64,000 bases of DNA from Fidelibacterota bacterium. GTDB lineage: Bacteria > Fidelibacterota > SORT01. The stretch covers positions 62,001 through 126,000 of the forward strand of contig JACZYG010000001.1 of NCBI GenBank assembly GCA_022571215.1, written 5' to 3'. Numbering within the stretch: position 1 is the stretch's first letter; each line of letters opens with the position of its first letter. Both the position numbers and the translations under genes were made by a program. Below are positions 1-64,000 of the stretch, in pieces. The notes beneath the pieces were generated by a model that was not told the DNA's origin, did no database searches, and was given only the letters and a program-made list of their open reading frames with translations.

Positions 1-136
1 AATACTCTCAAAACTTAGCTCCTAAATACATCTATTTGTCATTATCGCTCATTTACTGATATGAAAATACAATAATTAGAATGGCTATACTATAGGGCAG
101 CACCTGTTTATTTTGTAGTATTTTGTGAAATTCCTC

Positions 137-153
137 GTAGGGCTACGCCCTAC
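137..153. repeat. GC-rich inverted repeat beyond the response regulator gene
   Basis: A perfect 7-bp stem (GTAGGGC/GCCCTAC) with a 3-base loop lies about 55 bases past the stop of the response regulator gene. Neither strand has a T-run directly after it in the right orientation, so a simple intrinsic terminator is not supported. The rest of the first 208 bases shows no gene. Confidence 0.5.
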
Positions 154-208
154 AAAAATAGATTTGATTAAGATTATCTAATCGGTAAAGTAGAGAAAAA
201 GGAGTCAC

Positions 209-847
209 TCATAGTGAATCTGTCAGATTATGTTCCATTAAGTAACTTATTATGTCGGCATTACTTTTCATGTTCATTTTCTCAAAAATTCGAGATTTGT
301 ACGTACTTATAGTATTTGAACTTAAAAAGAACCTTTCTGCTATTTCTTTGATAGTATGACCTTTAGCGATCATTTGCATTACCTCAAATTCACGGTCTGA
401 AAGCTGCTCGTGAAGAGGTTTATCGCGGTCAACTTCCAACTCAGTTGCAAGTTTTTCCGCCAATGAGAGAGTAACATACTTCAACCCCATCGATACCCGC
501 CTGATGGCATCTATTAATTCATCAGGGGCACTTTCTTTTGTCAAGTAACCCGATGCACCTGCTTTTAATGCCCTCACGGCATATAGTTCTTCCGGGTGCA
601 TACTTAACATCAATACATTGAAGTCATGTTTTGCACTCTTGATCTCCTTTAGAATATCTATACCACTTCGACCGGGCATTGAGATATCAAGCAGAACAAC
701 ATCGAATTCCTCATTCCATACCTTCTCCAATGCTTCTTGGCCGTTGCTTGCCTCACCTGATACTTCTATATCCGAATGCCGACCAATTATCATTTTGAGT
801 CCTTCACGAAAAAGTGCATGATCATCTGCTATTAAAACTTTTATCAT
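209..847 (-). CDS. NarL/LuxR-family response regulator
   Basis: Cytoplasmic DNA-binding response regulator of 212 residues. An N-terminal receiver domain has the acidic pair D8/D9, phospho-acceptor D54 and conserved Lys in a GYLTKE motif near residue 105. A C-terminal LuxR-type helix-turn-helix covers about residues 145-205 (LSDREFEVMQMIAKG motif). Its ATG overlaps the stop of the upstream kinase gene by four bases (ATGA), so the two are translationally coupled and form a two-component pair. Family and architecture are clear. The target genes are not shown; the adjacent P-II/ammonium transporter genes on the same strand suggest nitrogen-related control, which is inference. Confidence 0.93.
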   Translation of the reverse strand: MIKVLIADDHALFREGLKMIIGRHSDIEVSGEASNGQEALEKVWNEEFDVVLLDISMPGRSGIDILKEIKSAKHDFNVLMLSMHPEELYAVRALKAGASGYLTKESAPDELIDAIRRVSMGLKYVTLSLAEKLATELEVDRDKPLHEQLSDREFEVMQMIAKGHTIKEIAERFFLSSNTISTYKSRIFEKMNMKSNADIISYLMEHNLTDSL

Positions 848-2220
848 TTAAAATTCTCTATGCTTAGAGGTAAAATCACAGTCGCTTTAGTCCCTTCATC
901 TTTTTTACTTCTGATCTCGAATTTACCGTTCCAGGGAATTAAACGTTCACTTATTCCCATTATTCCATATGATTTGGAATCTTTTTTATCCTTCTCACTA
1001 ATGCCAATTCCGTTGTCGCTGAGTTCAAGAGTTAAAATATCATCATTAACACCTAAGTGAACTTTTACAGCAGAAGCGTTGGCATGTCTAATTATATTTG
1101 TCAGTAATTCCTGAAAAATACGGAACAGAGTAGTTGAACGCTCAACATCATTCGTCATGTCTATATCATCATACTTGAATTTATACTTAATCTCTGTGCT
1201 GGACTGAAATTCTTCCAATTGCCATTCCATCGCAGCTATGAGACCCCAATCATCTAATATTCCGGGTCTCAGTCTAGCTACAACTCTTTGAATGGTTTTT
1301 AAAGTTGAGTCGACTAACGCTGACATCGAAACGGTCTTACTGATCAGATCTTTATCTTTCGTACTTTCGGCAAGAATAGAGATATATATTTTCAAAGTGG
1401 TTAAAGATTGACCAAGATCATCATGAATATCTCTTGCTATTTCAGCTCTTTCTTCCTCTCTAACTTCCTGGAGACGTGAAGCAAGAGCCCTCAGGCTATC
1501 TCGTGAATTCCTTAGTTCTTGCTCTGTTTGACTTAACTCATTTAGAGTAAACTGCATTCTCTGCACAGCCGGTTTGAAAATGAAAAATCCTTCAATTAGC
1601 AAAACAGAAAGAATCAAGAACATGAATAAATCTTCAATATTCTCATGCCGTTCAACTTTCTCCTTTGCCTCTTTGTCATATTGAAATACTATACTTTCCA
1701 TTCCATGTAGAAAATTTTGTTCGTTCATCAAAATTCTTTTAACCAAAGAGTCTGGAGATACGAGCAGATTTTCACTTAATTGATTTTCGTTGATTGCTAA
1801 CAAACTTTGAGCAGCATTCAATATGGTATTAAAAATTGGTTCAATCTCAGAAAACAATTCCTTTATTTTACTACTGTTTTCACCAGACACTCCCAAGGCC
1901 ACATTTCCGAATTTAAGACCATTATGAGCTTTTTCCCATTCTGAAAGTATTCTCTTTATTTCATCAATCAGCATCTCTCTATTATTGGTACTCTCTGATT
2001 TCTCTAGGTATAAAACAGATTTGCTCAACTCCTGGCTAAGCATTCGCTGGCGCCCTGCAATATTTATTACTCTTGAATCATCTGATTGATTCCTAATATT
2101 TACTTGCATAAGGATATAGCTTAAGATAGTTAGTAGCGCTATTGCACAAAGCGAGAAGATGTATCTAATCGTAAGATTTCTTTTTGAAGATTCACTTTTG
2201 TAAGTTTTCGTAACTTCCAC
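844..2220 (-). CDS. NarX-like membrane sensor histidine kinase (HisKA_3)
   Basis: Inner-membrane sensor kinase, about 458 residues. A first membrane helix (about residues 24-44, counting from the upstream ATG at 2232) is followed by a periplasmic domain opening with INIAGRQRMLSQ, the motif of PilJ/NarX-type sensor domains. A second helix lies at about 203-220. Then come a coiled linker, a HisKA_3 dimerisation box with phospho-acceptor His (EIARDIHDDLGQS, H270) and a HATPase domain (NIIRHAN, DNGIG). I prefer the GTG at 2220 because GGAGG lies four bases before it, while the ATG at 2232 has no ribosome-binding site. It pairs with the overlapping response regulator gene. Ligand unknown; the NarX likeness suggests a small anion or redox cue, not proven. 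Confidence 0.9.
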   Translation of the reverse strand: MEVTKTYKSESSKRNLTIRYIFSLCAIALLTILSYILMQVNIRNQSDDSRVINIAGRQRMLSQELSKSVLYLEKSESTNNREMLIDEIKRILSEWEKAHNGLKFGNVALGVSGENSSKIKELFSEIEPIFNTILNAAQSLLAINENQLSENLLVSPDSLVKRILMNEQNFLHGMESIVFQYDKEAKEKVERHENIEDLFMFLILSVLLIEGFFIFKPAVQRMQFTLNELSQTEQELRNSRDSLRALASRLQEVREEERAEIARDIHDDLGQSLTTLKIYISILAESTKDKDLISKTVSMSALVDSTLKTIQRVVARLRPGILDDWGLIAAMEWQLEEFQSSTEIKYKFKYDDIDMTNDVERSTTLFRIFQELLTNIIRHANASAVKVHLGVNDDILTLELSDNGIGISEKDKKDSKSYGIMGISERLIPWNGKFEIRSKKDEGTKATVILPLSIENFK

Positions 2221-2337
2221 TCGTCCTCCCATTATACTTCTGAAAGATATCGCCAGATTAGTATTAAATCAATTTATTATAACAAAAGTTGATGGTATCG
2301 GCGATTGGTACTTACTGAATAACCGACATTTTTGCAC

Positions 2338-2640
2338 CCTAACCCGCCCCTAAAACCTTTCCACCTAGGTGTCAAAAATTAAGCCCTTAGATTGCACTGA
2401 AAATTTTACTCGATTTTCATTTTACGTATGAGTATTGAAGTACTAAAATTGTATTTCATTAATGCTCAATTAATTAACAGTCCGCCTCGTGTCATAGATG
2501 CTATTTATCGAAAGCTCTCGTTCTAATAGGTTTTACTACTGCTGAAATGCTGTGTCATAATCTACGTTTATGAGACAGGTTCAAGGACTTTTGCTTTGTA
2601 TCAGCTCTCGGAGCAGGTCATTATATCGAAAGCGTCAAAG
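2338..2640. repeat. Degenerate intergenic repeat, copy A
   Basis: This non-coding stretch between the kinase and amt genes aligns by eye with copy C (6908-7150) along most of its length. Shared words in the same order include acccgcccc, ccttag-gatgcactg, attttca, acgtatgagt, aagctctcgtt, gaaatg and tatcata/tgtcataa. Its right end (from about 2540) aligns with copy B at 5585-5670 (gaaat-ctgtgtcataa, acgttta, gacag). The copies are diverged and have no coding potential, terminal inverted repeats or target duplications that I can see. No gene is visible in the whole 2233-2710 gap. Confidence 0.6.
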
Positions 2641-2672
2641 CCTGCCCGACATACGTCAGGGCAAGCCCTGAC
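2641..2672. repeat. Overlapping inverted repeats downstream of amt
   Basis: GTCAGGGC (2655-2662) and GCCCTGAC (2665-2672) form an 8-bp stem with a two-base loop. An alternative pairing uses GCCCGAC just upstream. It lies about 40 bases past the amt stop on its downstream side. No T-run follows on the minus strand, so a Rho-type or processing role is more likely than intrinsic termination. Confidence 0.45.
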
Positions 2673-2710
2673 CGCCATTGTTTCGCCACGCATCTTGTAA
2701 ATTATCGGTA

Positions 2711-4039
2711 TTACATCGTTACGGTGAAGTCAGGATACGCTTCAGCGCCGTGCTCTACGAGATCGAGCCCGAGTATCTCCTCTTCCTCAGTCACCCTGAT
2801 GCCCATCGTACGCTTCAGTGTTAAGAACATCACCGTTGACAGCCCAAACGACCATATGAACACCGCCACGACTCCGAGTAGCTGAACAAGGAGCTGATTT
2901 ATTCCACCTCCGAAAAATAGTCCGTTAACGCCTCCGAATGATTCTTGCGCGAAAAGCCCGACCGCTAAAGTTCCCCATGCGCCGCATACTCCGTGGACAG
3001 ATATAGCGCCTACAGGATCATCGATCTTCAATTTGTCAAACAGCGCAACTGAATAATTTACGATTATCCCCCCAATTACTCCTATTAAAACCGCGCTAAG
3101 CGGACTCACGTTTGCCGTTCCCGCGGTTATGCTGACCAAACCGGCAAGCGCGCCGTTAAGCGACATGCCGATATCCGGTTTTCCTTCTCTCAACCATGAT
3201 GTTATCATAGCCGATACGACTCCCGCGCTCGCCGCAAGAGTGGTGGTTACAGAAATTATCGCTATTGTCAGGTCGGTGCCGGAAGTAGTTGAGCCTGCGT
3301 TAAAACCATACCATCCAAACCATAAAATAAATACGCCAAGCGAAGCCAATGTGAGAGAATGACCCCTGATAGGCCCCTTGACTTTGGTGTAGCGTCCTAT
3401 CCTTGGACCCACTATCATGGCGCCGGCAAGGGCTGCCCATCCTCCAAGAGAATGAACCACCGTCGAGCCTGCGAAGTCGATCATCGGAGTTTCTAACGAT
3501 GATAGCCATCCTCCGCCCCAGATCCAATGACCCGATACCGGGTAAATAAGCGCCGTAATGACCACCGAGTAAATCAGATAACTGCTGAACTTTATCCTGC
3601 CTGCCACAGCGCCTGAAACTATTGTAGCGGCTGTAGCTGCGAATACGGCCTGGAACAGCCAATACGCGTACTGAGTCGGTTCCGTTACGCCGTTAAGGAA
3701 AAATCCCTCTGACCCAATAAATGCGTTCCCTGCTCCGAACATAAGCGCAAAACCCACAGCCCAGAATGCAAGAGAACCGAATGAAAAGTCCACAAGGTTT
3801 TTCATCATGATATTAACAGCATTTTTCGACCGGGTAAATCCTGTTTCGAGCATCGCAAATCCTGCTTGCATGAAGAAAACCAAAAACGCCGCGATAAGTA
3901 TCCACACCATGTCAAGCGCCTCGGCATTACTATCCGGAGTATTTCCCGCGAATGCAAATACGGATAGGGTAATTACGAAAACGGCTGCGCTCATTAAATT
4001 TTTTAGGAACCAGGTAATATTCTTTGTTTGAAAACTCAA
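2711..4039 (-). CDS. amt: Ammonium transporter (Amt/MEP/Rh family)
   Basis: Channel-type ammonium transporter, 442 residues, in the inner membrane. An N-terminal signal-like segment ending near VFAFAG is followed by the Amt core with about eleven membrane helices. The family motif MLETGFTRSKN and the two pore histidines (STVVHSLGG and ISVHGVCGAWG) are present, so the conduction pore looks intact. The start is a TTG with GGGAG seven bases upstream. It lies 20 bases after the P-II gene on the same strand, the usual glnK-amt pairing in which the P-II protein blocks the channel when nitrogen is plentiful. Length is normal for the family. Confidence 0.97.
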   Translation of the reverse strand: MSFQTKNITWFLKNLMSAAVFVITLSVFAFAGNTPDSNAEALDMVWILIAAFLVFFMQAGFAMLETGFTRSKNAVNIMMKNLVDFSFGSLAFWAVGFALMFGAGNAFIGSEGFFLNGVTEPTQYAYWLFQAVFAATAATIVSGAVAGRIKFSSYLIYSVVITALIYPVSGHWIWGGGWLSSLETPMIDFAGSTVVHSLGGWAALAGAMIVGPRIGRYTKVKGPIRGHSLTLASLGVFILWFGWYGFNAGSTTSGTDLTIAIISVTTTLAASAGVVSAMITSWLREGKPDIGMSLNGALAGLVSITAGTANVSPLSAVLIGVIGGIIVNYSVALFDKLKIDDPVGAISVHGVCGAWGTLAVGLFAQESFGGVNGLFFGGGINQLLVQLLGVVAVFIWSFGLSTVMFLTLKRTMGIRVTEEEEILGLDLVEHGAEAYPDFTVTM

Positions 4040-4059
4040 TTCTAATCTCCCTCTTCTTT

Positions 4060-4473
<414 letters not shown>

Positions 4474-4523
4474 TCAAAACGCATACCACAACTATTAGTG
4501 AATACCAAAAACGTTCGATCATT

Positions 4524-4605
4524 TAACGTTTCGCTCATCTCTTGAGAGCTGATTATCATTAGCTCTCGATGTTATGATAGTTTTACCGAGTGAAACGTAT
4601 TTAGT
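4524..4605. repeat. Nested inverted repeat upstream of glnK (repeat copy D)
   Basis: An outer inverted repeat (4526-4536 with 4588-4598, 10 of 11 positions matching) encloses a perfect inner one, GAGAGCT (4544-4550) with AGCTCTC (4561-4567). The stretch around 4551-4586 also resembles copies A and C (atcattAGCTCTCG, then ttatgatagttttac). It lies in the 243-base gap between the porin and glnK, so it could be an operator, a leader structure or just a copy of the dispersed repeat. Confidence 0.5.
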
Positions 4606-4644
4606 ATAATATTTTCAAATTCCAATATTAATTTATGCGCTGCA

Positions 4645-5352
4645 TTATCTGCCAAAACCGAGAGAGAACCAAAATTGATTATCATTGTTGATACTCTTTT
4701 CAGGAATTATGGCATAGTATACAGCAGGGGAAAGCGAGCCGAAGGAGAACTCGAAGCTACTGCCTGCGCTCAACACAATATCGCTTATCCCGGCGTCGGC
4801 ACCCCATTGACCGCCGTTATATCCGACTGAAAGTGAAAGGTCAACCGCCCTCTCGGCGAAATTCATTGAATGACCACCACTTGCCTGAAGATACACGCCA
4901 TCGCCGAGATTGAGATCATAATACAAGCCCAAGGATAAACCATATGGCATTCTTGAGTCCGCGACGGTTATGAAAGGTTCAGGTGTAGTGTTGTTGTCAA
5001 AGCTGAAATCATCTGCATTCAACCATGAGTAATATGTCAAACCGACGGAATACTCGGTGGTTCCATTTAATGATCCGCTGTACGAAAAATAAAGGTCGAA
5101 CTCGTCTAAAGAACCAAGCTCGTCCCTGTTGCTCACCGCAAATGAAGACCAGTAACCATACTCCATTGAGCCTTTTGAATAGCTGACTCCAGGTTGAACG
5201 GCAGATTTATTATTCGGTGTAAGGTCCCAGCCTCGAAAGATATATTTGCTCGTATAGTCTAATGTATAAGCTACAGAAGGATCTTCTGCATAGACCGGAG
5301 TCAAGAATTGTGTTGCAAAAACAAACGTAGAGATCATGAAGATAAATTTCAT
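4645..5352 (-). CDS. TorF-family putative porin, outer-membrane beta-barrel
   Basis: Secreted outer-membrane protein of about 235 residues. It opens with a signal peptide (MKFIFMISTFVFATQF, cleaved after VYA), then VAYTLDYTSKYIFRGWDLT, the typical opening of the TorF/gcw_chp family of putative porins. The rest is alternating beta-strand sequence ending in FSLGFGR. The ATG at 5352 has AGAGGTG upstream and gives a clean signal peptide; an upstream in-frame start at 5427 does not. Members of this family often sit beside P-II and Amt genes, as here. A role in nitrogen-compound passage across the outer membrane is inference. Confidence 0.85.
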   Translation of the reverse strand: MKFIFMISTFVFATQFLTPVYAEDPSVAYTLDYTSKYIFRGWDLTPNNKSAVQPGVSYSKGSMEYGYWSSFAVSNRDELGSLDEFDLYFSYSGSLNGTTEYSVGLTYYSWLNADDFSFDNNTTPEPFITVADSRMPYGLSLGLYYDLNLGDGVYLQASGGHSMNFAERAVDLSLSVGYNGGQWGADAGISDIVLSAGSSFEFSFGSLSPAVYYAIIPEKSINNDNQFWFSLGFGR

Positions 5353-5544
5353 TTTGCACCTCTTTGATTTTGTTACCTGATATTTCTCCTTTCCTATAAA
5401 GTAACTGAGTATAGTGATCAGTCTCAACTTTTGTTATTCGCTTATGTTACACGCTGAAATATTAGATGCAATATAAATCTAACTCAATTATTAAAAATTT
5501 TATTTTTATTTTTTTAAAGTCATTAATGAAGGTGAATTTTCAGA

Positions 5545-5690
5545 TAATACAGCACAAACGGCAGTCATGAGTACGGTCATAATCCAGTAACTGCGAAATC
5601 CTGTGTCATAACTGACGTTTATAGGACAGATTTAAAGAATTTAGGCCTGTGTTAACTTTTGGGGCGAGGTAAGTTGGTGTTAGTGATACC
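5545..5690. repeat. Degenerate intergenic repeat, copy B
   Basis: The segment tgcgaaat-ctgtgtcataa followed by gacgtttata-gacag aligns with copy A at 2540-2620 and more weakly with copy C at 7105-7145. Upstream, cacaaacggc matches copy C near 7029. No gene is evident in the full 5353-5917 gap between the porin and ureohydrolase genes. Confidence 0.5.
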
Positions 5691-5917
5691 AGTGTTAATA
5701 TCAAAACGATTGTAGCTGAGATGGCTATGAATATTATATGACAAGAACTCCTGCTCCCTGAATTCCGCCCCGTTTAAGCATTAAGAGGGACTGACCTACC
5801 GATGGTTTATATGTACCGAATATTGAAATCTAATAATAACTTTAACAATTGCACTGATTCAAATTAAATTAAAATACTTCCCCTTGGTCGGTGTTAATGC
5901 TCTTGTTAGGTATTCTT

Positions 5918-6871
5918 TTACGATCTCTTTTCTCGGGCAACCACATCCGCCAGAATACACGCAATCTCATATAGTATTGTGGCACCAACAAGGGCAGTAT
6001 TCCCAGTGGGGTCAAAAGGCGGTGATACTTCAACCACGTCCCCGCCAATCAAGTTGAGACCCGCAAGTCCTCGTATTAGTGCCTGTGCTTGGATAGGAGT
6101 CATGCCACCTATTTCAGGCGTGCCAGTGCCTGGGGCAAAGGCTGGATCAATACTGTCGATATCGAAGGAGATATAAGTGGGTCCCTGACCTACCACACGT
6201 CTTACCTCATCAATTGTGGCTTCAACTCCTAAAGATGTAAATTCTTCCATGTACATGACACGTATGCCTGCGTCCTCAGACCCGTGCCAGCTTTCTTCAG
6301 AATTCTGTGCCCCCCGGATGCCAATTTGAATCGTCCTCTTCGGGTCAAGGAAACCTTCTTCCAATGCTCGTCGGAATGGGGTGCCGTGGGTAAACTTATG
6401 CCCAAATTCATGATCACTCGTATCGGTATGAGCATCTATATGCACCATACCCACTGGTCGTTCAGCCGCAACAGAGCGTAGAATCGGGAGGCTGATAGAA
6501 TGGTCGCCGCCTACACTCAAGGGCATTGCGCCGGCTTCAAAAATCTTGCGGTAAAAATCAGTGATATCGGTAAAGCATTGTTGTAGGTCAAAGGGATTTG
6601 AGAAATTAACATCCCCTAAATCTGCGATGTTGCAAACATCATAAGGATTTATGCGCGTCACATGATGAATGGAACGGGTAAGACTTGACATATTGCGAAC
6701 TTCCCGAGGGCCATGTCGCGCACCCGGTCGGTTTTCGGTTGCACCATCATAGGGCACACCAATCAGAGCGATATCTACACCTGATGGGTCACTTACCAAA
6801 GGTCTTCTCAACAAAGTTGCAACGCCCGCATAACGAAGCGGGGCTGCTTCAAAGTTAGATTCCTTTTTCAT
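5918..6871 (-). CDS. Ureohydrolase (agmatinase / guanidinobutyrase-like)
   Basis: Manganese-type ureohydrolase of 317 residues that should split a guanidino compound into urea and an amine. All metal-binding motifs of the arginase/agmatinase family are present: GGDHS (H124), HIDAHTD (D146, H148, D150) and SFDIDSIDP (D237, D239). The HGTPFRRA segment after the second motif resembles guanidinobutyrase and related members, so agmatine need not be the substrate. Start ATG at 6871 with GGAG ten bases upstream. The gene stands alone with more than 500 non-coding bases on each side and is flanked by repeat copies B and C. No speA-like or guanidine-transport gene is adjacent. Confidence 0.88.
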   Translation of the reverse strand: MKKESNFEAAPLRYAGVATLLRRPLVSDPSGVDIALIGVPYDGATENRPGARHGPREVRNMSSLTRSIHHVTRINPYDVCNIADLGDVNFSNPFDLQQCFTDITDFYRKIFEAGAMPLSVGGDHSISLPILRSVAAERPVGMVHIDAHTDTSDHEFGHKFTHGTPFRRALEEGFLDPKRTIQIGIRGAQNSEESWHGSEDAGIRVMYMEEFTSLGVEATIDEVRRVVGQGPTYISFDIDSIDPAFAPGTGTPEIGGMTPIQAQALIRGLAGLNLIGGDVVEVSPPFDPTGNTALVGATILYEIACILADVVAREKRS

Positions 6872-6907
6872 GTTTCTTGAACTCCAGTTTCATGAAAATA
6901 TTGAAGG

Positions 6908-7150
6908 CCTGACCCGCCCCCACTCTATCACCCTCCTTTTATGTTACAATTTAAACCTTAGAGATGCACTGCATATTTGCTTTTAATTTTCATAAACGTA
7001 TGAGTTCCAAGACACGAAAAATGTGTCTCACAAACGGCCGTTTGAGTTACAATTTAACACTGTCTCAAATGCTAATTGTCCTAAGCTCTCGTTTGCATGA
7101 GTTTCGGGAGTGCGAAATGGCGTATCATAGCCTACCATGATGACTATGAT
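6908..7150. repeat. Degenerate intergenic repeat, copy C
   Basis: This aligns along most of its length with copy A (2338-2580) in the same orientation: acccgccccc, ccttag-gatgcactg, attttca, acgtatgagt, aagctctcgttt, gaaatg, tatcata. It lies directly upstream of the ureohydrolase gene. The remainder of the 6872-7653 gap shows no convincing gene. Short open frames there (7418-7618 minus, 7464-7652 plus) lack ribosome-binding sites and recognisable content. Confidence 0.6.
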
Positions 7151-7653
7151 TTTTAAAAATTGTATATAGTCATCAGATAACCCCAGCTAGAACTGTCCAC
7201 ACCTTTCCAACGCATAATGATTAACCCGTATTTGAACAGGAGTAAAATTTTGTGCAAAAGCCCTTTGGGATAAAATTTGAAATAGTGATAATACCGCTGT
7301 ACTTAAAAGAATTTTCATAGTTCACACAAAGAGACAATTGTACATACAATATAAATCCCTTCAGCGAAATGTCAAGGATTTCATCCTTCTCATCGGAAAG
7401 GCAGAAACTCTAAACGCCTAATTTCTAGAGGTTAGGTGCTCTCTTGGAACCGCCCCCCGGACAGTGTTCGGGCCATCTGGACTGAGCATTAGTGGGCAGA
7501 CTGAAAGTGTTGGTATTAAAGGGTTACATAATTTAACACGAGATTTATTAAAAATCAGTATGGTAAATTCTCGATTGCTTTCCTCAATTTCTCCGGCATT
7601 GCATGAAATATGGGACAAATGGAAAAATGCATTTCACAATGTGAGAATCTAAG

Positions 7654-7726
7654 TACTCCCGGTTGGAATCGAACCAACAACCTACGGATTAAGAGTCCGG
7701 TGCTCTGCCAGTTGAGCTACGGGAGC
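7654..7726 (-). tRNA. tRNA-Lys (anticodon CTT)
   Basis: Read on the minus strand, this 73-base segment folds as a tRNA. The acceptor stem is GCTCCCG pairing with CGGGAGT (one G-T pair). The D-arm is GCTCAACTGGCAGAGC, the anticodon loop is CTCTTAA with anticodon CTT (Lys), and the T-arm contains GGTTCGATTCC. The discriminator base is A and no CCA is encoded. The outer pair of the anticodon stem is a mismatch (C-T). It follows folC by 49 bases on the same strand and is probably co-transcribed with it. Confidence 0.95.
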
Positions 7727-7775
7727 TTGCGAGGCAAATATTAAAAGGCTTACGCCTTCAAGTCAACGATTTTAT

Positions 7776-9074
7776 TTATAATGAGCCGGAGTACGGATGG
7801 CTCCTTCCGAATTTAGCGTAGACATTCTCCGCAAAATAGTGTGACCCGAAGATGATAAGTAAGGAATCGTCATCCAACTTTTGTTTTGCCTCATCCACTG
7901 CTAAAGAAATGTCCTGTATCGAGGTTGACTCAATTCCAAGTTTTCTTCCGATTTTTGCCAGTTCCATAGACGGTGAAGAATCATGTTCGGGAATTTCCGA
8001 GCAAACTAACCGTTGCGTATACGGGCGTAGAGCCTTTATGATCTGTTCAGAATCTTTCTCTTTTAGTAATGCCATAACCGCAATGATCCTTCGATCGGGA
8101 AAGTGCGCAATGAGCGACCTGAATAGTGAGTCGGTTGCCTGTGGATTATGCGCTACGTCATATATAACTAATGGTGTTTCGGAAAGCAGCTCCATCCTGC
8201 CCCTGAATTCTATCTTATCAAATCCTGCTTTTATAACTTCATTTGTCAAATCCATATTTGGCATTGAATCAAGCACGGCTAATGACGTTTGAATATTTTC
8301 TACCTGGTGCAGCCCCATCAGCGGCACATGTAATTCATCAATTGGTCTCCCATTCAGGATCGCGTCAAAGGTCAATCCCCGCTCTGATGCCGCAACATTT
8401 ATAATTTCACAAATTTGAGATGATTTCGTGAAGTCACCATTTATTTCAATTGAATATTCGCTGAAGATGTCCAGTACTTTATCCGAATTTTTTGCGACGA
8501 TACACGGTACTCCCTTCCTAATCACAAACGCTTTTTCACCAGCTATCTCTTCAACTGTTTCTCCGAGATATTTTGTATGATCAAGACCGATAGCAGTCAG
8601 TACAGAAATAATAGGTTCCACCAACATTGTCGTATCCAACCGAGCTCCTAATCCCGCTTCCGCAATTACAATATCCACTTCCATATCGGCAAAATACTTG
8701 AGTGCTATTAGCGTTGTAACCTCGAAAAACGATGCGCCGCTTTCAGCGACCGAGTCTTTAAATGCCTCTGCATATTTAATTATAGATTCATCATCTATCG
8801 GCACGCCGTTCACCCTGATCCGTTCGTTGAAATTCACAAGATGCGGAGAGGTATATAGCCCGGTTTTCAAACCATGCTCTCGCAAGACAGATTCTATCAG
8901 CGCCGCGGTAGTGCCTTTTCCATTAGTTCCGGCAATGTGAACGGCGGGATAATTTTTTTGCGGTTCTCCGAGCTCTTTCGCCAAAGTTCGCGGCACTTCA
9001 AGCCCAAGATGTATTCCAAATGTTCTTAACCCGAAAAGATAGTACAGGGTTTGATCGTATTCGGATGTACGCAA
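7776..9074 (-). CDS. folC: Bifunctional folylpolyglutamate / dihydrofolate synthase
   Basis: Cytoplasmic Mur-ligase-family enzyme of 432 residues that adds glutamate to folates and, in bifunctional forms, to dihydropteroate. The P-loop AGTNGKGTT lies at residues 48-56. The Mur-ligase central domain continues with LGLDHTKYLG, and the C-terminal ligase domain has IYDVAHNPQA, a family hallmark. The start is a TTG seven bases after the murI stop, with no clear ribosome-binding site, so it probably relies on coupled translation. It is the last protein gene of the envelope operon. Whether the dihydrofolate synthase activity is retained cannot be read from sequence alone. Confidence 0.95.
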   Translation of the reverse strand: MRTSEYDQTLYYLFGLRTFGIHLGLEVPRTLAKELGEPQKNYPAVHIAGTNGKGTTAALIESVLREHGLKTGLYTSPHLVNFNERIRVNGVPIDDESIIKYAEAFKDSVAESGASFFEVTTLIALKYFADMEVDIVIAEAGLGARLDTTMLVEPIISVLTAIGLDHTKYLGETVEEIAGEKAFVIRKGVPCIVAKNSDKVLDIFSEYSIEINGDFTKSSQICEIINVAASERGLTFDAILNGRPIDELHVPLMGLHQVENIQTSLAVLDSMPNMDLTNEVIKAGFDKIEFRGRMELLSETPLVIYDVAHNPQATDSLFRSLIAHFPDRRIIAVMALLKEKDSEQIIKALRPYTQRLVCSEIPEHDSSPSMELAKIGRKLGIESTSIQDISLAVDEAKQKLDDDSLLIIFGSHYFAENVYAKFGRSHPYSGSL

Positions 9075-9081
9075 AAAGTTG

Positions 9082-9915
9082 TTAGGTAGTTTTTTTCAGA
9101 AGAGACTCTAAAAGGTCCAATGGTATTAGTTCCACTTCAGGCAATTTTTCCCCGAGAAAACGTTCCGCTGTTTCCTTGAACTTAAAAGGGAAATCAGAAA
9201 CATAATATTCATGCTCTATAGAACTGTCCCCCTTTGCGGCGCCTAATCCTTTATCATTCAATATCCGTTCAAGTTCCGCCGCCGATGCCTCCGCGGAATC
9301 AATCAAGGCTACCTCGTCGCCTGCAACTTCCCGTATCAGCTGTTTTAGTATAGGATAATGCGTGCACCCGAGAATCAATGTATCGATGTTTTTGTCTATG
9401 AGCGGAGAGAGGTATTCTCTTAAAATTTCTCTTGTGACCTCTTTCGATTCCCATCCTTCTTCCACCAATGGAACCAATAGCGGGCAGGCAACTGATATAA
9501 CCTCTAAAGATGAATTGACGGCAAGCAATTCGGTTTTGTAAGCTCCTGACGCTATCGTTCCGTAAGTACCTATCACTCCTATCTTACCATTTTTGGTAAC
9601 GTTTGCTGCAGCGCTTGCGCCCGGTTTTATTACTCCGATGACCGGGATGTCAAATTCTTTCTGCAACAATTCGAGAGCTTCCGCTGAAGCCGTATTACAG
9701 GCGATTATCATTGCTTTTATGTTTTTAGTCGAGAGAAATAACGCATCCTGTAAAGCAAACTCTCTCACCACCCGGGGGCTTTTAGAGCCATATGGAACTC
9801 GCGCGGTATCACCAAAGTAGACTAATTTTTCATCGGGTAAAAGATTGGTAACCTCCCTAACTACGGTAAGACCCCCTATTCCCGAATCGAATATTCCTAT
9901 TGATTTATCATTCAA
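9082..9915 (-). CDS. murI: Glutamate racemase
   Basis: Makes D-glutamate for peptidoglycan; 277 residues. Both catalytic cysteines are visible: C73 in ACNTASA and C182 in GCTHYPIL. The N-terminal IGIFDSGIGGLTV and the VYFGDTARVPYG motif are standard. The start is a TTG that overlaps the stop of the upstream amidase gene (TTGA), giving translational coupling. Its place between a cell-wall amidase and folC in an operon that also carries ftsB fits an envelope role. Confidence 0.97.
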   Translation of the reverse strand: MNDKSIGIFDSGIGGLTVVREVTNLLPDEKLVYFGDTARVPYGSKSPRVVREFALQDALFLSTKNIKAMIIACNTASAEALELLQKEFDIPVIGVIKPGASAAANVTKNGKIGVIGTYGTIASGAYKTELLAVNSSLEVISVACPLLVPLVEEGWESKEVTREILREYLSPLIDKNIDTLILGCTHYPILKQLIREVAGDEVALIDSAEASAAELERILNDKGLGAAKGDSSIEHEYYVSDFPFKFKETAERFLGEKLPEVELIPLDLLESLLKKTT

Positions 9916-11474
9916 TTTAATCTACCGTTTGCGGATAGGATCAGCTGTTCATATTTATGTTTGAATTTCCTTACACCTTCATAAACAGCTTCAGCAATTT
10001 TTTGTTTATATTTTGATGACTTAAAGTTTTCTTCTTCTTTCCGATTCGAAATAAAACCCGCCTCAATATAAGCATGAGGCATCGATGCTCCTACAAGAAC
10101 GAAAAAGCCTGCTTGTTTGACCCCGCGGCTTGGAGATGAGATTTTCTTTTTAAGCTCTTTTTCGAGCATTCCGGAAAGATCTTCCGATTCGCTCATGAAT
10201 GCCGCCTGCGTGAGAGAAGCGAGTATTAACATTTCCGTCGCATGTTGTTCAAATCTCTCAGCGCTTGTTTTATCGTCAAACCGCAACACGGAATTTTCTC
10301 TTTCCGCCACCTCTATTGCGCTTGCGGTTTTTCCCGGTCGAAGGATGTACACCTCAAACCCTTTTACATTTCTATTTTTTGGAAAACTGTTCAGGTGAAT
10401 ACTGATAAATAATTTGCCTTCATTTCGGTTGGCGATCTTCCCTCTCTCTTCAAGAGACACGTATATATCTTCATCACGTGTATAAACAACGTTAACCCGC
10501 AATTTTTTCTTAATCAACTTCCCGATCCTTTTGACTATATCAAGAGCAACATCTTTTTCTTTTAGACCCGTTACGCCGATGGAACCCGGATCCTTTCCGC
10601 CGTGTCCGGCATCAAGAACAATTGTGTCGATCAGCCATCTTTCACTGTTTTTTAACAGATCATCCTCAACTTGCTTTCTTGTTATCCGTTCAGGAGTTCT
10701 AAGTGAAATTACGATCTGATTCGGATCTGTTGTCTGATAGATTTCCGGTTTTTCTACCACACCCCTTAATTTGAAGGACAACTGCGTTGATTCCTCCATT
10801 TGGACAGGAATCACTTTTACGACAGCTCCTTTAGTTGGAGCAGACACTATCGAAATTGAATCCGAAATTCCGTTCACAATAGTCAGATATAACCAACCTA
10901 ATTCACGATTTATCCATGCTCGATAAGAATCAAGAGGAAATTCCCGGGTAGTGGATATTTTTATCAGTGTACCGTTCGATTTTTGTTGAATCGTGATTCC
11001 TGTAATATTCACCAACGCGGTCTTTATCTCAAGAGTTTTAAGCTCTTCATCGTAGGATAAAATTTCCGGCATTACGACATCCAAAATGGTCATGAATGCG
11101 CTGAATGGAATGAGAATATCGTCGTCGGAGGGCATCACCGGTATGGGTAGATGAAGGATATCATCAAGCCTGTTATCGGTACTTAAATTTTCCATGAGAA
11201 CATACGAACTATACGCAGAAAGCTTCACACGCCATTCTTTGAATTTTATGTCCAATTTCTTTTTAGGTTCGGAATAAAATGTTCCTGCCTCCAATAGTCT
11301 TGCTAATTCTGTTCCGCTGACGAATGATACGTTATCCGCTTCGAAGGTTTTCAGACTCTCAATTCTTCCGGCATCGTTGGAAAAAACCACTTTTATATCA
11401 GAGCCGTATAACACTCCGGCCACTGACAGGCTCGCAATGAAAAGATATGACAGCTGCTTAATTCGATAAATCAA
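9912..11474 (-). CDS. N-acetylmuramoyl-L-alanine amidase, AMIN plus Amidase_3
   Basis: Periplasmic cell-wall hydrolase, 520 residues, cutting the amide bond between muramic acid and the stem peptide. A signal peptide (about residues 1-24) is followed by a copper-amine-oxidase-like N-terminal region (about 30-155), an AMIN-like region (about 160-260) and a C-terminal Amidase_3 domain. The last has zinc ligands in VLDAGHGGKDPG (H291), a Glu near 306 and FISIHLNS, with the catalytic Glu in EAGFISN. The start is TTG with GGAG six bases upstream. It overlaps both neighbours slightly. The layout resembles AmiC-type division amidases, but the family also includes general wall hydrolases. Confidence 0.9.
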   Translation of the reverse strand: MIYRIKQLSYLFIASLSVAGVLYGSDIKVVFSNDAGRIESLKTFEADNVSFVSGTELARLLEAGTFYSEPKKKLDIKFKEWRVKLSAYSSYVLMENLSTDNRLDDILHLPIPVMPSDDDILIPFSAFMTILDVVMPEILSYDEELKTLEIKTALVNITGITIQQKSNGTLIKISTTREFPLDSYRAWINRELGWLYLTIVNGISDSISIVSAPTKGAVVKVIPVQMEESTQLSFKLRGVVEKPEIYQTTDPNQIVISLRTPERITRKQVEDDLLKNSERWLIDTIVLDAGHGGKDPGSIGVTGLKEKDVALDIVKRIGKLIKKKLRVNVVYTRDEDIYVSLEERGKIANRNEGKLFISIHLNSFPKNRNVKGFEVYILRPGKTASAIEVAERENSVLRFDDKTSAERFEQHATEMLILASLTQAAFMSESEDLSGMLEKELKKKISSPSRGVKQAGFFVLVGASMPHAYIEAGFISNRKEEENFKSSKYKQKIAEAVYEGVRKFKHKYEQLILSANGRLN

Positions 11475-13359
11475 ATTGTACTCCTATTTTATTTTCCACC
11501 GAATCTTCTATGCCGTTATCTCTTGATAAATGTTCTAATTTTATTGAAAGAGAAAAGTAAGAGGAAAATTCCTTCCTTGCAAGAACCATAAATCTATTCC
11601 CGTCATTAAAAACAGCGCTGTTCCTTAAAATACCGGGCAAATCCTGTTCATACAGATATATTCTTGAGGAGTAAGAGTCAGTTTTGAAACGTGTCGCTGC
11701 AAGGTACAACCGTAAACTTTTTGTCGCTTCGATTTTTGCGTTGACGGACAATAACAATCCGTTCTCATCGGCAATCAGGTCTTTTTTGCTGACTCGTTCA
11801 AAACGCCAGCCTAATATTATTGATCTTGATAAAGCGTGTTTACCCTGAATCCTCAAATTCCTTCTTCTCTGAGTAATCAGCAGCTCTCTTTCTATAGCGT
11901 ATTCATCCTTTATTTTTTTATTTATATTCCGGGTTGCTCCCCAAATTCTTATCCTTACCGAATGTATCTTGGAAAAACGACGTTTGATTTCTAATCGAAA
12001 ATCTTCACTCCTGCCCGGTGTTATGGAGTTTGACGTGACCCATTTCTTCCTGTATAAATCCTTAAATCCTGAAATGGAGGTGCTTCTGTTGATATTCCAT
12101 TTCATTCCGGTATAAACTCCCCTTTCATTATCACTCGCTCCGAACGGAATCCCCCTGACAGAAGAATAACCGTCATCATAATCACGATAAAGTATTCCTA
12201 AATTGATCTGTTCATACCCTATTCTAAGTCCGTGAATTTGGGCTTTTTTTCCACCGTCAGTTTCGGCGATTTCGCCGTATAAATTCATCTCATTAATCGA
12301 ATAATCGTAATCCACGCTGAACGTTTTATATTCTCTTCCCTCGAAATCGTTTAACTTTTCGGAAGAATCAAAGGGATTGACGTTCGCGTTATAACTGACT
12401 GTTGCGAATCTTGAACCTATTTTTATGTCCGAGGAGCTCCATTCCGTGTTTATTCCTATTATTTTTTCCTGCACCACATCTTTTCCCGAGAGCTCTCCCT
12501 CCGTTCGGTGCAGACCGCTATTACGAAAATTCAGGACCTCCCCTGAATCAGAAAGAGAGGCATCAAGCTTATTCAACGAAACAAATGCTATAAAGTCAAT
12601 ATTCCCATGACTCCAGGACCCTGCGGCTCCTCTCATATAATCGGTTTCTAACGCTGACCTGTACGGTCTTATTCCGCGCGCGTTTCGTTTTATCGAAAAT
12701 ATAGGGTCCCCTATCCTGCCGAAGAAACCGTTTTGCCATAAAACCAATCCTTGTCCGGCTTCTATCGAATAGTCCCCTATGATTTTGTCATATCTTCCGT
12801 TTTTTGATTTACTCGCCAGATAAAAAGAGAGATGATCATCGAATTTTTTCTCTCCGACATCGCGTTCAGTCAAAACTCCAATTTGCAGCCCATCGGAAAA
12901 ATCGAGATTTCCCCGGGTATATATCTTATACGGATTATCCGGATAATCTTCCACGGATGTTTTACGTATAATCCTGCTTCTGAATTTGAATTTGTCAACA
13001 GATTGTCGCTTAATATTTACACCTGCGATTGACAGTAGAATATTTTCTTGCTCTTCGTCAAGATTCAGCTCCCTGACATCATTAACGCTCCTGAATTTTT
13101 TTCCTTTCTCTCGCCTTTTTTGGATAGCCTGTATTGTATTCGAATTAATGAGTTGATTCATATAGAGTTCTTCGACAGCCGATTCATTCAGATCAAATTT
13201 ATAAGTAAGATATTCTTCGATCATGTCGTATAGATCGGATGAACCCTCTATTTCTTCCGAGGTATTCAGATAGTTTTCAAGGTTTATGGATTGACCCTGA
13301 CTGATCGTCGCGCTCAAAAGAAAGCTGAACAGCAATTTAGCATGAATAAGTTTTCTCAA
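11458..13359 (-). CDS. Helix-hairpin-helix domain plus outer-membrane beta-barrel protein
   Basis: Secreted protein of 633 residues. A signal peptide (ending ISQG) leads into a ComEA-like helix-hairpin-helix region at about residues 50-115 (FDLNESAVEEL..., FRSVNDVREL). From about residue 130 to the end the sequence is alternating polar/hydrophobic beta-strand typical of an outer-membrane barrel, ending in GVQFDLSN. Proteins of this build occur in FCB-group genomes. The HhH fold usually binds DNA, so a role in DNA uptake or simply a protein-interaction plug are both possible. TTG start overlapping the upstream stop (TTGA). It is clustered with a PorV-like protein. Confidence 0.75.
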   Translation of the reverse strand: MRKLIHAKLLFSFLLSATISQGQSINLENYLNTSEEIEGSSDLYDMIEEYLTYKFDLNESAVEELYMNQLINSNTIQAIQKRREKGKKFRSVNDVRELNLDEEQENILLSIAGVNIKRQSVDKFKFRSRIIRKTSVEDYPDNPYKIYTRGNLDFSDGLQIGVLTERDVGEKKFDDHLSFYLASKSKNGRYDKIIGDYSIEAGQGLVLWQNGFFGRIGDPIFSIKRNARGIRPYRSALETDYMRGAAGSWSHGNIDFIAFVSLNKLDASLSDSGEVLNFRNSGLHRTEGELSGKDVVQEKIIGINTEWSSSDIKIGSRFATVSYNANVNPFDSSEKLNDFEGREYKTFSVDYDYSINEMNLYGEIAETDGGKKAQIHGLRIGYEQINLGILYRDYDDGYSSVRGIPFGASDNERGVYTGMKWNINRSTSISGFKDLYRKKWVTSNSITPGRSEDFRLEIKRRFSKIHSVRIRIWGATRNINKKIKDEYAIERELLITQRRRNLRIQGKHALSRSIILGWRFERVSKKDLIADENGLLLSVNAKIEATKSLRLYLAATRFKTDSYSSRIYLYEQDLPGILRNSAVFNDGNRFMVLARKEFSSYFSLSIKLEHLSRDNGIEDSVENKIGVQFDLSN

Positions 13360-14195
13360 AAAATATATCCGAAGGAGAAAAATTGGGAAGCTTCAAGATA
13401 TGGATGAGTATTAAAAGAATAGTTCAGATCAATCTTGTTCAACCTAAAACCAAATCCCATAGAAAAACTTGAAGGATTGGTTGTTATGCCGAATCTCAGA
13501 TATTGGTCGCTAAAGAATTCAATTTCTGTACCAATTCTGGTGACGGCGGTCTCATTCTCTTCCTTATGATATTCGGTTATCAACAGAACTTTATCATCCA
13601 CGGCAAATGAAGCCCCGATTCTCACACTCCTCGCGAGCGCTCTTACAGACTTTGAAAGTTTGGGCGCATTGACGTTTTTTGCCGACACTCCAAAATTCAT
13701 TTTAGAATTTATTTTCAGCGAAAATCCCATATCCAATCCGATAGTTGACGCCGAACCATAACCACGTATCTCTGTTGATAGATAACGTAATGCCAATCCG
13801 ACAGCAGCATCGTTAAATATCCTTTTACCAATTCCAATCGAAACTATATCTTCATGATATAGAGAAAATCCGAATCTGGATAATCCTATTTCTATGTTCC
13901 CCCAACCAAAGTCAAGCGGAACGGACAGCCCTGAATTGGCTAATTCTTTCAGACCGAACGAACGTCCGTATAGTATGCTTGCCCTCCGATCTGTGTTGAA
14001 TGCCAGTGAACTTGGATTTCCGAAAATAGCGGATTGACTGCTCAACAGCGCGGCGTATGCTCCTCCGAGAGCCGCAGCTCTTGTGGAGAACAACCTTTCC
14101 TCAAATGCCGATTTTACCACTTCGCATGAAGTGAAGAACAGGAACAGCGGTAGAAGAATAAATCGTATTAGAAATTGCGTTACAAATCGGATCAT
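13356..14195 (-). CDS. PorV/UPF0164-like outer-membrane protein
   Basis: Outer-membrane protein of 279 residues. A signal peptide or lipoprotein signal (LFLFFTSC) is followed by RAAALGGAYAAL and AIFGNPSSLAF, the usual opening of PorV/PQ and UPF0164 family barrels. Repeated beta-strand sequence then ends in FFSFGYIF. PorV proteins shuttle or anchor type IX secretion substrates in Bacteroidota, while other relatives are of unknown role. No type IX core genes are in this window, so that link is open. ATG start; the next gene begins on its stop codon, so translation is coupled. Confidence 0.75.
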   Translation of the reverse strand: MIRFVTQFLIRFILLPLFLFFTSCEVVKSAFEERLFSTRAAALGGAYAALLSSQSAIFGNPSSLAFNTDRRASILYGRSFGLKELANSGLSVPLDFGWGNIEIGLSRFGFSLYHEDIVSIGIGKRIFNDAAVGLALRYLSTEIRGYGSASTIGLDMGFSLKINSKMNFGVSAKNVNAPKLSKSVRALARSVRIGASFAVDDKVLLITEYHKEENETAVTRIGTEIEFFSDQYLRFGITTNPSSFSMGFGFRLNKIDLNYSFNTHPYLEASQFFSFGYIF

Positions 14196-14207
14196 CGGCT
14201 CATAAAC

Positions 14208-16070
14208 TCAAAAAAGCAACGAGCCGACAAGCTGAACTGATTTAGTGTAATAGATTTTTCCTGTCCTGTTTTCAACTCTCTGTATTTTTCCTTTTAGAAT
14301 AAATGTCTGGTCACGGGATGATCTGTAAATTGCGTGAAAAACGGGACCTATACCCACAAGCTTCTCCACTGTGTTTCCACTGCCTGAAGTCCCCAAAAAT
14401 CGTTTATCGGTACGCGAGGAACGTGATAAACCGACTGAAACAGATAATTTACGCCGAACACGATATTGGATTCGTCCTTCAGCATTGGTTATCACCCTGC
14501 CCGCGGTCCTTTGCTCTATAAATTTATCCCAATTTAACTTCCCGTCTTCTTCTAATTCTATCACCGACGAAAGTAGAATTGAAACAGTTCGGTTCATTTC
14601 TATAATCGTAGATTGCGAATATCTGAAATTTCTCAGCACCAGTGATCGGATAGGTGTTATTCTATCATCAAAATCATAATCATAATAATTTGCAAGAACA
14701 CCGAAAGACTGAACAGTTTTTATGCTCGGCGTTAATCTTGATTTTATCTCCGATGAGAGGGAAAATACTCTATTCCAGTGATTATCCGCGCTCCGTTCTC
14801 CGAACAGGTACACGATATGATTTAAATTTGCTGATATACGAATGCCCAAACTGAAATCACTCTCAAACCTGTGCTCATATCTTGATTCTATTAAGAGTCT
14901 TAATTCATCTCTGTCATCAAAGTTGTTGCTATCAGGAGTATCGTACCTCAATCTATTTGATACAACTCGGAATGAAATCGAATCTTTATTTGTCATCCGG
15001 TAATTGATGAATGATGACAGTCGCAGTGTGCCGGCTTCATTATTAGGTGAAAGAAGCGGCAGATTCAGTCCTGAACGATTTGAGGAGACCAAGTATTTTT
15101 GCAATGAGTTCTTAAAGCCGACGCTGAACCTTCCATTTATATTCTTCTTAGTAAACGAAATATCAAGCCGGTTATCCGATAATTCGTCTTTTCTTTTCCT
15201 GTTAAATTTTTCTAAATCACCTTGCGGGGACTCTATTCTTGTTTCTTTGAATATAAAATTCGTGGACCATCTTAAATTGAAGTTTTCCGACAGCTTGTAT
15301 CTTAAATTGTTGCCGAATCTCTTAAATTCTTCAATTCTCGATTCAATCTCACCGGACTCGCTGATGTAATAATCATATCGTCTCTTTTTAAAATCGGTGT
15401 AAAAGGAATCGCTCGTGGATTCATAGAATTCCCTTGAAAATTTGACTTTTGTCCTTCTTGATTCGTTTTTCCTTACGTCAAAATCTTCTTTATATAAATT
15501 AACGCTGATAAAGCTGTTCCAGCTATCCTTCTTCTGTCTGCGGCTTACGAGAGATGAATTGAACCGATATCCGGCATCATTTTGCTCCCTTCGTGAATCC
15601 CAAATGGGTCCCGCCACTAATCCAACTTTGGTGAAAGGCAACGATTTATCTTTTATCCCGATCAAAACATAGTTTGCTGTGACATCATTAAACAAACCTG
15701 AATGCCTATCTTTAAAGATATTTGAATAGGCTTCAGTTGATATGCTCAAAGAGTTTGTAACCGGGAGTTCAAAATTCAGCTGCATCTTTTGATCGTCTTT
15801 CCAACGCGCATCCGAATTTATTAATTCTAACCGTGTCGTCTCGAAATTTTCCCTGTATGAGAACAAGCCCCCCGCAAAATTCCCTTGATGAATAATTCCG
15901 ACTCTCCATACGCTGGTATTATTTGTAAGTGAATAAGATATCGTGTTAGAATCCGGGAGATTTACAAAATTCCCCGCTGAAGACAAGGATTGCGCGCTCG
16001 GACTCAAAGGAAGTCTGAGCAAGATGATGTACAAAATTAAAACTGTTTTGTAATAATTCTTAAAAGAAAT
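14208..16070 (-). CDS. Large outer-membrane beta-barrel protein with putative ATT start
   Basis: About 620 residues of beta-strand-rich sequence after a signal peptide, with no family I can name; the C-terminus (VQLVGSLLF) is typical of a barrel. Start choice is unusual. The first conventional start is a TTG at 16034, without a ribosome-binding site and giving a signal peptide that lacks a basic N-region. An ATT at 16070 has AAGGAG seven bases upstream (16078-16083) and adds SFKNYYKTVLILY, which completes a normal signal peptide. An in-frame TAG lies just before it. The ribosome-binding site overlaps the ftsB stop, so the genes are coupled. Function unknown; its neighbours suggest the envelope. 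Confidence 0.7.
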   Translation of the reverse strand: MSFKNYYKTVLILYIILLRLPLSPSAQSLSSAGNFVNLPDSNTISYSLTNNTSVWRVGIIHQGNFAGGLFSYRENFETTRLELINSDARWKDDQKMQLNFELPVTNSLSISTEAYSNIFKDRHSGLFNDVTANYVLIGIKDKSLPFTKVGLVAGPIWDSRREQNDAGYRFNSSLVSRRQKKDSWNSFISVNLYKEDFDVRKNESRRTKVKFSREFYESTSDSFYTDFKKRRYDYYISESGEIESRIEEFKRFGNNLRYKLSENFNLRWSTNFIFKETRIESPQGDLEKFNRKRKDELSDNRLDISFTKKNINGRFSVGFKNSLQKYLVSSNRSGLNLPLLSPNNEAGTLRLSSFINYRMTNKDSISFRVVSNRLRYDTPDSNNFDDRDELRLLIESRYEHRFESDFSLGIRISANLNHIVYLFGERSADNHWNRVFSLSSEIKSRLTPSIKTVQSFGVLANYYDYDFDDRITPIRSLVLRNFRYSQSTIIEMNRTVSILLSSVIELEEDGKLNWDKFIEQRTAGRVITNAEGRIQYRVRRKLSVSVGLSRSSRTDKRFLGTSGSGNTVEKLVGIGPVFHAIYRSSRDQTFILKGKIQRVENRTGKIYYTKSVQLVGSLLF

Positions 16071-16074
16071 CTAT

Positions 16075-16428
16075 TTACTCCTTATCTTCTGCTTCCTCCT
16101 TGGGGATAACCTTATAGACCTTCTCTCCCTTCTTAGCCATTCCATATTTCTCTCGAGCTAATTTTTCTAAATACTCGGGAGCGAACTTTAGTTTCTCTAT
16201 CTCCGTTCTTAGAGCGCTCTCTACTGCATGAAGTGAATCAAGTTCGGATTCAATTCGCTCTCTCTCCATGCTGTATTTATACCATGAAATCAATCCTCTT
16301 TCATTGAACAGAAACGCCGCGATCACCCCGCCTGCTATCAGAAGAAGAAACAGTTTCTTAAAGAGCGCGAACAGAGATTCGAGATTAAATTCTCGCTTAT
16401 TATCGGAACTGCTATTTATCACGTTCAA
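16075..16428 (-). CDS. ftsB: FtsB/DivIC-like septum formation initiator
   Basis: Small bitopic division protein, 117 residues: a short cytoplasmic N-terminus, one membrane helix (about 25-45, LFLLLIAGGVIAAFLF), then a periplasmic coiled coil (about 50-90) and the LAREKYGMAKKGEKVYKV segment typical of FtsB/DivIC. It should join FtsL and FtsQ at the divisome. It follows eno by 14 bases, and the eno-ftsB order is conserved in many bacteria. The TTG start lacks a clear ribosome-binding site and an in-frame TAA precedes it, so this is the only reasonable start. Confidence 0.9.
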   Translation of the reverse strand: MNVINSSSDNKREFNLESLFALFKKLFLLLIAGGVIAAFLFNERGLISWYKYSMERERIESELDSLHAVESALRTEIEKLKFAPEYLEKLAREKYGMAKKGEKVYKVIPKEEAEDKE

Positions 16429-16442
16429 TTATAATTGACCAA

Positions 16443-17726
<1,284 letters not shown>

Positions 17727-17764
17727 TTATTCATTCCTTAGACTAAATTAAAATTACGGATACT

Positions 17765-17793
17765 AATATAAAACCGAACGTTTCAAGAGTCAA
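17765..17793 (-). promoter_or_regulatory. Sigma70-type promoter for the eno operon
   Basis: On the minus strand, TTGACT (17793-17788) and TATATT (17770-17765) are separated by exactly 17 bases, close to the -35/-10 consensus. The expected transcript start near 17758 leaves a leader of about 30 bases before the eno GTG. Confidence 0.65.
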
Positions 17794-17886
17794 TCCTCCG
17801 AAAACATTGTTTGATTGACGTAATCTCTGTTATTATATGGCAAGCGCTGATTCGCGCCTTCGGTAATAATTTGATTTTCTGCCAGC

Positions 17887-17915
17887 TTGACATTCATAAA
17901 CCTTGAAGCTAATTT
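17887..17915 (+). promoter_or_regulatory. Possible sigma70-type promoter for the His-repeat lipoprotein gene
   Basis: TTGACA (17887-17892) and TAATTT (17910-17915) are separated by 17 bases on the plus strand, about 40 bases before the ATG at 17957. The -35 is perfect and the -10 is weak. Confidence 0.45.
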
Positions 17916-17956
17916 ATTAGGGATTATTCAGTCGGACAACCTGAAAGGATTATATT

Positions 17957-18325
17957 ATGGAAAGACGCTCATTTATGGTTAAAGCTGGCGCGCTATTCTC
18001 CTTACCGCTCATAATTACAGAAATAGGTTGTGACAGTTATGGAGATAACGATACGATGTCGCCCAGCAGTAATGATGGAAATTCGTTTTCGGTCACATCA
18101 ACCAGCGATTCGGGACATAGTCATACTATAACCCTATCCTCAAATAACGTGGATAACCCGCCAAGCAGCGATGTTACGCTTAAAACGACAAACAATTCGG
18201 GTCACACACACGCTATCACCCTCATGCAAAGCGATTACGAGAGTCTTGCCACGGGAAAAACGATCATTAAAACGTCAACAAACGATTCGGGGCACACTCA
18301 TACATTCAGTATAAAAGTTCCATAA
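17957..18325 (+). CDS. Small lipoprotein with three Gly-His-x-His repeats
   Basis: 122-residue exported protein of unknown function. The N-terminus (RRSFMVKAGALFSLPL) looks like a twin-arginine or Sec signal ending in a lipobox-like EIGC, so the mature protein probably starts at a lipidated Cys near residue 25. The mature part is Ser/Thr/Asn-rich and holds three related units, SDSGHSHTITL, NNSGHTHAITL and NDSGHTHTFSI, each with an HxH pair. These may bind a metal or act as beta-strand repeats. AAAGGA lies upstream of the ATG and a candidate promoter precedes it. It is monocistronic, followed by a possible terminator. No family recognised. Confidence 0.75.
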   Translation: MERRSFMVKAGALFSLPLIITEIGCDSYGDNDTMSPSSNDGNSFSVTSTSDSGHSHTITLSSNNVDNPPSSDVTLKTTNNSGHTHAITLMQSDYESLATGKTIIKTSTNDSGHTHTFSIKVP

Positions 18326-18348
18326 TATATTTTCTGAGATTAATGAAA

Positions 18349-18370
18349 AGGGATAGAGCTCTCTAACCCT
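18349..18370 (+). terminator. Probable terminator hairpin after the His-repeat lipoprotein
   Basis: GGG-A-TAGAG, CT loop, CTCTA-A-CCC forms a stem with one A-A mismatch about 25 bases past the stop, followed by TCTTATTGCTTTTC, a T-rich but broken tract. Confidence 0.45.
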
Positions 18371-18553
18371 CTTATTGCTTTTCTGAATAATCAATGATTA
18401 ACCGTCATCCGTCTCATTTTGCTACCCGTCAAAAATAATAAATTAACGCCCCGCGAACCTTGACTCAGACTGATGATAATGTTACTTGACCTACCTTTTT
18501 AAATAATATTTCCTTAATATTCCGACAGTCGATGGTCAATACATAGGATTAAC

Positions 18554-19207
18554 ATGAAATTTGAAAAATTGAAGTTTGCGACTCTGAATTCCGATGAAAT
18601 GTTGAAGCGTTCCTCGCATTATTGGGAGAAGCTGAAATCTCGCAGAAGCGTCAGGGAGTTTTCAAGCGAATCCATCCCCTTGAAGGTTATCAAGAATATC
18701 GTCAGCTCTGCTTCTTCGGCGCCTTCCGGGGCTAACAAACAACCATGGAAATTTTGTATTGTCAAAGATCCGAAATTAAAGAAAAAAATCAGGGTAGCCG
18801 CGGAATTTGAGGAAAAAGAAAATTACGCGCATCGGTTTCCTGAAGAATGGCTGATTGATCTGAATCAATTCGGAACCGATTGGCATAAGGATTTTCTTGA
18901 AGAAGCTCCATATTTAATAGTCCTGTTCAAGCAGGTTTATGACCTCAAAGGTAGTAAGCAAACTAAAAATTATTATGTAAACGAATCCGTTGGAATTGCT
19001 GCGGGGTTCTTACTTACAGCCATTCACAACGCGGGACTTATCGCTCTGACGCATACTCCAAGTCCTATGGGATTCTTGGAGAAGATACTTAAGAGACCCA
19101 AGAATGAAAGGGCGTTCCTGCTTATCCCTGTCGGATATCCGAAAGCCGGAACCGAAGTGCCGGTTTTAACAAAGAAAACGTTTAACGAATTTGCGAAAAT
19201 ATACTAA
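18554..19207 (+). CDS. Nitroreductase-family flavoprotein
   Basis: FMN-dependent oxidoreductase of 217 residues in the nitroreductase superfamily. The N-terminal RRSVREFSSESIP motif and SAPSGANKQPWKF (flavin contacts) are clear. NESVGIAAGFLLTAIHNAGL and the C-terminal PVGYPK complete the fold. The spacing, with the long segment around residues 70-125, resembles the BluB/iodotyrosine-deiodinase-like branch more than classical NfsB, but the substrate cannot be told. It is followed 22 bases later by a Dabb-family gene on the same strand, so the two are probably one transcript. Confidence 0.88.
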   Translation: MKFEKLKFATLNSDEMLKRSSHYWEKLKSRRSVREFSSESIPLKVIKNIVSSASSAPSGANKQPWKFCIVKDPKLKKKIRVAAEFEEKENYAHRFPEEWLIDLNQFGTDWHKDFLEEAPYLIVLFKQVYDLKGSKQTKNYYVNESVGIAAGFLLTAIHNAGLIALTHTPSPMGFLEKILKRPKNERAFLLIPVGYPKAGTEVPVLTKKTFNEFAKIY

Positions 19208-19229
19208 TTAATTCTTTTGGAGGAATCAG

Positions 19230-19538
19230 ATGTTCAAACACGTGGTAATGTGGAAAGTTAATGAAAATACATCCAGCAATACAATATTGGAAGCCGCCGA
19301 AACGGTTAAATCCTCGTTGGAACGGCTACCCTCCCTTATCCCGCAAATTAAAAGTTACGAGATAGGTCTGAATTTGCAAGATAGTGACCGCAGTTATGAC
19401 GTAATCCTTATATCCGAATTCAGCGATCAAAAAGACTTTGATATCTATCGCTCACATCCCGAACATATTAAGGTTGTCGAGACAATTCGCGAACTAACCA
19501 TGAAAGCGCGATTTGTAGACTTTATATCCGACCATTGA
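19230..19538 (+). CDS. Dabb (stress-responsive alpha-beta barrel) family protein
   Basis: 102-residue cytoplasmic protein with the Dabb-family opening MFKHVVMWKV and typical ISEFSDQKDFDIYRSHPEH and FVDFISDH ending. Family members are dimeric ferredoxin-like barrels, some catalytic, most of unknown role. A GGAGG ribosome-binding site precedes the ATG. It follows the nitroreductase gene closely, suggesting shared expression. Full length. Confidence 0.9.
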   Translation: MFKHVVMWKVNENTSSNTILEAAETVKSSLERLPSLIPQIKSYEIGLNLQDSDRSYDVILISEFSDQKDFDIYRSHPEHIKVVETIRELTMKARFVDFISDH

Positions 19539-19618
19539 ATTATTCTTGATATAATATTATCAAACCTTTAAATTCGTTTCTCGTTCAATTATAGAAAACG
19601 ATAACCAAAAAAAAATTA

Positions 19619-20899
19619 ATGGTCAATCCGATTATACAAAAAAGTTCCGAACAGGATAAACAACTTGAGATAGACCATCTTAATTCAATAATCAGCGCTA
19701 CAAGACTCATTAATTCCTCCCTTGATCTTGATGAACTTATGGAAAGAATTCGCACGATAGCCCGGGATGAATTGCAGGCTGAGAAGGCGACAATTTTCCT
19801 GGGAACTGAAGAGAATCAGAAACTTCATTCAGCATATCTTGAAGACACAAATTTAGACATAAATCTTGCATTCGGCTCAGGTTTAGCCGGATTGGTTGCT
19901 AAAACGGGGAAAAGCATTGTAATTGACGATGCCCAAAACGACCGGAGATTTTACAAGGGTGTAGATGAAATTACAGGATACGTGACCAAAACCGTTGTCT
20001 GTGCGCCATTGTATAATAAGGACCAGAAGCTCATAGGCGTTTTTCAGGCGCTTAACAGTAAAAATGGCAAATTTTCTGAAAGTGACCGACGTTTCTTGGA
20101 AGACCTATCAATTCAAGCGGCTCTTGCGATAGAGAATGCTTTTCTGTACGCGGAGGCGCTTGAAAAGAAAAAACTTGAAGAGGAGATGAACCTTGCCCAT
20201 GATATACAGCAAAAATTACTTCCTCTTGTTTCTCCTCAAATAACCGGATACGATATTTACGGCTTGAATATTGCCGCTCAGGCTGTGGGCGGAGATTACT
20301 ACGACTTTATCGAACTCGACAAAACCTCTCTGCTCTTTGCCCTGGGTGACGTTTCCGGAAAGGGGATGGCTGCCGCTCTCCTGATGGCAAATTTGCAGGC
20401 AAGCCTCAGGGCACAGGCGGGAATTCATTCGCAAATTATTCATCTGACTTCTACGCTGAACAATCATATTTGTAATTCTACCTCCTCAACCCAATATATC
20501 ACTTTTTTCTCCGGAGTACTCGACACTGAAAATAATGAGGTCAAATATTGCAATGCCGGGCATAATCCTCCTCTATTGATTAAAAATAACGGAGATACGG
20601 AACTATTGGACGGAGGTGGAATACCTCTCGGATTTATTCCTGATACAATTTATTCGGAATCAATTACTTTCATCGAAAAGGGTGATATTCTTGCTGTTTT
20701 CTCAGATGGGATTATTGAAACCTTTGATGCAGATGAAAATGAATTCGGTGAATCAAGGTTGGCAGAACTTATTCATAAACTTAAAGCTTTTGAAAGTAAA
20801 GAGATAGCTCGGAAAATAATTGATGAACTAAAGGAATTTGCCGCGGGGAATCCAGCGGCGGATGATGTTACCTTAATAATAATAAAAAGGGCTATTTGA
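19619..20899 (+). CDS. GAF domain plus SpoIIE-type PP2C phosphatase
   Basis: Cytoplasmic regulator of 426 residues. A GAF domain (about 25-175) is followed by a short helix with DIQQKLLP, the linker motif of RsbU-like proteins, then a PP2C/SpoIIE phosphatase domain (about 200-425). Metal-binding motifs are intact: GGDYYDF, LGDVSGKGMAAALLMA, NAGHNPPLL and FSDGIIE. Such proteins usually dephosphorylate an anti-sigma-factor antagonist. No STAS or HPK gene lies beside it, so its partner is not shown. It is the first of the plus-strand signalling genes. The ATG has no strong ribosome-binding site. Confidence 0.92.
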   Translation: MVNPIIQKSSEQDKQLEIDHLNSIISATRLINSSLDLDELMERIRTIARDELQAEKATIFLGTEENQKLHSAYLEDTNLDINLAFGSGLAGLVAKTGKSIVIDDAQNDRRFYKGVDEITGYVTKTVVCAPLYNKDQKLIGVFQALNSKNGKFSESDRRFLEDLSIQAALAIENAFLYAEALEKKKLEEEMNLAHDIQQKLLPLVSPQITGYDIYGLNIAAQAVGGDYYDFIELDKTSLLFALGDVSGKGMAAALLMANLQASLRAQAGIHSQIIHLTSTLNNHICNSTSSTQYITFFSGVLDTENNEVKYCNAGHNPPLLIKNNGDTELLDGGGIPLGFIPDTIYSESITFIEKGDILAVFSDGIIETFDADENEFGESRLAELIHKLKAFESKEIARKIIDELKEFAAGNPAADDVTLIIIKRAI

Positions 20900-21004
20900 A
20901 ACATTTATCGTCGAATTGTTATCTTTATTAAATTTTTAGTTGCATTTGAACCGATTCTGAGTATATTTACTTGATGACAGTCAAATAAACCGGAAAATTA
21001 CTGT

Positions 21005-22387
21005 ATGGCTTCAATCTACGTAGTTGACGATGATACCGTCATTCGCTCGAATCTCCATGATTATCTTGAACTTGAAGGACATGAGGTAGAGACGTTTTCT
21101 TCAGGTGAGGACGCGCTTTCAAGATTAGATAAAGATACTCCCGATGTAATGCTCATTGATCTGAAACTCCCCGGCATCGATGGTTTGGAATTACTTGAAA
21201 AAGTAAAAGTAACCTCTCAACTTGTTGAAGTAATAATCATTACGGGTCATGGAGACATTTCTACGGCAGTCCAGGCCATGAAACTTGGAGCGCGTGATTA
21301 TATAAAGAAACCATTTGATATGGACGAAATATCATTAATCGTTCATAAAACCCAATCCGCAAGGAAAATTGATGAACATTTGGCTTACCTGCATAAAGAG
21401 GAACAGGTAAGAATGGGATTCGGAGAAATTATTGGTACCAGTGATGCCATAAAGACTGTTTTCAGATTTGTTCAGCAGGTAGCTGAATCTCCCAAAACAA
21501 CAGTGCTTATAAGAGGCGAAACAGGTACGGGAAAAGAGCTTGTGGCTCGTGCCATTCACAACACAAGCGAAAGAGCAAACAAACCCTTTATTGAGGTAAA
21601 TTGTTCAGCCTTCCAAGAAACATTGCTTGAAGCGGAGCTATTCGGACATGAAGCGGGAGCATATACGGACGCCAAGCAGCGTAAAAAAGGTCTTGTCGAG
21701 CTTTCTCATGAAGGCTCATTTTTTCTTGATGAGATTGGAGATATGAGTCTCGGCTTACAATCTAAAGTTCTTAAAGTGATAGAGGAACAGGTATTCAGAA
21801 GAGTAGGCGGTACTAAGCTAATATCAATAGACACCCGCATTATCAGCGCTACCTCGCGGAACCTTGAACAATTAACCTCCAAAGATAAATTTCGGCAAGA
21901 TCTTTACTACAGATTAAATGTAGCAATGATCGAACTCCCGCCTCTGCGTGATCGGGGAGGGGACATTACCCTTCTTGCGGAGCACTTCGTGAGGGTCTAC
22001 AATGCGGAGTTTAAAAGAAATATTCGAGGCATTCTTCCTGAGGTAAAACAAAAATTGATTAGCTTCAAATGGCCCGGCAATGTCAGAGAACTGAAAAATG
22101 TAATTGAAAGAGCGGTGCTCTTTGAGGAAGGCGAGTACATTTCATTTGACAGCATTCGGATCATTGACAACGCTCATGGCGCTCAAAGCTCTGATTTTCT
22201 GTCAGAAAAGGACCGTTTGATCGAAAATTTAACGGAAGAGGGTATTTCACTTGATGAGGTTGAACGTTCATTGATCGAAAAGGCTCTTGATCTCGCAAAT
22301 GGTAATCAAACAAAAGCAGCTAAACTACTGAGTATTTCAAGAGAAAAGATTAAATACCGTATGAAAAAATTCGGCATCCAATCTTGA
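21005..22387 (+). CDS. NtrC-family sigma54-dependent response regulator
   Basis: Enhancer-binding transcription activator, 460 residues. Receiver domain 1-120 (DDD at 8-10, phospho-acceptor D52, K101), AAA+ domain about 140-375, and Fis-type helix-turn-helix about 425-460 (NQTKAAKLLSISREKIKYR). Walker A GETGTGKE is at 171-178 and Walker B FFLDEIGD at 239-246. The sigma54-contacting GAFTGA loop reads GAYTDA (218-223). It keeps the essential Thr, and a Phe-to-Tyr change plus Asp in the fifth position are seen in some family members. A near-consensus sigma54 promoter lies 190 bases past its stop, making the downstream gene its likely target. The hybrid kinase encoded at 24911 may be its partner. 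Confidence 0.95.
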   Translation: MASIYVVDDDTVIRSNLHDYLELEGHEVETFSSGEDALSRLDKDTPDVMLIDLKLPGIDGLELLEKVKVTSQLVEVIIITGHGDISTAVQAMKLGARDYIKKPFDMDEISLIVHKTQSARKIDEHLAYLHKEEQVRMGFGEIIGTSDAIKTVFRFVQQVAESPKTTVLIRGETGTGKELVARAIHNTSERANKPFIEVNCSAFQETLLEAELFGHEAGAYTDAKQRKKGLVELSHEGSFFLDEIGDMSLGLQSKVLKVIEEQVFRRVGGTKLISIDTRIISATSRNLEQLTSKDKFRQDLYYRLNVAMIELPPLRDRGGDITLLAEHFVRVYNAEFKRNIRGILPEVKQKLISFKWPGNVRELKNVIERAVLFEEGEYISFDSIRIIDNAHGAQSSDFLSEKDRLIENLTEEGISLDEVERSLIEKALDLANGNQTKAAKLLSISREKIKYRMKKFGIQS

Positions 22388-22573
22388 ATAAATGGTTTAT
22401 ATAGCCCGGTGCATTTCCACCTTATTGTGTGATATAAACCAAATTCCTACTTATATTTATTTTATTTAATTACTGATAATCTTATTTTTTTAGTGCTTTA
22501 GCTTAATAAAATCATTATATTATCGCTGAGGCTCCCATCCTTAGAATACAATTATTACTGATTTAGCGATTGC

Positions 22574-22590
22574 TGGCACATCAATTGCAT
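22574..22590 (+). promoter_or_regulatory. Sigma54 (-24/-12) promoter
   Basis: TGGCAC (22574-22579) and TTGCAT (22585-22590) have the exact GG-N10-GC spacing of sigma54 promoters and match the TGGCAC...TTGCA consensus. It points to the lipoprotein gene at 22859, leaving a leader of about 260 bases. No other gene is convincing in the 22388-22858 gap. I did not find a clear enhancer palindrome by eye. Confidence 0.8.
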
Positions 22591-22858
22591 TTTATCTGTT
22601 TGCTGATTGCCAGTATTGTACATAAAGACGAATAAACAATGTTCGTTTAACAAATGTACTGATGTAACAAAATAACTATTGATCTCGGTGTGATGCGTAT
22701 CATGGTCAACAGGATCAATTAACAGGATATTATATATTGAGAAGTATATGCTAAACATAATCTTACGCCTTAGAGAAGCAGAAGGATTATTTGTGATCAG
22801 ATGTATTGGTCACACAAAACTAATTTCAAAATGAACCAATAACAAATAGGGTGACGCC

Positions 22859-23446
22859 ATGAAAAAAACAAACATGATTCCTATAAGCATTATGGTAATA
22901 GGATTTATTTCACTCATCGGGTGTAGCGGCGATATGCTGACAGCTCCCGGAGTTGAGAATGAAAATCAAACCGTTGCACAGCAGAGAGGTATACCGACAG
23001 ACCAACTGAATTTGGTCCCGTTGAGACCTGAAATTGCTGAGCAACTCCGCCAATTGACAAAGCATGGTTATGACGAAAAATTAATCACGGTCCATAAGGG
23101 TGGAAGTGTAGGCGGTAAGCACACATTTAAAAATAAAGTCAAAATTCCTGCTAAGGCTTTAGAAGAGGATACCTGGATTTCAGTCAGAGTTTTATGCATT
23201 GACGGTAAAGAGCAATGCGGAGCGACAGTTGAATTTTTGCCAAATATGACTTTCCGGGCGGATGTTACGATCACACTGTCATTTGACGTGTTGGATTTTG
23301 ACGGTGATCCAAATTTACTTAAAGTCCTCTGGTATGATGATACAACAGGGCTGTGGGTAGAGGTAGATGATCCAAAAATCAATTATAAACATAAAACAGT
23401 ATCCATACAAGTAGATCACTTTACAAGATATGCCTGGAGTTTATGA
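22859..23446 (+). CDS. Secreted lipoprotein with ZU5-like beta domain
   Basis: 195-residue exported lipoprotein. The signal (MKKTNMIPISIMVIGFISLIGC) ends in a lipobox with Cys near residue 22. The mature part has a short helical region, then beta-strand sequence (about 75-195) resembling ZU5-type domains: GGKHTFKNKVKIPAKAL, ITLSFDVL, and a C-terminal VDHFTRYAWSL of a type common in such domains. The role is unknown; exported beta-domain proteins of this kind may be surface or regulatory. GGGTGACGCC precedes the ATG. It is the first gene behind the sigma54 promoter and so the probable main target of the adjacent NtrC-type activator. Confidence 0.75.
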   Translation: MKKTNMIPISIMVIGFISLIGCSGDMLTAPGVENENQTVAQQRGIPTDQLNLVPLRPEIAEQLRQLTKHGYDEKLITVHKGGSVGGKHTFKNKVKIPAKALEEDTWISVRVLCIDGKEQCGATVEFLPNMTFRADVTITLSFDVLDFDGDPNLLKVLWYDDTTGLWVEVDDPKINYKHKTVSIQVDHFTRYAWSL

Positions 23447-23500
23447 ACTGATGAAAAACGTTCATAATATCATTAATAATCTTAATTTGAAGGATTAAAC

Positions 23501-24757
23501 ATGGAAACATTACATAATAAATCTCTTCAGGCATTTCTTGAAAATATCTCGTTATTGGCAAACAAGTATTGCGGAAGAGTATTTGCTAATAAAATGAGAA
23601 CTCTCAGAACTGAAAGAGAAAGGCTGTTAAATAACAATTGGCGTAAATTACCTCCTGATGCCTTGCTTTCCGCGGAGAAGCAAGAAATTTTCAGAGTAAT
23701 AGATTTCGACACAATTGTTCTGAACGCCTCAGAATACCTGAAGGAAAAAGACTACGTTGTATTTTTATATGACGTATCAGAAACAGCGATCAGCTTCAGC
23801 GAAATGGAAAGAGCTCAACGGCTCCTTCATATGATCGTTACGAAGCTAAAAAGTCGCGCGACTAATCGTCTTCTTGCAAAGGCGCATCAAAGACTTGGAG
23901 ATATCTCTTTTTACCGTAATAACTGGGTGACGACGCTCAGACAATATAAAAAGAGTCTCGATCTCTTTACAAAACTGAAAAATAATGAGGGCATGGCACA
24001 TATTAATAGCTCTATGGGATCTGCCTTGGTTGAGCAAGGTGAAGTTGCTAAAGGAGAAAAACTTCTTGTAAAAGCAAAAGCCATCGCCAAAAGAGCCAAA
24101 CTGGTTAGATTACTTGCTAAGATCGATGTCAATCTCGGTAATGTCTTCAATATGCGAGGCATGTGGAATGAAGCATTGGTTTGCTATAAGGAATCGCTTT
24201 CGTTAATCGGCAGGAATCGTGATGATGCCGAACGAGCGAAACTATACATTAATATGGCAATCGTTTATAAGGCTCGCGGAGAATATGACAAGGCTCTTGA
24301 GTACTTTCAGAGAAGTATTAAATTCTCCACGAAGGCAAATGATCTCTACTATAAAGGCTTATCATACCTCGGAGAGGCCGATCTATATTGCCGCAAAGGA
24401 GATTTAGCTGCCGGTACGGCGCTTGCCACTACCGCATTCAGAATCTTCTCAGGGCTTGGAGATCGTCTTAGCGTAGCCGAAGTCTATAAGGTATTCGGAA
24501 TCATAAATCGCCAGAACAAGAGATATGATACCGCATTATCGTATTTTGAGAACAGCAAGCGGATAAACGAAGAATACGATAACCCGCTTAATCTTGGCGA
24601 AACCATGACTGAAATGGCGAAGCTTTATGGTATGAAAGGCGGAGAAACTGATAAAGCGCGCGAAAGCGCCAAATCTGCAATCTCTTGTTTTAAGAGAATA
24701 CATGCAGGTCTGAAAGTTACTGAGGTAAAGGAAATGTTAGCCGCATACACAGCCTGA
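23501..24757 (+). CDS. TPR-repeat protein
   Basis: 418-residue cytoplasmic helical-repeat protein. From about residue 115 to 400 it is made of tetratricopeptide repeats (for example GDISFYRNNWVTTLRQYKKS, MAIVYKARGEYDKALEYFQR, FGIINRQNKRYDTALSYFEN). The N-terminal 100 residues are helical with no named domain. No enzymatic domain or membrane segment is seen. Such proteins bind partner proteins. Lying 54 bases after the lipoprotein gene on the same strand, it is likely part of the same sigma54-driven transcript. A strong hairpin lies beyond its stop. Function unassigned. Confidence 0.85.
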   Translation: METLHNKSLQAFLENISLLANKYCGRVFANKMRTLRTERERLLNNNWRKLPPDALLSAEKQEIFRVIDFDTIVLNASEYLKEKDYVVFLYDVSETAISFSEMERAQRLLHMIVTKLKSRATNRLLAKAHQRLGDISFYRNNWVTTLRQYKKSLDLFTKLKNNEGMAHINSSMGSALVEQGEVAKGEKLLVKAKAIAKRAKLVRLLAKIDVNLGNVFNMRGMWNEALVCYKESLSLIGRNRDDAERAKLYINMAIVYKARGEYDKALEYFQRSIKFSTKANDLYYKGLSYLGEADLYCRKGDLAAGTALATTAFRIFSGLGDRLSVAEVYKVFGIINRQNKRYDTALSYFENSKRINEEYDNPLNLGETMTEMAKLYGMKGGETDKARESAKSAISCFKRIHAGLKVTEVKEMLAAYTA

Positions 24758-24815
24758 ACTTAGGCTGGTAGCTACTCTCCTATTAAGTCAGTTAGTTACT
24801 TTAGGACGCTTCTAT

Positions 24816-24845
24816 CGGGCTGGAGAATGAAAATTCTTCAGCCCG
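24816..24845 (+). terminator. Strong 13-bp hairpin with GAAA tetraloop
   Basis: CGGGCTGGAGAAT pairs with ATTCTTCAGCCCG (one G-T pair) around a GAAA loop, 58 bases past the TPR stop and before the hybrid kinase gene. There is no T-run after it, so it may be a terminator of the Rho-dependent or processed kind or an mRNA-stabilising element. Confidence 0.5.
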
Positions 24846-24910
24846 TAAGTGCGTTTGAGCAACAAAATAAAAAGGCGGAATCTGATTTATTTATTGTTTA
24901 TTTTTGAGGT

Positions 24911-26392
24911 ATGGAAGTGGAGGAACATCTAAAGACAATATTTGATAATATCACCGAGTTTATTGCTTTATGTGACAGTGATTTTAATATCATATATTCC
25001 AACAAACCAGCTGATATTGTCTTAGGTCAAAGTCAAAGTATTGTCGGCACGAAGTGCTATAGCAGTTTTCGAGGTAAATCAGAAAAATGCGCTGATTGTC
25101 CATTAGTGCCCTCCATGGAAAGTGGAACAGTCATTCCATTAGAAAGTTTTGACGAACGATTCGAAGAATATTTTGAGGAAAGAGCGTATCCGATAACGAC
25201 GGAATCAGGAAGATTCGACGGATTTGTACTTATGAGCAAAAACTTAACCAAATCCAGAGAAATCGAAGAAAAATATGCTCAGGCAAAAAAAATGGCGGCA
25301 TTAGGTCAAATCAGTTCCGGTGTTGCGCATGATTTTAATAACGTTTTAACGGGCGTACTTGGAAGAGTGCAGCTTATTAAAAGACAGACTGATGACCCCA
25401 GAGTGCTGAAAAACCTCAAGATGATTGAAACGGCAGCTCATGATGGGAGCGCAACTGTGAGGAGGATGCAGGATTTCGCGCGGTTGAGAACGGATGAGAA
25501 ATTTATTTCTATTAACGTCAAGGAGATCATCGATGAAGTGTTAGCCTTAACTAGACCGAAGTGGAGAGATAACTCAGAAATGCATGGTGTGATAATTGAG
25601 CCTGTTGTTGAAATAGAGAAGGAAATGTATATGCTTGGTGATCCGTCTGACCTCAAAGGCGCATTCACTAATTTGATATTCAATGCAGTGGATGCGATGC
25701 CCGAGGGCGGCGTATTGAGCATTACAGCAAAAATTTATGATGAAAAGATAGTTATAGATTTTGAAGATACCGGTATAGGTATGACGGAAGACACCCTTGA
25801 ACGGATATATGATCCATTTTTTACTACCAAGGGTGTTAAGGGAACCGGGCTGGGGATGAGCGAGGTATACGGTGTAATTAAACGGCATCGGGGAGCAATC
25901 GAAGCGACAAGTAAAATTGGTAGGGGTACTAAGGTTTCTATCAGCCTACCGTCAGGAGAACGAGTATTAAAAATGGATGAAGTGGAAATCGAAGAAGACA
26001 AATATCTCAGCAAGATTCTTATAATAGACGATGAAGAGTATATACTCGATATGTTAGAGGAATTATTAGAAGATCAGGGGCACAGCGTCACAACTAGCTC
26101 GTCAACCTCAAATGGATTGGAGCTGTTTCAAAAATCAAATTTTGACGTGGTAATAACTGATCTCGGAATGCCCGAAATGAGCGGCTGGGAGGTGGCGGAA
26201 CGAATTAAAAAGTTGAACAGCGCCGTTTCAGTCGTACTGTTGACCGGATGGGCTTTGAATTTAGAGGCAGAAAAGATCAAGGAAAACGGTGTGGACTTTA
26301 CTCTCCAAAAACCGTTCGATGAGGAAAACCTGTATCAGCTAATCCAAGATGCAAAAAAATTGAAAGATCAAAGAACTTCCGATCTTTCCTGA
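24911..26392 (+). CDS. PAS hybrid histidine kinase with C-terminal receiver
   Basis: Cytoplasmic hybrid kinase of 493 residues with no membrane segment. A PAS domain (about 5-115) carries a CxxC pair (C60, C63 in KCADC) found in a subset of PAS kinases and possibly redox- or metal-responsive. A HisKA box has phospho-acceptor H140 (GVAHDFNNVL), a HATPase domain (about 245-348) has FEDTGIGM and GTGLGMSEVYG, and a receiver domain (367-485) has D373/D374 and acceptor D417. No output domain follows, so the receiver probably passes phosphate on or tunes the kinase. The NtrC-type protein 2.5 kb upstream is a plausible partner. Confidence 0.93.
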   Translation: MEVEEHLKTIFDNITEFIALCDSDFNIIYSNKPADIVLGQSQSIVGTKCYSSFRGKSEKCADCPLVPSMESGTVIPLESFDERFEEYFEERAYPITTESGRFDGFVLMSKNLTKSREIEEKYAQAKKMAALGQISSGVAHDFNNVLTGVLGRVQLIKRQTDDPRVLKNLKMIETAAHDGSATVRRMQDFARLRTDEKFISINVKEIIDEVLALTRPKWRDNSEMHGVIIEPVVEIEKEMYMLGDPSDLKGAFTNLIFNAVDAMPEGGVLSITAKIYDEKIVIDFEDTGIGMTEDTLERIYDPFFTTKGVKGTGLGMSEVYGVIKRHRGAIEATSKIGRGTKVSISLPSGERVLKMDEVEIEEDKYLSKILIIDDEEYILDMLEELLEDQGHSVTTSSSTSNGLELFQKSNFDVVITDLGMPEMSGWEVAERIKKLNSAVSVVLLTGWALNLEAEKIKENGVDFTLQKPFDEENLYQLIQDAKKLKDQRTSDLS

Positions 26393-26493
26393 CATTTCCT
26401 CACCTCTGACATATCTATACGAATTATAATTTCGTTATATATTCAAATTCTTTCTTTTTGTGTTTCCCATCGTTATTATAACAGTAACGAAAA

Positions 26494-27102
26494 ATGAGCT
26501 TATTTATAAATCCATATGATAAAGACCTACCTCAAAAAGTTCTTAAGCTCAAACCCATCAAGGGTTATTGTTTTATCATAGACATTGCAGGGTCAACAGA
26601 ATTAAAGGATATCGACCTCTCGAAGTGGATAATATTCATTTACAACACTTTTGCCAACATTATGGGTAACCTCTTTAATAAATTCACTCCCATCAAAAGT
26701 CTTGGTGACGCGCTCATGTTTTTCATACCAGAAGATGATATGCAGGACGAGAACCCGCTTACTCTCTTTCATGCTTTGTGGAACATTATTTCAAGCGATG
26801 AACCAAACCTCAAAGAGGTTAAAATTGGAGCGTCGTTTTGCTCCGATGCATATGATATTACGTTTGTTCCTGACAGCTACGATATTTACGGTAAAGATAT
26901 TGACCTCACGGCGCGTTTATCATCACTTGCCGAAAGCCAGGAGATCATCATGAACCAGGCGTGGGTAGAAAAGGTGCGGGAGGAGTACGAAAACGCGGGG
27001 AGACCGGAGTCATATCCCGAAATTGATCTTATCAGGGGTCCCTGGCCCATAAAGATAAGTGGTTTTAAGGAGTATCAAACTATCTATAAAGTTACTAAAT
27101 AG
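26494..27102 (+). CDS. Class III nucleotidyl cyclase-fold protein
   Basis: 202-residue stand-alone cyclase homology domain. It has FIIDIAGSTEL (first metal-binding Asp), IKSLGDALMFF (base-contact Lys and second Asp) and IYGKDIDLTARLSSLA. In the last motif the usual catalytic Asn of the VNLAARL-type segment is Asp, while the Arg is kept. It may therefore be a weak or altered cyclase or a non-catalytic nucleotide sensor. No regulatory domain is fused. It follows the hybrid kinase gene by 100 bases on the same strand, ending the signalling cluster. Confidence 0.8.
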   Translation: MSLFINPYDKDLPQKVLKLKPIKGYCFIIDIAGSTELKDIDLSKWIIFIYNTFANIMGNLFNKFTPIKSLGDALMFFIPEDDMQDENPLTLFHALWNIISSDEPNLKEVKIGASFCSDAYDITFVPDSYDIYGKDIDLTARLSSLAESQEIIMNQAWVEKVREEYENAGRPESYPEIDLIRGPWPIKISGFKEYQTIYKVTK

Positions 27103-27362
27103 GCTTTTCCTATCAGGAAATAAGATTCACGGATAAAAACTCTTTGCTGTCCAACATGATGCAATTTCATATTTCCCTTACTCTTTTCTTTATCTCAACG
27201 ATCTTTGCTTTGAGCATACCCAAGATTCTACTCCATGTGGTGAATTTATTATGATTCCTGATCGTCACGATGAATAACGGTTAGACATATCAATATATTC
27301 GATAACGCCTGAAGAAATAAATCGCTGAAATGCTTCGGAGGATTTCTTATTCAACTAATGCT

Positions 27363-28790
27363 TTAGTACTTCGGCATTGTAGGATCAACAGTTTCTGACC
27401 AGGCAAGTGTTCCGCCATATAAGTTTGAGACCCTGTTAAAACCGGATTTCTTCAGGAAACTGGTCACCGCGTATGAACGTTCGCCTGATTTACAATAAAT
27501 TATCAAATCGCTGTGCATGTCGAGTTCCGACAATCGAGAGGGAATTTCCTGCATTGGAATATGCACACTGCCTTCAATTTGACAGATTTTCGTTTCTACC
27601 TCTTCACGTATATCAAGCAGGACGAGATTATCTCCGTTATCAATTCTAGCTTTTAAGTCAACAGGAGTAATTTCGTCTATTTTATCTGAATCTTCTTCCG
27701 TTTGAGCTGCTACCCCGCAAAAATCATCATAATCTATTAGCTCGGTCAATTCCGGATTTTCACTGCAGACCTTGCAGTCAGGATTTTTCTTAATATTAAG
27801 TTTTCTGAAATCCATGCTCAACGCGTCTATCAATAAAAGTTTTCCTGAAAGACTTTCTCCCATTCCAACTATCAGTTTGATAGCTTCTGTTGCTTGCATC
27901 GTGCCGATTATTCCCGGCAGAACTCCTAATACGCCACCTTCGGCGCATGAAGGGACAAGACCGGGTGGCGGCGGTTCAGAGTAGAGACATCTGTAGCATG
28001 GTCCGCCGTCATAATTAAATACCGAAACCTGACCGTCAAACCTGAATATACTTCCGTAGACATTCGGTTTTCCCTCAAAGACACACGCGTCATTTACAAG
28101 GTACCGGGTCGGGAAATTATCCGTTCCATCTACCACGACATCATATTTGGATATTATCTCTCTTGCGTTCTCCGAACTGAGTCGCTCCTGATAAAGCTCT
28201 ATCTCCATTCGTGGATTGAGGTCTTTCAATCTCTTTTCGGCAGCCTGTAGTTTTGGAGAGCCTACATCCGATGTACCGAATAATACTTGTCGCTGCAAAT
28301 TAGAATCGTCTACGACATCGAAATCTACAATTCCCATTCTGCCGATACCCGCAGCGGCGAGATATAACGAAGATGGACATCCGAGTCCTCCGATTCCTAT
28401 CAGAAGCACCGACGACGCTTTTAACTTTTTCTGACCCTCAATATTCACTTCAGGCATAATCAGATGGCGACTGTACCTCGAAATCTCCCAATTATCAAGG
28501 GTGACAGGAACTCCTCCGGCTATTGCGGGAATTATGGAGAGCTCATCTCCCTCTTTCAAATTTGAGTCAAGACCATCACCGAATCTGACATCTTCGTTAT
28601 TCAGGTAAATATTCACAAAACTCCTTAGTGCTCCATCCTCATCATAAAGATGTCTTCCGAGCTCCTCATGCTTCTTCAGAAGAGATTCAAGAGCTGATGA
28701 TACAGACGGCTCTTCTATATTCAGACTCACTGTGCTTTGGTTATCCGTATACCTTCTCAGCGGAGAAGGTATTCTTATATCTATGTTCAA
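27363..28790 (-). CDS. CysO/MoaD - MoeB - rhodanese fusion protein
   Basis: 475-residue fusion for sulfur-carrier activation. Residues 1-93 are a CysO/MoaD-like ubiquitin fold (FVNIYLNNEDVRF, IIPAIAGG) ending in the di-glycine G92-G93 that would carry the thiocarboxylate. About 100-350 is a MoeB/ThiF E1-like adenylyltransferase (LIGIGGLGCPSSLYLAAAG; zinc CxxC pairs PCYRC and DCKVC). About 375-475 is a rhodanese domain with active Cys in IIYCKSGERS. In M. tuberculosis these are the separate CysO and MoeZ. Here the di-glycine is internal, so it must be cut free to be used. TTG start with GAGGAG eight bases upstream. It is last of three genes after CysM and JAMM genes, 5 bases from the latter. 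Confidence 0.9.
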   Translation of the reverse strand: MNIDIRIPSPLRRYTDNQSTVSLNIEEPSVSSALESLLKKHEELGRHLYDEDGALRSFVNIYLNNEDVRFGDGLDSNLKEGDELSIIPAIAGGVPVTLDNWEISRYSRHLIMPEVNIEGQKKLKASSVLLIGIGGLGCPSSLYLAAAGIGRMGIVDFDVVDDSNLQRQVLFGTSDVGSPKLQAAEKRLKDLNPRMEIELYQERLSSENAREIISKYDVVVDGTDNFPTRYLVNDACVFEGKPNVYGSIFRFDGQVSVFNYDGGPCYRCLYSEPPPPGLVPSCAEGGVLGVLPGIIGTMQATEAIKLIVGMGESLSGKLLLIDALSMDFRKLNIKKNPDCKVCSENPELTELIDYDDFCGVAAQTEEDSDKIDEITPVDLKARIDNGDNLVLLDIREEVETKICQIEGSVHIPMQEIPSRLSELDMHSDLIIYCKSGERSYAVTSFLKKSGFNRVSNLYGGTLAWSETVDPTMPKY

Positions 28791-28795
28791 TTTAT

Positions 28796-29227
28796 TTACT
28801 CCTCTTTATTAACAATCTCTAACTCCTTGAATTTGCTCCTATCCTCCTCAAGCTCCCATGCGGTCACTTCCGCGGGTTCTCCATCCATTATTGAATAGAT
28901 AATATACGCGAATCCGGGCATCGCCGCCAATCTGTCTGTTTCGGATGGCAGCGCGGGATGATTCGGATGTGAATGATATACTCCCACGAGCGTCAAACCA
29001 TTTTCTTCCGCGTACTTTTCAGCGTTCATATAATCTTCGGGGGATATTAAAAACCGTCTTGCTTTAAAATCAGGATGACTGTTTTCTACAACTTTTACTC
29101 TATCAATTATGACCCTGTCATCTTTAAAACTACCAAACATAAATCCGCAACACTCTTCGGGAAATGTTGCAACCGCGTGCTCCTGCATACTCTTTGAAGT
29201 ATCGTTATTCAGTATCAATTCTGCCAA
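28796..29227 (-). CDS. JAMM/MPN+ metalloprotease (Mec-like)
   Basis: Zinc metallopeptidase of 143 residues with a complete JAMM signature: catalytic Glu in PEECCGF (about residue 25), then HSHPNHPALPSETD, giving H85, H87, S95 and D98. The closest known role is Mec of M. tuberculosis, which releases cysteine from the CysO-cysteine adduct. Lying between a CysM-like synthase and the CysO-MoeB fusion gene, it very probably does the same here. It may also separate the CysO part of the fusion after its di-glycine, which is inference. TTG start, preceded by GGAAAG. Confidence 0.92.
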   Translation of the reverse strand: MAELILNNDTSKSMQEHAVATFPEECCGFMFGSFKDDRVIIDRVKVVENSHPDFKARRFLISPEDYMNAEKYAEENGLTLVGVYHSHPNHPALPSETDRLAAMPGFAYIIYSIMDGEPAEVTAWELEEDRSKFKELEIVNKEE

Positions 29228-29253
29228 CTTTTACTTTCCGGATATCTGAATTA

Positions 29254-30207
29254 TCAACTCCAAAGCCCTGCGCTAAAATACCGTTCACCCAAGTCAGGGA
29301 GCAGCGTCACAATATGACCCTCTCCTATTTTTTTCGCAGTTTCGCCACATGCGTATAGATATGCGCCCGATGATTGTCCAACAAAAAAGCCTTGTAAAGC
29401 CAGCTTCGCGCAAACACGTTTTGAATCTTCAGCTGAAACATCAATTTTATCATCTACTACACTTGAATCAAATATCTTCGGAATGATCGAGTCCGGCTCG
29501 TCGAGAGGCTTAAGACCTTCGATACCGGGAAATGGCTCTGCGTTGACCATGACTATCTCTATTTCAGGATCATGTTCTTTCAATCTTCTGCCTATTCCCG
29601 TGATACTTCCGCCCGTTCCAACTCCCGAAACAAAGTGCGTGATCTTATCTTTTGATTGTCTGATTATCTCTTCCGCGGTGCCATAATAATGAGCCTTCCA
29701 ATTATTTTCGTTCGAGTATTGATCGATAAGAAAGTATTTATCAGGATTTGCTTCATATCTTCGATGCGCTTCTCTCAATGCCTCATCATATCCTTCGAGC
29801 GGATCGGTACTGATCACGGTAGCGCCGTGCGCCTTGATACGCTCAATTCGTTCCCTGCTCGCATTCCCCGGAACCACTATCTCCACCCCAATCCCGAGAA
29901 TGGCACCTATCATCGAGTATGCGATCCCCGCATTCCCCGAAGAACTGTCAAGGATTATCTGTCCCTCCTTGAGTTCGCCTGAAAGCATCGCCATAGCGAG
30001 CATTCTTAGCACCGGTCTGTCTTTAATCGAACCGCCGGGATTTAACCATTCGGTTTTTGCGCTGATCTTTACTCCCGGATGCTCATCGGAAAAAATAGAC
30101 ATTTCAACTAAGTCCGTATTTCCTATCAGTCTTAGAGCAGGATACTTTAAGAAAAATTCTTCGGGAATAGTTTCCAATGTTTCTTCGTTCGTTATCGTAC
30201 TGATCAT
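29254..30207 (-). CDS. cysM: Cysteine synthase, CysM/CysK family
   Basis: PLP-dependent cysteine synthase of 317 residues. The PLP lysine is K62 in NPGGSIKDRP. The SSGNAGIA loop and VSGVGTGGSITGIG phosphate-binding loop are intact. An extra N-terminal segment (about 25 residues) precedes the usual start. Because its operon partners are a JAMM protease and a CysO carrier fusion, the sulfur donor is likely CysO thiocarboxylate acting on O-phosphoserine or O-acetylserine, as with M. tuberculosis CysM. That donor choice is inferred from context. First gene of a three-gene unit with gaps of 26 and 5 bases. Confidence 0.9.
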   Translation of the reverse strand: MISTITNEETLETIPEEFFLKYPALRLIGNTDLVEMSIFSDEHPGVKISAKTEWLNPGGSIKDRPVLRMLAMAMLSGELKEGQIILDSSSGNAGIAYSMIGAILGIGVEIVVPGNASRERIERIKAHGATVISTDPLEGYDEALREAHRRYEANPDKYFLIDQYSNENNWKAHYYGTAEEIIRQSKDKITHFVSGVGTGGSITGIGRRLKEHDPEIEIVMVNAEPFPGIEGLKPLDEPDSIIPKIFDSSVVDDKIDVSAEDSKRVCAKLALQGFFVGQSSGAYLYACGETAKKIGEGHIVTLLPDLGERYFSAGLWS

Positions 30208-30268
30208 TTGCGCTCTATCTTCTCTCTAACAATTCTACAATTACGACACTGTTTGTCCTAATTCACAG

Positions 30269-30297
30269 TATATAACACAATCGGTTTTAAAATTCAA
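30269..30297 (-). promoter_or_regulatory. Possible promoter of the cysM-JAMM-fusion operon
   Basis: On the minus strand TTGAAT (30297-30292) and TATATA (30274-30269) are 17 bases apart in the gap between aceE and cysM, giving a leader of roughly 55 bases. Confidence 0.45.
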
Positions 30298-30334
30298 GAA
30301 AATAAATGGATTGCCCTGTTTACTACTACCGGAG

Positions 30335-33016
30335 TTACTTATTCCTTCCGGCAATAACGCCCGGTTTTACCGGATCGGATTTATTGACATTTATTCCGAG
30401 TTCATCAGTAGCCCGACTAAGAAGTTCTTTCTCTACCTTCCCCGTTCTCACAAGTTGGCTTAAAACCGTAAACACTATATACTCGGCGCTTACCTCGAAA
30501 TATTCCCGGAGCTTATCCCTCATATCGCTTCTTCCCCATCCATCGGTGCCGAGTGCCGTAATTCCGTTTTTTATCCACGGACCAAGCTGATTAGGCAGGC
30601 TCTTTACATAATCCGATGCCGCTATGACAGGACCTTCTTCGCCCTCTAACACTTCTACGATGTAAGCTGTTCTCTGCTCGTCGGCATGCAATATATTCCA
30701 ACGATCAACTTCAATGGCATCCTTATAAATTTCGTTATAGCTTGTTACGCTCCATACGTTGACTCCGATCTCGTATCTTCCGAACAAAGTTTCCTGCGCC
30801 CGAAGCGCTTCGTTGAGTATCGCTCCGCTTCCGAACAGTTGCGCGACCGCTTCCCCTTTTTCCGCTGGACGGAGTTTATAAATTCCCCGTCGAATTCCTT
30901 CTTCAACTCCTTCCGGCATCGGCATCATCGGGTAATTTTCGTTTCCGAGAGTTAGATAATACCATACATCTTTGAGTTCGCTGTACATCTCTTTTATTCC
31001 GTTAAGAACTATCACTGCCACTTCAAATGCGAATGCGGGATCGTACGCCTTAATATTCGGTATCGCTTGCGCGTATAAATGGCTTTGTCCATCCTGATGT
31101 TGCAGCCCTTCCCCGGCAAGTGTGGTTCTACCCGCTGTTCCTCCGATTAGGAACCCGTTTCCCATCATATCGCTGAACAACCACGCTAAATCTCCGATCC
31201 GTTGAAATCCGAACATAGAATAAAATATAAAGAACGGTATCATCGGAACACCATGAGAATAACGTGAAGTACCCGCTGCGATAAACGAGGACATCGAGCC
31301 TGCCTCGGTGATACCTTCTTCTAATATCTGTCCGGTTTTATCTTCGCGGTAATATAATAACATTTCTGAATCGACCGGTTCATAATTCTGACCAACGCTT
31401 GAATAGATTCCCACCTTTCTGAAAAGAGATTCCATTCCAAAAGTTCTTGCCTCATCCGGTACGATTGGAACTATATATTTTCCTATATTTGCGTCGTCAA
31501 GAAGCTGTGAGAACATCTTCATGAATACCGAAGTAGTTGAAACCTCTCTATCCGTTCCCACTAAAAATTCTTTATAATCAGCTATATTAGGCGGATTAAG
31601 CTTTACTTTCGTGTCCCTTCGGCTGGGCAGAGCGCCGCCTAATGCGTTTCGCCGCTCCATCATATATTCGTATTCTTCGCTATTTTTATCCGGTCTGAAA
31701 AATGGAGTTTCAGCCAGCTGATCGTCGCTGATGGGAATATCGAACCTATCCCGGAAGCTTTTTAACTCCTCCTCGTTCAACTTCTTCTGCTGGTGAGTAA
31801 CATTCCTACCCTCTCCCGCTTCACCCAAGCCGTAACCCTTGACGGTTTTCGCAAGAATAACCGTAGGTGAGCCCTCGTTATTCACCGCATCATGGTAAGC
31901 TGCATTCACTTTTGCCGGATCATGACCACCTCTCCTTAACTTCCAGATCTCTTCGTCCGAGAGATGCTCAACCATTTTTAATAATTCGGGATTTGTTCCG
32001 AAAAATTCTTTCCTCGAATAAGCGCCGGATTCAACCGTGTACTTTTGATATTCACCGTCAACTGCTTCGTTCATCCGCTTTCGTAACAACCCGTTAACGT
32101 CTTTTGCAAGCAATGGATCCCAGTCGTCTCCCCATATAACTTTTAGAACATTCCATCCGGCTCCCCGAAATACCGTTTCGAGTTCCTGAATGATCTTACC
32201 GTTTCCGCGTACAGGACCGTCAAGCCGTTGGAGGTTGCAATTTATCACAAAGATCAGATTGTCAAGATTCTCTCTTGAAGCGAGAGAAATTGCTCCGAGA
32301 GATTCAGGTTCGTCCGTTTCTCCGTCTCCCATGAACACCCAGATTTTCTGATCGCTTGTGTCTTTGATCCCTCTGTTATGCAAGTATTTATTAAACCGTG
32401 CCTGATAGATAGCGGTTATTGCTGAAAGCCCCATTGAAACCGTAGGAAACTCCCAAAAATCAGGCATCAGACGAGGATGCGGATAAGATGGTAATCCACC
32501 TCCTTTGCGGAGCTCGCCACGAAAATTTTGTAGATCCTTCTCATTCAGTCTATGTTCCAAATAAGCTCTTGAATAGATACCGGGTGAAGCATGCCCCTGA
32601 AAATAGATGTGATCTCCGCCTGACGGATGATCTTTTCCACGAAAATAATGATTAAAACCTACCTGATATAATGTTGCCGCTGAAGCATATGTTGATATGT
32701 GTCCCCCTATCCCCGGAAAACGTTTATTTGCCCTAACGACCATTGCCATTGCGTTCCAACGCACAAGGCTTTTGATTCTCCGCTCGATCTTTCTATCTCC
32801 CGGATACTCCGCCTCTTCCTCTTTCCTTATCGTGTTGATATACGGGGTATTCAACGAGAACGGGAACCGGACTCCATGGATCTTGCTCCTTGAATAAAGC
32901 TCATTGAGTAATTTTGATGCTCTCTTTCTGCCGTGAACCTTGACTACCTCATCAAACGCCTCTATCCATTCGTCTGTCTCTTGACTATACAAACTCTTAT
33001 ACTCTTCTTCGTTCAT
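30335..33016 (-). CDS. aceE: Pyruvate dehydrogenase E1 component, homodimeric type
   Basis: Large thiamine-diphosphate enzyme of 893 residues, the normal length for AceE-type E1, which decarboxylates pyruvate and acetylates the lipoyl E2. Motifs seen include GHISTYASAATLYQVGFNHYF and the ThDP-binding GDGETDEPES with its downstream NCNLQRLDGPVRGN. AGTSRYSHGVPMIPFFIFYSM and GRTTLAGEGLQHQDG mark the pyrimidine-binding half. A good GGAAGGA ribosome-binding site precedes the ATG. No E2 or E3 gene is adjacent, so these must be elsewhere. Start and end are intact. Confidence 0.98.
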   Translation of the reverse strand: MNEEEYKSLYSQETDEWIEAFDEVVKVHGRKRASKLLNELYSRSKIHGVRFPFSLNTPYINTIRKEEEAEYPGDRKIERRIKSLVRWNAMAMVVRANKRFPGIGGHISTYASAATLYQVGFNHYFRGKDHPSGGDHIYFQGHASPGIYSRAYLEHRLNEKDLQNFRGELRKGGGLPSYPHPRLMPDFWEFPTVSMGLSAITAIYQARFNKYLHNRGIKDTSDQKIWVFMGDGETDEPESLGAISLASRENLDNLIFVINCNLQRLDGPVRGNGKIIQELETVFRGAGWNVLKVIWGDDWDPLLAKDVNGLLRKRMNEAVDGEYQKYTVESGAYSRKEFFGTNPELLKMVEHLSDEEIWKLRRGGHDPAKVNAAYHDAVNNEGSPTVILAKTVKGYGLGEAGEGRNVTHQQKKLNEEELKSFRDRFDIPISDDQLAETPFFRPDKNSEEYEYMMERRNALGGALPSRRDTKVKLNPPNIADYKEFLVGTDREVSTTSVFMKMFSQLLDDANIGKYIVPIVPDEARTFGMESLFRKVGIYSSVGQNYEPVDSEMLLYYREDKTGQILEEGITEAGSMSSFIAAGTSRYSHGVPMIPFFIFYSMFGFQRIGDLAWLFSDMMGNGFLIGGTAGRTTLAGEGLQHQDGQSHLYAQAIPNIKAYDPAFAFEVAVIVLNGIKEMYSELKDVWYYLTLGNENYPMMPMPEGVEEGIRRGIYKLRPAEKGEAVAQLFGSGAILNEALRAQETLFGRYEIGVNVWSVTSYNEIYKDAIEVDRWNILHADEQRTAYIVEVLEGEEGPVIAASDYVKSLPNQLGPWIKNGITALGTDGWGRSDMRDKLREYFEVSAEYIVFTVLSQLVRTGKVEKELLSRATDELGINVNKSDPVKPGVIAGRNK

Positions 33017-33163
33017 TCTGATTCCTTCCGCCGCAACAATTTAATTTTCGCGCGAATTCATTCGATAAGACCCCTAAAAGTCATTATTCGTTTGTAACAT
33101 GATGAGCCGCTTATCTTATTTCTATTGAGGTTAGATCGATGATGTTTAAAAGAATGGAGACCC

Positions 33164-33715
33164 TTAATTATTCGCTATACCGACCACTCCGCAGGCTAAT
33201 CGTGATCCGGCTGCGCCTGTAGGCTGGGAACTCAGATCATCTGCTACTTCGTGTATGATCACTCCCCTGCTGAGAATTGACCTCTTTCCCGAAAAGGATA
33301 TGACCTCATCAACAAAACTGAAGATTGCCATGCCGGTACTGTCCGCGCTGATGTTTCCAAGATCGCCTACATGCCTTACGGCTGCCTTCGGCGAGCCATG
33401 CTCTTTCCCATCCGGATTAAAATGACCGCCGGCTGATTTTCCATTCGCTGAGCTGCAATCCCCGAATTGATGAATATGAAATCCATGATTCCCCTCTGAC
33501 AGACCATTAATGTGTCCTTCCACTTTCACTCCGCCCACCACTTTAGTAAACCAGATTACCCCGTTTGCCGTATTGCCCTCGGTGGGATATAATTTTACAA
33601 CAGCTTTGTTTACAGTTTCGTTCGTGTCCACAGAATCAAGACTAACGCATCCAGTAAACGATAAAATTGAAAAAAGTGTCCATATTGTGATATTCATCGT
33701 TAATTCTTTGTTCAT
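33164..33715 (-). CDS. sodC: Cu/Zn superoxide dismutase, lipoprotein form
   Basis: Periplasmic superoxide dismutase of 183 residues. A lipoprotein signal ends in FTGC (C23), so the enzyme is probably membrane-anchored. Metal ligands are present: H80 and H82 (HGFHIHQFGDC), H98, H106, H115 and D118 (HFNPDGKEHG, RHVGDLGN), and H155 in VIIHEVADD. The disulfide cysteines are C87 and C175. A second in-frame ATG at residue 7 could also start it; the first gives a longer basic N-region. It lies before aceE on the same strand but 147 bases apart, so co-transcription is uncertain. Confidence 0.95.
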   Translation of the reverse strand: MNKELTMNITIWTLFSILSFTGCVSLDSVDTNETVNKAVVKLYPTEGNTANGVIWFTKVVGGVKVEGHINGLSEGNHGFHIHQFGDCSSANGKSAGGHFNPDGKEHGSPKAAVRHVGDLGNISADSTGMAIFSFVDEVISFSGKRSILSRGVIIHEVADDLSSQPTGAAGSRLACGVVGIANN

Positions 33716-33840
33716 CGGTTGACAGCCCCTTTCGCAAATAACTTATTTGTGTTCATATTCAATCACCTTAAACGTAAATATAATGAATCAGAGACCCATA
33801 TTCAACCAAGTTGTTTTAATACTTATCATATGGAAATCAG

Positions 33841-34914
33841 CTAACTGACTGCCGGTTCGAGTAATTCTACACTGCCGACATCTGCATTCATGCGCGCCTT
33901 AACTCCGATAGGAAGCGTAAAAATTCGTTCTATGTGGCCGATCATCGCTCCTGAATAGACTGGTATGCCAAGGGGTTTAAACCTATCCAGAAAAACCTCC
34001 TCGAGGCTCAAGGATTTAGTAGTTTTCGATGGTTCGCATTGTACGCATTTGCCGATTATGACACCTGACAGCTTATCCAAAACACCGGCTAATTTGAGTT
34101 GAGTCAGCATTCGGTCAATTTGATATACCTTTTCATTTACCTCTTCAAAAAAAAGAATCTTCCCCTTCCAGTCAGGAAGAAACTCTGAGCCGAGCATAGA
34201 AGTGATGGTTGTAAGATTTCCTCCTATAAGTCTTCCTTCGGCTGTGCCTGAATTTATCGTCGTTATCTTATGCAAATCAGTTGGAGTTCCATCCGGTTTT
34301 GTGATAGGGTTTTTCATCGTAACGCTTTCACCCTCCATCAGTATCTTTTTGAACCAATTTGAACTGAATCGACCCCATCTTGAAGTTGCGACGGGACCGC
34401 TGAAGGTTATCAGGCCTGTTTTAACGTAAATTGCTATAAGCAAAGAAGTTATGTCACTAAATCCGATGACTATTTTAGGGTTATTTTCGATCAAATCAAA
34501 ATCAATCATATCCAATATTCTGTTGGATCCCCAACCGCCTCTCATCGCCATTACAGCCCTCACAGAGCTATCTTCAAACATATCATGAATGTCCGCGACA
34601 CGTTCATCATCTTTTCCGGCAAGATACCCATGTACACTCAAGACATGCTTTCCAAATTTCAGTTTAAGACCCATGCCGGTAATAGTAGACTCCACTTTCA
34701 AAAGATCGCTCTTTTTGAATGTCGGACCTGCCGGGCTTACAATTCCCACTCTGTCGCCTTTTTTAAGTCGCGGCGGATATATTGTCGAATCCGGCTGAAA
34801 ATAAGAACTGAAAGAATATGGAAATAGTAGACTCGCGGAGCCTAACCCTGCTATTTTAATAAAATCTCTTCGGTCATTTATCATCACTTGTCTGCTGTAT
34901 CTCTTTCTGAACAT
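33841..34914 (-). CDS. LD-carboxypeptidase (peptidase S66) with Tat-like signal
   Basis: Exported serine peptidase of 357 residues in the S66 family, which trims muropeptides between L- and D-residues in peptidoglycan recycling. An N-terminal twin-arginine-like signal (NDRRDFIKIAGLGSASLLF) leads to a catalytic domain. This has RGGWGSNRILDMIDF (the Ser region), a Glu in the GRLIGGNL area and GAMIGHIERIFTLPIG with the catalytic His. Most S66 enzymes are cytoplasmic, so an exported form is notable but known. A second in-frame start (ATG, residue 11) is possible and would keep the Tat motif. Confidence 0.88.
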   Translation of the reverse strand: MFRKRYSRQVMINDRRDFIKIAGLGSASLLFPYSFSSYFQPDSTIYPPRLKKGDRVGIVSPAGPTFKKSDLLKVESTITGMGLKLKFGKHVLSVHGYLAGKDDERVADIHDMFEDSSVRAVMAMRGGWGSNRILDMIDFDLIENNPKIVIGFSDITSLLIAIYVKTGLITFSGPVATSRWGRFSSNWFKKILMEGESVTMKNPITKPDGTPTDLHKITTINSGTAEGRLIGGNLTTITSMLGSEFLPDWKGKILFFEEVNEKVYQIDRMLTQLKLAGVLDKLSGVIIGKCVQCEPSKTTKSLSLEEVFLDRFKPLGIPVYSGAMIGHIERIFTLPIGVKARMNADVGSVELLEPAVS

Positions 34915-35039
34915 TTCCGATTGGTTGAAGTTAAGTTCCGTCTGATAGCTCGGTCAAGCGATTTAATTTTGTTTATTGCGATAGAACAGAGAAAATTCTT
35001 ATATTAAACGCTTCAAGTTAAGTTCGATAAGGCAGAGAT

Positions 35040-35744
35040 ATGACGGAAAAGAAATTAGCCGCGGTGACAGGCGGAAGCAGAGGCATCGGCTTCCAGATTT
35101 GCAGAGATTTAGCTAAAGAAGGCTTTGAAGTCATCCTCACCGCCAGAAATACGAAAAAAGGACTGGATGCAGCTGAAAAGCTGAAAGATGAGGGTCTGGA
35201 CCTGAAATTTTGTCAACTGGATATTCTCGATTCTGACAGCATCGAGAATTTTTACCAAACAATGGTAAACGACTTTGGCAAACTTGATGTTCTCATTAAC
35301 AATGCGGCAATTCTGCTTGAACCTATAAACAGCGGTCTTTCCGCGGATCTTCAAGAAATTAAGGACACTATAAAAACAAACGTATACGGCGCCGTAGTTC
35401 TATGTCAAAAAATTATCCCTTTAATGATAAAAAATAACTACGGCAGGATCGTTAATTTGTCGAGCGGTTTAGGGCAGCTCAAGGATATGGGAAGCGGTTA
35501 TTTTGCTTATAGACTCTCCAAAACAGCCCTGAATGCCGCTACCAAAATATTCGCCGCAGAAACATCCGGTTATGATATACAAATAAATTGTGTTGACCCC
35601 GGATGGGTCAAGACAGACATGGGAGGATCGGGCGCATCTTTAACTCCCGAGGAAGGCGCGGATACATCTGTGTGGCTCTCTTCGAGACCGAAAGGTGAAC
35701 CTTCCGGAAAATTCTATAAAAACAGAAAAATAATAGATTGGTGA
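35040..35744 (+). CDS. Short-chain dehydrogenase/reductase
   Basis: NAD(P)-dependent SDR of 234 residues. The cofactor motif TGGSRGIG lies at residues 11-18, NNAAIL near 84-89 and the catalytic Ser in VNLSSGLG. The Tyr and Lys are in FAYRLSK, and PGWVKTDMGG follows. The sequence is close to the carbonyl-reductase-like branch. Substrate unknown. Its neighbours are on the opposite strand, so it is probably expressed alone. AAGGCAGAG precedes the ATG. Confidence 0.92.
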   Translation: MTEKKLAAVTGGSRGIGFQICRDLAKEGFEVILTARNTKKGLDAAEKLKDEGLDLKFCQLDILDSDSIENFYQTMVNDFGKLDVLINNAAILLEPINSGLSADLQEIKDTIKTNVYGAVVLCQKIIPLMIKNNYGRIVNLSSGLGQLKDMGSGYFAYRLSKTALNAATKIFAAETSGYDIQINCVDPGWVKTDMGGSGASLTPEEGADTSVWLSSRPKGEPSGKFYKNRKIIDW

Positions 35745-35745
35745 A

Positions 35746-36243
35746 TCAGAGCAGACTTGCCCTTAATATCGCTATCCAGAAGCAAATATTTGACAGACCA
35801 AAATAAAATATACTTTTTTGGATGTTGGCATATTTTGCGACCATGATCTTCGAGAGCGTGTGAATCTGGTTGGCGTAGTCCCTTGACAAATCTTCTGCAG
35901 ACTGTTCTTCAACAAAGTTGACATACTCATCCTCGTCCATATTAGCTATTTCCGAGAAAAAGATACTTGATTTCTTGTTTGAATGTTGCAAGACTCGAGG
36001 AACGATTACTTTCAGGATGTAGATCGTTGAAATCATGAAGGTGATCATGAAGAGAGAGAACAATCCTATCACTATCGCATCTCAATCATGATAGGCATCA
36101 TTTATATCTCCGACCTGAGTTCGCAGAAACGCTAACATTACAAGTTTAAACGTAATTATAGCCGTTGCTTTGCTGTCTCCGAATCTTACCTGTTCCTGCA
36201 GCTCAGCGTGAGTATTTATCAGTAAATCTATCTTACGGTTCAC
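35746..36243 (-). pseudogene. Pycsar-effector-like membrane protein (DUF5706/PycTM) split by a stop
   Basis: Reading from a GTG at 36243 with GGAG four bases upstream gives about 53 codons, an in-frame TGA (36082-36084), then 112 more codons in the same frame to 35746. Joined, the product matches the PycTM layout. There is an N-terminal HAELQEQVRFGDSKATAI segment and first membrane helix, a loop holding the stop, and a second helix. Then follow IFFSEIANMDEDEYVNFVEEQ and IHTLSKIMVAKYANIQKS, and a last hydrophobic stretch. PycTM proteins are membrane effectors of cyclic-pyrimidine anti-phage systems. The stop suggests an inactivated gene, unless translation restarts at the GTG (36072). No cyclase gene is adjacent. 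Domain assignment is from memory of the family. Confidence 0.72.
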
Positions 36244-36292
36244 TTAGCTCCGCGCTTTTTCATTCTGTTTTTCCGGTAATATCTCAGAAATA

Positions 36293-36433
36293 TTAACTCC
36301 CGTTATTTTCTTTTGAGGAAAGAAGCTCCACTATTTTTTGAACATTTTGATTGATCTTCAGAGTATGCCAGTAAATTCCCAGAGATGTGATAATCATTAC
36401 CCATACAAGAATTATGATATAATTGTCCACCAT
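36293..36433 (-). CDS. 46-residue single-pass membrane protein
   Basis: A short open frame with a very strong ribosome-binding site (AGGAGG two bases before the ATG). It encodes one membrane helix (about residues 5-22, IIILVWVMIITSLGIYW) and a short polar helix (KINQNVQKIVELLSS). It ends 49 bases before the disrupted PycTM-like gene on the same strand, so the two probably form one unit. No family recognised. Its size, start signal and coherent membrane topology support a real gene. Confidence 0.6.
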   Translation of the reverse strand: MVDNYIIILVWVMIITSLGIYWHTLKINQNVQKIVELLSSKENNGS

Positions 36434-36636
36434 CGCCTCCTGATTGTTAATAATATTGATGCGTCAATAAGATATTCTCGCAAAGTCGCTAAGTCAAGGA
36501 TGACTGCCCGTAATTGAATTCTCTAAATTTTCTTAGCCCTGCATCTTTCGGGAGTTGATTCTTTGTTATATTTGGATTACTATTCGGTTCGTGGAATATT
36601 CAACACAAACTAACCGTCAATTTCGATGAAATTAGG

Positions 36637-36852
36637 ATGACACCCGTAGCTGACAGACGACACAACGTTTCTTATTTAGTGGAATGTCCTCATCCTGACG
36701 AATGCGAATTCGGTTGCGCTCCTATAAATGGCATGCATTTAATTACCCAATCCCAATGGGAATTTATCAAGAATGATGATGTGGCGAGAGAAAAGTTTAA
36801 AAAACTGTCAGCAGTTAAATTCGGCAAAATTAAAACCGTCGTAGATGTTTAA
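36637..36852 (+). CDS. Small Cys-containing hypothetical protein
   Basis: 71-residue open frame with three cysteines in CPHPDECEFGC near residues 17-27, a possible metal site, followed by a helical lysine-rich tail. No family recognised. The ribosome-binding site is weak (TTAGG next to the ATG). The end overlaps the convergent plsC gene by four bases. Probably real because the composition is protein-like, but it is unconfirmed. Confidence 0.5.
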   Translation: MTPVADRRHNVSYLVECPHPDECEFGCAPINGMHLITQSQWEFIKNDDVAREKFKKLSAVKFGKIKTVVDV

Positions 36853-37562
36853 CTCTCATCTTCGATAATTTCTTCTAAACGTAGCCGGCACAGGTCTCTT
36901 AGTTCGTTGGTTCCAAGACCTCTAAATTCATTCTCTCTGATCACTTTTCCGAATTTCATTATTATTTTTCCCGGTAAAACTTTCCAGGAACCGCGGTGAG
37001 TGACCTCCCAACCTCCGGATAATATTATGGGAACGATATCCCTTCCTCCATCTCTCGCCAATATGAATGAACCCCTCATTAGCTTTCCGAGTTTCTCATC
37101 CGATGTTCTTGTTCTATGTCCTTCGGGAAGCATCAGTATGGAATTTCCCTTTCTTAATTCTGCAGCCGCTTTATTGATACTTATTATCGCCTTGCTCGCA
37201 TTTACTCTATCAATAGGAATATTCCCCATCCTCCTTAAGGTCCATCCGTAGATAGGCCATCTAAAATGGCTGGCTAACTCCACACCGCGCACAATAGCCG
37301 GAATATATCCATAGAGTAAAAACGTGTCTAATATATTCACATGATTTGACAAGAATAGATACGTACCGTTTTTATCCAATTTTTCCGCGAATTCTACTTT
37401 CACTTTTACGCCGATGAGAGTCAGCATAGTTCTCGTCATCCACTTTATCATCGGGTCATGCTGATTCCTCGGGAGAAACAATAGAATATTGACTATAGGA
37501 AAAAATATCAGGAGCAGTATAAATATCCAAACCCAGATGAATATCGAAAAGATCGTCCTCAT
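36849..37562 (-). CDS. plsC: 1-acyl-sn-glycerol-3-phosphate acyltransferase
   Basis: Membrane acyltransferase of 237 residues that converts lysophosphatidate to phosphatidate. The N-terminal 30 residues form a membrane helix. The catalytic H-x4-D motif is SNHVNILDTF, followed by GNIPIDR and the substrate-binding PEGHRT. Length is normal. Its ATG overlaps the stop of mrfB (TAATG), so translation is coupled. It is the last gene of the long minus-strand run beginning near ubiA. Confidence 0.92.
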   Translation of the reverse strand: MRTIFSIFIWVWIFILLLIFFPIVNILLFLPRNQHDPMIKWMTRTMLTLIGVKVKVEFAEKLDKNGTYLFLSNHVNILDTFLLYGYIPAIVRGVELASHFRWPIYGWTLRRMGNIPIDRVNASKAIISINKAAAELRKGNSILMLPEGHRTRTSDEKLGKLMRGSFILARDGGRDIVPIILSGGWEVTHRGSWKVLPGKIIMKFGKVIRENEFRGLGTNELRDLCRLRLEEIIEDES

Positions 37563-38815
37563 TATTTTTCTTTGATCCTCTTAATCTTATTTTCTAATCT
37601 GAAGATTCTGTGCCGTAAAGCGGTCAGATCATTTTCACGCCGGTTTGACATCCTGCTCAGCGCCTCATTTGAATAGCGCAGCGCTGTTTCAAACTTTTTC
37701 GCTTTGTGTTCATAGAATTTTGCGAGCTCGACGTAGGGCGACAGATTGAAGATCTTCTCATTCGATACGAAATCTTTCCATATTCCGACAGCGTCCGCCC
37801 AACGTTTTTCTCTTTTATGTATCATTGATAACCGGATAAGAGAATCTCTCCGATAAGCGCCGTCTAATTTCGGCGAAGCTTTTTCCATACACGCCTGAGC
37901 CATTGTATAATCCCGCATCCGTTCAAAGTATCTCCCCATGCTGTACAAATCCAACGGCGCTATGGCATTATCGTTCAAGGGGTTATTAAAAAATTTATAC
38001 TCTTTGAAAAGTAAGCCCACCATTGATACCACATCTTTCTCATTGTGGTAAAATACCTTATAAAGAGGGTCCGCATCCCCGAATTTCACGTAATCAAAAT
38101 AGATGTCGGGAATTAATGCACTCGGAAGATCGTCCTCCGTTCTTTCAAATCCGAGCACTTCCTCTTCGAGGGTTCCAAGTCGGCAGTTTTCGAGGCTTAG
38201 CCCCCAGATTCTTCGAGCCGGATGAAGCAGATCCAAATCGTGCAATCTGTTGAAAACCGGATCAATACGGTTCATTATCATCCTTGTTTCAAGCAGCGGC
38301 AGGTCAAATGACCTGCCGTTAAATGTGACGATCAAATCGTAATCTTCGGCTTTCTCCGCTATCAATTGCAACATGGGAGATTCTTCTATATAGTCCCGCA
38401 TGAAATACTGTTCCACGATGTATTTATTCTCATAAAAAAAACCGATTCCTATCAGGAACGCCGATGTTCCCGTGCCGCCCGCTAAACCGGTCGTCTCCGT
38501 ATCCAAAAATAGAGTTTTCCTTAAATTAAAATTTATCTTTTGATCTCTGTTACCCAGAACTTGTAAATCCTTCCCTTCAATCTTCTCAAGTATGGATAGT
38601 GGAAAATTTCCATGTAGATGGTCAAGCTCATAGCTATGCCTGGCTACAAATATATCGCCATCCTTGGTCGGAATATATGTTCCGGTCACGTATTTGGAAA
38701 TATCACTGTTTGACAGCGTTTTTTGAACATTTTTTGGAGAGGAGTCGGTTTCAAATTTTGGCGAATTTATTTTTCGCTCTTTAAACTTTAATTCTAATCT
38801 GTCACGAATATCCAT
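37562..38815 (-). CDS. mrfB: MrfB/YprB-like 3'-5' exonuclease
   Basis: 417 residues, close to the 413 of B. subtilis YprB (MrfB), a metal-dependent exonuclease that repairs mitomycin C damage together with the helicase MrfA. The DEDD RNase H-like core is visible: FLDTETTGLAGGTGTSAFLI, VTFNGRSFDLPLLETRM and HNEKDVVSMVGLL. A TPR-like helical C-terminus (about 285-410) follows, as in YprB. The matching MrfA gene lies just upstream, separated by one membrane-protein gene, which supports the pairing. The ATG has no strong ribosome-binding site. It overlaps plsC at its stop. Confidence 0.88.
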   Translation of the reverse strand: MDIRDRLELKFKERKINSPKFETDSSPKNVQKTLSNSDISKYVTGTYIPTKDGDIFVARHSYELDHLHGNFPLSILEKIEGKDLQVLGNRDQKINFNLRKTLFLDTETTGLAGGTGTSAFLIGIGFFYENKYIVEQYFMRDYIEESPMLQLIAEKAEDYDLIVTFNGRSFDLPLLETRMIMNRIDPVFNRLHDLDLLHPARRIWGLSLENCRLGTLEEEVLGFERTEDDLPSALIPDIYFDYVKFGDADPLYKVFYHNEKDVVSMVGLLFKEYKFFNNPLNDNAIAPLDLYSMGRYFERMRDYTMAQACMEKASPKLDGAYRRDSLIRLSMIHKREKRWADAVGIWKDFVSNEKIFNLSPYVELAKFYEHKAKKFETALRYSNEALSRMSNRRENDLTALRHRIFRLENKIKRIKEK

Positions 38816-38830
38816 CGAACAATTTTCTGT

Positions 38831-39517
38831 CTATTGACCGGAAGAGGTCAGTGAAGCCATCATAAGAATTATGAATAAAAACAGTATAGGGAAAATAACA
38901 GCCGCGAATCCTCTGCGGAGACTGATATCGTAAACCTCGCGTAACCCCATCGCTTCCAACAAAATCGTAATGAAGGCGCCTATCATACTACCTACTACAG
39001 GGAAAATCCCAAGAATGGTCGCTCCGCTACTGTAACAAATTACCCTGAAAGTCGTCTCGTAATTAATTTTTTGAACTCCTAAAATCATTAGCGCAAGCTG
39101 TATAATTCCCGAACCCACAAATAAACCCAAAGGTATTATCAGTGGAGATAGAACTGTTATCATAAGGTTGAACCCCATCGAGGAGTCCGGAGATTGGCTT
39201 TCGGGTTCTATGAATCCCAAATATGTAAAAAGCATCTGCCACGCAAGATTGAGCCAGGTGCCTAACAGACCACTTATCAAGGCATAAATTATGGGAGTGG
39301 AGAATCCACCGGTTGTCGGAACTCTCTTAAAAAATTCCTTAGGCTTGGTCAGCGATAGAATCAACGTTCCGGTGAATGCGCCGACAAAACCCAGAGAAGA
39401 CCGCTGCTCCCATGGAATCGGTTCGAGAGGTAACTCAAATGGGGTTTTACAATGCGGGCAAATTCCCGATTTAATGTTCTTTATATCACCTTCACAATTT
39501 CCACATAAATATTCCAT
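38831..39517 (-). CDS. YIP1-family membrane protein with N-terminal zinc ribbon
   Basis: About 228 residues. An N-terminal zinc ribbon (CGNCEGDIKNIKSGICPHC, four cysteines) precedes a short linker (EPIPWEQRSS) and a YIP1-type membrane domain with about five helices from residue 45. Function of bacterial YIP1 proteins is poorly known; some relate to membrane organisation. The ATG at 39517 is preferred because GGAG lies seven bases upstream; a TTG three bases earlier is too close. It lies between the two mrf genes, 15 bases before mrfB and 33 after mrfA, so it is co-transcribed. Confidence 0.85.
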   Translation of the reverse strand: MEYLCGNCEGDIKNIKSGICPHCKTPFELPLEPIPWEQRSSLGFVGAFTGTLILSLTKPKEFFKRVPTTGGFSTPIIYALISGLLGTWLNLAWQMLFTYLGFIEPESQSPDSSMGFNLMITVLSPLIIPLGLFVGSGIIQLALMILGVQKINYETTFRVICYSSGATILGIFPVVGSMIGAFITILLEAMGLREVYDISLRRGFAAVIFPILFLFIILMMASLTSSGQ

Positions 39518-39550
39518 CAAATCACTCCAGATTACGTAACTGTTTATTTA

Positions 39551-41923
39551 TCATACCGAAATTAGCGCATTTAGCAAAGCTATGGAAGACTCTTTTCCTC
39601 TGATTCCGATCTCCCCGACCGGACCTACACAGGATGGACATCCGTCAAGACAAGAACAATTTTCTATATGACGTTTGGATTTTGTCAAAAGCCCGCTATG
39701 TTCCTTGAACAGAACAGGGCTAAACCCGATGCCTCCGGGATAATTGTCATAAAGGTAAATCGCCGGTTCGAAAACATCTATTGAATCTAATTTCAGCGCC
39801 TTGTTATCCTCTCCCTTACCCTTAACGCGATATTCCCCCGCCCCTCTTTTCACGAACCATTCGCAAGACCTGTCTCCTACACTGACGCCTATATCCTGGG
39901 TGTCGCACATCAACACAAAAGACGCTATATTCTGAGTTACATTAGCTATACCCATTATACCATCAATCAGCTCCGCTCGTGTGAAATCGAGAGAATCTGT
40001 CAGTTCTTCCTTAATAGCAAACCAGTAACCTGTGGTCTGCATCGTCCTTTCAGGCAGATCTAAATCCTCTTCCCCTAAGTTTTCACCCGTATAAAACTTT
40101 ATTTTCTTGAACCCGACAGTCTCTATAGATATTTCTATCTCCCCGTGCTCCACAGGAGATGCCCCGTACATGGCAATATCAAAAGTTCCTAAAACTTTCA
40201 CTTCCGAATTCGTTCTCGCCACGGTAAAATAATCTGAATCGTCCTGACTCACAAAGGCTTTACCTTTTTCCAGATCGAGTTTGTCTACAATGTACTTGCT
40301 GCCTTCAAGCAAATATATAGCGTTCTTATGAACGGTTCTGAAGGCTGAGTCGTAATCAACTTCAGCTATTACCTTGTTCCCGTCGGAACTGTTGAGTACC
40401 AATATATTATGAGAACCTATATTTCTAAGGCTTATATTCTCCGCCGGGTATTTATCCTGAATGTAATGATAACTATTTCCGGATCTGTGCAGCACACCTT
40501 TTTCTTCAAGATACTCGAGGATTTCCCCAATATTTTCATTACCGAATTTTTCGTCCGATTTTATCGGCAGCTCGAACGCGGCGCTGATAAGGTGATCAAC
40601 GAGTATGTGTAAATTATCCGGATTTATCAAGCCGTGCTCAGGAGACCTGCCGAAAAAATAATCGGGGAAATTGACTATAAACTGATCTACCGGACGACTT
40701 TTTGCCACGAGGATCGCGACTGAGCCGGACCCCCTCCTGCCTACCCTTCCTACTTGCTGCCAGGTACTTGCCACGGAACCCGGGTATCCAGCCATGATAC
40801 AAGCATCCAATCCGCCAATATCTATACCCAGCTCCAATGCGTTGGTCGCAATGACCCCGGTAATAGACCCATCACGCAGTCCAATTTCTATCGTTCTTCT
40901 GACGTTAGGAAGATAGCCCCCTCTATACCCTTTGATAAAATCATCCGGTTTATTCAGACCTCTGAAATCTTCCCGTAAATACTTTAGAATAATCTCTACA
41001 TTCATTCTGCTCGTTGCGAATACTAAGGTTTGAATCATATTTTGCAGAAAAAATCTAGCTATAGTCCGCGCAACCCGTAAATAATTCGCCCTCAATCCCA
41101 ATTCGGAATTAACTATCGGCGGATTTATAAATATCACTTCCTTTCGATGCGTGGGAGCTCCACTGTTGTTTACAAGTTCGACTCTATTCCCGATAAGCTC
41201 GGACGCTAATTCTTCAGGATTGGCTATCGTCGCCGATGTGCAGATAAACTGTGGCGCCGAAGCATAAAATTCACATATGCGTTTTAAGCGTCGCAAGAGA
41301 TTCGCAAAGTGACTGCCGAAGACACCCCGATATACGTGCATTTCATCGATCACTATATATTTCAGTCTCGACAAATAAGATGCCCAACGCGTATGATGAG
41401 GAAGTATGCCGATATGAAGCATATCAGGATTCGTAATTAAAATATTCACCCGCTTGCGAATTGAACTTCTTCTATCCGCCGATGTATCTCCATCATACGT
41501 ATAAGCTTCAATGTTTTTCTCAAGCGAAAGCTGCCATCGTTCAAGTTCCGCCAGCTGATCCTGAGCCAGAGCTTTGGTCGGGAACAGATATAAAGCACTC
41601 CCATTTCCTGTAATTATTTCATTCAGAACAGGTAAATTATAACACTCTGTTTTGCCTGAGGCAGTTGGTGTGACAATTACAACGTTCTTTCCGGCGAAAG
41701 TATGATTTATCGATTCCACCTGATGGGAATAAAGTTTTTCAATGCCCCGCTCCGTCAAGGCTTCAACGATTTTACCGCTTAGTTCTTTAGGAGTAGCGGC
41801 ATATTCAGCTTCATTAGCGGGGATCGTCTTTCTGACCGTGATAAGCTCGTTGTTCTTCGGGTCATCAATCCATTGAGAAATTATGTCGCTTACCGCGTCT
41901 ATAGTAGATTTTTCATTGCCCAA
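39551..41923 (-). CDS. mrfA: MrfA/YprA-like DEAD/DEAH-box helicase with DUF1998
   Basis: Superfamily 2 DNA helicase, 790 residues. Walker A is TPTASGKTECYN near residue 85, Walker B VIDEMHVYRG, and helicase C ends in QQVGRVGRRGSGS. The C-terminal DUF1998 domain has the four-cysteine cluster CSCLDGCPSC plus an upstream Cys, conserved in MrfA. MrfA and MrfB together remove mitomycin-type lesions independently of UvrABC in B. subtilis. TTG start without a strong ribosome-binding site, immediately after the glycosyltransferase stop, so coupled. Domain order is standard for the family. Confidence 0.92.
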   Translation of the reverse strand: MGNEKSTIDAVSDIISQWIDDPKNNELITVRKTIPANEAEYAATPKELSGKIVEALTERGIEKLYSHQVESINHTFAGKNVVIVTPTASGKTECYNLPVLNEIITGNGSALYLFPTKALAQDQLAELERWQLSLEKNIEAYTYDGDTSADRRSSIRKRVNILITNPDMLHIGILPHHTRWASYLSRLKYIVIDEMHVYRGVFGSHFANLLRRLKRICEFYASAPQFICTSATIANPEELASELIGNRVELVNNSGAPTHRKEVIFINPPIVNSELGLRANYLRVARTIARFFLQNMIQTLVFATSRMNVEIILKYLREDFRGLNKPDDFIKGYRGGYLPNVRRTIEIGLRDGSITGVIATNALELGIDIGGLDACIMAGYPGSVASTWQQVGRVGRRGSGSVAILVAKSRPVDQFIVNFPDYFFGRSPEHGLINPDNLHILVDHLISAAFELPIKSDEKFGNENIGEILEYLEEKGVLHRSGNSYHYIQDKYPAENISLRNIGSHNILVLNSSDGNKVIAEVDYDSAFRTVHKNAIYLLEGSKYIVDKLDLEKGKAFVSQDDSDYFTVARTNSEVKVLGTFDIAMYGASPVEHGEIEISIETVGFKKIKFYTGENLGEEDLDLPERTMQTTGYWFAIKEELTDSLDFTRAELIDGIMGIANVTQNIASFVLMCDTQDIGVSVGDRSCEWFVKRGAGEYRVKGKGEDNKALKLDSIDVFEPAIYLYDNYPGGIGFSPVLFKEHSGLLTKSKRHIENCSCLDGCPSCVGPVGEIGIRGKESSIALLNALISV

Positions 41924-41925
41924 GA

Positions 41926-42819
41926 TTAACCGACCCTAAGCAGAGTAATGAATTTATTTAGGATAATCCTTGGAAGCACGGTCAAGAACAGAATAAGCCC
42001 CATTATCTGGTTCATGATCCTTTGTGATGGTTTGCGAAAATGTTTTTGAAAATATAGATAAAATCCAGCATGCGACCGTAATATCATTCTTGAGCGTACA
42101 AATTTTACGCTCCCGCCCAACACATGCTCAACGGTCGCATCAGGGTTAAACATAATCTTCCAGCCCGCGCCTTTTATCCTCTTACACCAATCGACATCGT
42201 TGAAGAACATTACGAATTGCTCATCCATTAATCCGACCTGGTTTAACACTTCTCTTTTTAAAAGCACGCACGCGCTCATCGGTTGATCTACCTCCCTTCG
42301 TGACGCATGGTCAAAATCGCCCATCTTCCATGCGTTAAAGGTTCTGCTCTTGCTAAAAAGCATTGTCAGACCCAATGCTTCATATATCACGCTTAAGTAA
42401 TTTGGGAATCTTCTGCAAGATGGCTGTATCGAACCGTCCGGAAATAGAAATTGAGGAGCGACCATTCCTAAGGAGGGTTCCTCGTTTAATGTATCCAACA
42501 TAACCTTTAAACTGTTTTGACGGAGGTTTACGTCAGGATGAAGCAATAGAAGACAGTTGCCCGAACTGTTTTTCATTCCCTGATTATTTGCGGGCGCATA
42601 TCCGCTGTTCAGATTGTTGGCTGTTATACGAACAGAGATATTTTCAGGAAGTTCTGATTCGGAAAATTTTCTTATTATTTCAAGACTGTTATCATCGGAT
42701 TTATTATCGATAAGAACTAATTCAGCTTTTCGATCGCCCAATTCTAATACTACGGAACGAAGGCATTCGGATATATACTTAGAAGAATTATATGTAATTA
42801 TTACAACAGAGAGGTCCAT
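41926..42819 (-). CDS. Family 2 glycosyltransferase
   Basis: 297-residue inverting GT-A glycosyltransferase. It has the N-terminal VVIITYNSSKYISECLRSV, the metal-binding LLHPDVNL position and a FNDVDWCKRIKGAGW motif typical of rhamnosyl- or related transferases. A C-terminal hydrophobic helix (about 272-292) may anchor it to the membrane. Acceptor unknown; probably cell-surface glycan. The ATG overlaps the stop of the upstream peptidase gene. No other polysaccharide genes are nearby. Confidence 0.9.
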   Translation of the reverse strand: MDLSVVIITYNSSKYISECLRSVVLELGDRKAELVLIDNKSDDNSLEIIRKFSESELPENISVRITANNLNSGYAPANNQGMKNSSGNCLLLLHPDVNLRQNSLKVMLDTLNEEPSLGMVAPQFLFPDGSIQPSCRRFPNYLSVIYEALGLTMLFSKSRTFNAWKMGDFDHASRREVDQPMSACVLLKREVLNQVGLMDEQFVMFFNDVDWCKRIKGAGWKIMFNPDATVEHVLGGSVKFVRSRMILRSHAGFYLYFQKHFRKPSQRIMNQIMGLILFLTVLPRIILNKFITLLRVG

Positions 42820-43886
42820 CAGCCTATAGAGATGAACTCCTTAGAGGAACCGGTGAGATTAATACTTTTCTCATCGGTAAGTAAAATATTATCTTCGATC
42901 CGCACGCCTCCAAAATCCGGAATATATATTCCCGGCTCTATGGTTATTATCATTCCTGCAAGCAGCGCTTCGTTATTCGCCTCTGACACTCGAGGCCAGG
43001 AATGAACGCTTAGACCGAGTCCATGACCCAACGCGTGACCGAAATATTCGCCGAATTGGAGTTTGCTTATATGAGTCCGCGCCACAGCATCCAATTCAGC
43101 TCCTGTAATCCCGTCTACTGATGCATCTATCGCCGCCTCTTGAGCGCCGAGCACAGCGTCATAAATCTCCAGTTGTTTATCATTCGGTTCTCCGACAACC
43201 AAACTGCGGGTCATATCTCCGGCATATCCGTTTACGGTAGCCCCGAAATCAAGCACAAGAAGGTCTCCGTTATCAATAGATTTTGATGTAGAAATCCCAT
43301 GTGGCAGAGCAGAACGCCATCCGCTTGCCACTATAGGTTCAAACGGGTCTTTTTCAGAACCCTTCAATTTCGATTGATAAGTTATCTCTGCCGACAATTC
43401 ATTTTCTGTCATCCCCGGCTTGATCAATTCGATGATGTGCAGAAATACTTCGTCAATTATTTTGCATGCAGCAGATACGTTTTCGATTTCCGTCTCATCT
43501 TTAATGGCAGCGACACGTTCCACCACAAGATTCGTTTTGATCCATTCAACGTTTGGAAAATTATTTTCAAGCACAGTTAATTGTGTCACAGACAAATGAT
43601 CAGCCTCGAAACCGATTCTACCCCCCCTTGCGAGCAAATCGATTGATTTTAAGCATTTGAGCATATCTTTATCGACAATATGCTCATACTCTTTCACTTC
43701 ACTTTTTATCTGCTCCTGATAACGGAAGTCAGTCATAAAGTAAGAAACTTCTTCCGAAAGAATTGCATTGCCTGCCGATCCGCTGAAACCGGTAGCATAT
43801 CTGATATTCTTGTTGTTTGTCAGGTAAATCGAGTCGACATCAAATTGATGAAGATTTTCTAAAATATTCTCTTTGCGTTTTTTAAT
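42819..43886 (-). CDS. M24 aminopeptidase (Xaa-Pro type) with putative ATT start
   Basis: Metal-dependent aminopeptidase of about 355 residues. Metal ligands are intact: DFGATVNGYAGD (two Asp), GHALGHGLG, TIEPGIY and GVRIEDN. The first ATG (43736) falls inside the conserved N-terminal creatinase-like domain. Upstream in frame lie NNKNIRYATGFSGSAGNA and FMTDFRY, both family hallmarks, so translation must begin further up. No ATG, GTG or TTG is available there. An ATT at 43886 has AGGAG five bases upstream, while a CTG three bases earlier is too close to it. I therefore place the start at 43886. The ribosome-binding site overlaps the stop of the TPR gene. Confidence 0.85.
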   Translation of the reverse strand: MKKRKENILENLHQFDVDSIYLTNNKNIRYATGFSGSAGNAILSEEVSYFMTDFRYQEQIKSEVKEYEHIVDKDMLKCLKSIDLLARGGRIGFEADHLSVTQLTVLENNFPNVEWIKTNLVVERVAAIKDETEIENVSAACKIIDEVFLHIIELIKPGMTENELSAEITYQSKLKGSEKDPFEPIVASGWRSALPHGISTSKSIDNGDLLVLDFGATVNGYAGDMTRSLVVGEPNDKQLEIYDAVLGAQEAAIDASVDGITGAELDAVARTHISKLQFGEYFGHALGHGLGLSVHSWPRVSEANNEALLAGMIITIEPGIYIPDFGGVRIEDNILLTDEKSINLTGSSKEFISIG

Positions 43887-43894
43887 CAGTTCTC

Positions 43895-46810
43895 CTATTT
43901 GTTCCTTGCTTCTATCTTTACCTTTATCTCCTCACGCATTGACGCAACTCTTTCCAAGTTCTCGCCTTTTTTCTCGAGAAAATCCAACACTGAAAGCGCC
44001 TCATTGAATTGTGATTGGCTAATATAAATATCGGCCAGAGTAAAAGTGGCAAGATCGCTATTTAGTTTGACACCTCCTGTTATATCAGGAGCATCCGCGT
44101 TTGCTTCGTTGATCTCCTGCTCATCTACCGGTGCCGCGACTTCATCAAATATGTTTTTTAACTCCCTGTCAATATCAGTTGACACCGATTCACCATCTTT
44201 AGAATCGCCCCCTCCCTTTTTTTCAACCGTACTCTCTACAAAATTATCCCACTTTTCCTCAGATTCGTTCTCCTCCGTATTCCGTAATGCTTTTGTCTCC
44301 TCTTCTGATTCCCCTGAAAAGGGTACTGGTTTCGGTTCCGTTAACGTGTCGGGTGGGTTTTCGTCCTCTACTTGATGCTCATTTTGATCTTGTTCATCTT
44401 GAGGAGTTTTCTTATCAAGAAACCATGCTTGAAGAGGTGAAACATCCTCCTCATCATCTATTTGCGCGAGGCTGTATATGTCGTCGATCCCTTCCTGAAT
44501 ATCCTCTTCCTCTTCGACTGTTACTCCGGAATCCGATTCCTCCGGCAGTTCCATTGTATCTACCTCACCTGATGTCTCATCTCCTGATAACAATCCCTCA
44601 AATGTATTTTTATGGCTTTCATTTGCATCACTCTCCCCCTTTGTCATAGACTCAGGTGTGGCATCTTTTTCAACCCACGATTCATAGTCGGAGGGTGTAT
44701 CATGCAGTCCCTTATCTGTTTCTTCAACTGAATCAATTGGCATATTATGATCATCCGCAGCTGATTCATCATCCTCAGATTGTTCATTTGAATCATTCTC
44801 CCCTGCGAAAACCTTATCTTCCGTAGCTGTTGCATCCACTTCCGAATCCAAAGGAAGGTCTAAAGACTCTACCCCTTCATCAACGTTATCATTTTTATCT
44901 TCTTCAATCTCTTCTTCATCGGTCTTTGCCTCTTCTTCAATATCGAGATCTTCCTCAGGTACAGCTACGCTCTCCGCATATTCTTTAACATCTGACAAAG
45001 TCTCCTTAGAAAAAGGCGGCATTTCAAACGCGCGCTTATCCCTGTCAACCACTAAGTTTTCTAATTCAGAATCAGTTTCATCGTCAGATTCTGCTAAACT
45101 CTCGGACTCAATTTCATTGATTTCTTTCTCTGAAGTCATTTCTTCTGAAGATTCTGCTCTATCCGATGATTCTCCTTCATCCGAATCTGCCATAATCTCA
45201 GAATCCAACTCCTTCTCATTTTCTTCAGAAGACTCCTCCGATAAAGTTTCCTCACTCTTTTCATCACTATCTTTTTCTTCAACCTGCTCTGTCTCTTCGG
45301 TAATAGCCTCTTCGGTCTCGGTCTCTTCGTCACCCTTTCCGGAATCTTCTTCCGGAGCTATTTCCTCAGAAACGGTTTCCGAACCATCCGCGTCTGACGA
45401 ATCCTCTTCGGAAGACTCCTCCGATAAAGTTTCCTCGCCCTTTTCATCACTATCGTCTTCTTCAACCTGTTCCGTTTCTTCGGTAATAGCCTCTTCGGTC
45501 TCGGTTTCGTCGTCACCGTTTCCGGAATCCTCTTCCGTAGCTATATCCTCGGAAATGGTATCCGAGCCATCAGCGTCTGACGAATCCTCTTCAGAAGACT
45601 CCTCTGATAAAATTTCCTCACTCTTTTCATCACTATCGTCTTCTTCAACTTGTTCTGCCTCTTCAGTAGAAGCCTCTTTGGTCTCGGTCTCTTCGTCGCC
45701 GTTTCCGGAATCTTCTTCGGAAGCCTCCTCCGATGAAATTTCTTCACTCTTTGCATCACTATCGTCTTCTTCAACTTGTTCTGCCTCTTCAGTAGAAGCC
45801 TCTTTGGTCTCGGTCTCTTCGTCGCCCTTTCCGGAATCCTCTTCCGGAGTTATTTCCTCGGAAACGGTATCCGAACCATCAGCGTCTGTCGAATCCTCTT
45901 CGGAAGGCTCCCCGTCATCTTCGGAGGTTTCCCCCGAAGTTTCACCGATTCCGAATGCGTCAACCGCCGTAGATTCTGATTTTTCTATGTCTGATACATC
46001 TTCTTCTGATTCCGCTTCTACTCCCTCAACTTTGCCTTCATCCGCCGACTCTATAGATTCAGTTTCTGCCCGCTCCTCACTGTCTTCTTCTTTGTCAGAA
46101 TCGGATTCCACTACAAACGGGTCTCCCCCTTCTTCGGATTCTTTAGCTTCAATGCTTTTCTCGGAAACTTCCGTCTCTTTGTTCTCTTCTTCTGTTTCGG
46201 TATCATCTTTTACGTCATCGGGCGGTATATCCAAATTCGCGCTGCCATTGACATCAGGCGTTGGGGATGGTTCATCAACCGTGCTGTCGGCATCTTCTTC
46301 CGTTTTGGCTGTGGACTCATCAGCGCCGGATGAGCTGGTAGAATCTTCTACCGGTGAAATTTGGAATTTATTTTGTATTCGCTCGGCAAGGTCTGATTTT
46401 GAGGCATCTGCTTTTTCTTTGCCTTCAAGTTCAGCCGCAGATTTTTTATCCATTGGATTTACAAGGTTTAAAAGACGGTATATCGCCGTTACTTCGGTTT
46501 CATCTCCATCATCTTTACAAATGGTAACGAGCCGATGATACGCCGCTACATATGTCGGATCAATCTGAATTGTTTCTTCGTAATGACTTTTAGCCTTATC
46601 GTTATTTCCTTCTTTAAAGGCTATCTCCCCCATTAAAAATATAACTGTCGCATTATTGGGGTTTGATTCAAGAAACTCTGACAAAATCAAATGCGCGCCT
46701 TCGAGGTTATCCGCAGAAATATATTTTTCAGCAAGCCTCAAACCGAGAACTGTGTTTAGATTTTCATCGAGATATTTTTCCAGAAATACTTGATCATCCT
46801 GAAAACTCAT
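43895..46810 (-). CDS. Large acidic TPR protein with internal repeats
   Basis: 971 residues. The N-terminal 150 hold tetratricopeptide repeats (ALFLMGEIAFKEG-like units). Residues about 150-870 are extremely rich in Glu, Asp and Ser with almost no hydrophobics, so probably disordered. The C-terminal 40 form another TPR-like hairpin (ADIYISQSQFNEALSVLDFL). Within the acidic part, four units of a 61-residue repeat (one shortened to 42) occupy 45224-45898. Similar 'TPR plus acidic spacer' proteins exist in FCB genomes; function unknown. The ATG has GGAG five bases upstream. The opposite strand carries a long Ser-rich open frame that is only a by-product of this composition. Confidence 0.85.
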   Translation of the reverse strand: MSFQDDQVFLEKYLDENLNTVLGLRLAEKYISADNLEGAHLILSEFLESNPNNATVIFLMGEIAFKEGNNDKAKSHYEETIQIDPTYVAAYHRLVTICKDDGDETEVTAIYRLLNLVNPMDKKSAAELEGKEKADASKSDLAERIQNKFQISPVEDSTSSSGADESTAKTEEDADSTVDEPSPTPDVNGSANLDIPPDDVKDDTETEEENKETEVSEKSIEAKESEEGGDPFVVESDSDKEEDSEERAETESIESADEGKVEGVEAESEEDVSDIEKSESTAVDAFGIGETSGETSEDDGEPSEEDSTDADGSDTVSEEITPEEDSGKGDEETETKEASTEEAEQVEEDDSDAKSEEISSEEASEEDSGNGDEETETKEASTEEAEQVEEDDSDEKSEEILSEESSEEDSSDADGSDTISEDIATEEDSGNGDDETETEEAITEETEQVEEDDSDEKGEETLSEESSEEDSSDADGSETVSEEIAPEEDSGKGDEETETEEAITEETEQVEEKDSDEKSEETLSEESSEENEKELDSEIMADSDEGESSDRAESSEEMTSEKEINEIESESLAESDDETDSELENLVVDRDKRAFEMPPFSKETLSDVKEYAESVAVPEEDLDIEEEAKTDEEEIEEDKNDNVDEGVESLDLPLDSEVDATATEDKVFAGENDSNEQSEDDESAADDHNMPIDSVEETDKGLHDTPSDYESWVEKDATPESMTKGESDANESHKNTFEGLLSGDETSGEVDTMELPEESDSGVTVEEEEDIQEGIDDIYSLAQIDDEEDVSPLQAWFLDKKTPQDEQDQNEHQVEDENPPDTLTEPKPVPFSGESEEETKALRNTEENESEEKWDNFVESTVEKKGGGDSKDGESVSTDIDRELKNIFDEVAAPVDEQEINEANADAPDITGGVKLNSDLATFTLADIYISQSQFNEALSVLDFLEKKGENLERVASMREEIKVKIEARNK
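45224..45898 (-). repeat. In-frame tandem repeats of about 183 bp within the acidic TPR gene
   Basis: Three full units of 61 codons and one of 42 codons, the latter missing the DADGSD-TEE part, lie head to tail. They share DSDADGSD, EEDSGKGDEETET, EEAEQVEEDDSD and SEESSEE segments, with few substitutions. The near-identity implies recent duplication and possible length variation between strains. Confidence 0.75.
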
Positions 46811-46833
46811 TTGCTCTCCGTAATTTTATATAA

Positions 46834-48381
46834 TTATAACGGTATATTACCATGCTTTTTCCTCGGGTTAGAATCTACCTTATTTTCCAAAATTGAAAAC
46901 GCTGATATGAGTTTCTCCCTCGTTTTATGTGGAATAATAATTTCGTCAATATATCCTCTTTCCGCGGCGAGATATGGATTGGCAAATTTTTCCTTGAAAT
47001 CATTTTCGAGGCGCAGTTCTTCGGCTTCAGGATCGTCTGACGCGTTTATCTCTTTTTTGAAGATTATTTCCGTAGCGCCTTTTGCTCCCATCACCGCAAT
47101 TTCAGCGGTTGGCCAGGCAAAATTAAAATCTCCTCTGATATGTTTCGAGTTCATTACATCATATGCTCCACCGTACGCCTTTCTCGTGATCACTGTAATT
47201 TTAGGTACGGTTGCTTCAGAAAACGCGTAAAGGAGTTTCGCTCCATGTTTGATAATGCCCCGCCACTCCTGTTCGGTACCCGGCAGAAAACCGGGGACGT
47301 CCTCAAACACAAGAAGCGGAATATTAAACGCATCACAAAATCGCACAAACCTCGCTGCTTTAATAGACGAATCACAATCTAATACACCTGCTAAATATGC
47401 CGGTTGATTTGCTACTATGCCGATAGATCTACCGTCTAATCGTGAAAATCCGATAGAAATGTTTTTGGCATATTCACTTTGCACCTCGAAATAATTACCA
47501 TCATCAACAACAGCTGTTATCACTTCTTTGATATCGTAAGGTTTCTCAGAACGTTCAGGAATAATAGTGTCCAGTTTTGCATCAGCTCTATCAATAGGGT
47601 CTGTACATTCTATCCTTGGGGGTTCTTCCAAATTATTCTGAGGAATAAAACTCAATAACTCCCTCAGAGTCTCCAAGCACTCTACCTCATTATCGCTTGT
47701 GAAATGACTTACTCCGCTCTTTTGAGCGTGAGTTGCGGCGCCGCCAAGCTCTTCGGATGATATTTCCTCATGAGTCACCGTTTTAACCACATTGGGGCCC
47801 GTGACAAACATGTAGGAAAGATTTTTGACCATCAGTATAAAATCTGTTATCGCCGGAGAATACACCGCTCCACCCGCGCAAGGTCCCATTATCGCGGAGA
47901 TCTGAGGAATAACCCCCGAATACATCGTGTTCAAGAGAAAAATATCAGCATAACCCGCAAGGCTTACAATCCCTTCCTGTATCCTCGCTCCGCCCGAATC
48001 GTTCAAACCTATGACGGGAGCTCCTACTTTGCCCGCCATCTCAATTAATTTACATATTTTTTCCGCATGAGCTTCCGCAAGAGAACCTCCGAATACCGTG
48101 AAGTCCTGACTATAAACAAATACCTTTCTACCGTTGATCAATCCATATCCGGTGACAACGCCGTCACCCAAATATCTCTTATCCTCCAATCCAAAATCAT
48201 GAGACCTGTGACGAACGAACATTCCAATTTCGTTGAAACTTCCTTCGTCAAGTAAGATGTCAAGTCGTTCACGCGCGGTCATTTTACCTTTATCATGCTG
48301 CGCTTTTATCCGATCTTCACCGCCACCCAACATCGCCTCAGCACGGAGTTCCACTAACTTTTTAGTTTTGGTATCAGTCAT
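46834..48381 (-). CDS. Acyl-CoA (propionyl/methylmalonyl) carboxyltransferase subunit
   Basis: About 515 residues, a biotin-dependent carboxylase beta subunit with the two crotonase-like halves. Motifs include [27 protein letters not shown] at the start, [24 protein letters not shown] and [11 protein letters not shown], closest to propionyl-CoA carboxylase PccB. It also resembles the carboxyltransferase of methylmalonyl-CoA decarboxylase. No biotin carboxylase gene is adjacent. The start at 48381 avoids overlap with the upstream gene and matches the usual family N-terminus; an ATG at 48420 overlaps it by 25 bases. Pairing with the B12-binding mutase subunit gene suggests a propionate / methylmalonyl-CoA route. 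Confidence 0.9.
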
Positions 48382-48395
48382 CCGATTCAGTTTAC

Positions 48396-48800
48396 CTATG
48401 GGCGATTCTTTGAAACCCATCCCCTAATATAATCAACTCCCTCGGACAATTTAGTGCCGGGTCCGAATAATCTGCCTACCCCCATCTCTTTTAATTCATC
48501 CATATCTTTTTCCGGAATTATACCGCCGCCGGTCAAAAGGACATCATCGATTTTCAATTCCTTCATCAGTTTTAAAACTTCCGGAAAAATCGTCATATGC
48601 GCGCCCGAGAGAATACTAAGGGAAATTACATCTACGTCCTCTTGAACAGCGGCATTTACTATCATTTCCGGTGTTTGCCTCAGACCGAGATATATTACTT
48701 CCATTCCTGCATCTCTTAACGAGCTTGCGATTACCTTTGCTCCCCTGTCGTGTCCGTCAAGACCGGGTTTTGCTATGATTACTCTTATCTTCTTTTCCAA
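48396..48800 (-). CDS. Methylmalonyl-CoA mutase, cobalamin-binding (small) subunit
   Basis: 134-residue B12-binding domain protein. It has the DxHxxG cobalamin motif [15 protein letters not shown], then [15 protein letters not shown] and [12 protein letters not shown], the standard mutase C-terminal domain. In several bacteria the large subunit is a separate gene, which is not in this window. TTG start with GAGGG upstream. It is followed by the carboxyltransferase gene, which fits interconversion of propionyl-CoA, methylmalonyl-CoA and succinyl-CoA. It could instead serve another B12 mutase. Confidence 0.9.
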
Positions 48801-48809
48801 TTTGCCCTC

Positions 48810-49265
48810 TTACGCCTTTGACAAAAGATCTGTGTCCAGAGTAATAGTTACGGGTCCGCTATTCATAATATCAACATCCATCATTGCTCCGAATTTACCC
48901 GTCTGAACTTTGATGCCCGCATTAAAAATTTGTTCAACGTATTTGAGATACAACTGTTCAGCTTTCTGAGGCGCAGCTGCCATCAAATAATTCGGTCTCC
49001 TGCCCTTTTTGTAGTCCGCGCAAAGAGTGAATTGTGATATCACAAGAGCTTCTCCTCCCACTTCTTTTAATGAAAGATTCATTTTGTCATCTTTATCATT
49101 GAATATTCTCAAATTCACTGTCTTATCTGCCAATTTTTCCACCTCTTGAACAGTATCGCTTTCAAGGATTCCTATCAAGATTACCAACCCCTTACCAATT
49201 TCGCCAACAATTTCTTCCTTAACTCTCACCCGCCCTTCCGAGACCCGCTGTAAAACCGCAATCAT
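48810..49265 (-). CDS. dtd: D-aminoacyl-tRNA deacylase
   Basis: Cytoplasmic proofreading enzyme of 151 residues that removes D-amino acids (and glycine from tRNA-Ala). Both signature motifs are present: SQFTLCADYKKGRRP near residue 77 and NSGPVTITLDT near 137, which form the cross-subunit active site. Length is typical. It follows dnaE by three bases on the same strand with no clear ribosome-binding site, so translation is probably coupled. Nothing unusual seen. Confidence 0.96.
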   Translation of the reverse strand: MIAVLQRVSEGRVRVKEEIVGEIGKGLVILIGILESDTVQEVEKLADKTVNLRIFNDKDDKMNLSLKEVGGEALVISQFTLCADYKKGRRPNYLMAAAPQKAEQLYLKYVEQIFNAGIKVQTGKFGAMMDVDIMNSGPVTITLDTDLLSKA

Positions 49266-49268
49266 TAT

Positions 49269-52200
49269 TTATAAGGCGGATGTTTCAAGAAGAACGGAAT
49301 CTTTCCCTAAAATCTCCTCTGCCTCGCTGAAGAACGCTTTATTCGGATCAACCGACAGATTGCCCGACATAATATTTTTCACAAATTTCCCATCCATCAA
49401 AATCCTAAACCCAAACCGGCATTTGCCTTTATTTTTACTCGCGACAGCGCTTATCTGATCGATTGTATCCGGCGAATGAACCGCAAGATCTATCGTAAGC
49501 AGAACAGATTCGGTCAGCATCTCGAGCGAATCCTCAAGTAAGATGAATTCATTCACTATAATCTTAACATCAGTCTCATCTCTATTGGAAAGTTTACCGG
49601 AGATCAACACCATTTGATCTTCCTTGCAAATATCTTTATAACGGTCAATTGTATCAGCAAATACTATAAGCTCTACGCTCCCGTCAATCCCCTCAAGCTC
49701 GCAAAACGCCATTTGCCTATTTTTTTTATCAAAATGAATTTTAACATTCGTAAGTATTCCACCTGTCTTTATTATAGAAATAGACTTGGGGGCATCATCA
49801 CCAACAGAATAATTACTGAAAGAACGTAACTCTAAATCATATTTCTGAAGTGGATGCTCATTTAAGTAAAATCCGAATGAACTTAATTCTTTATCGGCAC
49901 GTTCAGAATCACTCCACTCATCAACATCGAGAAGTTTCGGATTACTGTCCGCCACAATGCCTGTGGAAGCGCCGCTAAACAGACTGGTCTGACCTCGACT
50001 GACTTCTGATTGATACCTCTGAGCGAATTCAAGTATCCTGCCGATACTTTCGAATTTTGAAGAACGTTTTCCTTCAAGGGAGTCGAGCGCTCCCGAGCTG
50101 ACCAGAGATTCGAGAACTTTCTTATTAACAAGCCTGAGGTCAACATGCTTCACCAAATCAAATATCGTTTTGAAAGGACCTTCTTTTTCTACCGCTTCTA
50201 CTATTGATTTTGATGCTTTCACGCCGACGTTTTTTATTGCGGCAAGACCGTAACAAATTCTATTTTCGTCTGCCGTATAATATGTATTACTAATTGAAAT
50301 GTCAGGAGGAATAACGTCCAGCTCCATATTTCTACACTCTTTAATCAGAATATTCAGTCTGTCGGTATCGGTCATCTCGCTCGTCATGGTTGCCGCCATA
50401 AATTCAGCAGGATATTTTGATTTCAAATATGCTGTGCGGTAGGCGATTAGAGCGTATGCTGCCGAATGACTCTTGTTGAATCCGTATTGAGCAAATTTCT
50501 CAAGCAGCGCCCAAAGATCAACGGCTAATTTATTGTCGAGGTTGTTTTTACTGGCGTTTTCGAGGAAGTGCTCCTTCTGCTCATCCATGAGCTCTTGTTT
50601 TTTCTTGCCCATGGCTGAACGCATCGTATCCGCTTGAGCGAGGCTCATTCCCGCCAATTCGTTCGCTATCCGCATGACCTGTTCTTGATAAACAATGATT
50701 CCGTATGTCTCTTTCAAAATAGGTTCGAGATCCGGATGCAAATACTCAATCTTCTTTTTACCGTGTTTTCTCTGAATAAATTCAGTGATATTTTCCATCG
50801 GACCAGGTCTGTATAAGGCATTTACGGCGATAAGATCTTCCAATTTAGTTGGCTTTAACCTCTTTAGCGTATCACGCATTCCGGGTGACTCAAACTGGAA
50901 GACGCCTATCGTTTTACCCTTCGTAAATAGATCATATACATCCTTATCATCCAACGGTATATCTTCAAGAACTAACTCGATATCCTTCTCTTTTAACATA
51001 TCAAGAGTCTTCTTCAGGACTGTCAGCGTGCGTAATCCAAGGAAATCCATTTTAAGTAAGCCGATGGAATCGAGCATCTTCATGTCGTACTGAGTTGTAA
51101 TTTCGTCCGCAGCCGATTTGTATAGCGGAACAAAATCCAATAAATTACCGGGGGTGATGACTACGCCGGCGGCATGTATCGAAGCGTGTCTGCTCATCCC
51201 TTCCAATAATTTAGAATATTCCATCAATTTGCGATGAGTTTCATCTTTCTTCACGGATTCGGCTAATTCGGGGACTTTTTCCATTGCGCCTTCAAGCGTG
51301 ACACCCGGTCCTGCCGGAACGAGTTTTGCAATTGCGTCAACTTCTGAATAGGGTATATTCAATACCCGACCGACATCCCTTATCGCCGCGCGCGCCTTCA
51401 TGGTACCAAATGTGATTATCTGAGTGACCGAGTCTTTTCCAAATCGTTCTTTGATATAGCTAATTACCTCGCCGCGCCGTTCATAACAAAAATCTATATC
51501 TATATCCGGCATACTGATCCTGTCGGGATTTAAAAACCGCTCAAATATCAGTCCGTATTGAAGAGGATCGATATCGGTGATGCCTAATGCGTAAGATACC
51601 ACGCTTCCAGCCGCTGAACCTCTACCGGGACCGACTGGTATCCCGCTCTTTTTTGCAAAATTTATAAAGTCGTTGACAATTAAGAAATAACCCGGAAATC
51701 CCATCTTATTTATAGTATCTATCTCATGCCGGACTCTTTTTTTGATAGTCTCGTCTACTGTTTCATACCTTTCTTCAACTCCCTTCCAAACTAAATTTTC
51801 GAGGTAACTTTCAGGAGTGCTCTCGTTTTCAGGGAGAGGGAAATTCGGCATATGAAACGTATCGGTTTCAAGGTCAAGATTGCAGCGTTCGGCTAATTCG
51901 ATAGTATTCGTAATCGCCTCAGGCAATTCCTTAAAGAGAGCAGCCATTTCATCAGGGTCTTTGAAATAAAAATTGTCTGAACTGTACTTCAGACGATCGG
52001 TGTCGGCAAGAGTCTTCCCCGTTTGCAGGCAGAGTAATACATCGTGCGCCTCTGCATGTTCCCTTTTCAGATAATGACAATCATTACTTGCTATCAGCGG
52101 TATATCAAGTTTCTTCGCTATTCTCGGCACTTCCCTCAGAATTATTTCATCCTCGGGCATCCCATGGTTCTGGACTTCCAGGTAGAAGTTTCCATTGAAG

Positions 52201-52703
52201 ATGGATTTATACTCTTCTGCTACCGCGAGCGCGGCATCTATATCTCCATTCACCAAATTGAATCCTACCTCACCGCTGAGGCACCCGGAAGAACAGATCA
52301 GCCCTTCACTGTACTCACGCAGCAGTTCCTTGTCAATTCTCGGCTTGTAATAAAAACCCTCAAGATAAGCAAGACTTGAAAGTTTCATCAGATTAGCGTA
52401 ACCGGTTTTGTCCTTAGCGATCAATAACAGATGGTAAGATTGTTTTTCACGTCTCCCCGGTGTGGAGGACTTTTCGAATCGCGTGCGTGGAGCGACGTAT
52501 GCCTCCATGCCTATAAGCGGAATTATTCCTTTTTTCTTTGCGCTCTTATAAAATTGGATTGCTCCGAACATATTGCCGTGATCGGTCAGCGCGACAGCGG
52601 GCATATCAAAATCTGCGGCTGCATCCACAATAGATTGAATTTTAAAGGCTCCGTCAAGCAAACTGTAATCGGAATGATTGTGCAGATGAACGAAATTACT
52701 CAT
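49269..52703 (-). CDS. dnaE: DNA polymerase III alpha subunit
   Basis: Replicative polymerase, 1144 residues. The N-terminal PHP domain has HLHNHSDYSLLDGA and HYLKREHAEAHD. The palm has GPGRGSAAGSVVSYALGITDIDP and the catalytic aspartates in PDIDIDF. Then come the finger domain with FGMMK-like GTMKARAAIRDVGRV and GFNKSHSAAYALIAYRTA, a helix-hairpin-helix part and a C-terminal OB fold. This is the DnaE1 arrangement. Start ATG preceded by CGGAA. It lies four bases before ubiA's stop on the same strand and three bases after, so the genes are tightly packed. Confidence 0.97.
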   Translation of the reverse strand: MSNFVHLHNHSDYSLLDGAFKIQSIVDAAADFDMPAVALTDHGNMFGAIQFYKSAKKKGIIPLIGMEAYVAPRTRFEKSSTPGRREKQSYHLLLIAKDKTGYANLMKLSSLAYLEGFYYKPRIDKELLREYSEGLICSSGCLSGEVGFNLVNGDIDAALAVAEEYKSIFNGNFYLEVQNHGMPEDEIILREVPRIAKKLDIPLIASNDCHYLKREHAEAHDVLLCLQTGKTLADTDRLKYSSDNFYFKDPDEMAALFKELPEAITNTIELAERCNLDLETDTFHMPNFPLPENESTPESYLENLVWKGVEERYETVDETIKKRVRHEIDTINKMGFPGYFLIVNDFINFAKKSGIPVGPGRGSAAGSVVSYALGITDIDPLQYGLIFERFLNPDRISMPDIDIDFCYERRGEVISYIKERFGKDSVTQIITFGTMKARAAIRDVGRVLNIPYSEVDAIAKLVPAGPGVTLEGAMEKVPELAESVKKDETHRKLMEYSKLLEGMSRHASIHAAGVVITPGNLLDFVPLYKSAADEITTQYDMKMLDSIGLLKMDFLGLRTLTVLKKTLDMLKEKDIELVLEDIPLDDKDVYDLFTKGKTIGVFQFESPGMRDTLKRLKPTKLEDLIAVNALYRPGPMENITEFIQRKHGKKKIEYLHPDLEPILKETYGIIVYQEQVMRIANELAGMSLAQADTMRSAMGKKKQELMDEQKEHFLENASKNNLDNKLAVDLWALLEKFAQYGFNKSHSAAYALIAYRTAYLKSKYPAEFMAATMTSEMTDTDRLNILIKECRNMELDVIPPDISISNTYYTADENRICYGLAAIKNVGVKASKSIVEAVEKEGPFKTIFDLVKHVDLRLVNKKVLESLVSSGALDSLEGKRSSKFESIGRILEFAQRYQSEVSRGQTSLFSGASTGIVADSNPKLLDVDEWSDSERADKELSSFGFYLNEHPLQKYDLELRSFSNYSVGDDAPKSISIIKTGGILTNVKIHFDKKNRQMAFCELEGIDGSVELIVFADTIDRYKDICKEDQMVLISGKLSNRDETDVKIIVNEFILLEDSLEMLTESVLLTIDLAVHSPDTIDQISAVASKNKGKCRFGFRILMDGKFVKNIMSGNLSVDPNKAFFSEAEEILGKDSVLLETSAL

Positions 52704-53542
52704 ATCGTTCCGAGGTAAATTGACGTTAACCCAATCAGCATGTCAGCTTTCAAAATTGTGTTAAGTCTCTTCAGGTTCACGCTATCAGAATTTCTCCGGG
52801 CAGATATCATGGTATACACTAAAACAAGGTCAACTCCGACCAAAACTACAACTAAATAAACTATATTGTATAGCTCGTAAAGGAAAGGTAAAAATGTGAA
52901 AATTATCAATAAACCAAAGGAAAATCCCGCTAATTTCAATGAAGCCTCAACTCCGTATCTAAGTGGGAAGGTCCTTAGTCCCGCCTTTGAATCACCTTCC
53001 ATATCTTCTATGTCTTTCAGTACCTCCCTACCAAAATGAAAAAAGAAAGAGAAGAGCGCGGGTATCAATGATTCTTTGACTCTTCCTACCGCTACTCCAC
53101 CGTAAATAAATGTTAATGACGTCAAAGAAGCTACCGTCAAATTTCCCCAGAACAGTGTTTTCTTCAGCCAGGCTGAATAGATATAAGTGAGTAGTACTGC
53201 GGCTACCGCTATATAAAAAGCCTTTCTGTTCACAAATAAAGAAGCGTTGATCCCTCCGATGTAGAGCACAAATGCCGTCCATTTAGCGGAAGTTCTTGTT
53301 GCGATACCTGAAGGTATCGGGCGGTAGGGTTTATTTATCCGGTCAGATTCAACATCAAAATAATCATTGATAGAGTTTGCGCCTGCGGTTATCAAGGCTC
53401 CGCTCAGGCAAGCGCTCGCTAATGCGAAAGCCGGTTCTAAATTTCCCGTGAGAAACGCGCCGAAGAATACCGACAGTCCGCCGATAGCGGCATTGTGCGG
53501 ACGTGAAAGACGAAAATACGCTTTTAAAGAGCCTTCTTGCAG
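52700..53542 (-). CDS. UbiA-family prenyltransferase with non-canonical start
   Basis: Membrane prenyltransferase of about 280 residues. The first Asp-rich motif is NDYFDVESDRINKPYRP and the second DIEDMEGDSKAGLRTFP. The sequence resembles the geranylgeranylglyceryl-phosphate geranylgeranyltransferase (DGGGP synthase) branch. The first TTG (53395) would remove the first membrane helix. In frame upstream lies LKAYFRLSRPHNAAIGGLSVFFGAF, a normal UbiA N-terminus, with no ATG, GTG or TTG to start it. Options are a CTG at 53542 (GAGG five bases upstream) or an ATT at 53584 (GAGG seven bases upstream). The coordinates use the CTG. Confidence 0.82.
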   Translation of the reverse strand: MQEGSLKAYFRLSRPHNAAIGGLSVFFGAFLTGNLEPAFALASACLSGALITAGANSINDYFDVESDRINKPYRPIPSGIATRTSAKWTAFVLYIGGINASLFVNRKAFYIAVAAVLLTYIYSAWLKKTLFWGNLTVASLTSLTFIYGGVAVGRVKESLIPALFSFFFHFGREVLKDIEDMEGDSKAGLRTFPLRYGVEASLKLAGFSFGLLIIFTFLPFLYELYNIVYLVVVLVGVDLVLVYTMISARRNSDSVNLKRLNTILKADMLIGLTSIYLGTI

Positions 53543-53753
53543 TCTGTCCTCAAAGTAAAAATTAGCATATTCATCCGAGGGAATTATGGGTCCTCAGAAT
53601 ATCAGTTTCTATATTACGGAACTAATCACTGTTTTTCATTAACTATTTGCGGTTAGAAAAAAATTTTACTCAAACAAAGAGGATGGCATTGTTAAGGTAA
53701 TCGCTTCATTACAAGTGACTCTGACCACACCAATAATACAACCACCCCTTTAT

Positions 53754-53893
53754 CCCCTCCTTTGGAAGGAGGGGACGAAATATTCCCCTCTATCAACCAG
53801 CCCGACATTAGTCTGGCGGGGAGGGGTGTTCCGAAGGAACTCTCCAAGGGAGTCCTTCGTGACCCACGGAGGAGTTTATCCCGATTTATCGGG
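53754..53893. repeat. Cluster of GC-rich hairpins between prmC and ubiA
   Basis: A 9-bp stem (53754-53774, CCCCTCCTT/AAGGAGGGG) is followed by CCCCTC...GAGGGG (53785-53826, with inner CCAG/CTGG). Next comes a stem around GAAGGAACTC with GAGTCCTTC, and finally CCCGAT-TT-ATCGGG near 53880-53893. It lies downstream of prmC and upstream of ubiA on the minus strand. The strong palindromic make-up resembles dispersed non-coding repeats and may end prmC transcription. The rest of the 53585-53992 gap shows no gene. Confidence 0.6.
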
Positions 53894-53992
53894 AGAGTGT
53901 GTAAAGAGTTGCGCTTTTAACGACCTGATTTTCCTTATCGTAGCAGTCAGGGATTGCCCGCATTTCTGATATTTTCCAAACAGAGGGTCTAT

Positions 53993-54883
53993 TTAACTTT
54001 TATGATTCTCAAGAACTCCCGACGCAAATCGGGCATGTGAATTATAGTCTGATTCTACCTCGATGTTCGAGTAACCCGCTTCAGATAACATTTTTTTAAG
54101 CGGTTCGGATTGCCTGTTACCGCCTATCTCTATCAGTATAATTCCGTTTTCATTTAAACGACCCATAGACAGATTTATAACTTCCTTGATCATATCAAGA
54201 CCATCTGAAAAGTCCGTAAGAGCAGATTCGGGTTCCCACTCTCTAATATCGGCAGAGAGAGAACTCATCGTGTCTAAAGAAATATAAGGGGGGTTTGAAA
54301 TTATCATATCATAACCGGAATGGCTAAATTCATCAGACTTGATGTTATGGACAAAGAACTCAATTCTGTCGGCAACCTCATTTTCTTCGGCATTTTGCTT
54401 CGCAACGTCTATTGCCTCTGCGCTCAGGTCTATAGCCGTAACTACCGCGGCAGGCAGGAATTTAGCTAGCGCAATTGCTATGTTTCCGCTGCCGGTGCCT
54501 ACATCAAGAATTTTGAGAGCCTTGCCGTTATGTGATTTTAACCGTTCGAGAGCGATCTCAACAAGCTGTTCCGTTTCAGGGCGTGGAATCAAAACGTTTT
54601 TATCAACGTTAAGTCTGATTCCCATAAAATCCACCTCACCTATTATATACTGAAGCGGTTTACTGTTCAATCGCTCTTTCAGCAGCGACCGATACTCGTC
54701 TGTTTCGGATTCAGTGAGCAGCCTGTCAAATTGTAGATAAAGTTCTATTCGTTTTTTACTAAGAGTATGCGCAAGCAGCCACTCGGCGTTCAATCGCGGC
54801 GATTCAATTCCTTTGGATTGCAAATATTCTGTTGATTTGTCGAGTATATCTTTGATGTTCAAAGCCTGAGCGTTCTTACCCAT
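53993..54883 (-). CDS. prmC: Release factor glutamine methyltransferase
   Basis: 296-residue SAM-dependent enzyme that methylates the GGQ glutamine of release factors. A helical N-terminal recognition domain is followed by the Rossmann fold (LDVGTGSGNIAIALA) and the catalytic NPPY in IISNPPYISLD near residue 195. It lies six bases after prfA, the standard arrangement, so substrate and modifier are made together. Complete; nothing unusual. Confidence 0.96.
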   Translation of the reverse strand: MGKNAQALNIKDILDKSTEYLQSKGIESPRLNAEWLLAHTLSKKRIELYLQFDRLLTESETDEYRSLLKERLNSKPLQYIIGEVDFMGIRLNVDKNVLIPRPETEQLVEIALERLKSHNGKALKILDVGTGSGNIAIALAKFLPAAVVTAIDLSAEAIDVAKQNAEENEVADRIEFFVHNIKSDEFSHSGYDMIISNPPYISLDTMSSLSADIREWEPESALTDFSDGLDMIKEVINLSMGRLNENGIILIEIGGNRQSEPLKKMLSEAGYSNIEVESDYNSHARFASGVLENHKS

Positions 54884-54888
54884 CAGAC

Positions 54889-55968
54889 TTATTCCGTTTT
54901 GTCTATCTCTTTAAGTAGTTTTGCTCTGAGTTCTCTTTTGTTCGCTTCTATCAATTCGTCCAAATCGCCGTCCATGATCGCATCAAGAGCGTATAAAGTA
55001 AGATTTATCCGGTGGTCTGTACACCTGTTCTGAGGGAAATTGTACGTTCGTACTTTCGCGCTTCGGTCTCCCGAGCCAATCATAAGCTTTCTTTCTGCGG
55101 CAATCTCGCTTTGCTGTTCTTCCTTCATAACTTCCATCAGTCTCGTCCTCAACACTTTTAACGCCTTAGCTTTGTTTTTGTGTTGTGATTTTTCATCCTG
55201 ACATGAAACCACAAGTCCCGTAGGCAGATGAGTTATCCTGACTGCCGAGTCTGTAGTGTTTACGCTTTGTCCGCCCGGTCCGGTTGATCTGTAAACGTCT
55301 ATTTTCAAGTCTCCCGGATTTATGTTAACGTCCACCTCTTCCGCTTCGGGAAGCACCGCCACTGAGGCAGCTGATGTATGGACACGTCCGCTCGTCTCCG
55401 TCACAGGAACTCGCTGGACCCGATGAACTCCGCTTTCAAATTTCAGGTCGCCATATGAACCCTCTGCTTCAACAGAAATTATTATCTCTTTATATCCGCC
55501 CATATTCGTCGGGCTGACGGAAAGCAACTCGAATTTCAATCCCTTTCGCTCAAGATATTTGGTGTACATTCGATACAGATCAGCGGCGAATATCGCAGCC
55601 TCATCTCCTCCTGTGCCTGCCCTGATTTCTATTATCGCTTTTTTTGAATCGTCGGGATCTTTAGGCAGGAGCAGTTCGCGTATCTCTTCTTCCAACGGTT
55701 TCAGATTATCTTTAAGTTCTTTAAGCTCTTCTTCAGCCAGTCCTTTTAGTTCTTCATCTTCACCATTTAGAATCTCCTCATCCTCACTAATACTCTTGCG
55801 AAGTTCTTCTATCTCATTCGCCAATTTCGCAATCGGAGCGATATCGCTTTGCTCTTTAGCAAGCATTCTAAATCGTTTGTTATCAGCCATCACCGCAGGA
55901 TCGCTCATGAGGGTAGTGAGTTCCTCATTCCGTTCTCGTACTTCTTCTATACTTAACAAAGAACTCAT
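54889..55968 (-). CDS. prfA: Peptide chain release factor 1
   Basis: 359 residues. RF1 type is shown by the PVT tripeptide ([15 protein letters not shown]) that reads UAA/UAG, and the peptidyl-transferase GGQ motif lies in [10 protein letters not shown]. The N-terminal helical domain is full length. Its start overlaps the end of the DUF1385 gene by four bases. The rho-rpmE-DUF1385-prfA-prmC order is conserved in several phyla. Confidence 0.98.
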
Positions 55969-56924
55969 TGTACCGTATCAGCCTCATATTCATCGCCGAT
56001 ATATTTCTTGTAATCCACGCCCAATGCGGATTTCAGCGCCTCGGCGGCTACTTCAAGCTGCATATCATCAGGTTCTTTGGTTGTCAGTCGTTGTAACCAC
56101 AAACCGGGCGCGACAAGCACTCTCCCTACCGCCGTGGAACCGTATCGCCCTGAAAGTTTAATCGCTTCATAACCCAATCCGGCAACAAACGGTATCATAG
56201 GAAGATGTGTTAGCAGTCTCATCCCAAGGGATATTGAGCCGAGATAGTTAAGTATGATAGAATCAATAAGAGCAAAAACAAAAATTGATACCAACATGAC
56301 TATAAGCAGAAAACTTGTTCCGCATCTTGGATGGAACCGAATAAATTTCTTTGCCTCGGAGGGCAGCAGCTGGCAGCCTCCTTCAAAAGCGAAGATCATC
56401 TTGTGCTCCGCGCCGTGATATCTAAAGAGAATTTTTATATCTTCCATCAAAGATATTGCCCCAATATAACCGAGGAAGAGTGTAATGCGTATCGCTCCGG
56501 ATATAAGATTAAATGAAATCGCATCTTTTTCAATTTCAAAAAGTTTTGTCGTCACCACAAGAGGCAGCACAAAAAATATCCCCAGTCCAACCGCAAGAGC
56601 AAAAAACAACGAAGCTGCTTTCGCTAAACTGCCGGGCTTTGAGTCAACTTTGTCCGGTTCAATATCTTCCATGCTCTTATCGGCTGACCATTGTAACGTG
56701 GCGATGCCAATCTTCAATGTCTCAAATAACGCTATTATTCCACGTAAAACCGGTATGTTGAGGGATTTATGCTTCAGAAGAATTGATTGAAATTCATGTC
56801 GCTCAGTCTCTATCGTTCCATCTGCCCTGCGCACTGATGTTGCATACGCGCCGGGTGCTCTCATCATGATGCCCTCAATTACCGCCTGACCGCCTACAAG
56901 TATCTTTTTCTTTTTTTCTGCCAT
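55965..56924 (-). CDS. DUF1385-family membrane protein
   Basis: 319 residues. The opening [19 protein letters not shown] is the DUF1385 hallmark. The N-terminal 70 residues are soluble and several membrane helices follow (about 100-130, 145-165, 205-240). [11 protein letters not shown] and [13 protein letters not shown] are conserved family motifs with His and Cys that could bind a metal. Function is not established. It lies between rpmE and prfA as in many genomes, suggesting a translation-linked or housekeeping role. Confidence 0.93.
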
Positions 56925-56932
56925 ATCAAATA

Positions 56933-56967
56933 CTAAAACAGGCGTCTGAGAACAATTTTCAGACGCC
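56933..56967 (-). terminator. Intrinsic terminator after rpmE
   Basis: On the minus strand a 9-bp stem GGCGTCTGA/TCAGACGCC (56967-56959 with 56949-56941) with a nine-base loop is followed by TGTTTTAG, 23 bases after the rpmE stop. It sits just upstream of the DUF1385 start, so it may also limit read-through. Confidence 0.75.
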
Positions 56968-56989
56968 CGTTATCAATGTATGCTTACTC

Positions 56990-57205
56990 TTATGCTTCGG
57001 ATTCTTCTTTTATGCCATATTTTTGCCTGTACTTCTCAACTCTACCCGCAGAGTCAACCAACTTCTGTTTCCCCGTGAAAAACGGGTGGCATGCGGAACA
57101 GATCTCGACATGCAGATCGCCGGCAGTCGAGCGTGTTTGGAATGTGTTCCCGCAGGCACAACTAACGGTAGTTAAAGTGTATTCGGGATGAATATCTTTT
57201 TTCAA
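56990..57205 (-). CDS. rpmE: 50S ribosomal protein L31
   Basis: 71-residue ribosomal protein. The opening [19 protein letters not shown] and [20 protein letters not shown] are standard L31. It is the zinc-binding (Cys-containing) form: C16, C18, C36 and C39 (SCACG and CSAC). Start TTG with GGAGG six bases upstream. Followed by a terminator hairpin. Confidence 0.98.
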
Positions 57206-57221
57206 TTCAGACCTCCAAATT

Positions 57222-58412
57222 TTAATTCAAAAGGTTCAGAGCTTCGCCAATCCGCTCTATGCCTTTTTCAATTTCTTCTTTTGGCACGGCAAATGAGATC
57301 CTGACATTATTGTCCGAACCAAATGCTACGCCGGGTATAACAACAACCTTCGCATGTTCTATCAAAAATTCGGCAAACTCGACAGAACCGTTTATGCTCT
57401 TACCATTTACCGACTTACCGTAATGAGCGCTTACATCGGGGAAAATAAAAAAAGAACCTTCCGGTTTGTTTACTTTTATCCCCGGCAGGTTACTCAAACC
57501 TTCATAGACCACATCTCTGCGTTCCCAATATTTATCCCTCATCATTTCGGCTTCGGACTGATCACCGTTCAAAGCTCCTACAGATGCCTTTTGGGCGATC
57601 GAATTAGCGTTTGAAGTGACCTGTGATTGAATTTTACTCATCGCCTTAATCAACTTTTCTGCTCCCGCCGCAAATCCTATCCTCCAACCCGTCATAGAGT
57701 AAGTTTTCGACATTGAGTTAACGGTCAGAGTCACTTCGTTTCCGCCTTCATATGCGGCAATGCTCTTATACTTATTCTCAAAGGTTATACGCTCGTAGGT
57801 TTCATCGGAGATTATCAGTAAATCTTTCTCCCGCGCCGTTTTAATCACTTCAGCTATAAAATCATCGTCCAATAAGGAACCTACAGGATTCGACGGCGAG
57901 TTTAAGATCACCGCAACTGTTCTATCCGTCACATATTCTTCAAACGGTTTCAGGGTACGGCGATAGTCTGCCTTAGGGTCAAGCTCCGCAAACACGGGTT
58001 CACCATCCGCCATCTTCACCATCTCCGGGAACGAAACCCAATATGGAGAGAGAATGATAACTTCATCGCCCTCATTCACAACAGCCATCATTGCGTTATA
58101 GATAGCATGCTTGGCTCCGCATGAAACTATTATTTGCTCTGGAGAATAATTCAAATCGTTATCACGTTTTAGCTTCAAGGCGATAGCTTCTTTTAACTCC
58201 GGAATTCCGTCTACTTTTGTGTATTTGGTGTAGCCATCCGCCATTGCCTTGGTTGCAAGGTCTCTAATATATTCGGGTGTGGGAAAATCAGGTTCTCCCG
58301 CTCCTAAATCAACTATATCAATACCTTGCGCCTTTAAATCTTTTGCAAGAGCCATCACCGCCATCGTTTTAGACGGTTGAATTTTGTCCATTCTATCAGA
58401 TAATTTAACCAT
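57222..58412 (-). CDS. Class I aspartate-type aminotransferase
   Basis: 396-residue PLP enzyme. The PLP lysine is in [17 protein letters not shown], with [14 protein letters not shown] at the N-terminus and [11 protein letters not shown]. The sequence fits prokaryotic (type Ib) aspartate / prephenate aminotransferases. Substrate could be aspartate or an aromatic or branched amino acid. A GAGG sits four bases before the ATG. It lies between the Cas6b-like gene and rpmE on the same strand, 16 bases before rpmE. Confidence 0.93.
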
Positions 58413-58481
58413 TTTTCCTCGTTCCCATACAGCCTATAAATGTAACCTAATTAGTATATCACCGCAAGCAGAATAATATGT

Positions 58482-59141
58482 TTATCTTTTAGGCGTGATA
58501 CTTCCGAAACCTCTGTCGGATAAATTGCCTATTCCTAAGTGCTCGGGGATATGAAAATTGATCTCAAACTTTCCTACAAATCCTGAAGTGGATGTACCGA
58601 GTTTGAAAGATTGAATCTCGTTTAACTCGTGCTTCACCCTAATTCTGGAAGCGATCTCTATATCGAATGACCTTGCGAAACCTAATATATTTCTGATAAT
58701 CATCTTAGAAAGCGCGCTATATCGTTCCTGTGTGTACAAGTATTTAAATTTTGCGTAATCTTCCTCATTCAGAGCCAACCAGGGAGTTTCAAACTCATAT
58801 TTATTACGTTTAGCAGTTACTCCAACCTCAGTTTCAAGGTCTTTTTCAATGATTTCTATTACTTTGTATTTTTTATGCCCCAAATAGAGTTCGCTCAGCT
58901 CGGGTAAAATTTCCTTAAGAGCATCTACGCCATCTTCCATAGCAAATATAAATGGCGCATCATTAATTATTTTATATTGCAGCAAAGAGCTATATATTTT
59001 TCTATCTTTTGAATTTTCAGAAAGCTTCGCTAAGGCACTGTCAGCATATTGCTTGAGCATAAATGCGCGGAAGTGATTGCTCGAAATCTTATTTGCTGAA
59101 TCAATTTTGATCCTCGTAATCGAAGTACGAATAGATTTCAT
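58482..59141 (-). CDS. Orphan Cas6b-like CRISPR RNA endoribonuclease-fold protein
   Basis: 219 residues with the Cas6b layout. There is a short N-terminal RAMP-like strand-helix region, LLQYKIINDAPFIFAMEDGVDALKEI-type middle, TPWLALNEEDY, and the C-terminal glycine-rich loop HLGIGNLSDRGFGSI, matching the G-x-G-x5-GFG pattern of Cas6. Cas6 proteins cut CRISPR precursor RNA. No CRISPR array or other cas gene is visible in the window. By eye, the segment before QYKII has no histidine where archaeal Cas6b carries catalytic ones, so activity is uncertain. GGAG lies seven bases before the ATG. It stands between rho (92 bases) and an aminotransferase gene (69 bases) on the same strand. Confidence 0.72.
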   Translation of the reverse strand: MKSIRTSITRIKIDSANKISSNHFRAFMLKQYADSALAKLSENSKDRKIYSSLLQYKIINDAPFIFAMEDGVDALKEILPELSELYLGHKKYKVIEIIEKDLETEVGVTAKRNKYEFETPWLALNEEDYAKFKYLYTQERYSALSKMIIRNILGFARSFDIEIASRIRVKHELNEIQSFKLGTSTSGFVGKFEINFHIPEHLGIGNLSDRGFGSITPKR

Positions 59142-59233
59142 CTGCGGGCTCCGCCCAAAGCCATACTTTTAAGGCTCATTTCTTGGAAATAAATAGTTAT
59201 GGAGTTCCTATTATTTATAGGATACGACTAATT

Positions 59234-60493
59234 CTAATTCCAATCGCTCATAGATGCAAGGAATTCTTTGTTGTTCTTTGTTCTCTTCAAACGGGTCAAT
59301 AGAAATTCCATTCCTTCTACCGAACTGAGGTCATTTAAATATTTCCTCAATATCCATACCCTACTAAGCTCTTCTTTGGAAAAGAGCAGTTCCTCTTTTC
59401 TTGTACCCGACCTATTTAAATCAATAGATGGATATATTCTCCTGTCACTTAGTCTCCTATCAAGAACGAGTTCCATATTACCCGTACCCTTAAATTCTTC
59501 GAAAATAACGTCATCCATTCTGCTTCCGGTATCGATCAAAGCCGTTGCCATTATTGTGAGGCTTCCCCCGCCTTCAACATTCCTTGCCGCGCCGAAAAAC
59601 CGTTTTGGTCTATGTAATGCGTTAGAATCCACGCCACCTGAGAGTATTTTCCCGCTATGAGGCACGACCGTATTATGCGCTCGAGCCAAACGGGTGAGGC
59701 TGTCCAAAAGGATCACTACGTCTGTGCCGTACTCTACTAATCTGCGTGATTTTTCAAGTACCATTTCCGCCACTTGTACGTGTCTTTCCGGCGGCTCATC
59801 AAACGTTGAAGAGATCACTTCCGCATCAACGGACCTTTGCATATCCGTTACCTCTTCAGGTCGTTCATCAATGAGAAGAACAATCAGTTTTATCTCAGGA
59901 TGATTACGGGTGATACTGTTTGCCATTTTTTGCAGAAGCATTGTTTTACCCGTTTTCGGCTGTGCTACAATAAGTCCGCGTTGTCCCTTCCCGATTGGTG
60001 TTAGCAGATTCATTATTCTCATCGAGTAGGCATTCGGTTCCGCTTCCAAGTCTATCATTTCGGTAGGATATAGAGGAGTCAGATTATCGAATCTAAGAAC
60101 TTCTTTTGCTTTTTCCGGACTTTCGCCGTTGACTGATTGAACCTTTAACAACGCAAAAAACCGTTCGTTATCTTTTGGCGGCCGAATCTGACCTGCAACC
60201 GTTACGCCCGTTTTCAGATTGAAACGTTTTATCTGAGAAGGAGATATATAAACGTCATCCGGACCCGGCATATAATTATAGTCCTGTGAACGTAAAAATC
60301 CGTATCCGTCAGGTAATATTTCAAGTACTCCGTCCGAAAAAATCTGTCCGTTTTTTTCGGAATCTGCTGCGAGAATCCCGAAGATCAGCTCCTGTTTTTT
60401 CAAGTCGGACGCATCCTTCAATTTGAAGTCTTCCGCGATCTTCGTTAGATCCGGTAATTTCATTGATTGTAATTTTTTTAAATCGAGTTCCAT
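59234..60493 (-). CDS. rho: Transcription termination factor Rho
   Basis: 419-residue RNA helicase. The N-terminal domain, RNA-binding cold-shock fold ([28 protein letters not shown]) and C-terminal ATPase (Walker [10 protein letters not shown], Walker [26 protein letters not shown]) are complete. The P-loop has Gln and Thr at two positions where E. coli has Pro and Ala. A weak hairpin (59206-59222) lies just after the stop on the minus strand. AAGGAAGGA precedes the ATG. First gene of the rho-...-prmC run. Confidence 0.98.
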
Positions 60494-60996
60494 TGATTCC
60501 TTCCTTTAAAGAGATATATTTGGATTTAAATGTGGTGGCACTGATTCGTGCCTATTGTTCCTTTTAACTAATATTCAGATTTTGGTGGTGAAATTTGATT
60601 AGCCTTTCGGCACATATCCCCTAATTAAATCGTTATCCCCTTTCTATTTTTTTTAATTTTTGCCCTGATCGGGTTAATTTATGTAAGTTACTCTTAAATC
60701 ACTGAAGACAAAACTTTTTAGCAGTGGTAACTTATTCATAATTAATTGGAAGTCAAGAAAAAAATTGTTTCTACCGATCTCACACTGAATAATTACTCTG
60801 CCATTTCAGTAAAAGCGTCTTTCATGTCAAGGAATTTTCATCAACTTCCAATTGCTGTAAATATATTCTTCCATTTTATACGTAATATAGACAACGATAG
60901 TTTCATATTTAATTCACAGGTCATCCCATTATAAAATCGAGCTTTGTATATTGGTGTTATCGGATTTAAATTACAGCTCTAATTAGGAGAACAGCT
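60494..60996. other. Divergent intergenic region between rho and a phosphatase gene
   Basis: About 500 AT-rich bases separate the start of rho (minus) from the plus-strand phosphatase gene. I see no gene: the 62-codon plus frame at 60746-60934 lacks a ribosome-binding site. Promoters for both directions probably lie here, but I found no strong -35/-10 pair by eye. A rho leader with regulatory function is possible. Confidence 0.4.
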
Positions 60997-61626
60997 TTGC
61001 TTTTATATATCGTCCGTCACGGTGAAACCGAACAAAACGCTGAAGGTCTGCTTCAGGGTAAATCAGGCGGAAATCTTAACAGCAAAGGCATCGAACAGGC
61101 TCGATTAACGGGGCTTGAATTAAGAAATAAAAGTATAACTGCGATTCATTCCTCTAACCTCGACCGGGCGCTCGACACAGCCTTGATAATCAGCGATCTA
61201 ATAGGAGCTGTTCTTATTCCGGAAAATCAACTAAGAGAACGTAACTTGGGAAATCTTGAAGTAAAAAGCTGGGACGACTACTTCCAAGCGCAGCAGGCAA
61301 GCGGACAATCACATGAAGAATTCAAACCTGAAGGGGGAGAGTCCTTAGTAGAAATGCAAATCAGATTAAAGCCGTTTCTTGAAGAAATTACCGGTACATA
61401 TCAAAGAGGCAACTTGCTTATCGTCGGACATAACGCTCTTAACACAGTTCTGCTCCATATGCTCACAGATTTAACCCTTGCTGAAATATTTGAAAAAGGT
61501 CAAAATAACGCCTGTATAAATATCTTGAATGTCGATGCGCCGATGAAAGCCGATCCGTTGCAAATTAACGATGTTAGTCACCTTCAAGAATTAGAAGAAG
61601 TAATTGAGGATTCCACCGAAAAATAA
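60997..61626 (+). CDS. Histidine phosphatase (phosphoglycerate mutase superfamily)
   Basis: 209-residue cytoplasmic phosphatase. The RHG motif IVRHGETEQN lies at residues 5-14. A second catalytic region RNLGNLE with E-D context and the final IVGHNALN hold the second histidine. The LSSxLxRAxxTA-type signature reads IHSSNLDRALDTA. Members include CobC-like and broad-specificity phosphatases, so the substrate is open. The TTG start has AGGAG seven bases upstream. The next gene overlaps its end by 23 bases. Confidence 0.9.
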   Translation: MLLYIVRHGETEQNAEGLLQGKSGGNLNSKGIEQARLTGLELRNKSITAIHSSNLDRALDTALIISDLIGAVLIPENQLRERNLGNLEVKSWDDYFQAQQASGQSHEEFKPEGGESLVEMQIRLKPFLEEITGTYQRGNLLIVGHNALNTVLLHMLTDLTLAEIFEKGQNNACINILNVDAPMKADPLQINDVSHLQELEEVIEDSTEK

Positions 61627-62494
61627 AATTATTCTTTTTGCTTTTACGCTTCTGTTTAATACATATGCGTATGCGCAGTCCGCGTCATATATTGCCCCGA
61701 CGGCGCGCTGGATAGATAAAGAAATCATCTTCCTGCCTGTCGACACTTCTGAGATCAATGAACCGTACAAGGATTGGTCAACATCAAGATTCAATACCAT
61801 TACTCCCATTCCTTCGAGCGTTTATCTTAAAAAGGGAATCATTATTGACGTGCAAAAAGATGATTCGTTCGATCCATATTTTGTAACCGTTAAGCTTGTT
61901 GAATCGGAAACCTTGCTTTACGGTTTGAGTCATGATGGTCATTTAAAGGACGTAGGATTCAGAGAAGAATATGAAACCGCCTCAAAATTTGTCGGCGCGA
62001 TATTATGGAACGAACGCTCAACATTCTACAGCTATGATTCCGTTTTAAACGTGCGAAAGCATCAAGTAGTAACAAACCTTGAGCCTCTGTTTTTGTGGGA
62101 TATCGAATGGAGCAAAGAATCCGAAAGACCGATTCGAATCTTTCTTTTCGAACCCGAAAGAAGGAAGATTTTTTATGACCTGAATTTCTCCACTATTAAC
62201 CTGAATCCGAACTCAAACCCTGTTTATATAGACGATCTGTTCCACAAAGTGAATCCACGATTGACGTATCCTGATTGGGATGATAGGCTTTGGGAGAAAA
62301 TCGAGACAGAAACTATCTCGAAAAGGATGTCCCGCGAGGCAGTCCTGCTCTCTTGGGGCAACCCTATAAGGGCAGAAAGCAAGAAAGTAGATGATGATCT
62401 CATTGAAACTTGGAGCTATGACAGAATACCGTTCGTTACTATTACATTTAAAAACGGTATATTAAGCGGATGGGAAAAAAGTGGGGATAACTAA
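61604..62494 (+). CDS. Secreted protein of unknown function
   Basis: 296 residues with an N-terminal signal (NKIILFAFTLLFNTYAYAQ, cleaved after AYA). No conserved domain recognised. The body is mixed alpha-beta, and the last 60 residues (SREAVLLSWGNPIRAESKK) weakly resemble the SmpA/OmlA-type fold of outer-membrane lipoprotein assembly factors. It has no lipobox. The start is a TTG overlapping the phosphatase gene end by 23 bases; GAAG lies upstream. It is followed 22 bases later by the Usp gene, so one transcript is likely. Confidence 0.72.
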   Translation: MRIPPKNKIILFAFTLLFNTYAYAQSASYIAPTARWIDKEIIFLPVDTSEINEPYKDWSTSRFNTITPIPSSVYLKKGIIIDVQKDDSFDPYFVTVKLVESETLLYGLSHDGHLKDVGFREEYETASKFVGAILWNERSTFYSYDSVLNVRKHQVVTNLEPLFLWDIEWSKESERPIRIFLFEPERRKIFYDLNFSTINLNPNSNPVYIDDLFHKVNPRLTYPDWDDRLWEKIETETISKRMSREAVLLSWGNPIRAESKKVDDDLIETWSYDRIPFVTITFKNGILSGWEKSGDN

Positions 62495-62516
62495 TTAACT
62501 TGACCTTAATTGAAGA

Positions 62517-63428
62517 TTGAACATGTATAGAGATATTCTTCTACCGACTGATTTTTCTCCGTGCGCTAATGCCGCGCTTCATCAAGCCGTGACCATAGCT
62601 GAGCGTTTCCAGGGTACGGTGACGATGCTGCACGTAGTCATTGTACATGAGAGTGATCCTTCTAATCTCAAGGCTCTCATGGCAACCAGCTCTCTTTCTT
62701 ATGATAAGATCATCACAAACGCCGAAGAGATGCTTCACACCAGAGAAGGGATGATAGAGACTCCTGTGCTTATCGAAAAGGTTTTATTGAGAGGAATTTC
62801 ATCCACAAGCGAAATCCTCAGGTATGCGGCGGAACATCATCCCGACCTGATAGTGATGGGTACTCACGGAAGAACGGGTATCCGACGACTTGTTATGGGA
62901 AGTGTCGCAGAAAAAATTATCCGGCTCTCGAGTTCTCCCGTCATGACCGTCCGGTGCGGCAGTGACGGAAAACCGCTGGACTATCCAAACTACCGTTCGA
63001 TATTGCTGCCCGTAGATTTTAGTAAAGCGTCTACAAAAGCACTCTGGACAGCATCCGAAATTGCGCGAAAGTATGGATCGAAATTGACCCTGCTCCATGT
63101 GACAGAGGCTCCCGAATTTACAGGATATTTGGAGGGCGACGACCTCTATGATGATGAACTGAGCAGCAGTCAAATAGAGGAGGCGGAGAAAACTCTCGCT
63201 GATTTTCTTTCCAAAGCGCCGCTCGACGGGATAGAAGTTTATACCAGAGTGATTTACGGAAGACCGGGCAGAAAAATCGTCGAATTCGCGCATAAAGAGG
63301 ATATTGACTTAATAATCATTCCATCTCACGGTAAAAGCGGATTCGAGAAACTCCTTATGGGAAGTAACGTAAATAAAGTGGTGCATCGAGCCGACTGTCC
63401 TGTGCTTGTCTTGAAGAATAAAGAGTGA
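62517..63428 (+). CDS. Tandem universal stress protein
   Basis: 303 residues made of two UspA domains. Domain one (about 1-145) opens with ILLPTDFSPCANAALHQAV and has the GTHGRTGIRRLVMGSVAEKIIR nucleotide-binding end. Domain two (about 160-300) has ILLPVDFSKASTKAL and PSHGKSGFEKLLMGSNVNKVVHRA. Both keep the G-x2-G-x9-G-S pattern of ATP-binding members. The first start is TTG; an ATG two codons later is equally possible. Role in stress survival or signalling is typical but unspecified. Confidence 0.95.
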   Translation: MNMYRDILLPTDFSPCANAALHQAVTIAERFQGTVTMLHVVIVHESDPSNLKALMATSSLSYDKIITNAEEMLHTREGMIETPVLIEKVLLRGISSTSEILRYAAEHHPDLIVMGTHGRTGIRRLVMGSVAEKIIRLSSSPVMTVRCGSDGKPLDYPNYRSILLPVDFSKASTKALWTASEIARKYGSKLTLLHVTEAPEFTGYLEGDDLYDDELSSSQIEEAEKTLADFLSKAPLDGIEVYTRVIYGRPGRKIVEFAHKEDIDLIIIPSHGKSGFEKLLMGSNVNKVVHRADCPVLVLKNKE

Positions 63429-63518
63429 CATTCTAAATTATGATTCCCCCCCTTGCTTCTAACCCATTGATACGATAAATTATTTAGCTGAATAATAATT
63501 AGTGGAAGTGATGCAAAA

Positions 63519-64000
63519 TTGATAAAATCGAATAAGCGTATATATCTCGACCACAGCGCAACGACTCCTGTTGACCCTGAAGTCATCGAGGCGATGAATA
63601 GCGTCATGGAAAGTAGCTGGGGCAACCCTTCCAGCATTCATGCTGACGGCAGAAATGCCAAGTTTTTGATTGAAGAAGCGCGTGAAAAAGTAGCTGCTCT
63701 GATGAACGTTGCTCCGAATGAAATTCATTTTACCAGCGGTGGAACCGAAGCTGATAATTGGGCGGTGCGTGGAGTTGCTCATTCTCATAAAGAGAAGGGT
63801 AACCATATCATCACTGCGGAGACCGAACATCCTGCCCTGCTTGATTCCTGCAAGGAATTAGAAAAAGAGGGTTTTACCGTTTCCTATCTCTTCACCGACA
63901 GCAAGGGAGGCGTGCATCCTCATGACCTTGAGGCGGAGATCAGACCGGATACGATTCTAATCTCGATTATGCATTCGAACAACGAGGTCGGCACAATTAA
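63519..64000 (+). CDS. Cysteine desulfurase, N-terminal part (runs off the window)
   Basis: Start of a NifS/IscS-type PLP cysteine desulfurase. It opens IYLDHSATTPVDPEVIEAM, followed by NPSSIHADGRNAK, FTSGGTEADNWAVRGVA and AETEHPALLDSC. The catalytic Lys and active-site Cys lie beyond the end. The TTG at 63519 is the best start, preceded by GGAAG ten bases upstream. It may supply sulfur to the rhodanese or to iron-sulfur assembly. The product is truncated only by the window boundary. Confidence 0.93.
   Translation, partial: MIKSNKRIYLDHSATTPVDPEVIEAMNSVMESSWGNPSSIHADGRNAKFLIEEAREKVAALMNVAPNEIHFTSGGTEADNWAVRGVAHSHKEKGNHIITAETEHPALLDSCKELEKEGFTVSYLFTDSKGGVHPHDLEAEIRPDTILISIMHSNNEVGTI

Follow-up and report, generated by a model that had tools for sequence, protein, structure and literature searches.

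Related systems

In the ZraR and AtoC systems, an activator of REC-AAA+-Fis architecture is associated with tandem palindromic enhancers located upstream of a -24/-12 promoter, and the target stands beside the activator gene. A module of this kind is present in a window of 64,000 nucleotides (the whole stretch of DNA analysed) from a Fidelibacterota bacterium. It resembles ZraR and AtoC in architecture, enhancer layout and adjacent target, a likeness at the architecture level, but differs by its DNA site (GGTTNATATNAACC), its target genes and its activator loop (GAYTDA). Desulfovibrio vulgaris likewise has a genome with many sigma-54 activators for which targets were predicted, and the loops GAYTDA (DVU2275) and GAFTDA (DVU2106) were accepted there as functional, being among the variants expected to keep function (PMC4641369). 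Nevertheless, this regulome belongs to another phylum and the word lipoprotein is absent from the text searched. A literature search combining Marinimicrobia, sigma factor and lipoprotein found nothing. The type of regulatory device is a textbook one; neither the module nor its lipoprotein seems to have been described in the literature searched.

The features of the locus, by position in the window, are:

19619-20899, plus strand: gene of a GAF-SpoIIE (PP2C-type) phosphatase (Pfam SpoIIE and GAF over cut-off), syntenic in L078, L079 and L080
21005-22387, plus strand: NtrC-family enhancer-binding response regulator, REC - AAA+ - Fis HTH
22394-22407, no strand assigned: candidate enhancer (UAS) copy 1, GGTTTATATAGCCC
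22408-22421, no strand assigned: candidate enhancer (UAS) copy 2, GGTGCATTTCCACC
22427-22440, no strand assigned: candidate enhancer (UAS) copy 3, GTGTGATATAAACC, with a half-site conserved in four genomes
22485-22545, no strand assigned: two blocks conserved in an alignment of four genomes, TTTTTNTAGTGCTTT...CTATATTA and CCCATCCTTAGA
22574-22590, plus strand: very likely sigma-54 -24/-12 promoter, TGGCACATCAATTGCAT
22600-22858, plus strand: predicted 5' leader, about 259 nt
22859-23446, plus strand: predicted exported lipoprotein with lipobox, ZU5-like beta-sandwich (AlphaFold/Foldseek) and C-terminal HF(T/S) signature
23501-24757, plus strand: TPR protein (Pfam TPR), syntenic and co-conserved with the lipoprotein
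24816-24845, plus strand: stem-loop CGGGCTG(A/G)AG...CTTCAGCCCG between the TPR and kinase genes, -22.5 kcal/mol, with equivalents in G002, G003 and G004
24911-26392, plus strand: PAS-like - HisKA - HATPase - REC hybrid histidine kinase (Pfam, PAS_4 below cut-off), syntenic in many families
26494-27102, plus strand: class III nucleotide-cyclase-fold protein (Pfam Guanylate_cyc 22.1 bits, cut-off 21.9)

The predicted promoter and its conservation

On the plus strand, positions 22574-22590 read TGGCAC-N5-TTGCAT, with GG at 22575-22576 and GC at 22587-22588, so that the exact GG-N10-GC spacing claimed by the initial annotation is confirmed. The gene order is also as it had described, the site lying between the activator and lipoprotein genes, with the TPR, hybrid-kinase and cyclase-fold genes following. 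In the window this exact pattern is unique, and none of 100 dinucleotide-shuffled versions of the window contains it. Pattern searches, from which all genome-wide statements derive, found TGGCAC-N5-TTGCW six times in the 2.56-Mb genome and its reversed control twice, the counts for a looser pattern being 14 and 10. Other matching promoters, for which the annotation had advised a check, are therefore found as patterns but only modestly above chance, and a match alone is no proof of a promoter; the genome-wide count, too near the reversed control, was dropped as an argument. For the same reason, promoter identity was decided by position and conservation. Two of the six matches, including the window site, stand directly 3' of an activator gene and a third sits 1.3 kb downstream of one, while a one-mismatch site was found behind a fourth activator gene of this genome.

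The named records carrying homologues belong nearly all to Candidatus Neomarinimicrobiota (Marinimicrobia), MT.SAG.2 being the closest, and activator, promoter, lipoprotein and TPR repeatedly follow one another in this order across the phylum. A longer order (SpoIIE, activator, site, lipoprotein, TPR, kinase, cyclase) is shared by the only second species of the genus in which we found the locus and by two further genera of its family, with the contig of L080 ending within SpoIIE. In each of these family loci, TGGCAC-N5-(T/G)TGC precedes the lipoprotein gene. Among the 27 named loci with enough upstream sequence, 20 carry TGGYAY-N5-TTG at most 400 nt before the lipoprotein start, against 3 of 263 other ORFs of the same loci (Fisher 4e-22, a value that is indicative only, since these are related loci, including two that seem almost identical). 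Three of the seven named loci lacking the motif (L095, L096, L112) have a variant with one -24 base changed, plus an enhancer array, and the -12 element is less canonical in distant relatives (TTGT, TTGG). Paralogous lipoprotein loci without a neighbouring activator (L014, L017, L020, L022) are also without the site.

At 17957-18325, the window encodes an exported protein in which SGHTHT-like motifs are repeated and which has a double-arginine start as well as a lipobox-like cysteine. It is found near the module in L078 and L079 too.

The sigma-54 machinery and the probable enhancer array

The presence of rpoN, on which the annotation had made its reading depend, was verified: one RpoN is encoded in the genome (E 1.5e-54), with an intact RpoN box (ARRTVAKYR). 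Of 80 genomes sampled across the phylum, 76 have RpoN, among them all 51 near-complete ones. The adjacent activator scores over the Pfam cut-offs for REC, Sigma54_activat and Fis HTH, as expected of the NtrC family. Its loop 1 reads GAYTDA and not GAFTGA, which was counted as a tolerated variant; orthologues have GAFTGA, GAFTDA or GAFTNA.

The palindrome GGTTNATATNAACC emerged from an alignment of the gaps between activator and lipoprotein genes at nine distant loci. A matrix built from eight of them and applied to the remaining loci detected the palindrome in tandem, as two or three copies, in almost every one of these held-out loci, the copy starts often being 14 and 33 bp apart. In the window, the three copies at 22394-22440 are individually imperfect. 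As arrays with this 14/33 bp spacing, those of this genome and of G002, G003 and G004 beat all 100 shuffles, which preserve single-base composition only. The array begins 7 bp past the activator stop codon and precedes the -24 element by about 135-180 bp, within the range of about 80-200 bp at which an upstream sequence array was sought as a mark of a sigma-54 promoter, along with GG-N10-GC inside TGGCAC-N5-TTGC and an RpoN with its box. These patterns make the tandem array a likely enhancer, made up of probable binding sites for the activator. At L089 a weak triple array only was detected, and at L091 the promoter is present with no array within the stretch tested. Downstream of the array, one of the two conserved blocks at 22485-22545 carries a TATAGTG...CACTATA dyad in two of the four genomes.

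The promoter is very likely genuine, and so is its connection with the activator next to it. For the proposed sigma-54 control of lipoprotein and TPR protein by this activator, strong support comes from rpoN, conserved synteny, promoter and enhancer array. We consider it highly probable that a true sigma-54 promoter drives at least the lipoprotein-TPR pair and is switched by the adjacent NtrC-type regulator through the array, an exported 128-aa protein being a second target. In this mechanism, the nearby hybrid kinase, presumed from its neighbourhood to be the partner of the activator, would phosphorylate the response regulator, whose dimers would bind the tandem array. The activator would then form an AAA+ ring, loop the DNA and open the sigma-54 polymerase complex. 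Transcription would begin near 22600, the predicted start 12 nt past the C of TTGC, and would cover at least the lipoprotein-TPR pair.

The extent of the transcript

A variant compatible with this explanation is that the operon continues through the kinase and cyclase genes, so that the activator would feed back positively on its own sensor. The genes all share a strand, the kinase gene follows the TPR gene in many families, and the hairpin between them (CGGGCTGGAG...CTTCAGCCCG, 24816-24845) is without a clear T run in this genome. Against this, the hairpin is strong and conserved in four genomes of the family, and the gaps between TPR and kinase genes measure 88-153 nt, compared with about 54 nt between lipoprotein and TPR genes. 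The hairpin is likely an operon boundary or an attenuator, so kinase and cyclase may be outside a sigma-54 transcript that may comprise lipoprotein and TPR only. The longer operon is thus a tentative option, with somewhat less than an even chance. The cyclase-fold gene adjoins the module only within the family.

The lipoprotein and its partner

The lipobox cysteine is invariant in the 28 lipoprotein homologues. The AlphaFold model (mean pLDDT 83) had the ZU5 domain of ankyrin as its best Foldseek match (E 1.7e-5, TM 0.49 by query length) and matched GAIN-domain structures more weakly, so the assignment to the ZU5 fold denotes a fold similarity of a predicted model. With the Pfam ZU5 profile, the window protein gave no match and 2 of 28 homologues did (best E 0.0027). 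The fold comparison was thus informative where searching solved structures with a profile of the lipoprotein family had given nothing meaningful. H187 and F188 are invariant and T189 nearly so, forming a His-Phe-Thr/Ser motif before the last strand (window 23417-23443).

The position of HF(T/S) before the last ZU5-like strand resembles the autoproteolysis sites of ZU5 and GAIN domains. Autocleavage occurs at an HF/S motif in PIDD and Nup98, and at SF/S in CARD8 and NLRP1 (PMC3210808). The predicted fold and the H-F-(S/T) motif are shared with the ZU5 domains of ankyrin, PIDD and the FIIND of CARD8/NLRP1, but the window protein is a stand-alone bacterial lipoprotein, with no Pfam ZU5 match and with Thr instead of Ser in most homologues. 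By this analogy, self-cleavage at HF(T/S) is put forward as a hypothesis only. A more far-reaching view is that the module senses the envelope and is specific to the phylum, its sigma-54 activator controlling a self-cleaving ZU5-type surface lipoprotein that would work with a TPR partner and act as autoproteolytic ZU5/GAIN domains do in animal receptors; we hold this to be unlikely. We infer a function of the lipoprotein at the cell surface from its lipobox, and from published work in which sigma-54 is presented as controlling the bacterial exterior (PMC3162934).

A paralogous lipoprotein-TPR pair was also observed on another contig of this genome (G000:C67, L073:4945-7694), behind the gene of a predicted HTH regulator that is receiver-domain-like and not a sigma-54 activator.

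Other sigma-54-like sites and the choice of activator

The palindrome search returned twelve places in the genome, and a sigma-54 site adjoins only two, one in this locus and one on contig C18. On C18, site and enhancer precede the gene of the exported 128-aa protein, and among the best nine homologues listed this arrangement recurs in L190 and L191. Sequence patterns thus make this protein a probable second target, whose promoter and enhancer are of the type seen at the module. The protein (G000:C18:4226-4609, L067) belongs to a multi-copy family in which some copies only carry the sigma-54 site and enhancer.

Sigma-54-like sites are also found before proteostasis genes. TGGYAY-N5-(T/G)TG lies at most 160 nt before dnaK in 22 of 24 genomes, and before lon in the family. 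A stricter motif was found at most 200 nt upstream of 23 ORFs in the dnaK and lon loci, and all 23 are dnaK or lon. The dnaK site (G000:C19:48152-48167, L119, L125; L126-L148) was observed in nearly all Neomarinimicrobiota genomes examined, even in one of about 0.9 Mb (G009, L148). Other -24/-12-like sites stand about 60 nt before lon and hsp20 (G000:C50:83713, L070; C38:68493, L069) and about 50 nt before an HU-type gene (C67:5274, L073). The sites at lon, hsp20 and the HU-type gene are consistent with, and suggest, a sigma-54 proteostasis regulon. In a 2025 study, chaperones and Lon were predicted to be under sigma-54 in Bacteroidota and Planctomycetota (PMC12316311). There, dnaK, hsp20 and lon (COG0466) were concerned as in the present genomes, but Neomarinimicrobiota are not named (text searched as Marinimicrobi), and the lipoprotein-TPR module is separate, with its own activator array. 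A literature search on HsfA and lonD of Myxococcus yielded nothing of use.

Upstream of dnaK (24 genomes), lon and hsp20, no enhancer array was found, the dnaK regions scoring at background. The idea that the adjacent activator also drives these three genes was rejected on this ground, and other activators must be in use there. This bears on a further reading, in which the promoter is a real sigma-54 promoter that is activated by another enhancer-binding protein of the genome, where eight full-length sigma-54 activators are encoded. However, the array follows the adjacent activator gene so closely and travels with its orthologue. Most activator orthologues retain the recognition helix (SRE-T/K-x-KYR-x-KK), the array is missing where this helix is most changed (L114), and the helices of the other seven activators differ. 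Activation by another protein is accordingly quite improbable, and the adjacent regulator acting through the array is the reading that we keep.

The leader

The initial annotation had noted a 260-base leader that might hold regulatory structure; its length stands, at about 259 nt, and the structure is not supported. A cis-acting RNA element such as a riboswitch or thermosensor, acting as the main control, would agree with this length and with the 74% identity of the leader between two species of the genus. However, the long form is found only in this genus. Sister genera have leaders shorter than 100 nt, the promoter being placed only some 100 nt ahead of the start codon; about 180 nt of the long leader are thus genus-specific, while promoter and ribosome site are kept. 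No Rfam family matched the leader, its folding z-score is ordinary (-0.63), and no conserved structured element of a riboswitch-like kind was found in it. With its length varying between genera, the leader was rejected as a structured RNA, and control by such an element is very unlikely.

The view that the two hexamers are a chance pair and that a housekeeping sigma factor transcribes the lipoprotein gene, in line with the near-control pattern counts and a weak sigma-70-like match in the leader (22706-22733), is scarcely credible, since the position of the site relative to activator and lipoprotein is conserved across the phylum together with the upstream array.

Significance

Neomarinimicrobiota is a largely uncultured marine phylum in which few regulatory circuits are defined. 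In the present circuit, expression of an exported lipoprotein and of a TPR helper protein appears to be turned on by activator and promoter together. Promoter, activator, enhancer and two targets are predicted at base level, so that an in-vitro test of the circuit can be built from synthetic DNA and purified proteins. The dnaK and lon sites would extend the sigma-54 chaperone/Lon trend to another phylum. Across Neomarinimicrobiota rpoN is kept, even in genomes of less than 1 Mb, and dnaK is one of its likely targets.

Follow-up and report, generated by a model that had tools for sequence, protein, structure and literature searches.

The window, that is, the whole 64-kb stretch of DNA analyzed here, comes from a genome of the phylum "Candidatus Neomarinimicrobiota" (Fidelibacterota, SAR406). 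At positions 58482 to 59141, on the minus strand, an open reading frame with an ATG start encodes a product of 219 amino acids. It lies in a row of genes on a single strand, in the order rho, Cas6b-derived gene, aminotransferase, rpmE, DUF1385 gene, prfA, and prmC. The features are listed below with their evidence in parentheses.

60537..60552 (-), GGCAC-GAATCA-GTGCC, a short inverted repeat of the rho leader with a perfect 5-bp hairpin (tentative; nothing indicates a role as target)
59234..60493 (-), rho, transcription termination factor, immediately upstream with a gap of 92 nt (Pfam Rho_N, Rho_RNA_bind, ATP-synt_ab)
58482..59141 (-), lone, histidine-less Cas6b-derived gene immediately 3' of rho (Cas6b_N and Cas6b_C, match to 4z7k, predicted fold with a TM score of 0.85, rho-adjacent orthologues phylum-wide)
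58989..59027 (-), segment equivalent to H38-x-H40...Y47 of M. maripaludis Cas6b, codons of residues 39 to 51, without histidine (alignments)
58503..58535 (-), glycine-rich C-terminal loop G-x-G-x5-G-F-G, kept, codons of residues 203 to 213 (G205, G211, and G213 invariant in rho-linked and CRISPR-type Cas6b)
57222..58412 (-), class I/II aminotransferase, the next downstream gene (Pfam Aminotran_1_2)
56990..57205 (-), rpmE, ribosomal protein L31 (Pfam Ribosomal_L31)
55965..56924 (-), DUF1385 protein (Pfam DUF1385)
54889..55968 (-), prfA, peptide chain release factor 1 (Pfam PCRF, RF-1)
53993..54883 (-), prmC, release factor methyltransferase (Pfam PrmC_N)

The Pfam domains and predicted fold identify the window protein as a genuine homologue of Cas6b. 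It scored 96.1 bits with Cas6b_C (cut-off, 39.4) and 42.8 bits with Cas6b_N (cut-off, 25), 155 and 132 bits with the PADLOC profiles for Cas6 and Cas6b, respectively, and an E value of 7e-23 with the Cas6b structure 4z7k; no NCBIfam model matched it. An AlphaFold model built on an alignment of 41 sequences (mean pLDDT, 90.6; pTM, 0.86) had 4z7k_A as its top structural match in the PDB (TM score, 0.85; E value, 1e-19), and nearly all of the other strong matches were Cas6 or other CRISPR RAMP proteins. The model thus satisfied the criterion of a tandem RAMP fold like that of solved Cas6b. The initial annotation had described a Cas6b-like protein with a C-terminal G-x-G-x5-GFG loop in line with rho, an aminotransferase, rpmE, and prfA, and had named the absence of a RAMP fold as a refutation; both descriptions held (the second by Pfam searches on the neighbors), and the predicted fold did not refute it.

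A single-sequence search of genome contigs gave no match, and an alignment-based search gave 80 loci. Across 245 genomes of the phylum, the family PF17262 matched in 130, and a profile of the proteins encoded next to rho split these into two classes without overlap, a rho-linked type (at least 219 bits) and a CRISPR type (at most 167 bits). The rho-linked type occurred in 126 of the 245 genomes, i.e., about half, and in 53 of the 94 genomes of best quality, and four genomes had only the CRISPR type. The latter includes ordinary examples, such as that of L080 (genome G218), located in a type I-B locus with Cas1, Cas3b, Cas5b, Cas7b, and Cas8b, and those of L074 and L082, which adjoin an array. 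Outside the phylum, eight of 147 genomes were positive for Cas6b, all with the motif HxH and none with the gene adjoining rho in the stretch retrieved; eleven further Cas6b proteins from other phyla all had HxH too, and rho was not nearby.

The loci compared were taken from about 20 families of the phylum. The arrangement of rho followed by this gene recurs in about 20 families, which places it far beyond chance. Among 86 distinct rho-linked proteins, 85 were encoded immediately behind a rho gene of the same orientation, at a median distance of 36 nt, and the sole exception sits at a contig end, so that the criterion of conserved genetic linkage with rho was satisfied. The aminotransferase came next in 89 of 108 loci, often overlapping the Cas6b-derived gene; some of the remaining loci were truncated by contig ends. 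The block downstream was wholly or partly lost or moved in families f4, f7, f12, and f20 and in f25 g68, and the gene was still found behind rho. These five lineages include G007, a closed genome with one contig of 2,788,509 bp, in which a prenyltransferase-like gene and dnaE come after the rho-linked gene. The reverse arrangement, with the gene beside rpmE/prfA and away from rho, was seen at none of the loci examined. Relatives that lack the gene, in f5, f13, f21, f22, f30, and G196, display an empty site, where rho is directly followed by the aminotransferase, and a profile search at maximum sensitivity around rho found no divergent Cas6b copy behind rho in genomes without the gene.

No CRISPR-like repeat array was found by a repeat scan, limited to the window, and profile searches of the whole source assembly (2.56 Mb, 96.7% complete) found no Cas1, Cas7/DevR, RAMP, or Cas3-HD families. 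Within these scopes, the earlier claim that no array or other cas gene lies nearby held. Control genomes gave positives in each of these searches. Cas7, RAMP, and Cas3 were also unfound in two better relatives from the family of the window, in G190 and G114, and in the closed G007, where Cas1 was likewise unfound. Across the phylum, Cas1 was present in 12 of the 126 genomes with the rho-linked gene versus 19 of the 119 without it (Fisher p, 0.18), so that its presence shows no positive link to that of CRISPR. Five genomes (G010, G011, G075, G088, and G184) keep both the rho-linked copy and a CRISPR-type Cas6b elsewhere. The rho-linked gene is thus independent of CRISPR and satisfies the criterion of a solo Cas gene, being conserved, under dN/dS values mostly of 0.01 to 0.11, and without Cas1 in 114 of 126 carriers.

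The rho-linked clade has a single origin. In the tree, its members form one side of a branch that separates them from all CRISPR-type Cas6b, within and outside the phylum, with a support of 99/93. Mapping gene presence on the rho tree required eight changes, which fits a single early gain followed by several losses, including that in the small-genome family f13. The gene was likely lost several times while rho stayed (f13, f21 to f23, and parts of f4 and f30); given these probable losses, it is not essential to Rho and is therefore better seen as accessory than as core. Pairwise protein distances correlated with the corresponding distances for rho (Pearson coefficient, 0.82), prfA (0.82), and the aminotransferase (0.78). 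Of the 17 close pairs that could be measured, 16 had a core-domain dN/dS ratio of 0.01 to 0.11 and one had 0.17, near the values of rho (0.001 to 0.19) and mostly under those of the aminotransferase (0.01 to 0.22). In relatives with measurable dS, the gene is thus under strong purifying selection and is a working gene. The window's own family yielded no value because dS was saturated; within the clade this family diverges the most, and several of the newly conserved residues are missing from it.

Two histidines have been implicated in catalysis by Cas6b of Methanococcus maripaludis (PMC3652601, PMC3945376). The latter paper names His38 and Tyr47, and we take His40 to be the second catalytic histidine. 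In the alignment, neither histidine was present in any of the 87 rho-linked sequences, as the initial annotation had suspected for the window protein, while among 27 full-length CRISPR-type sequences His38 was found in 26 and His40 in all (L079, split in the assembly, lies outside this set). HxH was accordingly complete in 26 of the 27, the exception being L078, with NNH. The column of Tyr47 was mostly Phe in rho-linked proteins (54/87), with Tyr kept in 19 of the 87; the window protein has a Tyr near this site, where the register of the loop is uncertain, and residues 41 to 50 are the lowest-confidence block of its model (pLDDT, 58). Since the absence of the histidines is common to every lineage, it is most simply explained by one loss at the base of the clade. 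Inferred from sequence, without biochemistry, cleavage of the Cas6 type has likely been lost. This is no proof, because the Cas6 of Sulfolobus cleaves without a histidine (PMC3652601). Judging from sequence and predicted fold, the protein is Cas6b-derived, yet the name "Cas6 endoribonuclease" is unwarranted.

The presumed RNA surface appears, from the sequences, remodeled rather than erased; RNA binding itself is an inference. Columns R25, K57, R140, R146, R210, G205, G211, and G213 are kept in rho-linked proteins, and basic columns have been gained at positions 10, 30, 46, 53, 133, and 170. Lys181 of CRISPR Cas6b has become mostly Asp and Lys/Arg206 of the glycine-rich loop Asn, and since these two basic positions are reversed or lost, RNA recognition must have at least changed.

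Most distinct rho-linked proteins (62) are long forms of about 290 to 380 amino acids with a tail rich in K/R and D/E, which is absent from the window protein, a short form. In all 62, the tail ends with FNxxxYHKKQH or a near variant. In one long form that was modeled, pLDDT was under 50 along most of the tail. The tails are of low complexity and contain three conserved short motifs, DVPKPRR, SEEFDIEE, and the terminal FNxxxYHKKQH (L112, L119, and L127 are examples of both). In the 18 genomes searched, the terminal pattern never appeared more than once in a genome, and only at the site of the rho-linked gene, which ruled out a tail motif shared with other proteins there.

The rho leader was considered as a candidate RNA target. 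In leaders of the f18 clade (e.g., L096, L113, L123, and L126), the putative rho promoter is closely followed by a short stem-loop with changes that appear compensatory. A like hairpin is visible by eye in the leaders of f13, a family without the Cas6b gene, and the phylum as a whole gave no clear signal (mean z of -0.62 in gene-positive versus -0.46 in gene-negative leaders). With no clear difference between the two sets, the leader hairpin was not adopted as the target.

The reading that we prefer, with a confidence that does not go beyond an even chance, is that of an exapted, probably noncleaving, Cas6b-derived RNA-binding protein functionally tied to Rho, in which both the RNA binding and the tie to Rho are inferred. 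In this scenario, a Cas6b gene would have lodged once, early in Neomarinimicrobiota, between rho and the next gene of the operon; the HxH pair that cuts CRISPR repeats would then have been lost, and the gene would have been inherited vertically as a housekeeping protein. RNA binding may have been kept through the retained RAMP cleft and the glycine-rich loop, aided in many lineages by the long charged C-terminal tail, with no cleavage through the Cas6 mechanism. The protein would act with Rho, most likely as an accessory RNA-binding factor that helps in choosing, blocking, or promoting sites of Rho-dependent termination. This last step rests on genome context alone, any effect on Rho is unassayed, and it is possible that the operon neighborhood reflects mere coexpression. 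In a bolder version, a CRISPR ribonuclease was turned into a dedicated Rho partner, a histidine-less Cas6b that would attach to nascent RNA and direct where Rho terminates; this seems to us somewhat less probable than its negation, and against a Rho partner it must be said that no RNA target, binding data, or contact with Rho is known. The initial annotation had proposed a repurposed RNA-binding or RNA-processing factor, which is strongly supported by the one origin, vertical inheritance, absence of HxH, purifying selection, and lack of Cas1 in most carriers, always with RNA binding as an inference.

Several other explanations deserve consideration. The protein could be an autoregulator that recognizes the leader on the mRNA of the rho operon and thereby sets the level of Rho and of the downstream genes, with no contact with Rho itself. 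Short RNA hairpins are common ligands of Cas6 proteins, and the stem-loops of the f18 clade and the perfect hairpin in the window leader would suit such a role, but gene-positive leaders showed no clear hairpin excess and the Cas6b-less f13 has a similar hairpin, so we consider it unlikely. Equally doubtful is a ribonuclease with a new Lys/Arg active site that processes cellular RNA, e.g., the rho-rpmE-prfA transcript. In its favor, a histidine-less Cas6 can cut (PMC3652601), and newly conserved Arg residues appear near the old active site, in the columns at positions 46 (82/87) and 53 (81/87) of the window protein. However, these residues are absent from the window's own family, and the joint loss at the clade base of HxH and, mostly, Tyr47, never regained, is what loss of cleavage would predict.

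A factor for the ribosome or translation termination, tied to rpmE, prfA, and prmC instead of rho, would account for the presence downstream, in most genomes, of the aminotransferase, rpmE, (DUF1385,) prfA, and prmC. It is improbable, though, given that broken operons (f4, f12, and g68 of f25) keep the gene with rho and away from rpmE/prfA, and no locus examined displays the opposite. Least credible of all, and in our opinion very unlikely, is a Cas6b that serves a distant CRISPR locus or a decaying CRISPR relic. The protein is a real Cas6b homologue, and some carriers do have Cas1 (12/126), but Cas1, Cas3, Cas7, and RAMP were unfound in the source genome and in G007, and genomes with both types keep a separate CRISPR-type Cas6b. 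Decay is excluded because dN/dS in relatives is far below 1. The service in trans that had also been proposed initially is thus contradicted for the source genome, where no cas genes were found, and it is further countered by the five relatives that retain the rho-linked copy alongside a CRISPR-type Cas6b.

The rho-linked proteins were compared with the closest known systems. They share with the type I-B Cas6b of M. maripaludis (4z7k/4z7l) the two-domain RAMP fold, about 27% identity, the glycine-rich loop, and both Pfam domains, but they lack H38/H40 and usually Y47, have no array or cas neighbors, lie behind rho, are inherited vertically, and in the long forms carry the extra charged tail. 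The CRISPR-linked Cas6b of Neomarinimicrobiota (e.g., that of G218) are homologous, from the same phylum, and in five cases from the same genome, but they keep HNH (except L078), form a separate clade, and lie away from rho. The Cas6 homologues of Pyrococcus (PDB 3qjj and 3ufc) are noncatalytic; they have the Cas6 fold and bind RNA without cutting it, but the RNA consists of CRISPR repeats in CRISPR-bearing archaea, whereas the window protein is Cas6b derived and belongs to a housekeeping operon outside CRISPR. Sulfolobus Cas6 Sso1437 (PMC3652601) also lacks the active-site histidine, but it belongs to a CRISPR system, where a Lys/Arg network still enables it to cleave repeats. Other cas-family genes outside CRISPR loci are known, namely solo-Cas4 and further exapted Cas parts (PMC5704561, PMC8730458); a solo Cas6 linked with a housekeeping gene is not mentioned in the relevant sections of the review of CRISPR exaptation (PMC8730458). 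The open-access literature searched contained no description of the rho-linked Cas6b of Neomarinimicrobiota, although a report elsewhere cannot be excluded.

What is new here, as not found in that literature, is the turning of a Cas6, after a single loss of its histidines, into a strongly constrained, vertically inherited housekeeping gene; if true, it would be the first such case for a Cas6, as far as the literature searched shows, and the bolder reading, if true, would amount to a new class of termination factor. In a large marine phylum, the finding points to an unstudied protein that is inferred to bind RNA and to be linked with Rho, and orthologous empty sites and CRISPR-type homologues in the same genomes provide a natural experiment. 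Annotation that relies on nothing but Cas6 models would place CRISPR components in genomes that have none.

Two minor observations concern other genes of the phylum. A second kind of lone Cas6b, CRISPR type by the tree and with the first catalytic His replaced by Asn (NNH), is found at L078:6744-7397 (G088:C18) near a GMP synthase gene, and the two neighbors tested had no PADLOC match. A Cas1 match at G206:C51:2218-3054 lies within an open frame of 943 amino acids, possibly a fusion protein.
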